Shown in pieces: positions 1 to 42,923 of a DNA stretch of 42,923 nt. Numbering within the stretch: the first letter of the stretch is position 1; each line of letters begins with the position of its first letter. The notes under the pieces are model-generated. The model ran no database searches. It was not told the DNA's origin and saw only the letters and a list, made by a program, of their open reading frames with translations. Source of the stretch: Bacillota bacterium (GTDB lineage Bacteria > Bacillota > Clostridia > Acetivibrionales > JANLFN01); contig JAUZPR010000013.1 in assembly GCA_030705825.1 (NCBI GenBank), forward strand, positions 1-42,923, read 5' to 3'. Position numbers and translations under genes: made by a program.

Positions 1-69
1 CTTAAAGTTATCGGCGGTACTGAAGAACTTGAGAGTTTGCCGTCATATGGTGTAAAATTAATAGAGTAA
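1..69 (+). CDS. C-terminal tail of an unidentified protein (cut by window start)
   Basis: An open frame runs from the first base to a TAA at 67-69 and encodes 22 residues that end in SYGVKLIE. It is read as the end of a gene that starts upstream of the window, because the frame is open to the edge. The spacer to pyrG is about 200 bases and carries its own promoter, so this gene is probably not in the pyrG transcription unit. Too little is visible to name a family. Confidence 0.45.
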   Translation, partial: LKVIGGTEELESLPSYGVKLIE

Positions 70-141
70 TTAAAAAATTATTTATTGTAAGCAGTAGAAA
101 AGACGCCATATTTTGAGCTTTTTCGAGCAGGAGCCCTTTGA

Positions 142-1884
<1,743 letters not shown>

Positions 1885-1970
1885 CTCAACTTTCCTACCC
1901 CATTACGCTTCAGCCGTTTTGATGTTTATACCTCTGAGAACGGTGATTAATTCGAAGTGGGAAAGTTGAG
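1885..1970 (+). other. Nested-stem element 3' of pyrG
   Basis: Immediately after the pyrG stop codon, CTCAACTTTCC (1885-1895) is perfectly complementary to GGAAAGTTGAG (1960-1970). Two inner helices are nested inside: CTTC (1908-1911) with GAAG (1954-1957), and CCGTT (1914-1918) with AACGG (1939-1943). The transcript could form a three-layer coaxial structure with a terminal loop of about 20 bases. A separate intrinsic terminator follows about 30 bases later. I could not match it to a riboswitch or small RNA class that I know. Confidence 0.5.
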
Positions 1971-2000
1971 CCAGTGATAAAGCGTATAATTTGTTTACAA

Positions 2001-2036
2001 AAAACAGGGAAAAACTTTCCTGTTTTTTTGTTTTTT
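2001..2036 (+). terminator. Intrinsic terminator of pyrG
   Basis: A short stem of AACAGG and CCTGTT with an inner GAAA/TTTC pairing and one bulged G is followed by a T run interrupted by a single G. Confidence 0.75.
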
Positions 2037-2162
2037 AGTATAAATAATTCAAAATTGCCAATACTTATAATGTCTATAATAAACAGCGGTAGATTTTAGG
2101 TAAACCAGAAAGCTGGTTAGTTTATTACTATGACAAATATATTTACGGTAAGGGGTATGAAT

Positions 2163-2876
2163 GTGGAAAAGGTATTAAATGCGGTCAAGGGACTAATGAA
2201 TTTTTGGAGAAAAAGCACAGTTTTAAGAATCTCGGTTCTTCTTTTAATGGTAGGGGTAATAACTATTACTATGATTCTCTCTACATATTCTCAAAATGTA
2301 AACAATGGTTTGTCGGACAACCTTATCCGGCTTCATGTCATAGCCAACAGTGATTCTGATGCAGACCAGTCGTTGAAAAGAGACGTAAGGGATGCAATAC
2401 TTGATTATATGAAAGTAGAATTGAAGGATTCAAAGGATATAACCCAGACTAAAGCCATTATTAATAAAGATATGGCTAAAATCAAGGAAATTGCTTCAGG
2501 TGTTATTAAAAAAGAGGGTAAAGTTTATCCGGTTAATACCATGATGGGGAAATACCCGTTTCCTACAAAGGTATATGGCGATATTTCACTTCCTGCGGGT
2601 ACGTACGAAGCTTTAAGAGTTGTAATCGGAAAAGGTGATGGAGCTAATTGGTGGTGCGTACTGTTTCCACCGTTATGTTTCGTAGATGCTACACACGGTG
2701 TAGTACCCGATTCGATGAAACAAAAACTGAAGGATGTGCTGACAGATGATGAATACAGTATAGTTACTTCAGCTGATACCAGCGAAGATATACCCGTAAA
2801 GATCAAATTTAAAATCGTAGAATTCTTTCAAAAAGCCAAATCTACTATAACCAGCTTTATCAACAAAATATTTTAA
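2163..2876 (+). CDS. spoIIR: Stage II sporulation protein R
   Basis: SpoIIR is the forespore-made signal protein that triggers SpoIIGA-dependent processing of pro-sigma-E in the mother cell. The product (about 237 residues) has an N-terminal membrane or signal segment at roughly residues 15-37, then the family hallmark LIRLHVIANSDS and the conserved NWWCVLFPPLCFVD block with Trp-Trp-Cys near residues 163-165. The start is uncertain. The only good ribosome site, AAGGGG at 2150-2155, sits 7 bases from GTG 2163. It is too close to ATG 2157, and ATG 2130 has no visible site. It is monocistronic, with a terminator just downstream. The forespore sigma factor normally drives this gene; I could not identify a convincing sigma-F site. 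Confidence 0.93.
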   Translation: MEKVLNAVKGLMNFWRKSTVLRISVLLLMVGVITITMILSTYSQNVNNGLSDNLIRLHVIANSDSDADQSLKRDVRDAILDYMKVELKDSKDITQTKAIINKDMAKIKEIASGVIKKEGKVYPVNTMMGKYPFPTKVYGDISLPAGTYEALRVVIGKGDGANWWCVLFPPLCFVDATHGVVPDSMKQKLKDVLTDDEYSIVTSADTSEDIPVKIKFKIVEFFQKAKSTITSFINKIF

Positions 2877-2893
2877 ACTAAAATGAAAACAGG

Positions 2894-2919
2894 GAAGGAC
2901 TTTATAGTCCTTCTTTTTG
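2894..2919 (+). terminator. Intrinsic terminator of spoIIR
   Basis: Perfect stem GAAGGAC (2894-2900) and GTCCTTC (2907-2913), loop of six, then five T. Confidence 0.9.
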
Positions 2920-2996
2920 TGTAAGCATTAAATGTATCTCCCGAACTTGCCGATACTTATTAATAACAGGTATATAGCTTAACCCTGGAGGGAATT

Positions 2997-3665
2997 ATGC
3001 TGACACTACATGGAATTTATATTTTGAGGCTGTTATTGGCTTGTATTCTTGGTGGATTAATCGGCTATGAACGGGAACATACACACAGGCCTGCCGGATT
3101 CAGAACTCACATACTTGTCTGCGTGGGTTCTGCTTTGGTTATGATAACATCGGAATTCATTTTTAATAAATACCTGCATATAGCCAGTGTTGACCCTACA
3201 AGATTGGGTGCGCAGGTAATCAGCGGTATAGGTTTTCTTGGGGCTGGAACCATTATCCGGGACGGTTTTAATGTCAAGGGGCTGACAACAGCGGCAAGTT
3301 TATGGGCAGTATCCTGTGTTGGGATTGCAGTTGGTTCGGGGTTCTATGAGGGAGCTATTGCAGCAACTATACTTATATATATCACACTTATTATTTTAAG
3401 AAGAGTTGAAAAAAGCCTTATGGCTAAAAACACTCTAAAAATAATATATATTCAGTCTTTCAACATACCAGGACAAATCGGTCTCATAAGTGAAGTACTT
3501 GCAAAATACGGTGTCTCGATAAAAACAATGGAATTCATGAATAATCAGGAAGAAAAGAATCTTTTTTTAAAAGTTTCTGTAAAATATTCAGATACAAAAG
3601 TTCGCGGAAGTGTAATGAATGATTTACACAATCTTGAAGGCGTCCAGAAGGTATATGAAGAGTAG
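2997..3665 (+). CDS. MgtC/SapB family membrane protein
   Basis: This 222-residue protein has the MgtC/SapB layout: four or five N-terminal membrane segments over residues 1-135, with the signature GGLIGYEREHTHRPAGFRTH near residues 19-38 and GIGFLGAGTIIRD near 75-90, then a soluble C-terminal ACT-like domain of about 80 residues. MgtC proteins modulate magnesium and phosphate homeostasis or membrane ATPase activity in other bacteria; the role here cannot be read from sequence. The ATG at 2997 follows GGAGGG. The gene stands alone between two strong terminators, and no M-box magnesium riboswitch is visible in the 80-base upstream spacer. Confidence 0.9.
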   Translation: MLTLHGIYILRLLLACILGGLIGYEREHTHRPAGFRTHILVCVGSALVMITSEFIFNKYLHIASVDPTRLGAQVISGIGFLGAGTIIRDGFNVKGLTTAASLWAVSCVGIAVGSGFYEGAIAATILIYITLIILRRVEKSLMAKNTLKIIYIQSFNIPGQIGLISEVLAKYGVSIKTMEFMNNQEEKNLFLKVSVKYSDTKVRGSVMNDLHNLEGVQKVYEE

Positions 3666-3688
3666 CCGACATATTTATATTCAAATAG

Positions 3689-3728
3689 TGCATACAAAGG
3701 AACCACAATTCCTTAGTATGCATTTTTT
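3689..3728 (+). terminator. Intrinsic terminator of the mgtC-like gene
   Basis: Stem TGCATAC (3689-3695) with GTATGCA (3716-3722), enclosing an inner AAGGAA/TTCCTT helix, followed by six T. Confidence 0.9.
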
Positions 3729-3799
3729 ATGCCCATTTCTGCTAATTTGTTATAAATACGTTTGTACCACATAAATATATTCTTAGGGGGGATTACAAA

Positions 3800-4225
3800 G
3801 TGGTATTTTTTCTAGCAATGTTCGGTATGGTATGCTGGGGTATCGCCCCTGTTTTCGGGAAACTGGGGCTTTCACAGGTTAATCCGCTGACAGGGCTCCT
3901 GATACGGACTTATATGGCAGCAGGACTGCTTACTGTGTGGGTTGTTATAAATGGCTTCGGTTCAACTATTTCACAAATAAGGACAATTTCATGGCAGACG
4001 TGGGCTTTAATTGGAATAGAGGGCATTTTGGCAACATTAGTAGGAGATCTTGCCTATTATGCGGCATTGAAACATGGGGAAGTATCATTTGTAACTCTCG
4101 TAATGGCCTGCTCGCCATTAATAAGTATGATTATGGCTGTTATAGTACTAGGTGAGCACATAACCCTTCTAAGGATGGCAGGTTCGCTTTGTATCATAAT
4201 GGGGCTGGGCTTAATAATGAAATAA
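3800..4225 (+). CDS. Half-size EamA/DMT-superfamily transporter
   Basis: The 141-residue product has about five hydrophobic segments and the single EamA repeat motif: an N-terminal CWGIAPVFGKLGL helix, a central GDLAYYAALKHGEVSFVTLVM stretch and a C-terminal VLGEHITLLRMAGSLCIIMG stretch. Most EamA proteins carry two such repeats in about 290 residues, so this is a one-repeat form that would have to pair with itself or a partner to form a complete carrier. The start is GTG 3800, with GGGGGG about 10 bases upstream. The C-terminus ends where single-repeat proteins normally end, so it is probably intact rather than truncated. The substrate is unknown. Confidence 0.88.
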   Translation: MVFFLAMFGMVCWGIAPVFGKLGLSQVNPLTGLLIRTYMAAGLLTVWVVINGFGSTISQIRTISWQTWALIGIEGILATLVGDLAYYAALKHGEVSFVTLVMACSPLISMIMAVIVLGEHITLLRMAGSLCIIMGLGLIMK

Positions 4226-4579
4226 TTTTCTGTAAAACTTCACTATTGAAAAAACAGGTTCATATTATAAAGTAGAAATAACAATAAATGACCGGACTAA
4301 ACAATTTTGACGGATGCAGATAATATAAGCGACGGAAAATATGCCTGTTTTTTAATATTTTGGTACATATTGTTTTGGTGATATTTCAATTCAGAAATTT
4401 TATCTATAAAAGAAAAAAATATAATAGTCTTTTTCTGACGCTTTCCTCTACATCCCAATCAATAAAATCTAATTAATTAATCTTTATCCTTATAAAAATA
4501 CTTGTTTAGCTTGCAGCTTGTCCCGGTATTGTTTGCAGGCTGCCGGTTTTGACTTTTTTTATAGACAGGAGTGATTTGG
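4226..4579 (+). other. Gene-free spacer, 354 bases
   Basis: No open frame with a ribosome site was found. The first part holds the long-stem element at 4249-4353. The rest is AT-rich, with a GCAGC/GCTGC hairpin near 4513-4543 just upstream of the decarboxylase gene. No T-box, convincing promoter or tRNA was recognised. Confidence 0.6.
4249..4353 (+). terminator. Long-stem element ending in a U tract, 3' of the EamA gene
   Basis: AAAAAACAGG (4249-4258) then CATATT (4261-4266) pair with AATATG (4338-4343) and CCTGTTTTTT (4344-4353). This gives 16 base pairs with one two-base bulge, around a 71-base insert. The 3' arm ends in six T, so the whole can act as an intrinsic terminator with an unusually large, possibly structured, head. 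The insert contains short CCG/CGG complementary blocks. It might be a terminator, an attenuator or a small RNA; the sequence does not decide. Confidence 0.45.
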
Positions 4580-6037
4580 TTGGTTAAGCTTGACCAGAAC
4601 CGTACACCATTATTTGATGCGGTTAAAAAATATGTAGATGATAAAGTGATTCAATTTCATGTACCTGGTCACAAGCAAGGCAGAGGAATTAAGGAGCTGC
4701 GTGATTATATAGGCGAAAAAGTATTGCAGATGGATGCAAACGGTATGAACGACCTGGATTATGCAAATAATCCGACAGGTGTGATATTTGAAGCCGAAAA
4801 ACTTCTTGCGTATGCATTTGGAGCACAAAATGCATACTTCCTGGTCAATGGAACAACTGCAGGAGTTCAGGCCATGATTATGAGTGCCTGTGAGCCGGGG
4901 GATAAAATTATAATACCCCGGAATGCCCACAAGTCAACTATAGGAGGAATAATTCTCAGCGGAGCAATGCCGGTATATATTCAGCCTGAAATAGATGATA
5001 GGCTGGGGATTGCCATGGGGGTAACTGTAGAAAATATTAAGAAGGCTATAAAAGAAAATCCTCATGCAAAGGCGGTATTTTTGATAAATCCTACATATTA
5101 CGGTACTGCATCAGATCTGAAGTCAATAGTAAGAATTGCACACAGACATGAAATGGCAGTGCTTGTTGATGAGGCTCATGGGGCTCATATGTCATTTCAT
5201 GACGATTTTCCGCTTACAGCTATGGAAGTAGGCGCTGATATGAGTGCAGCCAGTGTACACAAAACCGGAGGTTCTCTTACTCAAAGCTCCGTACTGCTTT
5301 TAAGAAGCAATATGATACCGCCGGAAAAGGTAAAACAGGTTTTGAATCTGACAACTACTTCAAGTGCTTCATATGTTCTGATGTGTTCACTTGATGTAGC
5401 CAGAAGGCAGCTTGCCATAAACGGCAGCGATATGCTGGAACAAACACTGGAGCTTGCAAGATGGGCAAGGGAGGAGCTTAATAAAATCAAAGGAGTATAT
5501 GCCTTTGGAAAAGAATTGATAGGAACTCCGGGATGTTATGATTTTGATGAAACAAAACTTGGTATACATGTGAGGGAGTTGGGGCTTTCAGGATATCAAA
5601 TGGAAACAAGGCTCAGAAAAGAGTACAATATTCAGATTGAATTATCAGATATATATAATATTCTGGCTATAGTAAGTATCGGTGACAGAAGGGAAGACCT
5701 CGAAGCTCTTATAAATGCACTTGGGGATATATCCTCAAAGACCGATGTTCAGGATTATAAAAATGCTGTTGTTATACCGCCGGCGCCTAGAATGATTGTA
5801 TCGCCCAGGGATGCGTTTTACAGTCCCAAAAAGGTAGTTGCACTTGATAAGTCTGAAGGAGAAATTGCAGGAGAAATGGTAATGGCATATCCTCCGGGGA
5901 TACCTGTTATCTGTATGGGGGAAAGGATAACCAAAGATGTTGTAGACTATATCAAAATACTTAAGAAGGAAAGGTGTGAACTGCAGGGAGCATCTGATCC
6001 CCATGTTGATTACATACGGGTGTTAGGCAGTGAATAG
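4580..6037 (+). CDS. PLP-dependent Orn/Lys/Arg decarboxylase (SpeA/YaaO type)
   Basis: A fold-type-I PLP enzyme of about 485 residues, the short Gram-positive form of the Orn/Lys/Arg decarboxylase family without the N-terminal wing of the E. coli inducible enzymes. Visible motifs are the N-terminal FHVPGHKQG, the substrate and cofactor region VNGTTAGVQAMI, the PLP ring-stacking VDEAHGAH, and the Schiff-base lysine in SVHKTGGSLTQSS (Lys near residue 228). The conserved C-terminal block YPPGIPVICMGE is present. Substrate choice between arginine, lysine and ornithine cannot be read; in Bacillus, SpeA makes agmatine for polyamines. The start is taken as TTG 4580, because AGGAG at 4567-4571 abuts the alternative GTG 4571 but is 8 bases from TTG 4580. 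Confidence 0.92.
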   Translation: MVKLDQNRTPLFDAVKKYVDDKVIQFHVPGHKQGRGIKELRDYIGEKVLQMDANGMNDLDYANNPTGVIFEAEKLLAYAFGAQNAYFLVNGTTAGVQAMIMSACEPGDKIIIPRNAHKSTIGGIILSGAMPVYIQPEIDDRLGIAMGVTVENIKKAIKENPHAKAVFLINPTYYGTASDLKSIVRIAHRHEMAVLVDEAHGAHMSFHDDFPLTAMEVGADMSAASVHKTGGSLTQSSVLLLRSNMIPPEKVKQVLNLTTTSSASYVLMCSLDVARRQLAINGSDMLEQTLELARWAREELNKIKGVYAFGKELIGTPGCYDFDETKLGIHVRELGLSGYQMETRLRKEYNIQIELSDIYNILAIVSIGDRREDLEALINALGDISSKTDVQDYKNAVVIPPAPRMIVSPRDAFYSPKKVVALDKSEGEIAGEMVMAYPPGIPVICMGERITKDVVDYIKILKKERCELQGASDPHVDYIRVLGSE

Positions 6038-6148
6038 GAGATGATTTGCTTAAAGCTGAGCAAATAACAATTTTGCCTATGGGAAATTGCGCTGAAGGAC
6101 CTAGTAGAAGCTGAGTTTGGTTTACGTTATCTCTTTTCATTAACAGGT

Positions 6149-6184
6149 AGTAATAATTAATTAATTGCTTACCTAATTATTACT
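6149..6184. repeat. AT-rich 11-bp inverted repeat after the decarboxylase gene
   Basis: AGTAATAATTA (6149-6159) and TAATTATTACT (6174-6184) are perfectly complementary around a 14-base loop. It lies between the convergent decarboxylase and cwlD genes and could serve as a weak bidirectional end signal, although neither strand has a good T run. A second imperfect CCAG/CTGG dyad follows at 6191-6217. Confidence 0.4.
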
Positions 6185-6298
6185 TAAAGACCAGGCTTCA
6201 AAATGGTTTTCAACTGGAAAATTACTTTAAGAAATTTGCCAGCAGAGAACATACGCTTGGAGGAAGGGTTGCTGCAGTATCCCTTAAATATGTGTTCG

Positions 6299-7039
6299 CT
6301 AATATGATTCCTTGTCTGCAAGATAATCCTTGACTCCGTCCAATATAGCCTGGGCTATTTTGCTTTGATATGAATCGGTTTTTAAAAGCTTTTTTTCCTG
6401 TTCATTGGAAATAAAGCCTGTTTCTATAAGAACACCAGGGGTGTTTGAATTACGTAGTATAAACAGATTTGCCTTCTGCGGTAGCCTGTTTATTTCATTT
6501 CCGAAGCTGTGTTTCATATGGGCATTAAGCCTGTTCTGAATACATAAGGCCAGCTTTTCGGACATGGGATCAGATGGTGAGTATAACACAATCTGACCTT
6601 TTGTATTAGGGTTGGATGAACGGTCTACATGAATGCTTAAAAATAAATCATATTTACCGTTATTAATCTGAGTCACACGGGCAATCAAATCTCTTTCGTG
6701 TCTGCTTGAACTTGCATTGTTCCTGTCATCGAGGGACACATCGCTGTCCCTGGTCAGGTCGGCCTGGTACCCGTCGGAAACAAACAAGTCCTTAAGTTTC
6801 AGGCTTATTTGCAGGTTTACATCTTTTTCTAAAAAGGTACTGTTATCGTTTGTGCCTCCGTCGATACCTCCGTGACCGGGATCTATGACAATAACTTCGT
6901 TTTTAATCTGCATGGTTGCAGTTCTGGCTAATATGACAGACCCGATGAACGATATACCTATTATAATAATAAGGAATAACAGAAGGTATTTTCTTATATC
7001 CTTGACCACAAGTATATGAATTCTACTGCTTTTCACCAT
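6299..7039 (-). CDS. cwlD: Germination-specific N-acetylmuramoyl-L-alanine amidase CwlD
   Basis: CwlD is a zinc amidase that strips peptide from muramic acid during cortex assembly, the step needed to form muramic-delta-lactam recognised at germination. The 246-residue protein has an N-terminal membrane anchor (residues about 18-37) and one Amidase_3 domain: His56 in IDPGHGG, Glu71 in FLEKD, His137 in LSIHVD and the catalytic Glu206 in IETGF. It matches CwlD rather than larger autolysins because it has no SH3 or cell-wall-binding repeats. The ATG at 7039 follows AGGGG at 6 bases. A CATACATT box on this strand (7129-7122) resembles a sigma-E -10 element, but I see no matching -35. It lies downstream of ytaF on the same strand. 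Confidence 0.92.
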   Translation of the reverse strand: MVKSSRIHILVVKDIRKYLLLFLIIIIGISFIGSVILARTATMQIKNEVIVIDPGHGGIDGGTNDNSTFLEKDVNLQISLKLKDLFVSDGYQADLTRDSDVSLDDRNNASSSRHERDLIARVTQINNGKYDLFLSIHVDRSSNPNTKGQIVLYSPSDPMSEKLALCIQNRLNAHMKHSFGNEINRLPQKANLFILRNSNTPGVLIETGFISNEQEKKLLKTDSYQSKIAQAILDGVKDYLADKESY

Positions 7040-7131
7040 TTAAAACCCCTGAAATGTACATGTTTAATTAGTTTTTCTTCATCTTATATAGTATATTAAC
7101 TGTATTTTAGCTTTAGAATTGAATGTATGCC

Positions 7132-7782
7132 TTAATAGATTCTAAGTATGGCCAATGTTATCAATAATGCCCCGGGCAGAATTGAAAATACTTTACTGTT
7201 AACCTTCCCCCAAGACCTGAATCTTTCTCCGATAAAATTACCTGCATAAAGGAAAAGCATTTGGAAAAATCCCACAGAAAACGGTATTATAAATGAGTTG
7301 AAGCCGGCTAAAGCACTCCCGATACCGGCCCCTATTGCATCAACAGATAATGCCAGCCCGAGAAGAAGCGATTCAGGTGTGTCTATAACGCCTGATTTAT
7401 CTACATCACCGCGAACCGGGTTTTTAATAACCTGTATAGTGATACCCAGTGATTTTATTCCCAAAGTCAGAACTTTTTTTTCTTTTTGAGCAGGTGAAAG
7501 CTCCTGTTCATCTTTCTGGTTTTCAAGTGTCGAATGGAGAATTATCCATATTCCCATACCGACAAGCAAAATTACTCCGATAAGTTTGGAGACCAGCGGA
7601 GGAATTATGTATGAGAGGGAGTGACCTAACATGAGGGCTGTACCTGAATAAAAAATAGAGAAAAAACAAATTATCAGCTTTGAAACAAACGGAATTTTTA
7701 TTTTTCTCAAGCCGTATGAGGTTCCTACCGTCAAAGCGTCAAGGCTTAGTGACACAGCTAATATAATTACCGAAAAAATCAT
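7132..7782 (-). CDS. ytaF: Sporulation membrane protein YtaF (MntP/YtaF family)
   Basis: A membrane protein of about 216 residues with six predicted helices arranged as two three-helix halves. The signatures SLSLDALTVG in helix 1 and GLALSVDAIGAGIG after the loop mark the MntP/YtaF superfamily. The central block KNPVRGDVDKSGVID is typical of YtaF and absent from MntP manganese exporters. YtaF is a sporulation-associated protein of unknown transport function. ATG 7782 is preferred over the upstream ATG 7788 and GTG 7791, because AAGGTG at 7794-7789 then has 6-base spacing. It is divergent from the Ca2+ ATPase and shares a 110-base upstream region with it. Confidence 0.88.
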   Translation of the reverse strand: MIFSVIILAVSLSLDALTVGTSYGLRKIKIPFVSKLIICFFSIFYSGTALMLGHSLSYIIPPLVSKLIGVILLVGMGIWIILHSTLENQKDEQELSPAQKEKKVLTLGIKSLGITIQVIKNPVRGDVDKSGVIDTPESLLLGLALSVDAIGAGIGSALAGFNSFIIPFSVGFFQMLFLYAGNFIGERFRSWGKVNSKVFSILPGALLITLAILRIY

Positions 7783-7897
7783 TTTCATCACCTTGTGTAT
7801 TATATGAGCGAAAGTTCTAAATTGTTAAGGTGAAATGAGGGTATAGTTGTACTAACTTATATCCATTTTGAATAGTTATAGGACGGGGTGATATTTT

Positions 7898-10612
7898 TTG
7901 AGAGTATTGGATAACTTTTTTAGAAATTTAGAGGTACATAAGGAGTACTATAACGGACTAAGTGTAAAAGAAGCGAGAAATAAGCTTGAACAGTACGGAA
8001 TGAATACTATAAGTGAAAAAAAGAAGATATCAGCCTTAAGGATACTATTTGGGCAATTCAGTGATTTTATGGTTATAATTTTGCTGGCATGTACTGTAAT
8101 TTCTGCATTTATGGGAGAAATCACAGAGGCTGTTACAATTATTGCAATAGTCACGATTAATGCAATTCTAGGCTTTATACAGGAATTCCGGACAGAAAAA
8201 ACCATGGATGCCTTAAAAAGTCTAGCTGCGCCAACTGCCAAAGTCATAAGGGATGGAAAACCTGATGTAATACAGGCAGAAGAGGTAGTTCCGGGAGATT
8301 TGATCATTTTGGAAGCAGGGGATAGGATTCCTGCAGATGCAATAATTATAGAGTGTAATAGCCTTCAGGTTGATGAATCACTTCTGACAGGCGAATCACT
8401 TCCGGTTGAAAAAGCGGTTCATTCATCCGATACAAAAGAAAAAGACCGCCAAGCAAAGAACAGAAGCAATCTTATATATATGGGGACAGTGGTTACATAC
8501 GGAAGAGCGAAAGCAATAGTTCACGCAACAGGTATGAAAACGGAAATGGGCAAGATTGCCGATATGATCCAGAATATTGAAGAAGACCAGACGCCGCTTC
8601 AAAAGCGCTTGGATCATCTGGGTAAATTCATAGTATACGGATGCCTTCTTATATGCACTATAGTATCTATAACCGGGATACTCCGGGGTGAATCGGTATT
8701 CAACATGTTGATTGCGGGAATCAGTCTGGCTGTTGCTGCCGTGCCTGAGGGCTTGCCTGCAATAGTGACCATTGCACTTGCCCTGGGTGTTCAGAGAATG
8801 CTGCGGAGAAACGCACTGATAAGGAAGCTTCCTGCTGTTGAGACTTTAGGTTGCGCAAGTGTCATTTGCTCAGACAAGACAGGAACACTAACCGAGAACA
8901 GGATGACTGTAAGAAAACTGTACACCGCTGAAAATATAATAGAAATCAAGGATGAGTCTGAAAAGTCTGGAAATCCGTTTACAGTAAACGGAAGAACGGT
9001 TGAACTACACAAATCAAGCACGTTAAGGCTTTTACTTGAGATTGGCGGTGTCTGCAATAATTCAAGCGTAAGGAAGATACAAGGCGGTGTCAATGAAATC
9101 AACGGGTCTAAATCAAGGGCAGTCAGAAAGGATGTATGGGAAGTTACAGGTGATCCTACAGAAGGAGCCCTGTTGATTGCCGGAGCAAAGGCGGGTTTGA
9201 GTTCAGAGGTTCTGTCAAATACATATTTCAGGATAGATGAAATACCTTTTGATTCGGATAGAAAGCTGATGTCGGTAATTTGTGATAATCATACAGGGGA
9301 GACTTTTGTTTTTACAAAGGGTGCCCCTGATGTGATAATAAAAAAATGCAGTAAGATAGTTACATCCCGAGGAATCAGCGATGTTAACCCAGCTGTCAGA
9401 ACAGGCATAATGAAGATAAATGATAAAATGGCAGGGGAAGCACTAAGGGTGTTGGGTTTTGCTTACAAGAAACTCAGTTCAAGGGTATTCAAGCATGATG
9501 AGGTTGAAGATGACTTGATATTCGTAGGTTTGATGGGAATGATAGATCCTCCGAGAAAAGAAGCTGTTGATGCCGTATTAAAGTGCAGAATGGCAGGTAT
9601 AAAGCCTGTTATGATTACGGGTGACCATAAGATAACGGCTGCGGCAATAGCCCGTGAGTTAAACATATATAATGATGGGGATAAGGTGCTTACAGGTGCT
9701 GAAATTGATGAAATGGGAGAGAAAAGACTCGAAGAGGAAGCTGAGAAGGTTGCGGTTTATGCAAGAGTATCTCCCAAGCATAAATTAATGATAGTAAAAG
9801 CGCTTAAGCGGAACAAGCATATAGTAGCCATGACAGGGGATGGAGTAAACGACGCACCGGCAGTCAAGGAGGCCGATATAGGTGTTTCCATGGGGATAAC
9901 CGGAACAGATGTCACCAAGGAGGCATCCTCCATGATACTGCTGGATGATAATTTTGCCACGATTGTTGCGGCAATAGAAGAAGGAAGGGTTATATACAAT
10001 AATATAAGGAAGTTTATCAGATACATGCTGGCCTGTAATCTCGGAGAAGTACTTACCATGTTTCTGGGTATGCTTATGGGTTTTCCTATACCCCTTCTGC
10101 CCATACAGATACTCTGGGTGAATCTTGTAACCGATGGTTTGCCTGCAATAGCCCTCGGTCTGGACCCTCCAGAAAAGGATATAATGAAGCGGCATCCAAG
10201 GGGAGCCAAGGAGAATATTTTTTCCAACGGATTGCTTAACCTTATATTGATAAGGGGCTGTCTCATAGGACTTTCCACCCTGCTGGTCTTTGCAAGCATC
10301 CTGTATTTTAATGGTAGTGTAGAAACAGCCAGGACAGCAGCTTTTGCCACACTTGTTCTTACACAGCTGATACATGTGTTTGAATGCAAGTCCGAACGGA
10401 AAAACATATTCGATATACCCATATTCAATAATATACCTCTTGTTCTTTCGGTATTATGTTCTTTAGCTATGATTTTGGGTGTTTTGTATATCCCGTTCTT
10501 ACAGGTTGTATTCAACACAGTCTCGCTTAACCTGAACGACTGGATAATAATAGCAGGATTTTCAGCCCTGGGGCCTGTATTATCAAGCTTCTTCAAGATA
10601 AGAGGAAAATAA
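7898..10612 (+). CDS. P-type Ca2+-translocating ATPase, SERCA/PMCA-like (P2A)
   Basis: The 904-residue protein has the complete P2-type plan: N-terminal cation-ATPase domain (LSVKEARNKLEQYG), actuator TGES (164-167), phosphorylation site DKTGT with Asp326, and hinge GDGVNDAP (647-654), with ten predicted membrane helices. Calcium ligands of SERCA have direct counterparts: PEGLP with Glu284 in helix 4, NLGE with Asn714 and Glu717 in helix 5, and NLVTD with Asn742, Thr745 and Asp746 in helix 6. This pattern supports Ca2+ export over Na+ or Mg2+. The start is TTG 7898, with GGGGTG 7 bases upstream. It is monocistronic with a strong terminator. It resembles Bacillus YloB and Listeria LMCA1, but unlike LMCA1 it keeps the helix-5 acidic residue. 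Confidence 0.95.
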   Translation: MRVLDNFFRNLEVHKEYYNGLSVKEARNKLEQYGMNTISEKKKISALRILFGQFSDFMVIILLACTVISAFMGEITEAVTIIAIVTINAILGFIQEFRTEKTMDALKSLAAPTAKVIRDGKPDVIQAEEVVPGDLIILEAGDRIPADAIIIECNSLQVDESLLTGESLPVEKAVHSSDTKEKDRQAKNRSNLIYMGTVVTYGRAKAIVHATGMKTEMGKIADMIQNIEEDQTPLQKRLDHLGKFIVYGCLLICTIVSITGILRGESVFNMLIAGISLAVAAVPEGLPAIVTIALALGVQRMLRRNALIRKLPAVETLGCASVICSDKTGTLTENRMTVRKLYTAENIIEIKDESEKSGNPFTVNGRTVELHKSSTLRLLLEIGGVCNNSSVRKIQGGVNEINGSKSRAVRKDVWEVTGDPTEGALLIAGAKAGLSSEVLSNTYFRIDEIPFDSDRKLMSVICDNHTGETFVFTKGAPDVIIKKCSKIVTSRGISDVNPAVRTGIMKINDKMAGEALRVLGFAYKKLSSRVFKHDEVEDDLIFVGLMGMIDPPRKEAVDAVLKCRMAGIKPVMITGDHKITAAAIARELNIYNDGDKVLTGAEIDEMGEKRLEEEAEKVAVYARVSPKHKLMIVKALKRNKHIVAMTGDGVNDAPAVKEADIGVSMGITGTDVTKEASSMILLDDNFATIVAAIEEGRVIYNNIRKFIRYMLACNLGEVLTMFLGMLMGFPIPLLPIQILWVNLVTDGLPAIALGLDPPEKDIMKRHPRGAKENIFSNGLLNLILIRGCLIGLSTLLVFASILYFNGSVETARTAAFATLVLTQLIHVFECKSERKNIFDIPIFNNIPLVLSVLCSLAMILGVLYIPFLQVVFNTVSLNLNDWIIIAGFSALGPVLSSFFKIRGK

Positions 10613-10641
10613 AAATTTTGTAAACGTATTGTTGATCAAAT

Positions 10642-10668
10642 AAAAGGACGGTTAAAGCCGTCCTTTTT
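10642..10668 (+). terminator. Intrinsic terminator of the Ca2+ ATPase gene
   Basis: Perfect AAAAGGACGG (10642-10651) and CCGTCCTTTT (10658-10667) stem with a six-base loop and T run. Confidence 0.93.
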
Positions 10669-11041
10669 AGTTGCATATTTTAGGCATTATGTAAAAACTC
10701 CCCTACTTGAAAACACCCTGAAAAAAATATATAATGTACTAGCGTTTAAAGCAATATTTTTGTGCCGACATATAGATTTTATTTTTAGTTACAATTTATT
10801 CACAATTTGTTCAAATATATTTCGGATAATTAATATTGCAATTACTTTTAAAAAACCATAAATATTTCTCGAGCTTTTAACATGATTTCTCCAACAATTC
10901 CGGCAAATGTTAAAAAGCAGATATTATTAAACGGTTTAATTTTTATGGAGTCAGAACTATCCATAAATTTTATATAATGCTTTACATTTGGGCTTTGGAC
11001 CATACAGCCCGTTTATATTTAAATGATAAGGGGGAATAAGA
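10669..11041 (+). other. Gene-free spacer upstream of the ABC operon
   Basis: AT-rich, with no credible open frame. It holds an imperfect GCTTTTAACAT/ATGTTAAAAAGC dyad (10873-10918), the perfect TTTATGGA dyad at 10942-10967, a TATAAT at 10973-10978, and a small GGGCT/AGCCC hairpin near 10988-11010. The promoter of the four-gene operon is expected here. Confidence 0.6.
10942..10978 (+). promoter_or_regulatory. Possible promoter with overlapping operator-like dyad
   Basis: TTTATGGA (10942-10949) and TCCATAAA (10960-10967) form a perfect 8-bp dyad with a 10-base centre. A TATAAT (10973-10978) follows at once, but the hexamer 17 bases upstream (GTCAGA) is a poor -35. A dyad covering a weak -35 is the usual place for a repressor or activator site. 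The regulator is unknown. Confidence 0.35.
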
Positions 11042-11989
11042 TTGATAGAGATACTGAACCTCACCAAAAAATATGGTCAGATAAATGCTGTTAAAAATTT
11101 GAATTTTACCGTGGAAAAAGGTGAAATTCTGGGATTCCTTGGACCTAACGGCGCCGGTAAGTCTACTACCATGAATATAGTAACCGGTTTCATCTCTTCT
11201 ACCGAAGGAACAGTTAAGGTTTGTGGTTATGATATAATGGAAAACCCCAAGGAAGTTAAGAAACGCATCGGATATTTGCCCGAACAGCCGCCTCTCTATT
11301 TTGATATGACAGTTAAGGATTATCTTAGCTTTTCAGCCGATCTGAAACAGGTAGATAAAAAGAAGAAGCAAAGTCAGCTGTCGGATATAATGGAACTGGT
11401 TCAAATAACCCATGTAAAGGACAGACTTATTAAAAACCTTTCAAAAGGATATAAACAGAGGGTTGGTATGGCCCAGTCATTAATAGGCAATCCTGAAGTG
11501 CTTATATTGGATGAACCTACTGTTGGTTTGGACCCAAAACAGATAATTGAAATAAGGAAACTTATTAAAGCTCTCGGAAAAGACCATACGGTTATACTAA
11601 GTTCCCACATACTTCCTGAAGTAAGTGCCGTATGTGACAGGGTCGTTATTATAAACAAGGGAGAAATCGCTGCTATCGATACTCCTGAAAATCTTTCCAA
11701 GGGTTTTGAATCCGCATCCAAACTGTCGGTTACGGTTGCAGGCCCTAAAGGAAGTGTTATCAATAGCATCAGGAATATATACGGTGTAAAGCATGTTGAT
11801 GATCATATTGAGAAGGATAAGGATATCATCAGTTATGTTATTGAATCCGATAAGGATGTTGATGTCAGAAGACCATTGTTCTTTGCAATGTCCAAGCTGG
11901 GTTATCCCATACTTGAATTGAAATCCATGGATTTGACTCTTGAAGATATATTCCTTCAGGTTACTACTGAAGAGAAGGAGGTCGGCTGA
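11042..11989 (+). CDS. ABC transporter ATP-binding protein (ABC-2/Gld type)
   Basis: A 315-residue ABC ATPase with Walker A GPNGAGKST (residues 34-42), signature LSKGYKQR near residue 135, Walker B LILDEPT and the switch histidine in ILSSHI. The last 90 residues form the accessory domain found in DrrA/NodI/GldA-like exporters. The start is TTG 11042, with AAGGGGG 7 bases upstream. It opens an operon with an ABC-2 permease, a GldG-like protein and a DUF4340 protein; the stop codon is separated from the next start by one base, so translation is probably coupled. GldA and GldF are needed for gliding and secretion in Bacteroidetes, but the function in Firmicutes is unknown. Confidence 0.95.
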   Translation: MIEILNLTKKYGQINAVKNLNFTVEKGEILGFLGPNGAGKSTTMNIVTGFISSTEGTVKVCGYDIMENPKEVKKRIGYLPEQPPLYFDMTVKDYLSFSADLKQVDKKKKQSQLSDIMELVQITHVKDRLIKNLSKGYKQRVGMAQSLIGNPEVLILDEPTVGLDPKQIIEIRKLIKALGKDHTVILSSHILPEVSAVCDRVVIINKGEIAAIDTPENLSKGFESASKLSVTVAGPKGSVINSIRNIYGVKHVDDHIEKDKDIISYVIESDKDVDVRRPLFFAMSKLGYPILELKSMDLTLEDIFLQVTTEEKEVG

Positions 11990-11990
11990 T

Positions 11991-12695
11991 ATGCTTGCTA
12001 TTTTCAAAAGAGAACTTAAGGCATACTTTCTTTCGCCTATAGCCTATGTTTGTATCGGGTTATTTATTGCGGTATCGTCATTCTTCTTCTGGGGAAACCT
12101 GACAGGCGGAAATGGCGACTTTAACAGTAACCTTTCCATAATGAATTTTATTCTTATATTGATAGTACCAATTTTAACAATGAAACTGCTGGCTGAAGAC
12201 AGGAAAAACGGAACAGAAGTAATGCTTGTAACTTCGCCGGTAAAACTTTCAAGCATAGTAATAGGAAAATACCTTGCTGCATTTGTTGTATTTCTTTGTA
12301 TGACTGTTATTTCATTAATATACCCAATAATACTTTCGGGTTTTGGTTCCAAGTTTACAATGCAGTTGGTTGGAGGATATATAGGGTTTATTCTTCTTGG
12401 TGCCTGCTTTGTAGCCTTTGGCTTATTTGCTTCGTCACTTTCGGAAAATCAAATTATATCGGCAGTTGTCGGCGTAGTAGGATTGCTTCTGATGTATCTG
12501 CTGCAATCCATGTCGACCAGCTTCGGAGGTGTATTGGGAACAGTATTGGGGTGGTTATCCATATTCTCACGTTACAATGATTTCGACGGCGGATTGTTAA
12601 ATCTGTCCAATATTGTTTATTACTTTAGTTTTACTGCAATCTTTATCTTTATAACTGTAAGAATAATAGAAAAAAGACGCTGGAGTCAGGGGTGA
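11991..12695 (+). CDS. ABC-2 type permease (GldF-like)
   Basis: A 234-residue integral membrane protein with six predicted helices, starting MLAIFKRELKAYFLSPIAYV, the N-terminal pattern of GldF-like ABC-2 permeases. The conserved cytoplasmic block LLAEDRKNGTEVMLVTSPV follows helix 2, and SENQIISAVVG lies near helix 5. The ATG at 11991 is preceded by AAGGAGG inside the end of the ATPase gene, so the longer in-frame reading from 11940 is rejected. It should form the membrane part of the exporter with the adjacent ATPase. The substrate is not predictable. Confidence 0.92.
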   Translation: MLAIFKRELKAYFLSPIAYVCIGLFIAVSSFFFWGNLTGGNGDFNSNLSIMNFILILIVPILTMKLLAEDRKNGTEVMLVTSPVKLSSIVIGKYLAAFVVFLCMTVISLIYPIILSGFGSKFTMQLVGGYIGFILLGACFVAFGLFASSLSENQIISAVVGVVGLLLMYLLQSMSTSFGGVLGTVLGWLSIFSRYNDFDGGLLNLSNIVYYFSFTAIFIFITVRIIEKRRWSQG

Positions 12696-12701
12696 TAAAA
12701 A

Positions 12702-14159
12702 ATGGATAAATCAGCGAGCAAGCTTAAGGGTTTTTTTGGAAAGAAAAGTTTTAAATATGGGTCTTATTCACTTATAACTATAGCTGTGGTAATCGCTATT
12801 ACCATTGTTATCAATTTGCTTGTTGGAATGGCAGGCATAAAAGTAGACTTAACGTCTTCCGGATTGTATTCATTGACCAGTGAAACAAATAAGGTTGTTG
12901 ATGCTGCCAAGAATAAGCAGGTAACCATTTATGGATTATTTGATGATACAAAATTTACCAATGCTGACGATTATGGTAAAGTGGCGGAAATTTTAAAGAG
13001 GTACTCCAAGTATTCAAATGTTAAAGTTGAATTTGTAGACCTTGACAAGAATCCATCGTTTGTAAATTCGATTGATCCGGATAATCAGCAGAAAATGCAG
13101 GCAGGTGATGTAGTGGTAATGAGCGGTAAAAAGCTGAGAACCGTTGCATCAGGTGATTTGGTTCAATCTCAGCAGGATCAGTCAACAGGTCAGGTAACAG
13201 GAACTCAGAATAATGTTGAACAAAGCATAACCGGTGCTATTAAATATGTAACTTCTGCTGTAAGTCCTACGGTTTATTTTATTACAGGACATGGAGAAAG
13301 AAGTGTTGATACCGATTACACAATAGTTAAACAATATCTGCAGAGAAACAACTATGATGTAAAGACAATCAACCTTATGTCGGAACCAAGTGTTCCGAAG
13401 GATGCGGCAACTTTGGTTGTAGCGTCTCCCCAATCGGATCTTTCAGTAAATGAAATGGGTAAAATTAAGGCCTATCTTGACAATGCAGGAAAAGCGGTAT
13501 TTATGTTTGACGCCCTCAAATCAGGGGTTGAGCTGACTAACTTTGAAAATATATTAAGCAGCTTCAACATTGGCTTGAATAATGATATGGTTAAGGAAAA
13601 TGATGATGACAGGCATGTCCCGGGCCAGGTATATGATATACTGCCGGATATCCAGCAGAATGATATAAATGCGCCTCTTGGAAGTGATTTTCTTATGATA
13701 ATGCCTGCATCAAGAAGCTTGAAGGAATTGAAAAATTCTACCGACACTCTTGATGTATTTCCTTTGATGACTTCGAGCAGCAAGGCGGAAGGTGTACAGA
13801 TAAACACCTCCAAGGGAGCCAATAATCAAGGACCTTTAGATCTTGCAATTGCATCACAGCAAAAGGGTTTGAATGGTTCCAAGGTTCTGGCGATAGGAAA
13901 CGGATCATTTATTACCGACAGTGCAGTAAGCCAGTATCAACAGTATTCCATAAACGGCCTGTACTTCTTCATTAATTCTCTTAACTGGATGCAGGACAAA
14001 AAGGATGATACGGTAATTCAGCCTAAAGTATACGATTCGCAAACTATACTTGTTTCACAGTCTACAGGAAATGCAATTAATATATTATTGATGGTAGTAT
14101 TGCCATTGCTCATCATAGCTGCCGGTATGGTTGTCTGGGTTAGAAGGAGGCATCTATGA
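12702..14159 (+). CDS. GldG-like ABC auxiliary protein
   Basis: A 485-residue protein with one N-terminal membrane helix (about residues 22-44), a large extracytoplasmic region and one C-terminal helix (about 458-480) followed by RRRH. The arrangement fits the ABC_transp_aux / GldG family, whose extracytoplasmic domain has a Rossmann-like fold; VYFITGHGER near residue 195 is its best-known signature. The N-terminal segment KVDLTSSGLYSLTSETNKVV is also typical. The start is ATG 12702 after AGGGGTGA, 6 bases beyond the permease stop. The last four bases overlap the following gene as ATGA, so translational coupling is likely. Confidence 0.9.
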   Translation: MDKSASKLKGFFGKKSFKYGSYSLITIAVVIAITIVINLLVGMAGIKVDLTSSGLYSLTSETNKVVDAAKNKQVTIYGLFDDTKFTNADDYGKVAEILKRYSKYSNVKVEFVDLDKNPSFVNSIDPDNQQKMQAGDVVVMSGKKLRTVASGDLVQSQQDQSTGQVTGTQNNVEQSITGAIKYVTSAVSPTVYFITGHGERSVDTDYTIVKQYLQRNNYDVKTINLMSEPSVPKDAATLVVASPQSDLSVNEMGKIKAYLDNAGKAVFMFDALKSGVELTNFENILSSFNIGLNNDMVKENDDDRHVPGQVYDILPDIQQNDINAPLGSDFLMIMPASRSLKELKNSTDTLDVFPLMTSSSKAEGVQINTSKGANNQGPLDLAIASQQKGLNGSKVLAIGNGSFITDSAVSQYQQYSINGLYFFINSLNWMQDKKDDTVIQPKVYDSQTILVSQSTGNAINILLMVVLPLLIIAAGMVVWVRRRHL

Positions 14160-15553
14160 AATTTTACAGGAATGCCATTATACTTGTTGTTATCCTGGGT
14201 ATTCTTGCCGGAGCCTATTTTGTAATCAGCGGCAAAAAAGGTTCAAGTACGGGTTCAACTGCCAATCCTGATGGCTCTACACAGATATTGAAATTGGACA
14301 AGACAAAAATAATGGAAATTGATGTCAAGAACAACGGTACTAATTTAGTTTTTATAAAAAATAAAGATACATGGACAATTAAGGAACCCTCAGGTGTTAC
14401 CGGAGATAACAGCAAGATAGGGGAGATTGAATCGGATATAGCTGATTTGAGCGCTACAAAGCTTGTTGAGGATAATGCGTCTAATCTGGCAAAATACGGG
14501 CTTGATAATCCAGTCTCCATTACATTGCAGATGACTCAGGGTAAACCGGTAGTTTTGGACATAGGTAATGACAATGATGTTACCAGCTCTACCTATGTTA
14601 AAGTGGAAGGCAGCAACAAGGTTTATACAATAAGTTCAATATTTGGTAACAGATTCAGAGTAAAGCTGGATGATGTCAGGAGCGTATCACTGTTTCCATT
14701 CAAGAGCGCTGATGTTACAAGCTATACACAGTATAAGGGCGGAAATGTAGTGTTTAAAATGAAAAAAGATGCTCAAAATAACTGGACGGTAACTGATCCG
14801 ATTTTGACTAATGCCGATTCACCTGGTATTCCCGAAGTACTTGATTCCATTATCCAAACAAATATTATGGGTATAGTGGAAAATAGTGCAACTGATTTGA
14901 GCAAATATGGGTTGGATAAGCCATCATATACAATAGAGCTGGGTAACGGATCAAAAACAGCCACTATGTTATTTGGCAAGGAAGATCCGCAGACATCCCT
15001 GATTTACATCAAGATGTCGGACAGCAACGAGGTGTATTCAATCTCTTCAGTAGGAATAACTTATCTGGACAAGACATTGAAGGATGTTGTTGATAAATTT
15101 GTTGTAATACCTAATATAAATGATCTTAAAAAGCTTGAGGTTACACTCAATGGAGTTAAGCTTACTGCAGATATTGCCACAGATCCTAATGACAAGAAAA
15201 ATGACAAATTTGTTGTCAACGGCAAGGATATAAGCAAAGCAACCGACAGTCATAACCAGGTCTTATTCAGAAATCTTTATGAGGCATTGATAAGCGTTCA
15301 GGTTGCGGATATTGTTACTGACAGCAGTGAAAAACCTTCAGGTACGCCGGTACTCTCAGTAACCTATCATCAAAAGGATCGTACAGATACTGTCGAGCTT
15401 ATACCAAGAGATTCAAACTACTTCTACATTATGCTGAACGGTAAATTCACTAACGAAATATCGTATATTAAGAATCTTCAGAACGATGGTCTTAGCAACA
15501 GTATAACCGATTCCTTCAAAGCAGTTCAGGATGCGGTTGCCAAAGCCAAATAA
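14156..15553 (+). CDS. DUF4340 domain-containing exported protein
   Basis: A 465-residue protein with one N-terminal signal anchor (residues about 5-25) followed by a Ser/Thr/Gly-rich linker and two repeated units that each contain a LSKYGLDNP/LSKYGLDKP-type motif and a VYTISS/VYSISS strand (near residues 105-165 and 245-300). That repeat is the DUF4340 signature. DUF4340 genes regularly follow gldG-like genes, which supports a shared extracytoplasmic complex, although no activity is known. The start ATG 14156 overlaps the gldG-like stop, with AAGGAGG 5 bases upstream. The operon ends at the terminator just downstream. Confidence 0.9.
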   Translation: MKFYRNAIILVVILGILAGAYFVISGKKGSSTGSTANPDGSTQILKLDKTKIMEIDVKNNGTNLVFIKNKDTWTIKEPSGVTGDNSKIGEIESDIADLSATKLVEDNASNLAKYGLDNPVSITLQMTQGKPVVLDIGNDNDVTSSTYVKVEGSNKVYTISSIFGNRFRVKLDDVRSVSLFPFKSADVTSYTQYKGGNVVFKMKKDAQNNWTVTDPILTNADSPGIPEVLDSIIQTNIMGIVENSATDLSKYGLDKPSYTIELGNGSKTATMLFGKEDPQTSLIYIKMSDSNEVYSISSVGITYLDKTLKDVVDKFVVIPNINDLKKLEVTLNGVKLTADIATDPNDKKNDKFVVNGKDISKATDSHNQVLFRNLYEALISVQVADIVTDSSEKPSGTPVLSVTYHQKDRTDTVELIPRDSNYFYIMLNGKFTNEISYIKNLQNDGLSNSITDSFKAVQDAVAKAK

Positions 15554-15566
15554 GAGTTAAATCAGC

Positions 15567-15603
15567 TAAAACAGGCATATCTTTTAGATATGCCTGTTTT
15601 TTT
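15567..15603 (+). terminator. Intrinsic terminator of the ABC/GldG/DUF4340 operon
   Basis: Perfect stem AAAACAGGCATATCT (15567-15581) with AGATATGCCTGTTTT (15586-15600), loop of four, then further T. Confidence 0.95.
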
Positions 15604-15681
15604 GCCTGCGGTTATTAACAATGTCTTTGAGACATAGAATTTATTGAAGATCAAAATTCTATATGTTTGGAGTTGTTTTGG

Positions 15682-16752
15682 TTGAGGCATTGGATAGGTG
15701 ATTCGGTAAAAATAGCATGTATTTATGTTGCAACAATAATCGGAGCCGGTTTTGCCTCCGGACAGGAGATTGTGCAATTCTTTTCAAATTATTTCAAGGG
15801 TGGATATTATGGGATTATAACGGCAGGGATATTATTCTCCATAATCGGATATATCGTACTGGATAAAGTCTATAGGGGAAGGATACGAAATTATGAGGAA
15901 TTTCTTTTTCCTTCAGTGGGATGGCTAATGGGATGGATGATGGAGATAGTATCAACGCTTTTCATGATATCCGTTTTTTGCGTTATGATAGCAGGGATGG
16001 GAAATATCATACAGGATAAGCTGGGAATACATTTTAACTATGGTATAGTCATAATGGCTGTTTTCTGTATGATGGTAATTCTGACTGATATCAAAGGTAT
16101 CGTATCACTCAGTACAATTGTGACTCCCATTATGATACTCGGTATACTTGCAATAGGGCTGTATATAATTATCTGCAAGGATACAGCCGTATTCAATACA
16201 TATGACTTTTTTAAAGGTATAACAAAGAACTGGTTTTTTTCTTCGCTTATTTACGTCAGTTATAATTCAATAATCGCAATAACTGTCATGTGCAGCATGC
16301 TTCCATACTTGAAATCAAGGCGCACTGCGGTTTCGGGAGGAATTTTGGGAGGGGCGTTTTTATGTGTTATAGCACTGGTGTTGAACACGGCAATTATGAT
16401 TTTTTCTCCGGGATCGCTTTCAGATGAACTTCCCGTTCTCGGTATAGTTAAAAACTATGGCAGTATTGTAAGCGTGATTTATACCTTCGTTTTATGGTTG
16501 GCTATGTTTCTGTCGGCGGTCACCTCCGGTTATTGTTTTGTCAACAGATTGTCCATGAAAATGCGTATAAGTCCTAAAATAATAGCAGCTGTTGTGTGTG
16601 CAGTAGTCATACCAATGTCAAGTATGGGATTCTCAAGGCTTATAGCAACTGTTTATCCTATTTTCGGCTATATAGGTCTGTTCCTGGTTTTTGTCGTTCT
16701 TACCCAGGGTTTCAGGGATATTTTTCTCAGGGTAACACATAGGGGGCAATAA
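15682..16752 (+). CDS. YkvI-like multi-pass membrane protein
   Basis: A membrane protein of about 356 residues with about ten hydrophobic segments. The N-terminal motif VATIIGAGFASGQEIVQFF is characteristic of the uncharacterised YkvI family, which is distantly related to APC-type amino-acid/cation transporters. No substrate can be assigned. TTG 15682 is preferred as start, because TGGAG (15668-15672) lies 9 bases upstream; two other in-frame TTG codons at 15667 and 15673 have no usable site. An 80-base gap without a terminator leads to the next gene, so read-through is possible. Confidence 0.8.
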   Translation: MRHWIGDSVKIACIYVATIIGAGFASGQEIVQFFSNYFKGGYYGIITAGILFSIIGYIVLDKVYRGRIRNYEEFLFPSVGWLMGWMMEIVSTLFMISVFCVMIAGMGNIIQDKLGIHFNYGIVIMAVFCMMVILTDIKGIVSLSTIVTPIMILGILAIGLYIIICKDTAVFNTYDFFKGITKNWFFSSLIYVSYNSIIAITVMCSMLPYLKSRRTAVSGGILGGAFLCVIALVLNTAIMIFSPGSLSDELPVLGIVKNYGSIVSVIYTFVLWLAMFLSAVTSGYCFVNRLSMKMRISPKIIAAVVCAVVIPMSSMGFSRLIATVYPIFGYIGLFLVFVVLTQGFRDIFLRVTHRGQ

Positions 16753-16833
16753 AATTTATTTTTGATGGACATGGATGCATTAAGTCTGATATCATAAAAA
16801 CATATACCAAAGATAATTTCAGAGGTGAATCAA

Positions 16834-18021
16834 GTGAACCTGCCTGAAAAAAATACAAGTAAGGGACAAGCCAGCAAAAAAATAAATATCCTGTTTTTTG
16901 TAATACTATGTCTTGTAATTGCAGGCATAACTTTTTTTGCATATGCCAGGAGCCAGAATATAGACATTGGTAGTATCAACATTCTTGATATCTTCAGGAG
17001 TGGATTTTCACAGAAAGAAGATGTAAGCGGTAAGGAAACATCTGAATTCCAATATGACACCAAAAGTCATCCTGTTTTCTCTCTGAGTAATGATACCATA
17101 ATTGAGTGCACTAAAGACAGTGTTAAGGGCCTGGGCAAAAAAGGCGACGAACTATGGTCAATACCAATATCCATGTCCAATCCCATGTTAAAGGTTTCGG
17201 ACTATGGTATTCTTGTGGCAGATGTGGGCGGCAAGGATGTTAGTGTGATAAGTGGACGGAATGTCAAATGGGAGAAGACGTTAAACGATAATATTATAAA
17301 TGCGGATATAAATGACCAAGGGTATGTGACGGTTGTACATGAAGCAAAGGGATATAAAGGAGCGGTTACAGCATATAATCCCCAGGGAGGAGAAATTTTT
17401 ACCAGATTCATTAACGAAACACATGTGCTGTCATCAAAGGTATCTCCATCCGGTAATCAGGTTGTTATAAGCAGTGTTGATACATCAGGTATTTCTACCG
17501 ACATGAATTTTGAAATAACCGATAAATTGGGAAAGCCTATAAAAAAAATGGTAAAGAAAGACTCAATGCTGCCGTATTTGACTTATATGGGAAACAATAA
17601 CATAATAGCGGCTGGAGATTCACATATTGTAGCATATGATAAAAACGGCAGTGAAAAATGGGATCTTAATTTTAATGACGGAAGTGTATACAATGTAGCT
17701 GTGGCTCAGGGCAAATATATCGTGGCTGCTGTTACCGGTGGCGACAAATCCGGCATTCTTCTTAATGATACAGGTATAAAAATAATAAATTCGGATGGCA
17801 AACAGGCAGCCGAGTACAAACTGAATTCCGAAGTTAAAAATATCAGGGCTTACAGCAGCATGACAGCTGTCAATACCGGAAGGGACGTTTACTTTATAAC
17901 TACATCAGGCAAGCTGGCCGGTACATACACTTCACAAAATGAAATAACAGGTGTTCAATTCTTTAGTAAAAATGAAGTGATGATAATTACCAAAGTAGGC
18001 ATAGATATAGTTTCAATATAA
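16834..18021 (+). CDS. DUF5711-like membrane-anchored beta-propeller protein
   Basis: A protein of about 395 residues with one N-terminal membrane helix (about residues 16-36), then a roughly 340-residue domain of repeated beta-strand units with PQQ/WD-like phrases such as GKKGDELWSI, YDKNGSEKWDLNF and SGKLAGTYTS. This plan fits DUF5711, an uncharacterised propeller family of clostridia; the family name is an inference from layout. The start is GTG 16834, since AGAGGTGA (16821-16828) then has 5-base spacing and overlaps the alternative GTG 16825. It is followed 53 bases later by cvpA, and the two may be co-transcribed. The domain should lie outside the cytoplasmic membrane. Confidence 0.72.
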   Translation: MNLPEKNTSKGQASKKINILFFVILCLVIAGITFFAYARSQNIDIGSINILDIFRSGFSQKEDVSGKETSEFQYDTKSHPVFSLSNDTIIECTKDSVKGLGKKGDELWSIPISMSNPMLKVSDYGILVADVGGKDVSVISGRNVKWEKTLNDNIINADINDQGYVTVVHEAKGYKGAVTAYNPQGGEIFTRFINETHVLSSKVSPSGNQVVISSVDTSGISTDMNFEITDKLGKPIKKMVKKDSMLPYLTYMGNNNIIAAGDSHIVAYDKNGSEKWDLNFNDGSVYNVAVAQGKYIVAAVTGGDKSGILLNDTGIKIINSDGKQAAEYKLNSEVKNIRAYSSMTAVNTGRDVYFITTSGKLAGTYTSQNEITGVQFFSKNEVMIITKVGIDIVSI

Positions 18022-18032
18022 AAAAGCTTTTG

Positions 18033-18056
18033 ACTGTCCACTGTACACTGTAAACT
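18033..18056 (+). repeat. Heptad-repeat tract upstream of cvpA
   Basis: Three and a half tandem 7-base units: ACTGTCC, ACTGTAC, ACTGTAA, ACT. It ends 7 bases before the GGGGGTG ribosome site of cvpA. It matches the right-arm style of the mirrored heptad elements farther downstream but has no left arm. Confidence 0.7.
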
Positions 18057-18074
18057 AATTTACGGGGGTGAAGA

Positions 18075-18782
18075 ATGAACTATACTGATTTTATTGTTAT
18101 TGCGATTATCATCGCATTTGCAATTATCGGTACCCATAATGGATTCATGCTTTCTGTTTATAGAATTGCTTCCTTTTTTATCTCTATTTTTCTTGCTGTC
18201 AAGCTGTATCCCATACTTTCAAAACTATTGCAAAAAACTTTTATCTTTACCAGTATCAGAAATTCAATTTTTAACAGTCTTACCAAGCAGAGTCCGGGTG
18301 CAGGTAATCAGGTCAAACAGGTAGCTGCTGATTCCGTAATAAATAATATGCACTTGCCGGGTTTCCTTAAAAGTACCGTAAGCAATTCTGTCAGTAAAAC
18401 CATAGACCCGGGTAAACTGATTGATACATCCAAAGTCTTACATACAATAAGCGACGCCCTTGCAACAGTTGCTGTTGATGTAATCAGTCTGATACTTCTT
18501 TATGTTTTGGTACGTGTGGGCATGGTGTTTTTCAAATATGTACTGAAGGGAATCTCAAAACTTCCTGTATTAAAGCAAATTGACAAGCTTGGAGGATTTG
18601 TGCTGGGTGGAGTTGAAGGCCTGCTTGCAATATATGTTGTATGTGCAATATTAACCCTGTTTCAAGCCTCTCCGGGTTTCAGACACATATTTGAATCGTT
18701 GGACAATTCACTTATTGCAGGTTACTTTTATCAGCATAATTTTATTATCAGCTGGATGTTTCCGGCCCATAAGAATCTGTAA
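18075..18782 (+). CDS. CvpA family membrane protein
   Basis: A 235-residue protein with the CvpA layout: two N-terminal membrane helices in the first 55 residues with GTHNGFMLSVYRIASFF, a central polar region, then two further helices with LYVLVRVGMVFFKYVLKGISKLPVLKQIDKLGGFVLGGVEGL. CvpA is linked to colicin V production in E. coli and to envelope integrity elsewhere; the molecular role is unknown. ATG 18075 follows GGGGGTGA at 5-base spacing. No T-tract terminator follows; instead the 258-base spacer to ilvD carries a GC-rich hairpin. Confidence 0.88.
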   Translation: MNYTDFIVIAIIIAFAIIGTHNGFMLSVYRIASFFISIFLAVKLYPILSKLLQKTFIFTSIRNSIFNSLTKQSPGAGNQVKQVAADSVINNMHLPGFLKSTVSNSVSKTIDPGKLIDTSKVLHTISDALATVAVDVISLILLYVLVRVGMVFFKYVLKGISKLPVLKQIDKLGGFVLGGVEGLLAIYVVCAILTLFQASPGFRHIFESLDNSLIAGYFYQHNFIISWMFPAHKNL

Positions 18783-18900
18783 TTGGAAAATACCGTTACA
18801 ATTAATGTTATTTGCTGAAGGATTTTTGGAATATTCACGATTCATGCTTTTTTCGCCGTTTTATAGACAATTGCATACTAAAAGTAGTAAAATTACTTTA

Positions 18901-18931
18901 ATGGTAGCCGGGTAATCCCGGCTATTGCCAT
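18901..18931. other. GC-rich hairpin between cvpA and ilvD
   Basis: TAGCCGGG and CCCGGCTA form a perfect 8-bp stem around TAAT, extended by ATGG/CCAT with a small internal loop. It has no T run on either strand, so it is not a standard terminator. A smaller AAGTA/TACTT hairpin sits just upstream (about 18881-18898). No T-box motif is present for the downstream ilvD. Confidence 0.6.
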
Positions 18932-19040
18932 ACATTGAAGCTGTTCAGACAGTTTGTTTTAATAATTTGATATTAGTAAAAATATTGGCAAAAAATAATA
19001 TGAAACAAATATCTTAATTTAATATAAGGTGGGATAGGTT

Positions 19041-20699
19041 ATGAGAAGTGACATAGTTAAAAAAGGCGTAGAAAAAGCACCTCACAGGTCCTTGTTCAAG
19101 GCTATGGGATATACGGATGAAGAGATAAGGCGTCCGATTATAGGTATAGCCAATTCCAAAAGTGAAATAATTCCCGGTCATATAAATCTCGATAAAATTA
19201 CCGAAGCAGTTAAAGCAGGAATAAGAATGGCAGGGGGTACTCCTGTTGAATTCGGGGTAATAGGCGTTTGTGACGGTATAGCAATGGGACATATCGGAAT
19301 GAAATATTCACTTGCAACCAGGGAACTGATCTGCGATTCCTGTGAGGCTATGGGAATGGCTCACAGCTTTGACGGTATGGTTTTCATACCCAATTGTGAC
19401 AAGATAGTCCCCGGTATGCTGATGGCGGCTGCAAGAATGAATATACCATCCATAGTTGTCAGCGGAGGGCCTATGATATCTGTAACCAGAAAAGGAAGAC
19501 AGCTGGATTTGAACAGTATGTTTGAGGCAGTTGGGTCATACAAAGCTGGAACAATGACCGAAGAAGAGGTTTGTGATCTGGAGGACCATGCATGTCCCGG
19601 CTGTGGTTCGTGTTCCGGAATGTTTACCGCTAATTCAATGAATTGCCTTACTGAAGTACTTGGAATGGGTTTGCCCGGCAATGGTACTATTCCCGCAGTT
19701 TATGCAGAAAGAATAAGACTTGCCAAGACAGCAGGCATGAGGATTATGGAATTGGTGGAAAAAGACATCAAACCATCGGATATTCTTAAACCTGAAGCTT
19801 TCCAGAACGCATTAAAGGTAGATATGGCTCTTGGATGTTCTACAAACTCGGTATTGCATTTGCCTGCAATAGCTAATGAAGCAGGCGTAGTTATCAACCT
19901 TGATATTGTTAATGGAATAAGCAGTAAGGTTCCAAATCTTTGCAAGCTGGCTCCGGCAGGTCATCATCACGTACAGGATCTTTATATGGCAGGCGGTGTT
20001 CAGGCAGTAATGAAGGAGCTTTCAAAGAAGGATCTTTTGAATCTTACGTTGATGACAGTTACAGGAAAGACAGTGGGTGAAAATATAAAAAATACTGAAG
20101 TTGCAGATTATGATGTAATCAGAAGTATAGATAATCCATACAGCAAAACAGGAGGTATAGCTGTTTTGAGGGGAAATCTCGTTCCGGATGGAGCAGTGGT
20201 TAAGCGTTCTGCAGTTGCACCTGAGATGCTGGTACATAGCGGCCCTGCAAGGGTATTTGATGCCGAGGATGATGCAATAAAGGCCATATACGAAGGGAAC
20301 ATCAAAAAAGGAGATGTGGTTGTCATACGCTACGAAGGTCCTAAAGGAGGCCCAGGAATGAGGGAAATGCTTGGACCTACATCCGCAATTGCAGGGATGG
20401 GTCTTGACAAGGATGTGGCGTTAATTACCGACGGAAGGTTTTCAGGGGCTACCAGAGGAGCATCAATAGGTCATGCATCGCCTGAAGCCATGGAAGGCGG
20501 ACCTATGGCAATAGTAAAAGAAGGCGACATTATTAATATAGATATTCCGAATGGAAAATTGGAATTGGAAGTATCTGAAGAAGAAATTAAAGCCAGATAT
20601 AAGGAATGGAAAGCTCCGCAGCCCAGAATTACATGGGGATATCTTGGCAGATATGCAAGACTTGTATCATCAGCAAGCACAGGGGCAGTGCTTAAATAG
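19041..20699 (+). CDS. ilvD: Dihydroxy-acid dehydratase
   Basis: IlvD dehydrates 2,3-dihydroxy-isovalerate and 2,3-dihydroxy-3-methylvalerate to the keto acids of valine and isoleucine, using an Fe-S cluster. The 552-residue product has full family length, with NCDKIVPGM (Cys119), [22 protein letters not shown] (cysteines at 185, 188 and 191), and the C-terminal block [16 protein letters not shown] with the catalytic serine. The ATG at 19041 follows AAGGTGGG. ilvB follows 150 bases later on the same strand across a heptad-repeat spacer; co-transcription is plausible because no terminator separates them. No T-box leader was found upstream, although such operons are often controlled that way in Firmicutes. 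Confidence 0.97.
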
Positions 20700-20701
20700 T
20701 G

Positions 20702-20832
20702 TATAGATTATAGAGTAAAGATTATAGTTGGAAGAAAACAAAGTACAATTGATAGTTGAAAGATGAGTTAATTTAAATGTTTTAAAGTTATGTATTTAAC
20801 TATAATCTATAATCTATTAACTACCAACTGCC
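20702..20832. repeat. Mirrored heptad-repeat element between ilvD and ilvB
   Basis: The left arm has four 7-base units (TATAGAT TATAGAG TAAAGAT TATAGTT, 20702-20729). The right arm has five (AACTATA ATCTATA ATCTATT AACTACC AACTGCC, 20798-20832). ATAGATTATAG (20703-20713) is the exact complement of CTATAATCTAT (20800-20810), and other registers also pair. The right arm ends just upstream of the GGGAGG site of ilvB. Confidence 0.8.
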
Positions 20833-20849
20833 TTTATTGGGAGGTATTT

Positions 20850-22520
20850 ATGAAGCTTAATGGTTCTGAAATCCTTATAGAATGCTTGAAGGAGCAGGGT
20901 GTGGATATTGTATTCGGCTTCCCTGGAGGTCAGGCTATTATAATATATGATGCCTTATATAAAGCAAGTAACGACATAAGGCATATATTGACATCGCATG
21001 AACAGGGTGCTTCACATGCAGCCGACGGATATGCAAGAGCAACGGGTAAAGTCGGGGTCTGTATAGCAACCTCGGGTCCTGGAGCAACTAATCTTGTAAC
21101 CGGAATAGCAACTGCTTATATGGATTCGGTGCCGATGGTCGCAATTACCGGTCAGGTGCCCACCAATCTTTTGGGAAAGGATTCCTTCCAGGAGGTTGAT
21201 ATCACCGGTATTACCATGCCTATTACAAAGCACAACTATATTGTAAAGGATGTTACAAAACTTGCGGACATAGTAAGAGAAGCATTTGTGATTGCAAGAG
21301 AGGGAAGACCGGGACCTGTATTGATTGATATCTGTAAGGATGTCACTGCGGCTGTCACTGATTTTGAACATAAACCTCTTAAAACGCCTGGGAAAAAGCC
21401 TGTTGACGTAACTCCTGAACAGATGGGTGAGGCAATAAGGGTAATTAATGAATCTAAAAAGCCGGTTATATTATCCGGCGGTGGTGTATCGATAGCCGGT
21501 GCAAACAAGGAAGTACTTGAGTTTTCCGAGAAAGCTGAGATTCCTGTAGCAACTTCTCTCATGGGATTGGGTTCTTTCCCTGGAGATCATGAATTATATA
21601 CGGGTATGGTGGGTATGCATGGAACAAGAACCTCCAACCTTGCTGTCTCGGAAAGTGATTTGTTTATTGCAATAGGAGCCAGATTCAGCGATAGAATAAT
21701 AAGCAATGTAAGCAGGTTTGCACCTAAAGCGAAAATAATGCATATTGATATAGATCCTGCTGAAATAGGTAAAAATATAAGCGTTCATTACCCCATGGTG
21801 GGAGATATAAAAGAAATTCTTGGTACTATTACAGACAGCATAGATAAAAAGAAGGATACAGATTGGAAAAGAAAAATAATTGGCTGGAAGGAAGAATTTC
21901 CTCTTAAATATATAAAAGACAGCAATGAGTTGAAGCCTCAATACATAATTGAAAGGATATATGAACTGACAAAAGGTGATGCTATTATAACAACAGAGGT
22001 TGGGCAAAATCAGATTTGGGCGGCTCAGTACTATAAGTATACTAAGCCAAGGCAGTTTATATCCTCAGGAGGACTGGGAACTATGGGGTACGGCCTGGGT
22101 GCATGTATCGGGGCCCAGCTTGGCAGACCTGACAAGAAGGTTATTAACATAGCTGGTGACGGCAGCTTCAGGATGAATCTCACTGAAATAGCCACTGCAG
22201 TTGAATATAAAGTACCCATCATTGTTGCCATTTTGAACAATCATGTATTGGGTATGGTCAGACAGTGGCAGGAATTGTTTTTCGGAGGAAGATATTCTTC
22301 TACTACCATAGACAGAGGGACGGATTTTGTAGCGCTTGCCGAGGCTTTCGGTGCCATAGGCATAAAGGTTACCAAGCCTGAAGAAGTAGATGCGGCTGTA
22401 ACAAGAGCACTTTCCTCGAAGGATGTTCCAGTAGTAATTGATTTTGAAATAGATAAGGATGAGAAGGTATTTCCCATTGTACCTCCAGGTGCTCCTATTT
22501 ATGAACTTATAGACGAATGA
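20850..22520 (+). CDS. ilvB: Acetolactate synthase, large (catalytic) subunit
   Basis: The TPP-, FAD- and Mg2+-dependent enzyme joins pyruvate with pyruvate or 2-ketobutyrate, the first common step of valine, leucine and isoleucine synthesis. The 556-residue product has GFPGGQAIIIYDAL, the TPP-activating Glu51 in SHEQGASHAADGYAR, and the TPP/Mg motif starting GDGSF (G436-D437-G438) and ending LNNHVLGMVRQWQ. The FAD-binding middle domain is present. ATG 20850 follows GGGAGG at 6-base spacing; the longer upstream reading is rejected since it would run through the heptad repeat. The regulatory subunit gene ilvN, often adjacent, is not in this window, so the holoenzyme partner or a catabolic role cannot be judged here. 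Confidence 0.95.
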   Translation: MKLNGSEILIECLKEQGVDIVFGFPGGQAIIIYDALYKASNDIRHILTSHEQGASHAADGYARATGKVGVCIATSGPGATNLVTGIATAYMDSVPMVAITGQVPTNLLGKDSFQEVDITGITMPITKHNYIVKDVTKLADIVREAFVIAREGRPGPVLIDICKDVTAAVTDFEHKPLKTPGKKPVDVTPEQMGEAIRVINESKKPVILSGGGVSIAGANKEVLEFSEKAEIPVATSLMGLGSFPGDHELYTGMVGMHGTRTSNLAVSESDLFIAIGARFSDRIISNVSRFAPKAKIMHIDIDPAEIGKNISVHYPMVGDIKEILGTITDSIDKKKDTDWKRKIIGWKEEFPLKYIKDSNELKPQYIIERIYELTKGDAIITTEVGQNQIWAAQYYKYTKPRQFISSGGLGTMGYGLGACIGAQLGRPDKKVINIAGDGSFRMNLTEIATAVEYKVPIIVAILNNHVLGMVRQWQELFFGGRYSSTTIDRGTDFVALAEAFGAIGIKVTKPEEVDAAVTRALSSKDVPVVIDFEIDKDEKVFPIVPPGAPIYELIDE

Positions 22521-22617
22521 TTTAAACTGGTGGTTATAAGTAAGTATAGCTTTGAAGATTAATGGAAATAATGTTTACCGATGACAATTTATATTGTTGC
22601 CGGTAAATATAAATACC

Positions 22618-22646
22618 TTGACTTTTCCTGAAATTTATGTTAAATT
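22618..22646 (+). promoter_or_regulatory. Promoter of rpmG-secE-nusG
   Basis: TTGACT (22618-22623), 17-base spacer, TAAATT (22641-22646) with an extended TGT immediately before the -10. It is placed about 85 bases ahead of rpmG. Confidence 0.65.
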
Positions 22647-22732
22647 ATTTTTGCTTCGTCTCAAAGGTTCTTTTTTTTATGCCAAAAACAATTATACCTT
22701 AGATATGCAGATCTGAAGCTGGAGGTGTTAAA

Positions 22733-22882
22733 ATGAGAGTAAAGATTACGATGGCTTGTTCCGAATGCAAGCAAAGAAATTACAATGATATGAAGAACAA
22801 AAAGAATGACCCGGACAGGCTCGAAATGAGGAAGTATTGCAGATTTTGCCGTAAGCACACGGTTCATAAGGAAACCAAATAA
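22733..22882 (+). CDS. rpmG: 50S ribosomal protein L33
   Basis: A 49-residue basic protein, the usual L33 length. It has two CxxC zinc-ribbon knuckles, CSEC (residues 9-12) and CRFC (36-39), so it is the zinc-binding (C+) type. The ATG at 22733 follows GGAGGTG at 5-base spacing. It heads the rpmG-secE-nusG cluster behind its own promoter, with 27 bases to secE. Confidence 0.96.
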
Positions 22883-22909
22883 AGTATTAATTTGATAGGA
22901 TGTGTATAT

Positions 22910-23137
22910 ATGGCGGATGTCGTAAAAACATCAAAAATGAAAAATTCAGCTAAAGGTATGTCAAAATTTTTTAAAGACGTAAGACATGAATTAAAGAAGG
23001 TTATCTGGCCAAACAGGGCGCAGCTGATTAATAATACTGCAACCGTTTTGTTGGCTTGCCTTGTAATCGGTGCTGTTATTTGGGCATCCGATTGGGTTTT
23101 TACAAGTCTTGATAAACTTTTAGGGGTCTTAAAATAG
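22910..23137 (+). CDS. secE: Preprotein translocase subunit SecE
   Basis: SecE is the small essential clamp subunit of the SecYEG protein-export channel. The 75-residue product has the short single-helix Gram-positive form: an amphipathic segment with KFFKDVRHELKKVIWPNRAQL (the conserved WP near residue 37) followed by one membrane helix (about 46-66). ATG 22910 is chosen with AGGA 9 bases upstream; the longer frame from 22892 adds residues not typical of SecE. Position between rpmG and nusG is the standard bacterial order. Confidence 0.95.
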   Translation: MADVVKTSKMKNSAKGMSKFFKDVRHELKKVIWPNRAQLINNTATVLLACLVIGAVIWASDWVFTSLDKLLGVLK

Positions 23138-23157
23138 CAAGGAGGACATAGGGCATA

Positions 23158-23691
23158 ATGCAGCTTAATGATATGTCTGAAGGTGCAAAATGGTATGTTG
23201 TGCATACCTATTCTGGCTATGAGAATAAAGTTAAAGCCAACCTGGAGAAGATTGTTGAGAATAGAAGCATGCAGGAATATATTCTCGATATAGTCGTACC
23301 CATGGAGGAGCAAATAGAGATTAAGGACGGCAAAAAGAAAGCAACCTTGAAAAAGGTTTTTCCAGGTTACGTTCTTGTCAAGATGATCATGTCTGATGAA
23401 TCATGGTATATTGTCAGAAATACCAGAGGAGTTACCGGTTTTGTAGGACCAGGATCAAAACCTGTCCCGCTCACCGATGATGAGATCAGAAGCATGGGCG
23501 TTGAGGAATTTGTACCTACTGTCGACTATGAAGTTGGTGACAATGTTAGAGTAGTTTCAGGTCCTCTTGAAAACTTTATTGGAATAGTTGAAGAAATCAA
23601 CCTTGAAAAGAAAAAGGTTAGAGTTGCAGTATCCATGTTTGGAAGAGAAACTCCAGTGGAATTGGAACTCCCGCAAATACAGAAGATATGA
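23158..23691 (+). CDS. nusG: Transcription termination/antitermination factor NusG
   Basis: NusG binds the RNA polymerase clamp and couples elongation to Rho or ribosomes. The 177-residue protein has the N-terminal NGN domain (WYVVHTYSGYENKVKANLEK; FPGYVLVKM) and the C-terminal KOW domain (VGDNVRVVSGPLENFIGIVEEI). The ATG at 23158 lies 12 bases after AAGGAGG; no better start exists. Two small hairpins between nusG and rplK suggest that the transcript may partly end or be attenuated there. Confidence 0.96.
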   Translation: MQLNDMSEGAKWYVVHTYSGYENKVKANLEKIVENRSMQEYILDIVVPMEEQIEIKDGKKKATLKKVFPGYVLVKMIMSDESWYIVRNTRGVTGFVGPGSKPVPLTDDEIRSMGVEEFVPTVDYEVGDNVRVVSGPLENFIGIVEEINLEKKKVRVAVSMFGRETPVELELPQIQKI

Positions 23692-23698
23692 TAAGAGC

Positions 23699-23773
23699 AG
23701 CTGTCAATATAATTGACACGCTTTTGTTTATTGCCAATACATTATTGAAAACAAGGAATTTAATTCCTGTTTT
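23699..23773 (+). terminator. Two hairpins between nusG and rplK (possible terminator/attenuator)
   Basis: First, AGC-TGTCAAT (23699-23708) pairs with ATTGACA-GCT (23712-23722) around ATA and is followed by TTTTG. Second, AAAAC-AGGAAT pairs with ATTCCT-GTTTT at 23748-23773 with one bulged A. Both resemble weak intrinsic terminators with short T runs. They may tune read-through from nusG into rplK. Confidence 0.5.
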
Positions 23774-23806
23774 ATAAATAGCTATAAATTTGGGAGGTGG
23801 ACTACA

Positions 23807-24232
23807 ATGGCAAAGAAAATTGCAGGTTATGTAAAATTACAGATTCCTGCGGGAAAAGCAACTCCGGCTCCACCGGTTGGACCAGCTTTAGGACAGCACG
23901 GCGTAAACATTATGGGGTTTTGTAAGGAATTCAACGAAAGGACAGCTAAAGATGCAGGTTTGATAATTCCTGTTGTTATAACTGTTTATGCTGACAGATC
24001 CTTTACATTTATTACAAAGACTCCGCCAGCTTCAGTTCTTTTGAAGAAGGCATGTAAAATAGAAAGCGGTTCCGGTAAGCCTAACAAGGAAAAGGTAGCT
24101 AAGATTTCAATAGCTGAAGTCAGAAAGATTGCAGAATTGAAAATGCCTGACTTGAATGCAGCAAATATTGAATCGGCAGCCAGCATGATAGCTGGAACAG
24201 CAAGAAGTATGGGAATAGTAGTAGAAGAATAA
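23807..24232 (+). CDS. rplK: 50S ribosomal protein L11
   Basis: L11 forms the GTPase-associated centre with 23S rRNA and L10-L7/L12. The 141-residue product matches the family length: [29 protein letters not shown] at the proline-rich N-domain (residues about 9-36), and the C-terminal RNA-binding domain with [11 protein letters not shown]. The ATG at 23807 follows GGGAGGTGG. rplA follows after a 155-base spacer that carries a repeat element. Confidence 0.97.
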
Positions 24233-24233
24233 G

Positions 24234-24247
24234 CGCTGCAAGCAGCG
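24234..24247 (+). other. Small GC hairpin just after rplK
   Basis: CGCTGC (24234-24239) and GCAGCG (24242-24247) form a compact stem directly after the rplK stop codon and before the repeat element. There is no T tract. Confidence 0.5.
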
Positions 24248-24330
24248 TAGGTTATAGGTTGAATAGGTAATAGGTAGAATTGGATTTAATAACCCATTCC
24301 ACCCATTCCACCAATTCTACCCAATACCTG
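24248..24330. repeat. Mirrored short-period repeat element between rplK and rplA
   Basis: The left arm (24248-24283) is built of AGGT-containing units near 7 bases, such as TAGGTTA, TAGGTTG, AATAGGT and AATAGGT. The right arm (24292-24327) is built of 9-base units ACCCATTCC, ACCCATTCC, ACCAATTCT and ACCCAATAC. The last 20 bases of the left arm match the complement of 24311-24330 at about 17 of 20 positions. The period of the right arm differs from the heptads elsewhere. A GGGAC/GTCCC hairpin (24344-24358) lies between it and the rplA ribosome site. Confidence 0.75.
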
Positions 24331-24387
24331 AATTTATGTGGGAGGGACTTAAGGTCCCGGAAAATTTACCACGAAGGAGATGAGATC

Positions 24388-25083
24388 ATGTTTAGAGGAA
24401 AGAAGTATGAAGAAAGCTCCAAATTAATAGATAGATTGAAATTCTATGATCCTGCCGAAGCTCTTGATCTGGTTCAGAAAACCGCTAAAGCAAAGTTTGA
24501 TGAAACAGTTGAAGCACATATAAGGTTGGGTGTTGACTCAAGACATGCCGACCAACAGGTAAGAGGTGCTGTTGTCCTTCCGCCTGGTACCGGTAAAAAG
24601 GTAAGAGTCCTTGTATTTGCCAAGGGCGACAAGGTAAAGGAAGCTGAACAGGGTGGAGCTGATTACGTAGGTGCAGAGGATCTTGTAGCAAAGATCCAGA
24701 ACGAAAACTGGTTTGATTTTGATGTTGTTGTTGCAACTCCTGATATGATGGGTGTTGTAGGTAGACTGGGTAAAATTCTTGGTCCTAAAGGTTTAATGCC
24801 TAACCCGAAGGCTGGTACCGTTACAATGGATGTTGTAAAGGCAATAGCTGATATTAAAGCTGGTAAAATCGAGTACAGACTTGATAAAACCAACATAATT
24901 CACTGCCCGATAGGTAAAGCATCCTTCGGAGCAGAGAAGCTTGGTGACAACTTCCGTACTTTGATGGAAGCAATACTAAAGGCAAAACCGGCAGCAGCAA
25001 AAGGCCAGTATCTCAAGAGCGTTGTTGTTTCATCAACAATGGGACCTGGGATAAAGGTCAACCCAGTAAAAGTTGCTGACTAA
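24388..25083 (+). CDS. rplA: 50S ribosomal protein L1
   Basis: L1 builds the mobile stalk of the ribosome E-site and represses its own mRNA in many bacteria. The 231-residue product has [15 protein letters not shown] at the N-terminus, the central domain [21 protein letters not shown] and the C-terminal [11 protein letters not shown] 24388 follows AAGGAGAT; the upstream in-frame reading crosses the repeat element and is rejected. The small GGGAC/GTCCC hairpin just upstream (24344-24358) is a candidate autoregulatory site, an inference only. Confidence 0.97.
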
Positions 25084-25203
25084 AAAGTGTAATAAACGTC
25101 GTCTTACGGCGTCAGTCGTCGCTTTTAAAATGCTCACATATAAAAAATATGCTCCGCTTTTATAAGCTAGACTTCCTTGTAATACTCGTTTCTGACACTT
25201 TTT
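25082..25203. other. Composite dyad spacer between rplA and the rplJ promoter
   Basis: AAAAAGTGT (25082-25090), overlapping the rplA stop codon, is the exact complement of ACACTTTTT (25195-25203). The 104-base interior has GC-rich CGTCG/CGGCG blocks (25098-25122) and a pair of near repeats that contain ATGCTC and CGCTTTTA (25119-25160). The final T run would let the long stem terminate transcription from rplA. It is unlike the neighbouring coding DNA in style. Confidence 0.5.
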
Positions 25204-25225
25204 AAAGATTATATGGAATTATTCC

Positions 25226-25254
25226 TTTACAAACGTGAAAGAATAATGTATCAT
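25226..25254 (+). promoter_or_regulatory. Promoter of rplJ-rplL
   Basis: TTTACA (25226-25231), 17-base spacer, TATCAT (25249-25254). Transcription would start near 25261, just ahead of the L10 leader. Confidence 0.65.
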
Positions 25255-25277
25255 ATTCAAGTGAATTGAATAAAGCA

Positions 25278-25386
25278 TATGCCACAGACAGCAGGTGCGA
25301 AAGCGTAAATCCTGCCGAGGTGATAGATTAACCAAAGGTTAAAATACCCTTCATATGTCTGTGTGCATGTGAAGGGTTTTTGTTTT
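25278..25386 (+). promoter_or_regulatory. L10 leader (autoregulatory attenuator) with terminator
   Basis: This matches the ribosomal protein L10 leader: a P1 stem of CACAGACA (25283-25290) with TGTCTGTG (25356-25363), enclosing GCAGG/CCTGC with a GCGAAAGC tip and an AACC/GGTT helix with the AGGTGATAGATTAACC segment. An intrinsic terminator follows, ACCCTTCA (25346-25353) with TGAAGGGT (25370-25377) and a T run. The 3' side of P1 lies in the terminator loop, so the two folds compete. In known cases the L10-L7/L12 complex binds the leader to repress its own operon. Confidence 0.85.
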
Positions 25387-25393
25387 AAAAAAT

Positions 25394-25471
25394 AGTTAGG
25401 AGTTCATAGTTCAGGGTTCAGAGTTAAGTTTCTTAAAACTCCCAACCCCTAACTCTCAACTCTCAACTTTA
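25394..25471. repeat. Mirrored heptad-repeat element upstream of rplJ
   Basis: The cleanest member of the family. Five left-arm units are AGTTAGG AGTTCAT AGTTCAG, then GGTTCAG AGTTAAG (25394-25428). An 8-base spacer follows. Five right-arm units are AACTCCC AACCCCT, then AACTCTC AACTCTC, then AACTTTA (25437-25471). The arms are approximate complements. It lies after the L10-leader terminator and 9 bases before the AAGGAGGTG site of rplJ. Confidence 0.85.
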
Positions 25472-25496
25472 ATTTATAGAAGGAGGTGTTATTTAA

Positions 25497-26030
25497 GTGC
25501 CTAGTGAAAAGACGCTTCAAGCTAAAAAGGAAGTTGTAAATGAATTATCTGAAAAGATAAAAGCTGCTAAAGCTATGGTGCTGGCTGATTACAGAGGACT
25601 TACAGTTGAACAGGATACTGAACTGAGAAGTGCTTTGAGAAAAGCCGGTGTTGAATACAAGGTTGTAAAGAATACTTTGACCAGACTTGCAGCCAAGGAA
25701 AACGGTCTTGATGGACTTGACTCATTCCTTAACGGACCTACAGCTGTTGCAATGAGTGATACCGATCCTGTTGCTCCGGCAAAGGTTATTTCAGAATACG
25801 CTAAAAAGTATGAGAAATTGGAAATGAAGGTCGGTGTTGTTGAAGGCAAGATAATTGATGTAAACGAAATCAAAGCTCTTGCAGATCTGCCGCCAAGAGA
25901 GGTATTGATAGCAAAGGTTCTCGGCGGATTCAATGCTCCTATATCCGGTTTCGTAAATGTTTTGAACGGAAATATCAGAGGTCTTGTAGTTGCTTTGAAT
26001 GCAATTGCAGAACAGAAAGCAAATGCATAA
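25497..26030 (+). CDS. rplJ: 50S ribosomal protein L10
   Basis: L10 anchors L7/L12 dimers to the ribosome stalk. The 177-residue product has the N-terminal rRNA-binding domain (LSEKIKAAKAMVLADYRGLTVEQ; KVVKNTLTRLAAKE) and the C-terminal helix that docks L7/L12. The start is GTG 25497, with AAGGAGGTG 8 bases upstream. Upstream lie its promoter, the L10 leader and a heptad-repeat element; rplL follows after 75 bases. Confidence 0.97.
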   Translation: MPSEKTLQAKKEVVNELSEKIKAAKAMVLADYRGLTVEQDTELRSALRKAGVEYKVVKNTLTRLAAKENGLDGLDSFLNGPTAVAMSDTDPVAPAKVISEYAKKYEKLEMKVGVVEGKIIDVNEIKALADLPPREVLIAKVLGGFNAPISGFVNVLNGNIRGLVVALNAIAEQKANA

Positions 26031-26105
26031 CTGCTTGAATTAAAACAGCTATTATGAAAATTAAGTTTAAAAAATAAAATATTATTTACTTGGAGGTAAA
26101 TTAAA

Positions 26106-26492
26106 ATGGCTAGTGAAAAAGTTACTAAATTAATTGAAGATGTTAAGGTATTAACAGTATTGGAACTTTCAGAATTGGTAAAGGCTCTTGAAGAAGAATT
26201 CGGAGTATCAGCAGCAGCTCCGGTTGCAGTAGCAGCAGCTCCTGCAGCAGGTGGCGCAGCAGCAGCTCCTGTAGAAGAGAAGACAGAATTCAATGTATTA
26301 CTTAAAGAAGTTGGCGCAGACAAGATCAAGGTTATTAAAGTTGTTAGAGAAATAACCGGACTTGGACTTAAGGAAGCAAAAGACCTCGTTGACGGTGCAC
26401 CAAGCACAATCAAAGAAAACGTTTCCAAAGAAGATGCAGCTGCTATGGAAGCTAAATTTAAGGAAGTTGGAGCAACTGTTGAAATTAAATAA
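26106..26492 (+). CDS. rplL: 50S ribosomal protein L7/L12
   Basis: The acidic multi-copy stalk protein that recruits translational GTPases. The 128-residue product has the N-terminal dimerisation domain ([26 protein letters not shown]), an Ala/Pro hinge ([13 protein letters not shown], residues about 42-57) and the factor-binding C-domain ([24 protein letters not shown]). ATG 26106 follows TGGAGG at 8-base spacing. A strong terminator ends the unit. Confidence 0.98.
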
Positions 26493-26540
26493 TTTCTCGG
26501 CTTAAAGTTCCAAATCGATTTAAGGTTGAATTCAAATTTA

Positions 26541-26575
26541 AAAAAAGTCAGAGTTTAAAATACTCTGACTTTTTT
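26541..26575 (+). terminator. Intrinsic terminator of rplJ-rplL
   Basis: Perfect AAAAAAGTCAGAGT (26541-26554) and ACTCTGACTTTTTT (26562-26575) stem with a seven-base loop. Confidence 0.95.
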
Positions 26576-27178
26576 GCTTATAAAACTTGTAATTAAAAAC
26601 ACATTAAATTCCAAGGATTTTTTTAGTTGAGACCAATATTAAAACTTTGTTATAAAAAAAACAAAACCGTTGACAAGTTGCCCTCGGTATGTTAAAATTA
26701 TAAACTGCGTTATAATTTGGATACTATTGTATAATAATGAATCAGAAACGCCACAAAAGCTTTAATATAGCTTAATTATAACATAAGGGAATAATTAAGA
26801 CAATAAGTGTTAATAATATTTTAATAATTGTAAAATTTTCTAAATTTTATTATGTGCATATGTAGAATAAAATATACTTGTTGTAAATTTAGTAAAGTTT
26901 TATACATAAATAGCCGGGAAAAGGCTTTAGTTTTTTAATATCGAAAGGATTTTTGATGGTAAATTTTCAGGATTACTTTCTTTAATAATAGCAGATGTGA
27001 TTGAAGGTTAAACCGGTATACGGCAGAATTATTTATTGCTTTTTTACTGCTGCCAAAGATCGTTTCCGCCTTTAATTAAAATCTTCTTTCAATATATATT
27101 TAAAAGCTTTTACTTTTTGTAAGCAGACCATGAATTATTTGGATTTTATACGAAATATAACTTATGAGGTGATAATTA
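26576..27178 (+). other. Gene-free spacer and long leader ahead of rpoB
   Basis: About 600 bases, very AT-rich, with no credible open frame. It holds the rpoB promoter at 26670-26698, a second TATAAT at 26730-26735, a weak terminator-like hairpin TAGCC/GGCTTTA followed by six T (26907-26936), and a wide GGCAG/CTGCC dyad near 27023-27055. The predicted rpoB leader is about 470 bases. Confidence 0.6.
26670..26698 (+). promoter_or_regulatory. Promoter of rpoB-rpoC
   Basis: TTGACA (26670-26675), 17-base spacer, TAAAAT (26693-26698), with an extended TGT before the -10. Transcription should start near 26705. Confidence 0.75.
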
Positions 27179-30100
27179 ATGGTACATCCCGTACAATTGG
27201 GTAGAAACACCAGAATGAGCTATTCCAAGATTGAAGAAGTTCTTGACATGCCTAATTTGATTGAGGTCCAGAAGAATTCCTATAAATGGTTCCTTGAAGA
27301 AGGCCTTAGAGAAGTTTTCAGAGATGTTTCTCCAATAACTGACTACACGGGCAATCTTATACTTGATTTCTTCGATTATTCACTGGACGACAACCCAAAG
27401 TACAGTGTAGAGGAATGTAAGGAGAGAGACGCTACGTTTTCAGCTCCTCTAAAGGCAAAAGTGCGTCTAATTAATAAGGAGACCGGTGAAGTTAAGGAAC
27501 AGGAAATATTTATGGGTGATTTCCCGTTGATGACTGATAATGGTACCTTTATTATAAACGGAGCTGAAAGGGTTATCGTCAGCCAGCTTGTCAGATCGCC
27601 TGGAATATACTATTCCATGAAAATTGACAGGACAGGAGAAAAACTGTTTTCAAGCACTGTTATTCCTAACAGGGGTGCGTGGCTGGAATATGAAACCGAT
27701 TCCAACGATGTTTTGTCTGTAAGAATCGACAGAACAAGAAAACTTCCTATAACTGTACTTTTGAGAGCACTTGGTTATGGTACCGATACTGAAATCATAG
27801 ACCTTTTAGGTGACGATGAAAGAATAACGGCTACCATTCAAAAGGATAACGCTAAAACTACTGAAGAGGGCTTGCTTGAAATATATAAGAGATTAAGACC
27901 GGGCGAACCGCCTACAATTGACAGTGCACGCTCACTTATAAACAGCCTGTTCTTTGATCCGAAGAGATATGACCTCGCAAAAGTTGGAAGATTCAAGTTC
28001 AGCAAGAAACTTTCAATTGCGACAAGAATCAACGGGCAAAGAGCTGCAGAGAACATAGTAGATACATCTACAGGAGAAATAATTGTACCTGAAAATGAAA
28101 TTATCAGCAGGCAAAAAGCTGCAACAATACAGAATTCAGGTATAAATTCAGTATGGATTGTTTCTGCCGACGGAAAGAAAATAAAAGTAATAGGAAATAA
28201 TACAGTTGATATAAAAGCTTATGCCGATTTTGATGTAGCTGATATAGGAATAACCGAAAAGGTTAAATATGATGTTCTCATGAAAATTCTTGAAGAGAAC
28301 AAATCAGAAGCGGAATTAAAAAAGGCCTTGAAGGAAAATTTGGATGAGCTTGTTCCCAAATACATAACAGTTGAAGATATAATCTCGTCTATTAATTATA
28401 TCATTCACCTTGGCTATGGAGTTGGAAGTGTAGACGATATAGACCATCTGGGAAACAGAAGACTCCGTTCGGTAGGCGAGCTGCTGCAAAACCAGTTCAG
28501 AATAGGTCTTGCCAGAATGGAAAGAGTAGTAAGAGAAAGAATGACAATTCAGGACATTGATATAGTGACTCCGCAGGCATTGATCAATATCAGACCTGTA
28601 GCAGCTTCCATAAAAGAATTCTTTGGAAGCAGCCAGTTGTCACAATTCATGGATCAGACTAATCCTCTTGCAGAGCTTACTCACAAGAGAAGACTTAGTG
28701 CTTTGGGACCTGGAGGATTAAGCAGGGAAAGAGCCGGATTCGAAGTCAGAGACGTTCACCACTCGCATTATGGCCGTATGTGTCCTATAGAAACTCCTGA
28801 AGGACCTAACATAGGTCTTATCGGTTCATTAAGCACATATGCACGGATCAATGAATACGGCTTTATTGAAGCCCCGTACAGAAGGGTTGACAAAGAAAAT
28901 CGTCTTGTAACTGATGAAATAGTATATCTCACTGCAGACGAAGAGGATGATTATTTTGTTGCACAGGCAAATGAACCTCTTGATGAAAATGGTAAGTTCA
29001 AATCAAAGAAGGTTGCAGTAAGGTATAAGGAAGAAATTCTTGAAATTGAAAGCAATAGGGTAGACTTCATGGATGTATCGCCTAAGCAGCTGGTTTCAGT
29101 AGCTACGGCAATGATACCATTCCTCGAAAATGATGACGCAAACCGTGCCCTTATGGGTTCCAACATGCAGCGTCAGGCCGTACCACTGGTAAGAACCGAT
29201 GCTCCTATCATAGGAACTGGTATTGAATATAAGGCTGCAAAGGATTCAGGAGTTGTTGTTGTTGCTAAAAACGGCGGTATTGTAGACAAGGTTTCTGCAA
29301 GTGAGATAACTATTAAGACCGACAGCGGCAAAAAGGATGTATATAAACTTCTTAAATACCTTCGTTCCAACCAGGGTACTTGTATAAATCAAAGACCTAT
29401 TGTCAGGAAGAATGAAAGAATTGAGAAGGGTGATGTAATTGCCGACGGACCTTCGACAGACAATGGAGAAATAGCTCTCGGCAGAAACATTCTGATAGCA
29501 TTCATGACCTGGGAAGGTTACAACTACGAGGATGCTATCCTTATAAGTGAAAAGCTTGTTAAGGAAGACGTATTCACATCTATCCACATAGAGGAATATG
29601 AAGCCGAATCCAGGGATACAAAACTGGGACCTGAGGAAATAACAAGAGATATTCCAAATGTCAGTGAAGAATCCCTTAAGGACCTTGATGACAGAGGAAT
29701 TATAAGAATAGGTGCGGAAGTCCGTGCCGGAGATATTCTGGTAGGAAAGGTTACACCTAAAGGTGAAACCGAGCTTACCGCCGAAGAAAGGCTCTTACGT
29801 GCAATCTTTGGTGAAAAGGCCAGAGAAGTAAGAGATACGTCATTGAGAGTACCTCATGGTGAATCGGGTATTATTGTAGATGTCAAGGTGTTTACACGTG
29901 AGAATGGAGATGAGCTGCCTCCGGGAGTAAATCAGCTGGTCAGAGTTTATATCGCTCAGAAGAGAAAGATTTCTGTCGGTGACAAAATGGCTGGTAGACA
30001 TGGTAATAAGGGTGTTATTTCCAGAATACTTCCTGAAGAGGATATGCCGTTCCTGCCTGATGGTACGCCGCTTGAAATAGTATTGAATCCTCTGGGTGTT

Positions 30101-30916
30101 CCTTCACGTATGAATATCGGACAGGTGCTGGAAGTTCATCTTGGATATGCTGCAAAGGCTCTTGGATGGGAAATTGCTACACCTGTATTTGATGGAGCAA
30201 CAGAAGATGACATAGTTGAAACTCTGAAAAAAGCCGGACTTTCAGAAGACGGTAAAACAGTACTTTATGACGGGAGAACCGGAGATGCATTTGATAACAG
30301 GGTTACCGTAGGATACATGTATATCCTCAAACTGGCTCACCTTGTTGATGATAAGATCCATGCCCGTTCAACCGGACCATACTCTCTGGTTACACAGCAG
30401 CCTCTCGGAGGTAAAGCGCAGTTTGGTGGACAGAGATTCGGAGAAATGGAAGTTTGGGCTCTAGAGGCATACGGAGCTGCATATACGCTGCAGGAGATAC
30501 TTACTGTTAAATCCGATGATGTTGTGGGTAGGGTAAAGACATACGAAGCCATAGTAAAGGGTGAAAATGTGCCCGAACCAGGTATACCTGAGTCGTTCAA
30601 GGTTTTAATCAAGGAACTGCAGAGTCTGGCCCTGGATGTAAAGGTATACTCCGAGGAACAGGAAGAAATCGCAATCAAGGAATCTGTTGAGGATGAACTT
30701 GAAGAGCTCAATGTAAACATAGAGGGCAGAGAAGACGAAGGACCTCTTAATGATTATGACGAACTTGGTGAAGATACGATAGATGATGACCTCGAAATAG
30801 AAGATTTTGAACTTTCGGATCTGAGTACTGCAGATAATTTAGACGAAGGCCTTGTGGACGATCTGTTCTCTGATGAGGAAGAGTTCGACTCAGATGACTT
30901 CGATGACGAAATATAG
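27179..30916 (+). CDS. rpoB: DNA-directed RNA polymerase subunit beta
   Basis: The 1245-residue beta subunit forms half of the polymerase catalytic cleft. All conserved blocks are seen. The rifampicin pocket starts at Phe481 ([17 protein letters not shown]) and keeps Asp492, His502 and Ser507, the residues of a rifampicin-sensitive enzyme. [16 protein letters not shown], the fork block [11 protein letters not shown], the catalytic [13 protein letters not shown] and the C-terminal [24 protein letters not shown] follow. The last 65 or so residues form an extremely Asp/Glu-rich tail typical of Firmicutes. ATG 27179 follows GAGGTGAT. rpoC starts 18 bases after the stop. Confidence 0.98.
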
Positions 30917-30933
30917 GAAGGGGAGATTAAGCT

Positions 30934-33900
30934 ATGTTTGAACTCAATAATTTTGACTCAATGAGAATTGGTTTAGCATCTCCGGAAAAAATAAGAGAAT
31001 GGTCAAGAGGTGAAGTAAAAAAGCCCGAGACTATTAACTATAGAACCTTAAAGCCTGAAAGGGACGGTCTTTTCTGCGAGAGAATATTCGGACCCCAGAA
31101 GGACTGGGAATGTCACTGCGGAAAGTATAAAAGGATAAGATATAAGGGAATAGTCTGTGACAGGTGCGGCGTTGAAGTTACCCGTTCCAAGGTAAGAAGG
31201 GAAAGAATGGGTCATATAGAGCTTGCAGCTCCTGTTTCACATATCTGGTATTTCAAGGGAATACCCAGCAGAATGGGACTCATACTGGATATGTCCCCAA
31301 GAAACCTTGAAAAGATACTGTACTTTGCATCCTATGTTGTTATAGATCCGGGACAGACCCCGCTTTCAAAGAAACAGCTGCTCTCTGAGAAGGAATACAG
31401 GGACAGTGTTGAGAAATTCGGACATAAGTTCAAAGCCGGCATGGGTGCTGAGGCTATAAAAGAACTTCTGATGGAAATTGACCTTGAGAAGCTTTCAAAA
31501 GAAATGAGATCTGAAGCAAATGACTCCACAGGTCAGAAAAAAATCAGAACAATAAAGAGACTGGAAGTTGTAGAAGCATTCAGACTTTCAGGAAACAGAC
31601 CCGATTGGATGATACTTGATGTAGTACCTGTAATTCCACCGGAACTCCGCCCTATGGTACAGCTGGATGGAGGCAGGTTTGCCACTTCAGATTTAAATGA
31701 CCTTTACAGAAGAGTTATAAATAGAAACAACCGTCTAAAGAGACTGCTGGATCTTGGTGCTCCTGACATAATTGTAAGAAACGAAAAAAGAATGCTCCAG
31801 GAAGCAGTAGATGCACTTATTGACAACGGCAGAAGAGGAAGACCTGTAACAGGACCTGGAAACAGGCCGTTAAAGTCCCTCTCTGACATGCTTAAAGGTA
31901 AGCAGGGACGTTTCAGACAGAACCTCCTAGGTAAACGTGTTGACTATTCCGGCCGTTCGGTTATAGTTGTAGGTCCTGAACTCAAGATATATCAGTGCGG
32001 TCTTCCAAAGGAAATGGCTTTGGAATTGTTCAAGCCTTTTGTAATGAAAAAACTTGTAAATGACGGACTCGCCCATAATATAAAGAGCGCAAAGAGAATG
32101 GTTGAAAGAGTAAGAAACGAAGTCTGGGATGTGCTCGAAGAAGTTATCAAAGAGCATCCTGTTCTGCTGAACCGTGCTCCAACACTTCACAGACTTGGTA
32201 TTCAGGCATTTGAACCTGTACTTGTAGAAGGCAGAGCTATTAAGCTGCATCCACTGGTTTGTACAGCTTACAACGCCGACTTCGACGGTGACCAGATGGC
32301 CGTACACGTACCGCTGTCCGCAGAAGCACAGGCAGAAGCCAGATTCCTTATGCTTTCTGCAAATAACCTGTTGAAACCGCAGGACGGAAAACCGGTTACT
32401 GTTCCTACACAGGATATGGTACTCGGAAGTTATTACCTAACAATAGAGAAAAGCGGAGAGCCGGGTGAAGGAAAAGTATTCGGATCCATGGATGAAGTTA
32501 TAATGGCTTATTCAAATGGTTATCTTGGGCTTCATGCTCCTATCAAGGTTAGAATGACCAAGGAACAGGACGGAAAGCCGATCACCAAGCTGGCTGACGT
32601 AACTGCAGGCAAAATGCTGTTCAACGAAGCTATTCCACAGGATCTCGGTTTCGTAGACAGATCCAATCCAGATAACCTTTTCAAGCTGGAAATTGACTTC
32701 CTTGTCGACAGAAAAGGTCTTGGTAAGATCATAGATAAATGTATAAAAGCACATGGAACGACTGAAACTGCTATCCTGCTGGATAAAATCAAAGCACTGG
32801 GCTTCAAATATTCTACCAGGGGAGCAATTACAATCAGCGTTTCCGACATGGTAATTCCTGAAGTCAAAAAACGTTACCTGATGGAAACTGAAGAAAGAAT
32901 CGAGAATATAATCAAACAGTATAAGAGAGGACTTATATCTGACGAAGAAAGATACAATTCAGTTATATCGGCTTGGACCGAAACAGTAGAAAATATTACT
33001 ACCGCTCTTATGGATAACCTTGACAGATACAATCCGGTTTACATGATGGCACACTCCGGAGCGAGAGGTAACGTAAACCAGATAAGACAGCTGGCAGGTA
33101 TGAGAGGACTTATGGCTGATACCTCAGGTAAAACCATTGAGATTCCTATAAAGGCAAATTTCCGTGAAGGTTTGAACGTTTTGGAATACTTCATATCAAC
33201 TCATGGAGCCAGAAAAGGTCTTGCCGATACGGCACTTAGAACTGCAGACTCCGGTTACCTTACAAGAAGGCTTGTTGATGTAAGTCAGGATGTTATTGTA
33301 AGAGAACTGGATTGTGGTACCAAAAGGGGTATTGAGGTTGTAGATATAAAGGATGGCAGTGAAGTAATCGAAAGCTTTGCTGAAAGGCTTGTCGGAAGAT
33401 ATCCTGCAGAGCCTATTGTAAATCCGGCAACCGGCGAAGTTATAATAGGAACTGACAGAATGATCAGGGATAACGATGCAGATAAAATTATGAAGGCAGG
33501 CTTGAAAAAAGCAAAAATAAGATCAATACTTACATGCCATGCAGAATTCGGAGTTTGTGCAAAATGCTATGGTGCAAATCTTGCCACAGGCGGGGATGTA
33601 AATATAGGTGAAGCAGTAGGAATAATTGCCGCACAGTCCATAGGTGAACCTGGTACACAGCTTACAATGAGAACATTCCATACCGGAGGTGTTGCAGGAG
33701 ACGATATCACACAGGGTCTCCCAAGGGTAGAGGAATTGTTTGAAGCAAGAAAGCCAAAGGGACTTGCAATTATTTCTGAAATAAAGGGTACCGTTAAAAT
33801 AAGCGATACTAAAAAGAAGAGAGAAGTAATCATAACATCCGATGAAGGCGATGCCAGAACCTACCAGATACCATACGGCTCCAGAATAAAGGTTATCGAG

Positions 33901-34431
33901 GGAGATGTAGTTGAAGCCGGTGACGAACTCACCGAAGGTTCGGTCAACCCTCACGATATCCTGAAAATAAAGGGTATAAACGGTGTTCAGGCTTACCTCC
34001 TTCAGGAAGTGCAAAGAGTTTACCGACTCCAGGGTGTTGATATAAACGACAAGCATATAGAAGTTATAGTTAGACAGATGCTAAGAAAAGTAAAGATAGA
34101 AGATGCCGGCGATACAAATCTCCTTCCAGGCGGTCTTGTGGATATGTACGATTTCGAGGCTGAGAATGCCAAAGCAACTGCAGAAGGTTTAAGACCTGCA
34201 ACAGGAAAGAGATCGCTGCTTGGAATTACAAAGGCATCACTTGCCACAGAATCATTCCTTTCTGCAGCGTCCTTCCAGGAAACAACAAGAGTTCTGACCG
34301 AAGCTGCTATTAAAGGAAAAATAGATCCGCTGGTAGGTTTGAAGGAAAATGTCATTATCGGTAAGCTGATACCTGCCGGTACAGGAATGAGCAGATATAA
34401 AGATATATCAATCAGTACGGTAGTAGAATAA
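30934..34431 (+). CDS. rpoC: DNA-directed RNA polymerase subunit beta'
   Basis: The 1165-residue beta' subunit holds the catalytic magnesium motif [12 protein letters not shown] (Asp449, Asp451, Asp453). The N-terminal zinc site is Cys60, Cys62, Cys75 and Cys78 in [20 protein letters not shown]. The second zinc site lies in CGTKRG and [11 protein letters not shown], and the trigger loop in [17 protein letters not shown]. Length fits the compact Firmicutes form without large insertions. The ATG at 30934 follows GGAAGGGG. It ends at a strong terminator. Confidence 0.98.
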
Positions 34432-34472
34432 AAAACAAGGGTTTGCCGTACCAACGGCAGACCCTTGTTTTT
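34431..34472 (+). terminator. Intrinsic terminator of rpoB-rpoC
   Basis: A long stem of ACAAGGGT and ACCCTTGT enclosing TGCCGT/ACGGCA with a four-base loop, followed by five T. Confidence 0.95.
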
Positions 34473-34514
34473 CATGAGCAGTTTATACTGATTGTTTATA
34501 AAACCCGTGAAGTC

Positions 34515-34544
34515 TTGACAAAGCAAAGCTGCGGATGATAAAAT
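34515..34544 (+). promoter_or_regulatory. Promoter of ybxF and the rpsL cluster
   Basis: TTGACA (34515-34520), 18-base spacer, TAAAAT (34539-34544) with extended TGA. The element resembles the rpoB promoter, which may place both under similar growth control. Confidence 0.72.
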
Positions 34545-34588
34545 ATTTCAGTGCGTAATTTGGAATGATTATTCCAGGGGTGAAAATT

Positions 34589-34831
34589 TTGCTTGATAGT
34601 TTAAAGAATAGAAACAAAACTATTGGTGTTAAGCAGACCCTTAGGGCTGCTGAGGATGGTTTGGCAGCTTCGGTGTTTATCGCAGCAGATGCTGACCCAA
34701 AGGTGGTTTCTAAGCTTAAGGAAATTTGTGAGACAAGTAAGATAGAAATAATCTATGCAGAAAATATGAAAGTACTGGGGAAAGCATGCGGTATAGATGT
34801 TGGCGCAGCTGCTGCCGCAGTGCTCAAATAA
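34589..34831 (+). CDS. L7Ae-family K-turn-binding ribosomal protein (YbxF type)
   Basis: An 80-residue L7Ae/L30e-fold protein. The family signature is KTIGVKQTLRAAEDG at the N-terminus and LGKACGIDVGAAAAAVL at the C-terminus, the helix and loop that grip kink-turn RNA. In Bacillus the homologue YbxF (rplGB) lies at the same place, between rpoC and rpsL, and binds ribosomes and K-turns. The start is TTG 34589 with AGGGGTGA about 5 bases upstream; the upstream ATG 34565 would lack a site. A heptad-repeat element follows directly. Confidence 0.93.
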   Translation: MLDSLKNRNKTIGVKQTLRAAEDGLAASVFIAADADPKVVSKLKEICETSKIEIIYAENMKVLGKACGIDVGAAAAAVLK

Positions 34832-34890
34832 ATTGCTAATTACCTATTGGCATGACAATTATATTGTCAATTGTCAATTTTTAATTGTAT
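34832..34890. repeat. Heptad-repeat element between ybxF and rpsL
   Basis: Eight 7-base units with one 3-base interruption: ATTGCTA ATTACCT ATTGGCA; TGACAAT, TAT; ATTGTCA ATTGTCA; ATTTTTA ATTGTAT. Only TGACAAT with ATTGTCA is mirrored, giving a perfect hairpin at 34853-34869. TTGTCA (34864-34869) with TATATT (34888-34893) at 18 bases could act as a promoter. Confidence 0.75.
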
Positions 34891-34918
34891 ATTTTGTTGA
34901 TGGGAGGTGAAGAAAAGG

Positions 34919-35347
34919 ATGCCGACATTTAATCAGTTGGTAAGAAAAGGTAGAGAAGTTACTGAGAAAAAGTCTACTGCTCCTGCATTACAGAAGGGTT
35001 TAAACTCCCTTAAAAAACAGCCTGTTGATTTAAGCAGCCCGCAGAAGCGTGGAGTTTGTACCGTAGTTAAAACAACTACTCCAAAGAAGCCTAACTCAGC
35101 TTTGAGAAAGGTTGCAAGGGTACGTTTGACAAACGGTATCGAAGTAACAGCCTACATTCCAGGTATAGGACACAACCTGCAGGAACATAGTGTTGTTCTT
35201 ATAAGGGGAGGTAGGGTTAAGGACCTGCCTGGCGTAAGGTATCATATCATAAGAGGAACTCTTGATACAGCAGGTGTTGCAAAAAGAATGCAGAGTCGTT
35301 CCAAATATGGTGCTAAAAGGCCAAAGGCCGGTGCAGTTAAGAAGTAA
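34919..35347 (+). CDS. rpsL: 30S ribosomal protein S12
   Basis: S12 guards decoding fidelity near the A site. The 142-residue product has [12 protein letters not shown], the decoding loop [13 protein letters not shown] (lysines 56-57, the streptomycin-sensitive state) and [16 protein letters not shown]. It carries the internal extension seen in Firmicutes (about residues 13-40). ATG 34919 follows GGGAGGTGA at 8-base spacing; a GTG 12 bases upstream is rejected. rpsG follows after 184 bases of structured spacer. Confidence 0.97.
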
Positions 35348-35349
35348 GC

Positions 35350-36002
<653 letters not shown>

Positions 36003-36007
36003 TATAA

Positions 36008-36142
36008 ATTGACAATTGAGAATGGAGAATTGATAATTAGCTAATATTAATTCAATAATCCATTTTTATAAAATTGTCACAATAAAATATTTTAAAACGA
36101 GTTAGTAATTCTCAATTGTCAATTCTCAATTGTCAATTGAAA
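36008..36142. repeat. Mirrored heptad-repeat element between rpsG and fusA
   Basis: Left arm: ATTGACA ATTGAGA, then ATGGAGA ATTGATA (36008-36035). Right arm: ATTCTCA ATTGTCA twice in tandem, then ATTGAAA (36108-36142). AATTGACAATTGAGAAT (36007-36023) is the perfect 17-base complement of both 36108-36124 and 36122-36138. TTGACA (36009-36014) and GATAAT (36032-36037) inside the left arm are 17 bases apart and could be a promoter. The element ends about 20 bases before the AAAGGAGG of fusA. Confidence 0.85.
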
Positions 36143-36175
36143 TACGACTATCGTGACACGAAAGGAGGAAGTAAA

Positions 36176-38245
36176 ATGCCCAGGCAGTACAGTTTGGAAA
36201 ATACCAGAAACATCGGTATCATGGCACATATAGATGCCGGAAAAACAACCACTACTGAACGTATTCTGTTTTATACAGGAAGATTGCATAAGATGGGAGA
36301 GGTTCATGAAGGCGCTGCAACGATGGACTGGATGGAACAAGAGCAGGAAAGAGGTATCACAATTACTTCAGCTGCCACTACTGCAGAATGGAAAGGCAAT
36401 AGAATCAATATTATTGATACGCCGGGGCACGTTGACTTCACGGTTGAAGTTGAAAGGTCACTTCGCGTTCTCGATGGTTCAGTAACAGTTTTCTGTGCAA
36501 AGGGAGGCGTTGAACCCCAGTCTGAAACCGTATGGAGACAGGCTGACAATTATAATGTTCCCCGACTTGCATATGTAAATAAAATGGACATTATGGGTGC
36601 AGATTTTTATAACTGTATACAAATGATGAAGGATAGACTTAAAGCAAATGCTGTTCCGATTCAGTTGCCCATAGGAAAAGAGGATAATTTTCAGGGTATA
36701 GTGGATATTGTAACCCTCAAGGCTTTTTTCTTCAAAGACGATCTTGGGAAAATTATTGAAGAAGGGCCTATACCTGACGATATGAAAGAAATGGTTAAAG
36801 AATATCGTAATGGTTTACTCGAAGCTGTTGCTGAACTAGATGAAGAATTAATGATGAAATACCTTGAAGGCGAAGAACTTACCGAGGAAGAAATACGTGA
36901 AGGTATCAGAAAGGCTACTATAGCTGTTAAGATGATTCCGGTAACATGCGGTTCATCATACAGAAACAAGGGTGTACAACAGCTGCTTAACGCAGTTATT
37001 GATTACATGCCTTCACCGCTTGATGTTCCACCTATAAAGGGTGTTTCACCTGACGATGCTGATGAGGAATTGGAAAGACCTGCAGATGATGACGGACCAT
37101 TCTCAGCTTTGGCTTTCAAAATTATGGCAGACCCTTATGTTGGAAAGCTTTGCTTCTTTAGAGTATATTCCGGTAAATTAAGTAACGGTTCCTATATTCT
37201 TAACTCTACAAAGAACAAGAGAGAGAGAGTAGGAAGAATACTTCAGATGCATGCAAACCACAGGGAAGAAATAGAGATGGTTTACTCAGGTGATATCGCT
37301 GCTGCAGTAGGATTGAAGGATACAACTACCGGAGATACCCTCTGCGATGATACCAATCCTGTAATTCTTGAGTCTATGGAATTCCCGGAACCGGTTATTC
37401 ATGTTGCAATTGAACCAAAAACAAAAGCAGGACAGGAAAAAATGGGTCTTGCACTTGCAAAACTGGCTGAAGAGGATCCGACTTTTAAAACTCACACAGA
37501 TCCTGAAACAGGTCAAACAATTATTGCGGGTATGGGAGAACTGCATCTTGAAATAATTGTAGACCGTATGATGAGGGAATTCAAGGTTGAGGCCAATGTC
37601 GGTAAACCTCAGGTTTCATATAAGGAAACCATACGTAAGGCTGTTAAGGCAGAAGGTAAATTTGTAAGACAATCAGGTGGTAGAGGACAATACGGACATT
37701 GCTGGATCGAACTGGAACCACAGGAACCAGGTACAGGTTTCATCTTTGAAAACAAGATTGTTGGAGGAGTTATTCCGAAAGAGTATATTCCTGCAATAGA
37801 AGCCGGTATAGAGGATGCTATGAACAATGGCGTACTTGGCGGATATCAGGTGCTTGATATAAAAGCAAGACTTGTAGACGGTTCGTACCACGAAGTTGAC
37901 TCTTCAGAGATGGCATTCAAAATTGCAGGATCCATGGCTTTCAAGGAAGGCTGCCGCAAGGCCGACCCAACATTACTCGAACCTATTATGAGAGTTGATG
38001 TTGTTGTACCTGAAGAATACATGGGTGATGTAATGGGTGATTTGAACTCAAGAAGAGGCAGAATTGAAGGAATGGAGGCAAGGGCAGGTGCTCAGGTAAT
38101 AACTGCGCATGTTCCTTTGGCTGAAATGTTCGGATATGCAACCGATCTTCGTTCAAAAACCCAGGGTAGAGGAGTTTACTCAATGCAGTTCGGCCACTAT
38201 GACGAGGTTCCGAGAAGCATTCAGGAAACCGTCTTAAAGAAATAA
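36176..38245 (+). CDS. fusA: Elongation factor G
   Basis: EF-G drives ribosome translocation and, with RRF, recycling. The 689-residue GTPase has P-loop AHIDAGKT (17-24), switch [27 protein letters not shown], then domain II and domains III-V with [14 protein letters not shown] and the C-terminal [16 protein letters not shown]. It is full length. ATG 36176 follows AAAGGAGG at 7-base spacing; the longer frame from 36116 runs through the repeat element. No clear terminator follows; instead a 415-base structured spacer leads to tuf. Confidence 0.98.
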
Positions 38246-38660
38246 TTATATCTTTCGAATGTATTATGCAGTATATTGCAATAATGCAAATATATGTGTA
38301 AAATATTCATGGACTGTAAACTTTTGCAATGGCTGTACATATACAGTTTTGTGCAGCCATAGCTTCAGTTGCAGGAAATAAGTTAAAAATATTTCCTGCA
38401 GTTATATAAGTTGAACTAAGATTTTAATATTAATTATGTCCCTAAGGCCGGACATAATAGAATTTTCAATGAACTTAGTACAACTTATTACAGATGTAAT
38501 AAAATGAAGTAAAAACTAAATTGATGCTATTTGCATTTGGCTTTAGAAATGCAAATATTGTATAAGAAATTTACTTCATTTTATCTAGATCAAAAATAAA
38601 ATAATTAATAAATCTACTTTATCAGTATTGCTTACTGAAAAAAAGGAGGAGAATTTAATA
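38246..38660 (+). other. Structured spacer between fusA and tuf
   Basis: There is no open frame. At least five dyads follow one another. TTGCA/TGCAA is at 38276-38289. ATGGCTG/CAGCCAT is at 38329-38360. TGCAGGAAATA/TATTTCCTGCA is at 38370-38400. A two-layer dyad spans 38406-38488. Another two-layer dyad with 15-bp outer and 10-bp inner arms spans 38499-38584. None ends in a good T run. A TTGTAT-17-TTATCT pair (38558-38586) could be a weak promoter for tuf. Confidence 0.65.
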
Positions 38661-39863
38661 ATGGCAAAAGCTAAATATGAAAGAAGTAAACCCCACGTAA
38701 ATATCGGTACTATAGGTCACGTTGACCACGGTAAGACTACTTTGACAGCAGCCATCACTAAGGTATTGGGTTTTCAGGGTAAAGCAGAATTCATGGCATA
38801 TGACATGATAGATAAAGCTCCTGAAGAAAGAGAAAGAGGTATTACTATTAATACCGCTCACGTTGAATACCAGACAGAAAACAGACACTATGCTCACGTT
38901 GACTGCCCAGGCCATGCCGACTATGTTAAGAACATGATTACAGGTGCAGCTCAGATGGATGGTGCTATACTCGTTGTTTCCGCAGCTGACGGCCCGATGC
39001 CCCAGACAAGAGAACATATTCTTTTGGCTGGTCAGGTTGGTGTACCATACATAGTTGTTTTCTTAAACAAGTGTGATATGGTTGATGATGAAGAACTAAT
39101 AGAATTAGTTGAGATGGAGCTCAGAGAATTACTCAGTTCATATGACTTCAACGGAGATGAAACTCCGATAGTTAGAGGTTCTGCACTTAAGGCTCTGGAA
39201 TGTACTTCAAAAGATACAAGCGCTCCTGAGTACAAGTGTATATTTGATCTGATGGACGTTGTTGATAAGTATATTCCAACTCCTGAAAGAGCAACAGACA
39301 AGCCTTTCATACTCCCAGTCGAAGATGTATTCTCCATCACCGGCCGTGGTACAGTTGCTACAGGTAGGGTTGAAAGAGGAGTAGTTAAGGTAGGAGACGA
39401 AGTTGAAATAGTTGGTTTGATGGATGCTCCAAGAAAGACTGTTGTTACCGGAGTTGAAATGTTCAGAAAGCTTCTTGATCAGGCAGTTGCAGGTGATAAC
39501 ATTGGTGTTCTCTTAAGAGGCATCCAGAGAAATGAAGTTGAAAGAGGACAGGTTCTTGCTAAACCAGGTTCCATTAAGCCTCACACTCATTTCAAGAGCC
39601 AGGTTTACGTTCTGACTAAAGAAGAAGGCGGAAGACATACTCCTTTCTTCAATGGTTACAGACCTCAGTTCTATTTCAGAACTACAGACGTTACAGGTGT
39701 TGCAGAACTTCCTCAGGGAACTGAAATGTGCATGCCTGGTGACCATATCGGAATGACTATCAAGCTCATAACTCCAATAGCTATGGAAGCTGGTTTGAAG
39801 TTCGCTATCCGTGAAGGTGGAAGAACAGTTGGTTCAGGTTCCGTTACAGAAATAATTGAATAA
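38661..39863 (+). CDS. tuf: Elongation factor Tu
   Basis: EF-Tu delivers aminoacyl-tRNA to the ribosome. The 400-residue GTPase has P-loop GHVDHGKT (19-26), switch [13 protein letters not shown], switch [19 protein letters not shown], and domain [19 protein letters not shown]. The start ATG 38661 follows AAAAGGAGGAG; an upstream in-frame ATG at 38628 precedes that site and is rejected. A strong terminator follows. Confidence 0.98.
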
Positions 39864-39878
39864 TTTCAATTAAACCAT

Positions 39879-39916
39879 AAAGGCCGGTATTTAATACCGG
39901 CCTTTAGTTATTTTTA
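39879..39916 (+). terminator. Intrinsic terminator of tuf
   Basis: Perfect AAAGGCCGGTAT (39879-39890) and ATACCGGCCTTT (39894-39905) stem with a three-base loop and a broken T run. Confidence 0.9.
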
Positions 39917-39955
39917 GTGATGAAATTTATATTTGGATAATTACATTCTTGATCA

Positions 39956-39989
39956 TTGTAGGGAACGGTGGGGGCACCGTTCCCTACAA
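39956..39989. repeat. Palindromic hairpin between tuf and bioY (REP/MITE-like)
   Basis: TTGTAGGGAACGGTG (39956-39970) is the perfect complement of CACCGTTCCCTACAA (39975-39989) around GGGG. It is GC-rich in an AT-rich spacer, has no T tract on either strand, and lies between convergent genes that do not need it (tuf has its own terminator). TGTAGGG...CCCTACA palindromes recall interspersed hairpins in many genomes. Confidence 0.7.
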
Positions 39990-40050
39990 AACCCAATTAA
40001 TATTTAATTTCAGGATGGGGCTGCTATTCTGTTAATTTATGAATCTTTTT

Positions 40051-40605
40051 TTACGAAACCTGTATCAATCCTGCCTTTATCAATGCCAGACGTACCTGAT
40101 ATCCAACTATGGACGCCAGAAGCAGCTTAAATGCATCTGCCGGAATAAACAGCAGCATACCGTTAAAAGCAGAAACCAGGCCGATTTTTGTCGTTAATGA
40201 AAGCCAGACTGTTCCAATCACATAGCATACGGCAAGTCCTGCAAGCATTATGCCAAATATCTTGACTATGCTAATTTTCTTTATACTTTCCATTGCATAA
40301 CCTATAATAAAAGCAACTGCCGGAAAGCTGAGCAGAAAGCCTCCCAGAGGACCGGCCATTACAGCAAATCCGGACTGACCGCCTGCAAATACTGGAAGTC
40401 CTATTATACCCAGCAAAATATACACTACCTGGGAATATGCGCCGCATTTGCTTCCCAATATTACTGCCGATAAAAAAACTATAAAAGTTTGCAGTGTAAA
40501 TGGAACTGCCGGTAGTATCGGATTGTTGACGGACAAAGGTGATAAAACTGCGGTAATTGCAGCAAAAAATCCAATTAAAACAATTTCCTTAACAGATAGC
40601 TTCAT
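40051..40605 (-). CDS. bioY: Biotin transporter substrate-binding component BioY
   Basis: BioY is the membrane S-component that captures biotin for an ECF transporter, or acts alone. The 184-residue protein has about six helices, with the family blocks VPFTLQTFIVFLSAVILGSKCGAYSQVVYILLGIIGLPVFAGG and GPLGGFLLSFPAVAFIIGY, and the C-terminal FIPADAFKLLLASIVG. ATG 40605 follows GGAGG at 4-base spacing. It is a single gene with its own promoter and a BirA-type operator, so biotin should repress it. No bioB or ECF module genes are in the window. Confidence 0.95.
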   Translation of the reverse strand: MKLSVKEIVLIGFFAAITAVLSPLSVNNPILPAVPFTLQTFIVFLSAVILGSKCGAYSQVVYILLGIIGLPVFAGGQSGFAVMAGPLGGFLLSFPAVAFIIGYAMESIKKISIVKIFGIMLAGLAVCYVIGTVWLSLTTKIGLVSAFNGMLLFIPADAFKLLLASIVGYQVRLALIKAGLIQVS

Positions 40606-40615
40606 GTATCCTCCA

Positions 40616-40647
40616 TTGTAAACCAATATCACTAAACAAGTTTACAA
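40616..40647 (-). promoter_or_regulatory. BirA (biotin repressor) operator of bioY
   Basis: TTGTAAAC (40616-40623) and GTTTACAA (40640-40647) form a perfect 8-bp dyad with a 16-base spacer, the half-site and layout of BirA boxes in E. coli and Firmicutes. It covers the predicted transcription start of bioY. Confidence 0.85.
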
Positions 40648-40650
40648 ATA

Positions 40651-40679
40651 AATATAATATATGTGGCATGATATGTCAA
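40651..40679 (-). promoter_or_regulatory. Promoter of bioY
   Basis: Reading the minus strand, TTGACA (40679-40674), 17-base spacer, TATATT (40656-40651). The start point would fall near 40645, inside the BirA operator. Confidence 0.75.
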
Positions 40680-40803
40680 TATTAATATGTAGTAACCCAC
40701 GAATCTATCCTGACTGAAGGGCAGCGGAGGGGATCCCTTATAGAGGGTGAGTGAGGCGAAGGCGTTAAAAACAATGCTATTATTAAGGAAATAGGGTTTT
40801 GAT

Positions 40804-40832
40804 TTGTAAAATATCATGTAAATTGATATAAT
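40804..40832 (+). promoter_or_regulatory. Promoter of the rhomboid-like gene
   Basis: TTGTAA (40804-40809), 17-base spacer, TATAAT (40827-40832) with an extended TGA before the -10. Confidence 0.65.
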
Positions 40833-40873
40833 CACATTTAGTAAAATTAATACAGTTAGAGGAGTGCAGTAGA

Positions 40874-41677
40874 GTGAAGTGGCTTGACAGGCTGGAAAGA
40901 AAATTCGGACGTTTTGCGATAAAAGGATTGATGTATTATATTGTAATACTGAACGCTGTTGTATTTTTGCTTATGCATATTGATAATCAAAAGGCCTACA
41001 CTATTTTAGATAAATTGATGCTCGATCCGAGTCGTGTTTTACACGGTGAGGTATGGAGGATATTCTCTTTTGTTTTAATACCACCTGACACAAGTTCACC
41101 GTTCTGGATAATATTTGTACTCTATTTTTACTATATGATTGGAACTGCCTTGGAACATGAATGGGGCAGTTTTAAATTCAATGTATATTATCTAATAGGA
41201 ATTCTTGTAACAGCAGCAGCATCCTTTATTACAGGTATTGGAAGTACGGCACTTTACCTTAATTTATCGCTCTTTCTCGCTTTTGCATATATATATCCAA
41301 ATTACGAGATTCTTCTCTTTTTCATATTACCTGTCAAGGTAAAATACCTGGCTTGGATTGAAGTCGGTTATGTCGTATATGCAGTTATTACAGAACCGTT
41401 ATATATGAAAATAGCCGCTATTGTATCACTTCTCAACTTTGTTATCTTCTTTGGCAAGGCTATTATAACTCATACTTCGGTAAAAAGGTCATCCTATTAT
41501 AACAGGAGCAGGTTTAATGCAAATATTCCCAAAAACTTTACTTTGCATAAATGTGTTATTTGTGGTGTGACCGAAAAAGAGAATCCGAAAATGGAATTCA
41601 GATACTGCAATGACTGTGAAGGCGATTATGAATATTGTATGGATCATCTATACACCCATCAGCATGTAAAAAAATAA
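40874..41677 (+). CDS. Rhomboid-like membrane protein with C-terminal zinc-ribbon-like region
   Basis: A 267-residue protein with about six membrane helices over residues 18-195. VLHGEVWRIFSFVLIP and IGTALEHEWGSFKFNVYYLIG are the rhomboid-type L1-loop WR motif and helix 2-3 pattern. Where active rhomboid proteases have GxSG in helix 4, this protein reads LYLNLSLFLAF, so the catalytic motif looks lost and it is probably a pseudoprotease. After the membrane part, CVIC (Cys227, Cys230) and CNDC (Cys245, Cys248), followed by CMDH, suggest a metal-binding ribbon in the cytoplasm. The start is GTG 40874 with GAGGAG 9 bases upstream, and it has its own promoter. The function is unknown. Confidence 0.82.
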   Translation: MKWLDRLERKFGRFAIKGLMYYIVILNAVVFLLMHIDNQKAYTILDKLMLDPSRVLHGEVWRIFSFVLIPPDTSSPFWIIFVLYFYYMIGTALEHEWGSFKFNVYYLIGILVTAAASFITGIGSTALYLNLSLFLAFAYIYPNYEILLFFILPVKVKYLAWIEVGYVVYAVITEPLYMKIAAIVSLLNFVIFFGKAIITHTSVKRSSYYNRSRFNANIPKNFTLHKCVICGVTEKENPKMEFRYCNDCEGDYEYCMDHLYTHQHVKK

Positions 41678-41692
41678 ACCACCTATAAATAT

Positions 41693-41832
41693 GTCAGTTC
41701 TCCAAGCAGCGAATCAGCTGCAACTTCAATTGAGGACAAACTGCCAGTATGCAGGAGATAATGGCTTCTTCTTCGGAATTACCAGGAATGGCTGTTGAAT
41801 TAAAAGAGATAACTCAGAACTTTATAGTTTAG
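41693..41832 (+). pseudogene. Decayed C-terminus of a methyl-accepting chemotaxis protein
   Basis: Two short stretches in different frames resemble the end of a chemoreceptor. SSESAATS (41705-41728) recalls the SEESAATSEELS methylation-region motif, and SSSELPGMAVELKEITQNF ending at the TAG 41830-41832 recalls the usual EELSGQAVELKEM..F end. A frame change separates them; no upstream signalling domain, start codon or ribosome site exists. It is best read as a gene relic, identified by eye only. Confidence 0.45.
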
Positions 41833-41921
41833 AATAGTTTTTTAGGGGAAAATATACACTAGCTTATAAGATAATTCTGTTATACTTAAAATAAATCCAT
41901 TGTGAAAGCGAGGAAATAAAA

Positions 41922-42923
41922 TTGCTTAACGTTAAAGGTCAAATTTACTGGACAGGAATAAAGGACTGGGAATTAAGACGTTTCCATGGGCATGAGCTTT
42001 CAACCCATAGGGGTTCTACATATAATTCATATATTATAAAAGACGAAAAAACCGTATTGGTAGACACGGTATGGGATCCTTACAAGGAACATTTTGTTGA
42101 AGAACTTGAACGGGATGTAGGACTTAAGAATATTGATGCCATTGTCATAAACCACAACGAGCCTGATCATGGCGGAAGTCTGGGCTATCTCATGTCTAAG
42201 ATTCCGGGAACACCAATTTACTGTACCAAAAATGGTGCTGAAATAATTAAAAGGCACTTTCACCAGGATTGGAATTTTAATATTGTTAAAACCGGAGACA
42301 CCTTGAAGATAGGAAAATATGAACTGCTTTTTATTGAAATGCAGATGATACACTGGCCGGATAGTATGATGACTTATGTAAAAGGAGAAAATGTTCTGCT
42401 ATCAAATGATGCATTTGGACAGCATTATGCTCCAAAGTCACTTTTTAATGATGAAGTTGATACATGTGAACTCTATCAGGAGGCAATAAAATATTTTGCA
42501 AACATTCTGACACCCTATATTCCCTTAATAATAAAAAAGATTGACCAGTTTAGGAGCTTGAATCTTCAGGTAGACATAATTGCGCCGAGCCACGGTGTTA
42601 TCTGGAGGGAAAATCCGCTTCAGATAGTGGACAAGTATTATGAATGGTGCAATAAATATGATGAAGGTAATGTTATTATAGTATATGATACTATGTATAA
42701 TGCAACAAAGAGTATGGCTGAAGCCATAGCTCAAGGGATTCAGGAAGAAGGAATTCAGATCAAGCTATTCAATTCATCTCTAACAGATCAGAGTGATTTG
42801 CTTACCGAACTGTTTAAGGCAAAAGGAATAGTTATAGGCAGCTGTACTGTGAATAATACTGTTTTACGTTCAATAGCTGCACTTTTGGACGAAATAAAAG
42901 GGCATAAATTAAAAAACAAATTC
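41922..42923 (+). CDS. Flavodiiron protein, FprA type (cut by window end)
   Basis: An A-type flavoprotein that reduces O2 or NO with electrons from rubredoxin or similar donors, a protective enzyme of anaerobes. The visible 334 residues hold the beta-lactamase-like diiron domain with ligands His78, Glu80, Asp82 and His83 (HNEPDH), His144 (IHWPD), Asp163 (SNDAFG) and His224 (APSHG). The start of the flavodoxin domain follows, with the FMN phosphate loop DTMYNAT from Asp256. All six or seven metal ligands are intact, so the enzyme should be active. The start is TTG 41922, with CGAGGA about 7 bases upstream. The last 60-70 residues lie beyond the window. O2 versus NO preference cannot be told. 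Confidence 0.95.
   Translation, partial: MLNVKGQIYWTGIKDWELRRFHGHELSTHRGSTYNSYIIKDEKTVLVDTVWDPYKEHFVEELERDVGLKNIDAIVINHNEPDHGGSLGYLMSKIPGTPIYCTKNGAEIIKRHFHQDWNFNIVKTGDTLKIGKYELLFIEMQMIHWPDSMMTYVKGENVLLSNDAFGQHYAPKSLFNDEVDTCELYQEAIKYFANILTPYIPLIIKKIDQFRSLNLQVDIIAPSHGVIWRENPLQIVDKYYEWCNKYDEGNVIIVYDTMYNATKSMAEAIAQGIQEEGIQIKLFNSSLTDQSDLLTELFKAKGIVIGSCTVNNTVLRSIAALLDEIKGHKLKNKF

Follow-up and report, generated by a model that had tools for sequence, protein, structure and literature searches.

The repeat unit of pneumococcus (RUP) is moved by IS630-Spn1 and has TA at its ends (PMC2229807, PMC3049150). The repeat described here, found between fusA and tuf of an Acetivibrionales bacterium, resembles RUP in being short, non-coding, intergenic and tightly folded, with IS630-like terminal inverted repeats (TIRs) and TA ends (PMC2229807, PMC3049150). 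RUP is a simple unit of 107 bp with about 108 copies and its IS630 in the same genome, whereas the element at tuf is 185 bp long, consists of two joined units and has about 7 near-complete copies in a genome where no IS630 was found. Correia/NEMIS, ERIC and Nezha MITEs, which can be transcribed within mRNAs, are likewise TA-flanked palindromes, but their sequences and hosts are different and the known effects on RNA processing are theirs. The literature searched contained no paper with the 185-bp repeat or with a tuf leader of this kind. Attenuators of the rpsL operon lie upstream of rpsL or fusA, not of tuf (PMC2965389).

Dyads between fusA and tuf

The window is the whole stretch of 42,923 nucleotides that was analysed. 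Its first-pass annotation described four successive structures at 38329-38584, all of which are present, and read them as a tuf leader of a new kind. The fusA-tuf spacer (417 nt) has a folding energy of -116.7 kcal/mol, which is lower by 8 SD than that of dinucleotide shuffles, and the longest perfect arm in 38329-38584 is 15 bp against a maximum of 12 bp in 500 shuffles. The dyads exist and greatly exceed what chance would give. The features of the region are:

36116-38245, + strand, fusA (EF-G)
38276-38304, + strand, candidate tuf promoter TTGCAA-17-TAAAAT, from the promoter scan
38326-38363, + strand, stem 1, native leader hairpin without copies elsewhere in the genome
38370-38400, + strand, stem 2, native leader hairpin TGCAGGAAATA/TATTTCCTGCA
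38403-38587, + strand, putative whole bipartite MITE of 185 bp including TA at each end, from its dispersed copies and its absence from 29 relatives' spacers
38403-38420, + strand, left TIR TATATAAGTTGAACTAAG, repeated in the genome and common to IS630 elements
38406-38488, + strand, left unit (dyad 3), nested dyad, outer 8+6 bp, inner 9 bp
38487-38500, + strand, junction of the two units, near-palindrome TTACAGATGTAA (TTACAGCTGTAA in four copies)
38499-38584, + strand, right unit (dyad 4), nested dyad, outer 15 bp, inner 11 bp
38570-38587, - strand, right TIR, TA GATAAAATGAAGTAAA read inward at the tuf copy, from the alignment of copies
38624-38640, + strand, hairpin TCAGTA[TTGCT]TACTGA proximal to the Shine-Dalgarno (SD) sequence, kept in the order
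38661-39863, + strand, tuf (EF-Tu)

Stem 1, initially annotated with 7 bp, has 11 bp including one G-U (38329-38339/38350-38360) and 2 bp more outside. Stem 2 was re-found as a perfect 11-bp stem (38370-38380/38390-38400), and so was the two-layer dyad 3, whose outer arms (38406-38420/38474-38488) pair over 8+6 bp with one mismatch and whose inner arms (38433-38441/38450-38458) pair over 9 bp. Dyad 4 keeps its perfect 15-bp outer arms (38499-38513/38570-38584); its inner arms (38528-38538/38547-38557) pair over 11 bp and not 10. The first-pass annotation took none of the stems for a standard terminator. The promoter and terminator scan gave no terminator-like site in the leader, nor any terminator-like or above-chance promoter site within the 185-bp element. 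The Rfam scan of the window has no match in the tuf leader and reports only the ribosomal protein L10 leader (RF00557, 25264-25391, 71.7 bits). Directly 3' of tuf, a perfect 13-bp hairpin (39878-39906) is terminator-like on both strands.

The 185-bp repeat in the host genome

The host genome (G000, a 3.65-Mb draft in 242 contigs) was searched with the spacer. Matches are confined to 38402-38589, that is, to both nested dyads together, and these contigs contain no further copy of stem 1 or stem 2. Five further full copies, 85-96% identical, are found on contigs 195, 218, 179, 167 and 213, together with one internally deleted copy on contig 29 and about seven fragments (contigs 113, 3, 226, 177, 46, 185 and 176). 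Besides the one at tuf, at least six gaps of the genome harbour the repeat. The first-pass annotation had proposed a search for paired outer/inner dyads elsewhere in the genome and named nested units scattered as MITEs as a finding that would refute its reading and change the explanation; for dyads 3 and 4 this is what the genome shows, since they recur as one dispersed element.

In the alignment of copies, similarity begins and ends at the TA edges and the flanks are unrelated. All copies whose neighbourhood was examined are intergenic. The element fits a MITE by its size (185 bp, under about 300 bp) and its lack of coding capacity, no ORF of at least 80 aa starting inside it, and also by recurring within one genome at several dispersed sites, always with the same ends. 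Comparison with plasmid records, phage records and viral contigs gave no match.

Pairing is well preserved among the seven copies, with 99% of pair cells kept. Both partners have changed in just 1 of 49 pairs, a weak covariation of the sort that a palindromic DNA parasite should show, so that the conservation of pairs says nothing for selection on RNA; an argument for RNA function from covariation within copies was rejected because the covariation is too small. These data bear on the idea that the element is a MITE by origin whose tuf copy was co-opted, for instance to direct RNase III processing of the fusA-tuf transcript or to stabilise it, following the precedent of Neisseria NEMIS and enterobacterial ERIC (PMC2229807). 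Its place in a leader that should be highly transcribed and its intact arms suit this proposal, which we nevertheless regard as unlikely, since a young insertion equally predicts intact arms and the tuf copy pairs no better than the others. An effect of the element on mRNA processing, by analogy with NEMIS and ERIC, is possible. The fuller scenario of a bipartite MITE of two sister IS630-type palindromes that spreads without a transposase in its own genome and was recruited into the tuf leader, where it would alter processing or stability of a very abundant mRNA, appears distinctly improbable.

Element ends, IS630 relatives and the two-unit plan

The left end of the element is TA-TATAAGTTGAACTAAG, and its 18-mer occurs in the host genome 7 times exactly and twice with one mismatch, against 0 for a reversed control pattern. 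Read inward, the right end is TATATAAAATGAAGTAAA in most copies, from which the tuf copy differs by one change. This inverted right end is related to the left end TATATAAGTTGAACTAAG, the outer arms matching at 11/15 positions, so the whole element has terminal inverted repeats that are imperfect; within each half, the arms make a better inverted repeat of their own. The target of IS630 elements is TA, as with RUP and IS630-Spn1 (PMC2229807). Of the seven aligned copies, all have TA at the right edge and six have it at the left, although a TA target duplication and TIRs that themselves end in TA would look alike.

The ends lead to an IS630 transposase gene through two loci, both in other genomes. 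In another clostridium (G230), a 424-bp IS630 remnant lies between TATATAAGTTGAACTAAA and TATATAAGTTAAACTAAA, which have 1 and 2 mismatches to the element TIR, and holds a disrupted helix-turn-helix fragment that resembles IS630 transposases at their N-terminus. A search with this fragment reached a complete IS630 element of 1152 bp in genome G150, with two open frames and ends TATATAAGTTCAATTAAT/TATATAAGTTCAATTAAA, each differing from the left end of the tuf element at 3/18 bases. The product of its second frame matches DDE_3 (2e-41) and the NCBI model for the IS630 family transposase (4.9e-44). The 242 contigs of the host draft gave no DDE_3 or IS630 transposase match, and it is other species that point to the mobilising IS; a relic does not need one in its own genome. 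Among IS630-like loci of the order, no ends close to the element TIR were found within the stretches examined. The 185-bp element is accordingly an IS630-type MITE of the class of RUP, ERIC, Correia and Nezha.

The paired hairpins of about 80 nt also resemble BIME-like pairs, which brings to mind palindromes of the REP/BIME or IS200/IS605 type, with a tyrosine (Y1) transposase as their mover. Association with Y1 transposases defines the REP-type elements, which are not known to show a TIR/TA pattern. The tuf element has true terminal inverted repeats, flanking TA and homology to IS630 ends, leaving this origin scarcely credible.

Single-unit MITEs with the same left end on both sides are found in other clostridia: at locus L022 (G029), the same DNA as L108 of Ruminiclostridium sp. 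MnB_11, at L076, and in Peptococcaceae bacterium CEB3 (L109). Locus L073 has a single-unit MITE with a decayed far end, and a Lachnoclostridium phytofermentans MAG (L110) carries a minimal TIR-bounded MITE of 46 bp. The single-unit MITEs with TIR TATATAAGTTGAAYTAAG (L022/L108, L109, L110) share the outer terminal repeat and nested plan of the tuf element, but have one unit instead of two and an inner hairpin TGTCATTCTGAGCG.. or none. The same outer TIR accompanies an inner hairpin TGTCATTCTGAGCG../..CGCTCAGGATGACA at L022 (693-811), L073, L076 and L109, in several clostridial families. Other TIR matches were set aside as chance, at L070/L071 as what is, by its similarity, a shared coding stretch and at L112 and L114 because no second end was found. 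The host genome itself holds, on contig 11 (L136, about 1500-1545), the minimal palindrome TATAAAATGAAGTAAATATTTTATAGTATTTACTTCATTTTAT, which is the right-unit arm alone. This palindrome of 44-48 nt is near-perfect and lies 20-30 nt upstream of a HAD-like hydrolase gene.

We infer that two sister MITEs were joined and then spread as a pair, which would yield two nested units with shared architecture and unlike sequence. The initial remark that both units have the same architecture and different sequence is explained in this way, the end sequences of the two sister MITEs matching at 11 of the 15 positions.

The native tuf leader

The fusA-tuf spacers of 29 relatives measure 73-279 bp and all are without the element. 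When 38405-38587 is removed from the window with one TA kept, a 232-bp spacer is left that aligns across the junction with the relatives' spacers, best with L059, L050 and L062. The insertion site lies between stem 2 and the SD-proximal hairpin, and the insertion at tuf is evidently recent or lineage-specific.

Native spacers of relatives carry hairpins of varied sequence. By inspection, a AAGTATAAAATATTC-like block similar to the candidate promoter is present in several of them (L040, L044, L050, L058). Stem 2 is of the CAGGAA..TTCCTG type, as are hairpins of L050, L059 and L065-L067. Spacers of L050, L057, L059 and L064-L068 have a CAGGRA..TYCCTG hairpin without U-tract and with a varied upper stem. 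The SD-proximal hairpin (UCAGUA..UACUGA in RNA) has a loop of 3-7 nt and ends 4-8 nt 5' of the tuf SD. Of 30 genomes of the order (L039-L068), about two thirds have it, the share of relatives with each leader feature being judged partly by eye. Compensatory changes give its variants CCGGT..ACCGG (L045, L053), TCAGTT..AACTGA (L067) and CAGTGA..TCACTG (L048). Conservation upstream of tuf with compensatory change, as a tuf leader should have, is thus found for this hairpin, and not for dyads 3 and 4, which the 29 relatives' spacers lack.

As dyads 3 and 4 form a single dispersed element that the relatives' spacers lack, the chain of four dyads is not one structure. A structured tuf leader was partly right, its parts being only stems 1 and 2, which belong to the native leader region, where relatives have hairpins too, and a third hairpin, at 38624-38640, that the first-pass annotation does not mention. 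That all four structures would act together as a dedicated tuf leader RNA, an attenuator or a protein-binding leader, could draw on the very stable fold, the location between the candidate promoter and the tuf SD, and the native stems 1, 2 and SD hairpin. We hold it to be highly improbable in view of the recurrence of dyads 3 and 4 before or between unrelated genes of the same genome, their absence from all relatives' fusA-tuf spacers examined, and a leader with neither terminator-like site nor Rfam match.

We very strongly favour the reading of dyads 3 and 4 as a single IS630-type MITE, non-autonomous, composed of two palindromic sister MITEs end to end and inserted at a TA of the fusA-tuf spacer between stem 2 and the SD-proximal hairpin, with stems 1 and 2 as a separate native leader. 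An IS630 transposase acting in trans would have bound the ends of the element, which would have been cut and pasted into the TA of the spacer. At tuf it is now probably an immobile relic, given that no IS630 transposase is detectable in the genome. If co-transcribed, it would extend the 5' untranslated region of tuf by two long hairpins and have at most a passive effect on mRNA stability.

For the most part, the element in the tuf spacer is common genomic litter rather than a novel switch of gene control, and a striking structure at tuf is thereby struck from the list of candidate riboregulators. It indicates that joined MITEs can yield nested perfect dyads with unrelated inner sequences, and documents an IS630-type MITE family with one end sequence in several clostridial families. 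Of the native part that remains, the compensating hairpin just 5' of the tuf SD offers a more modest lead that can be tested.
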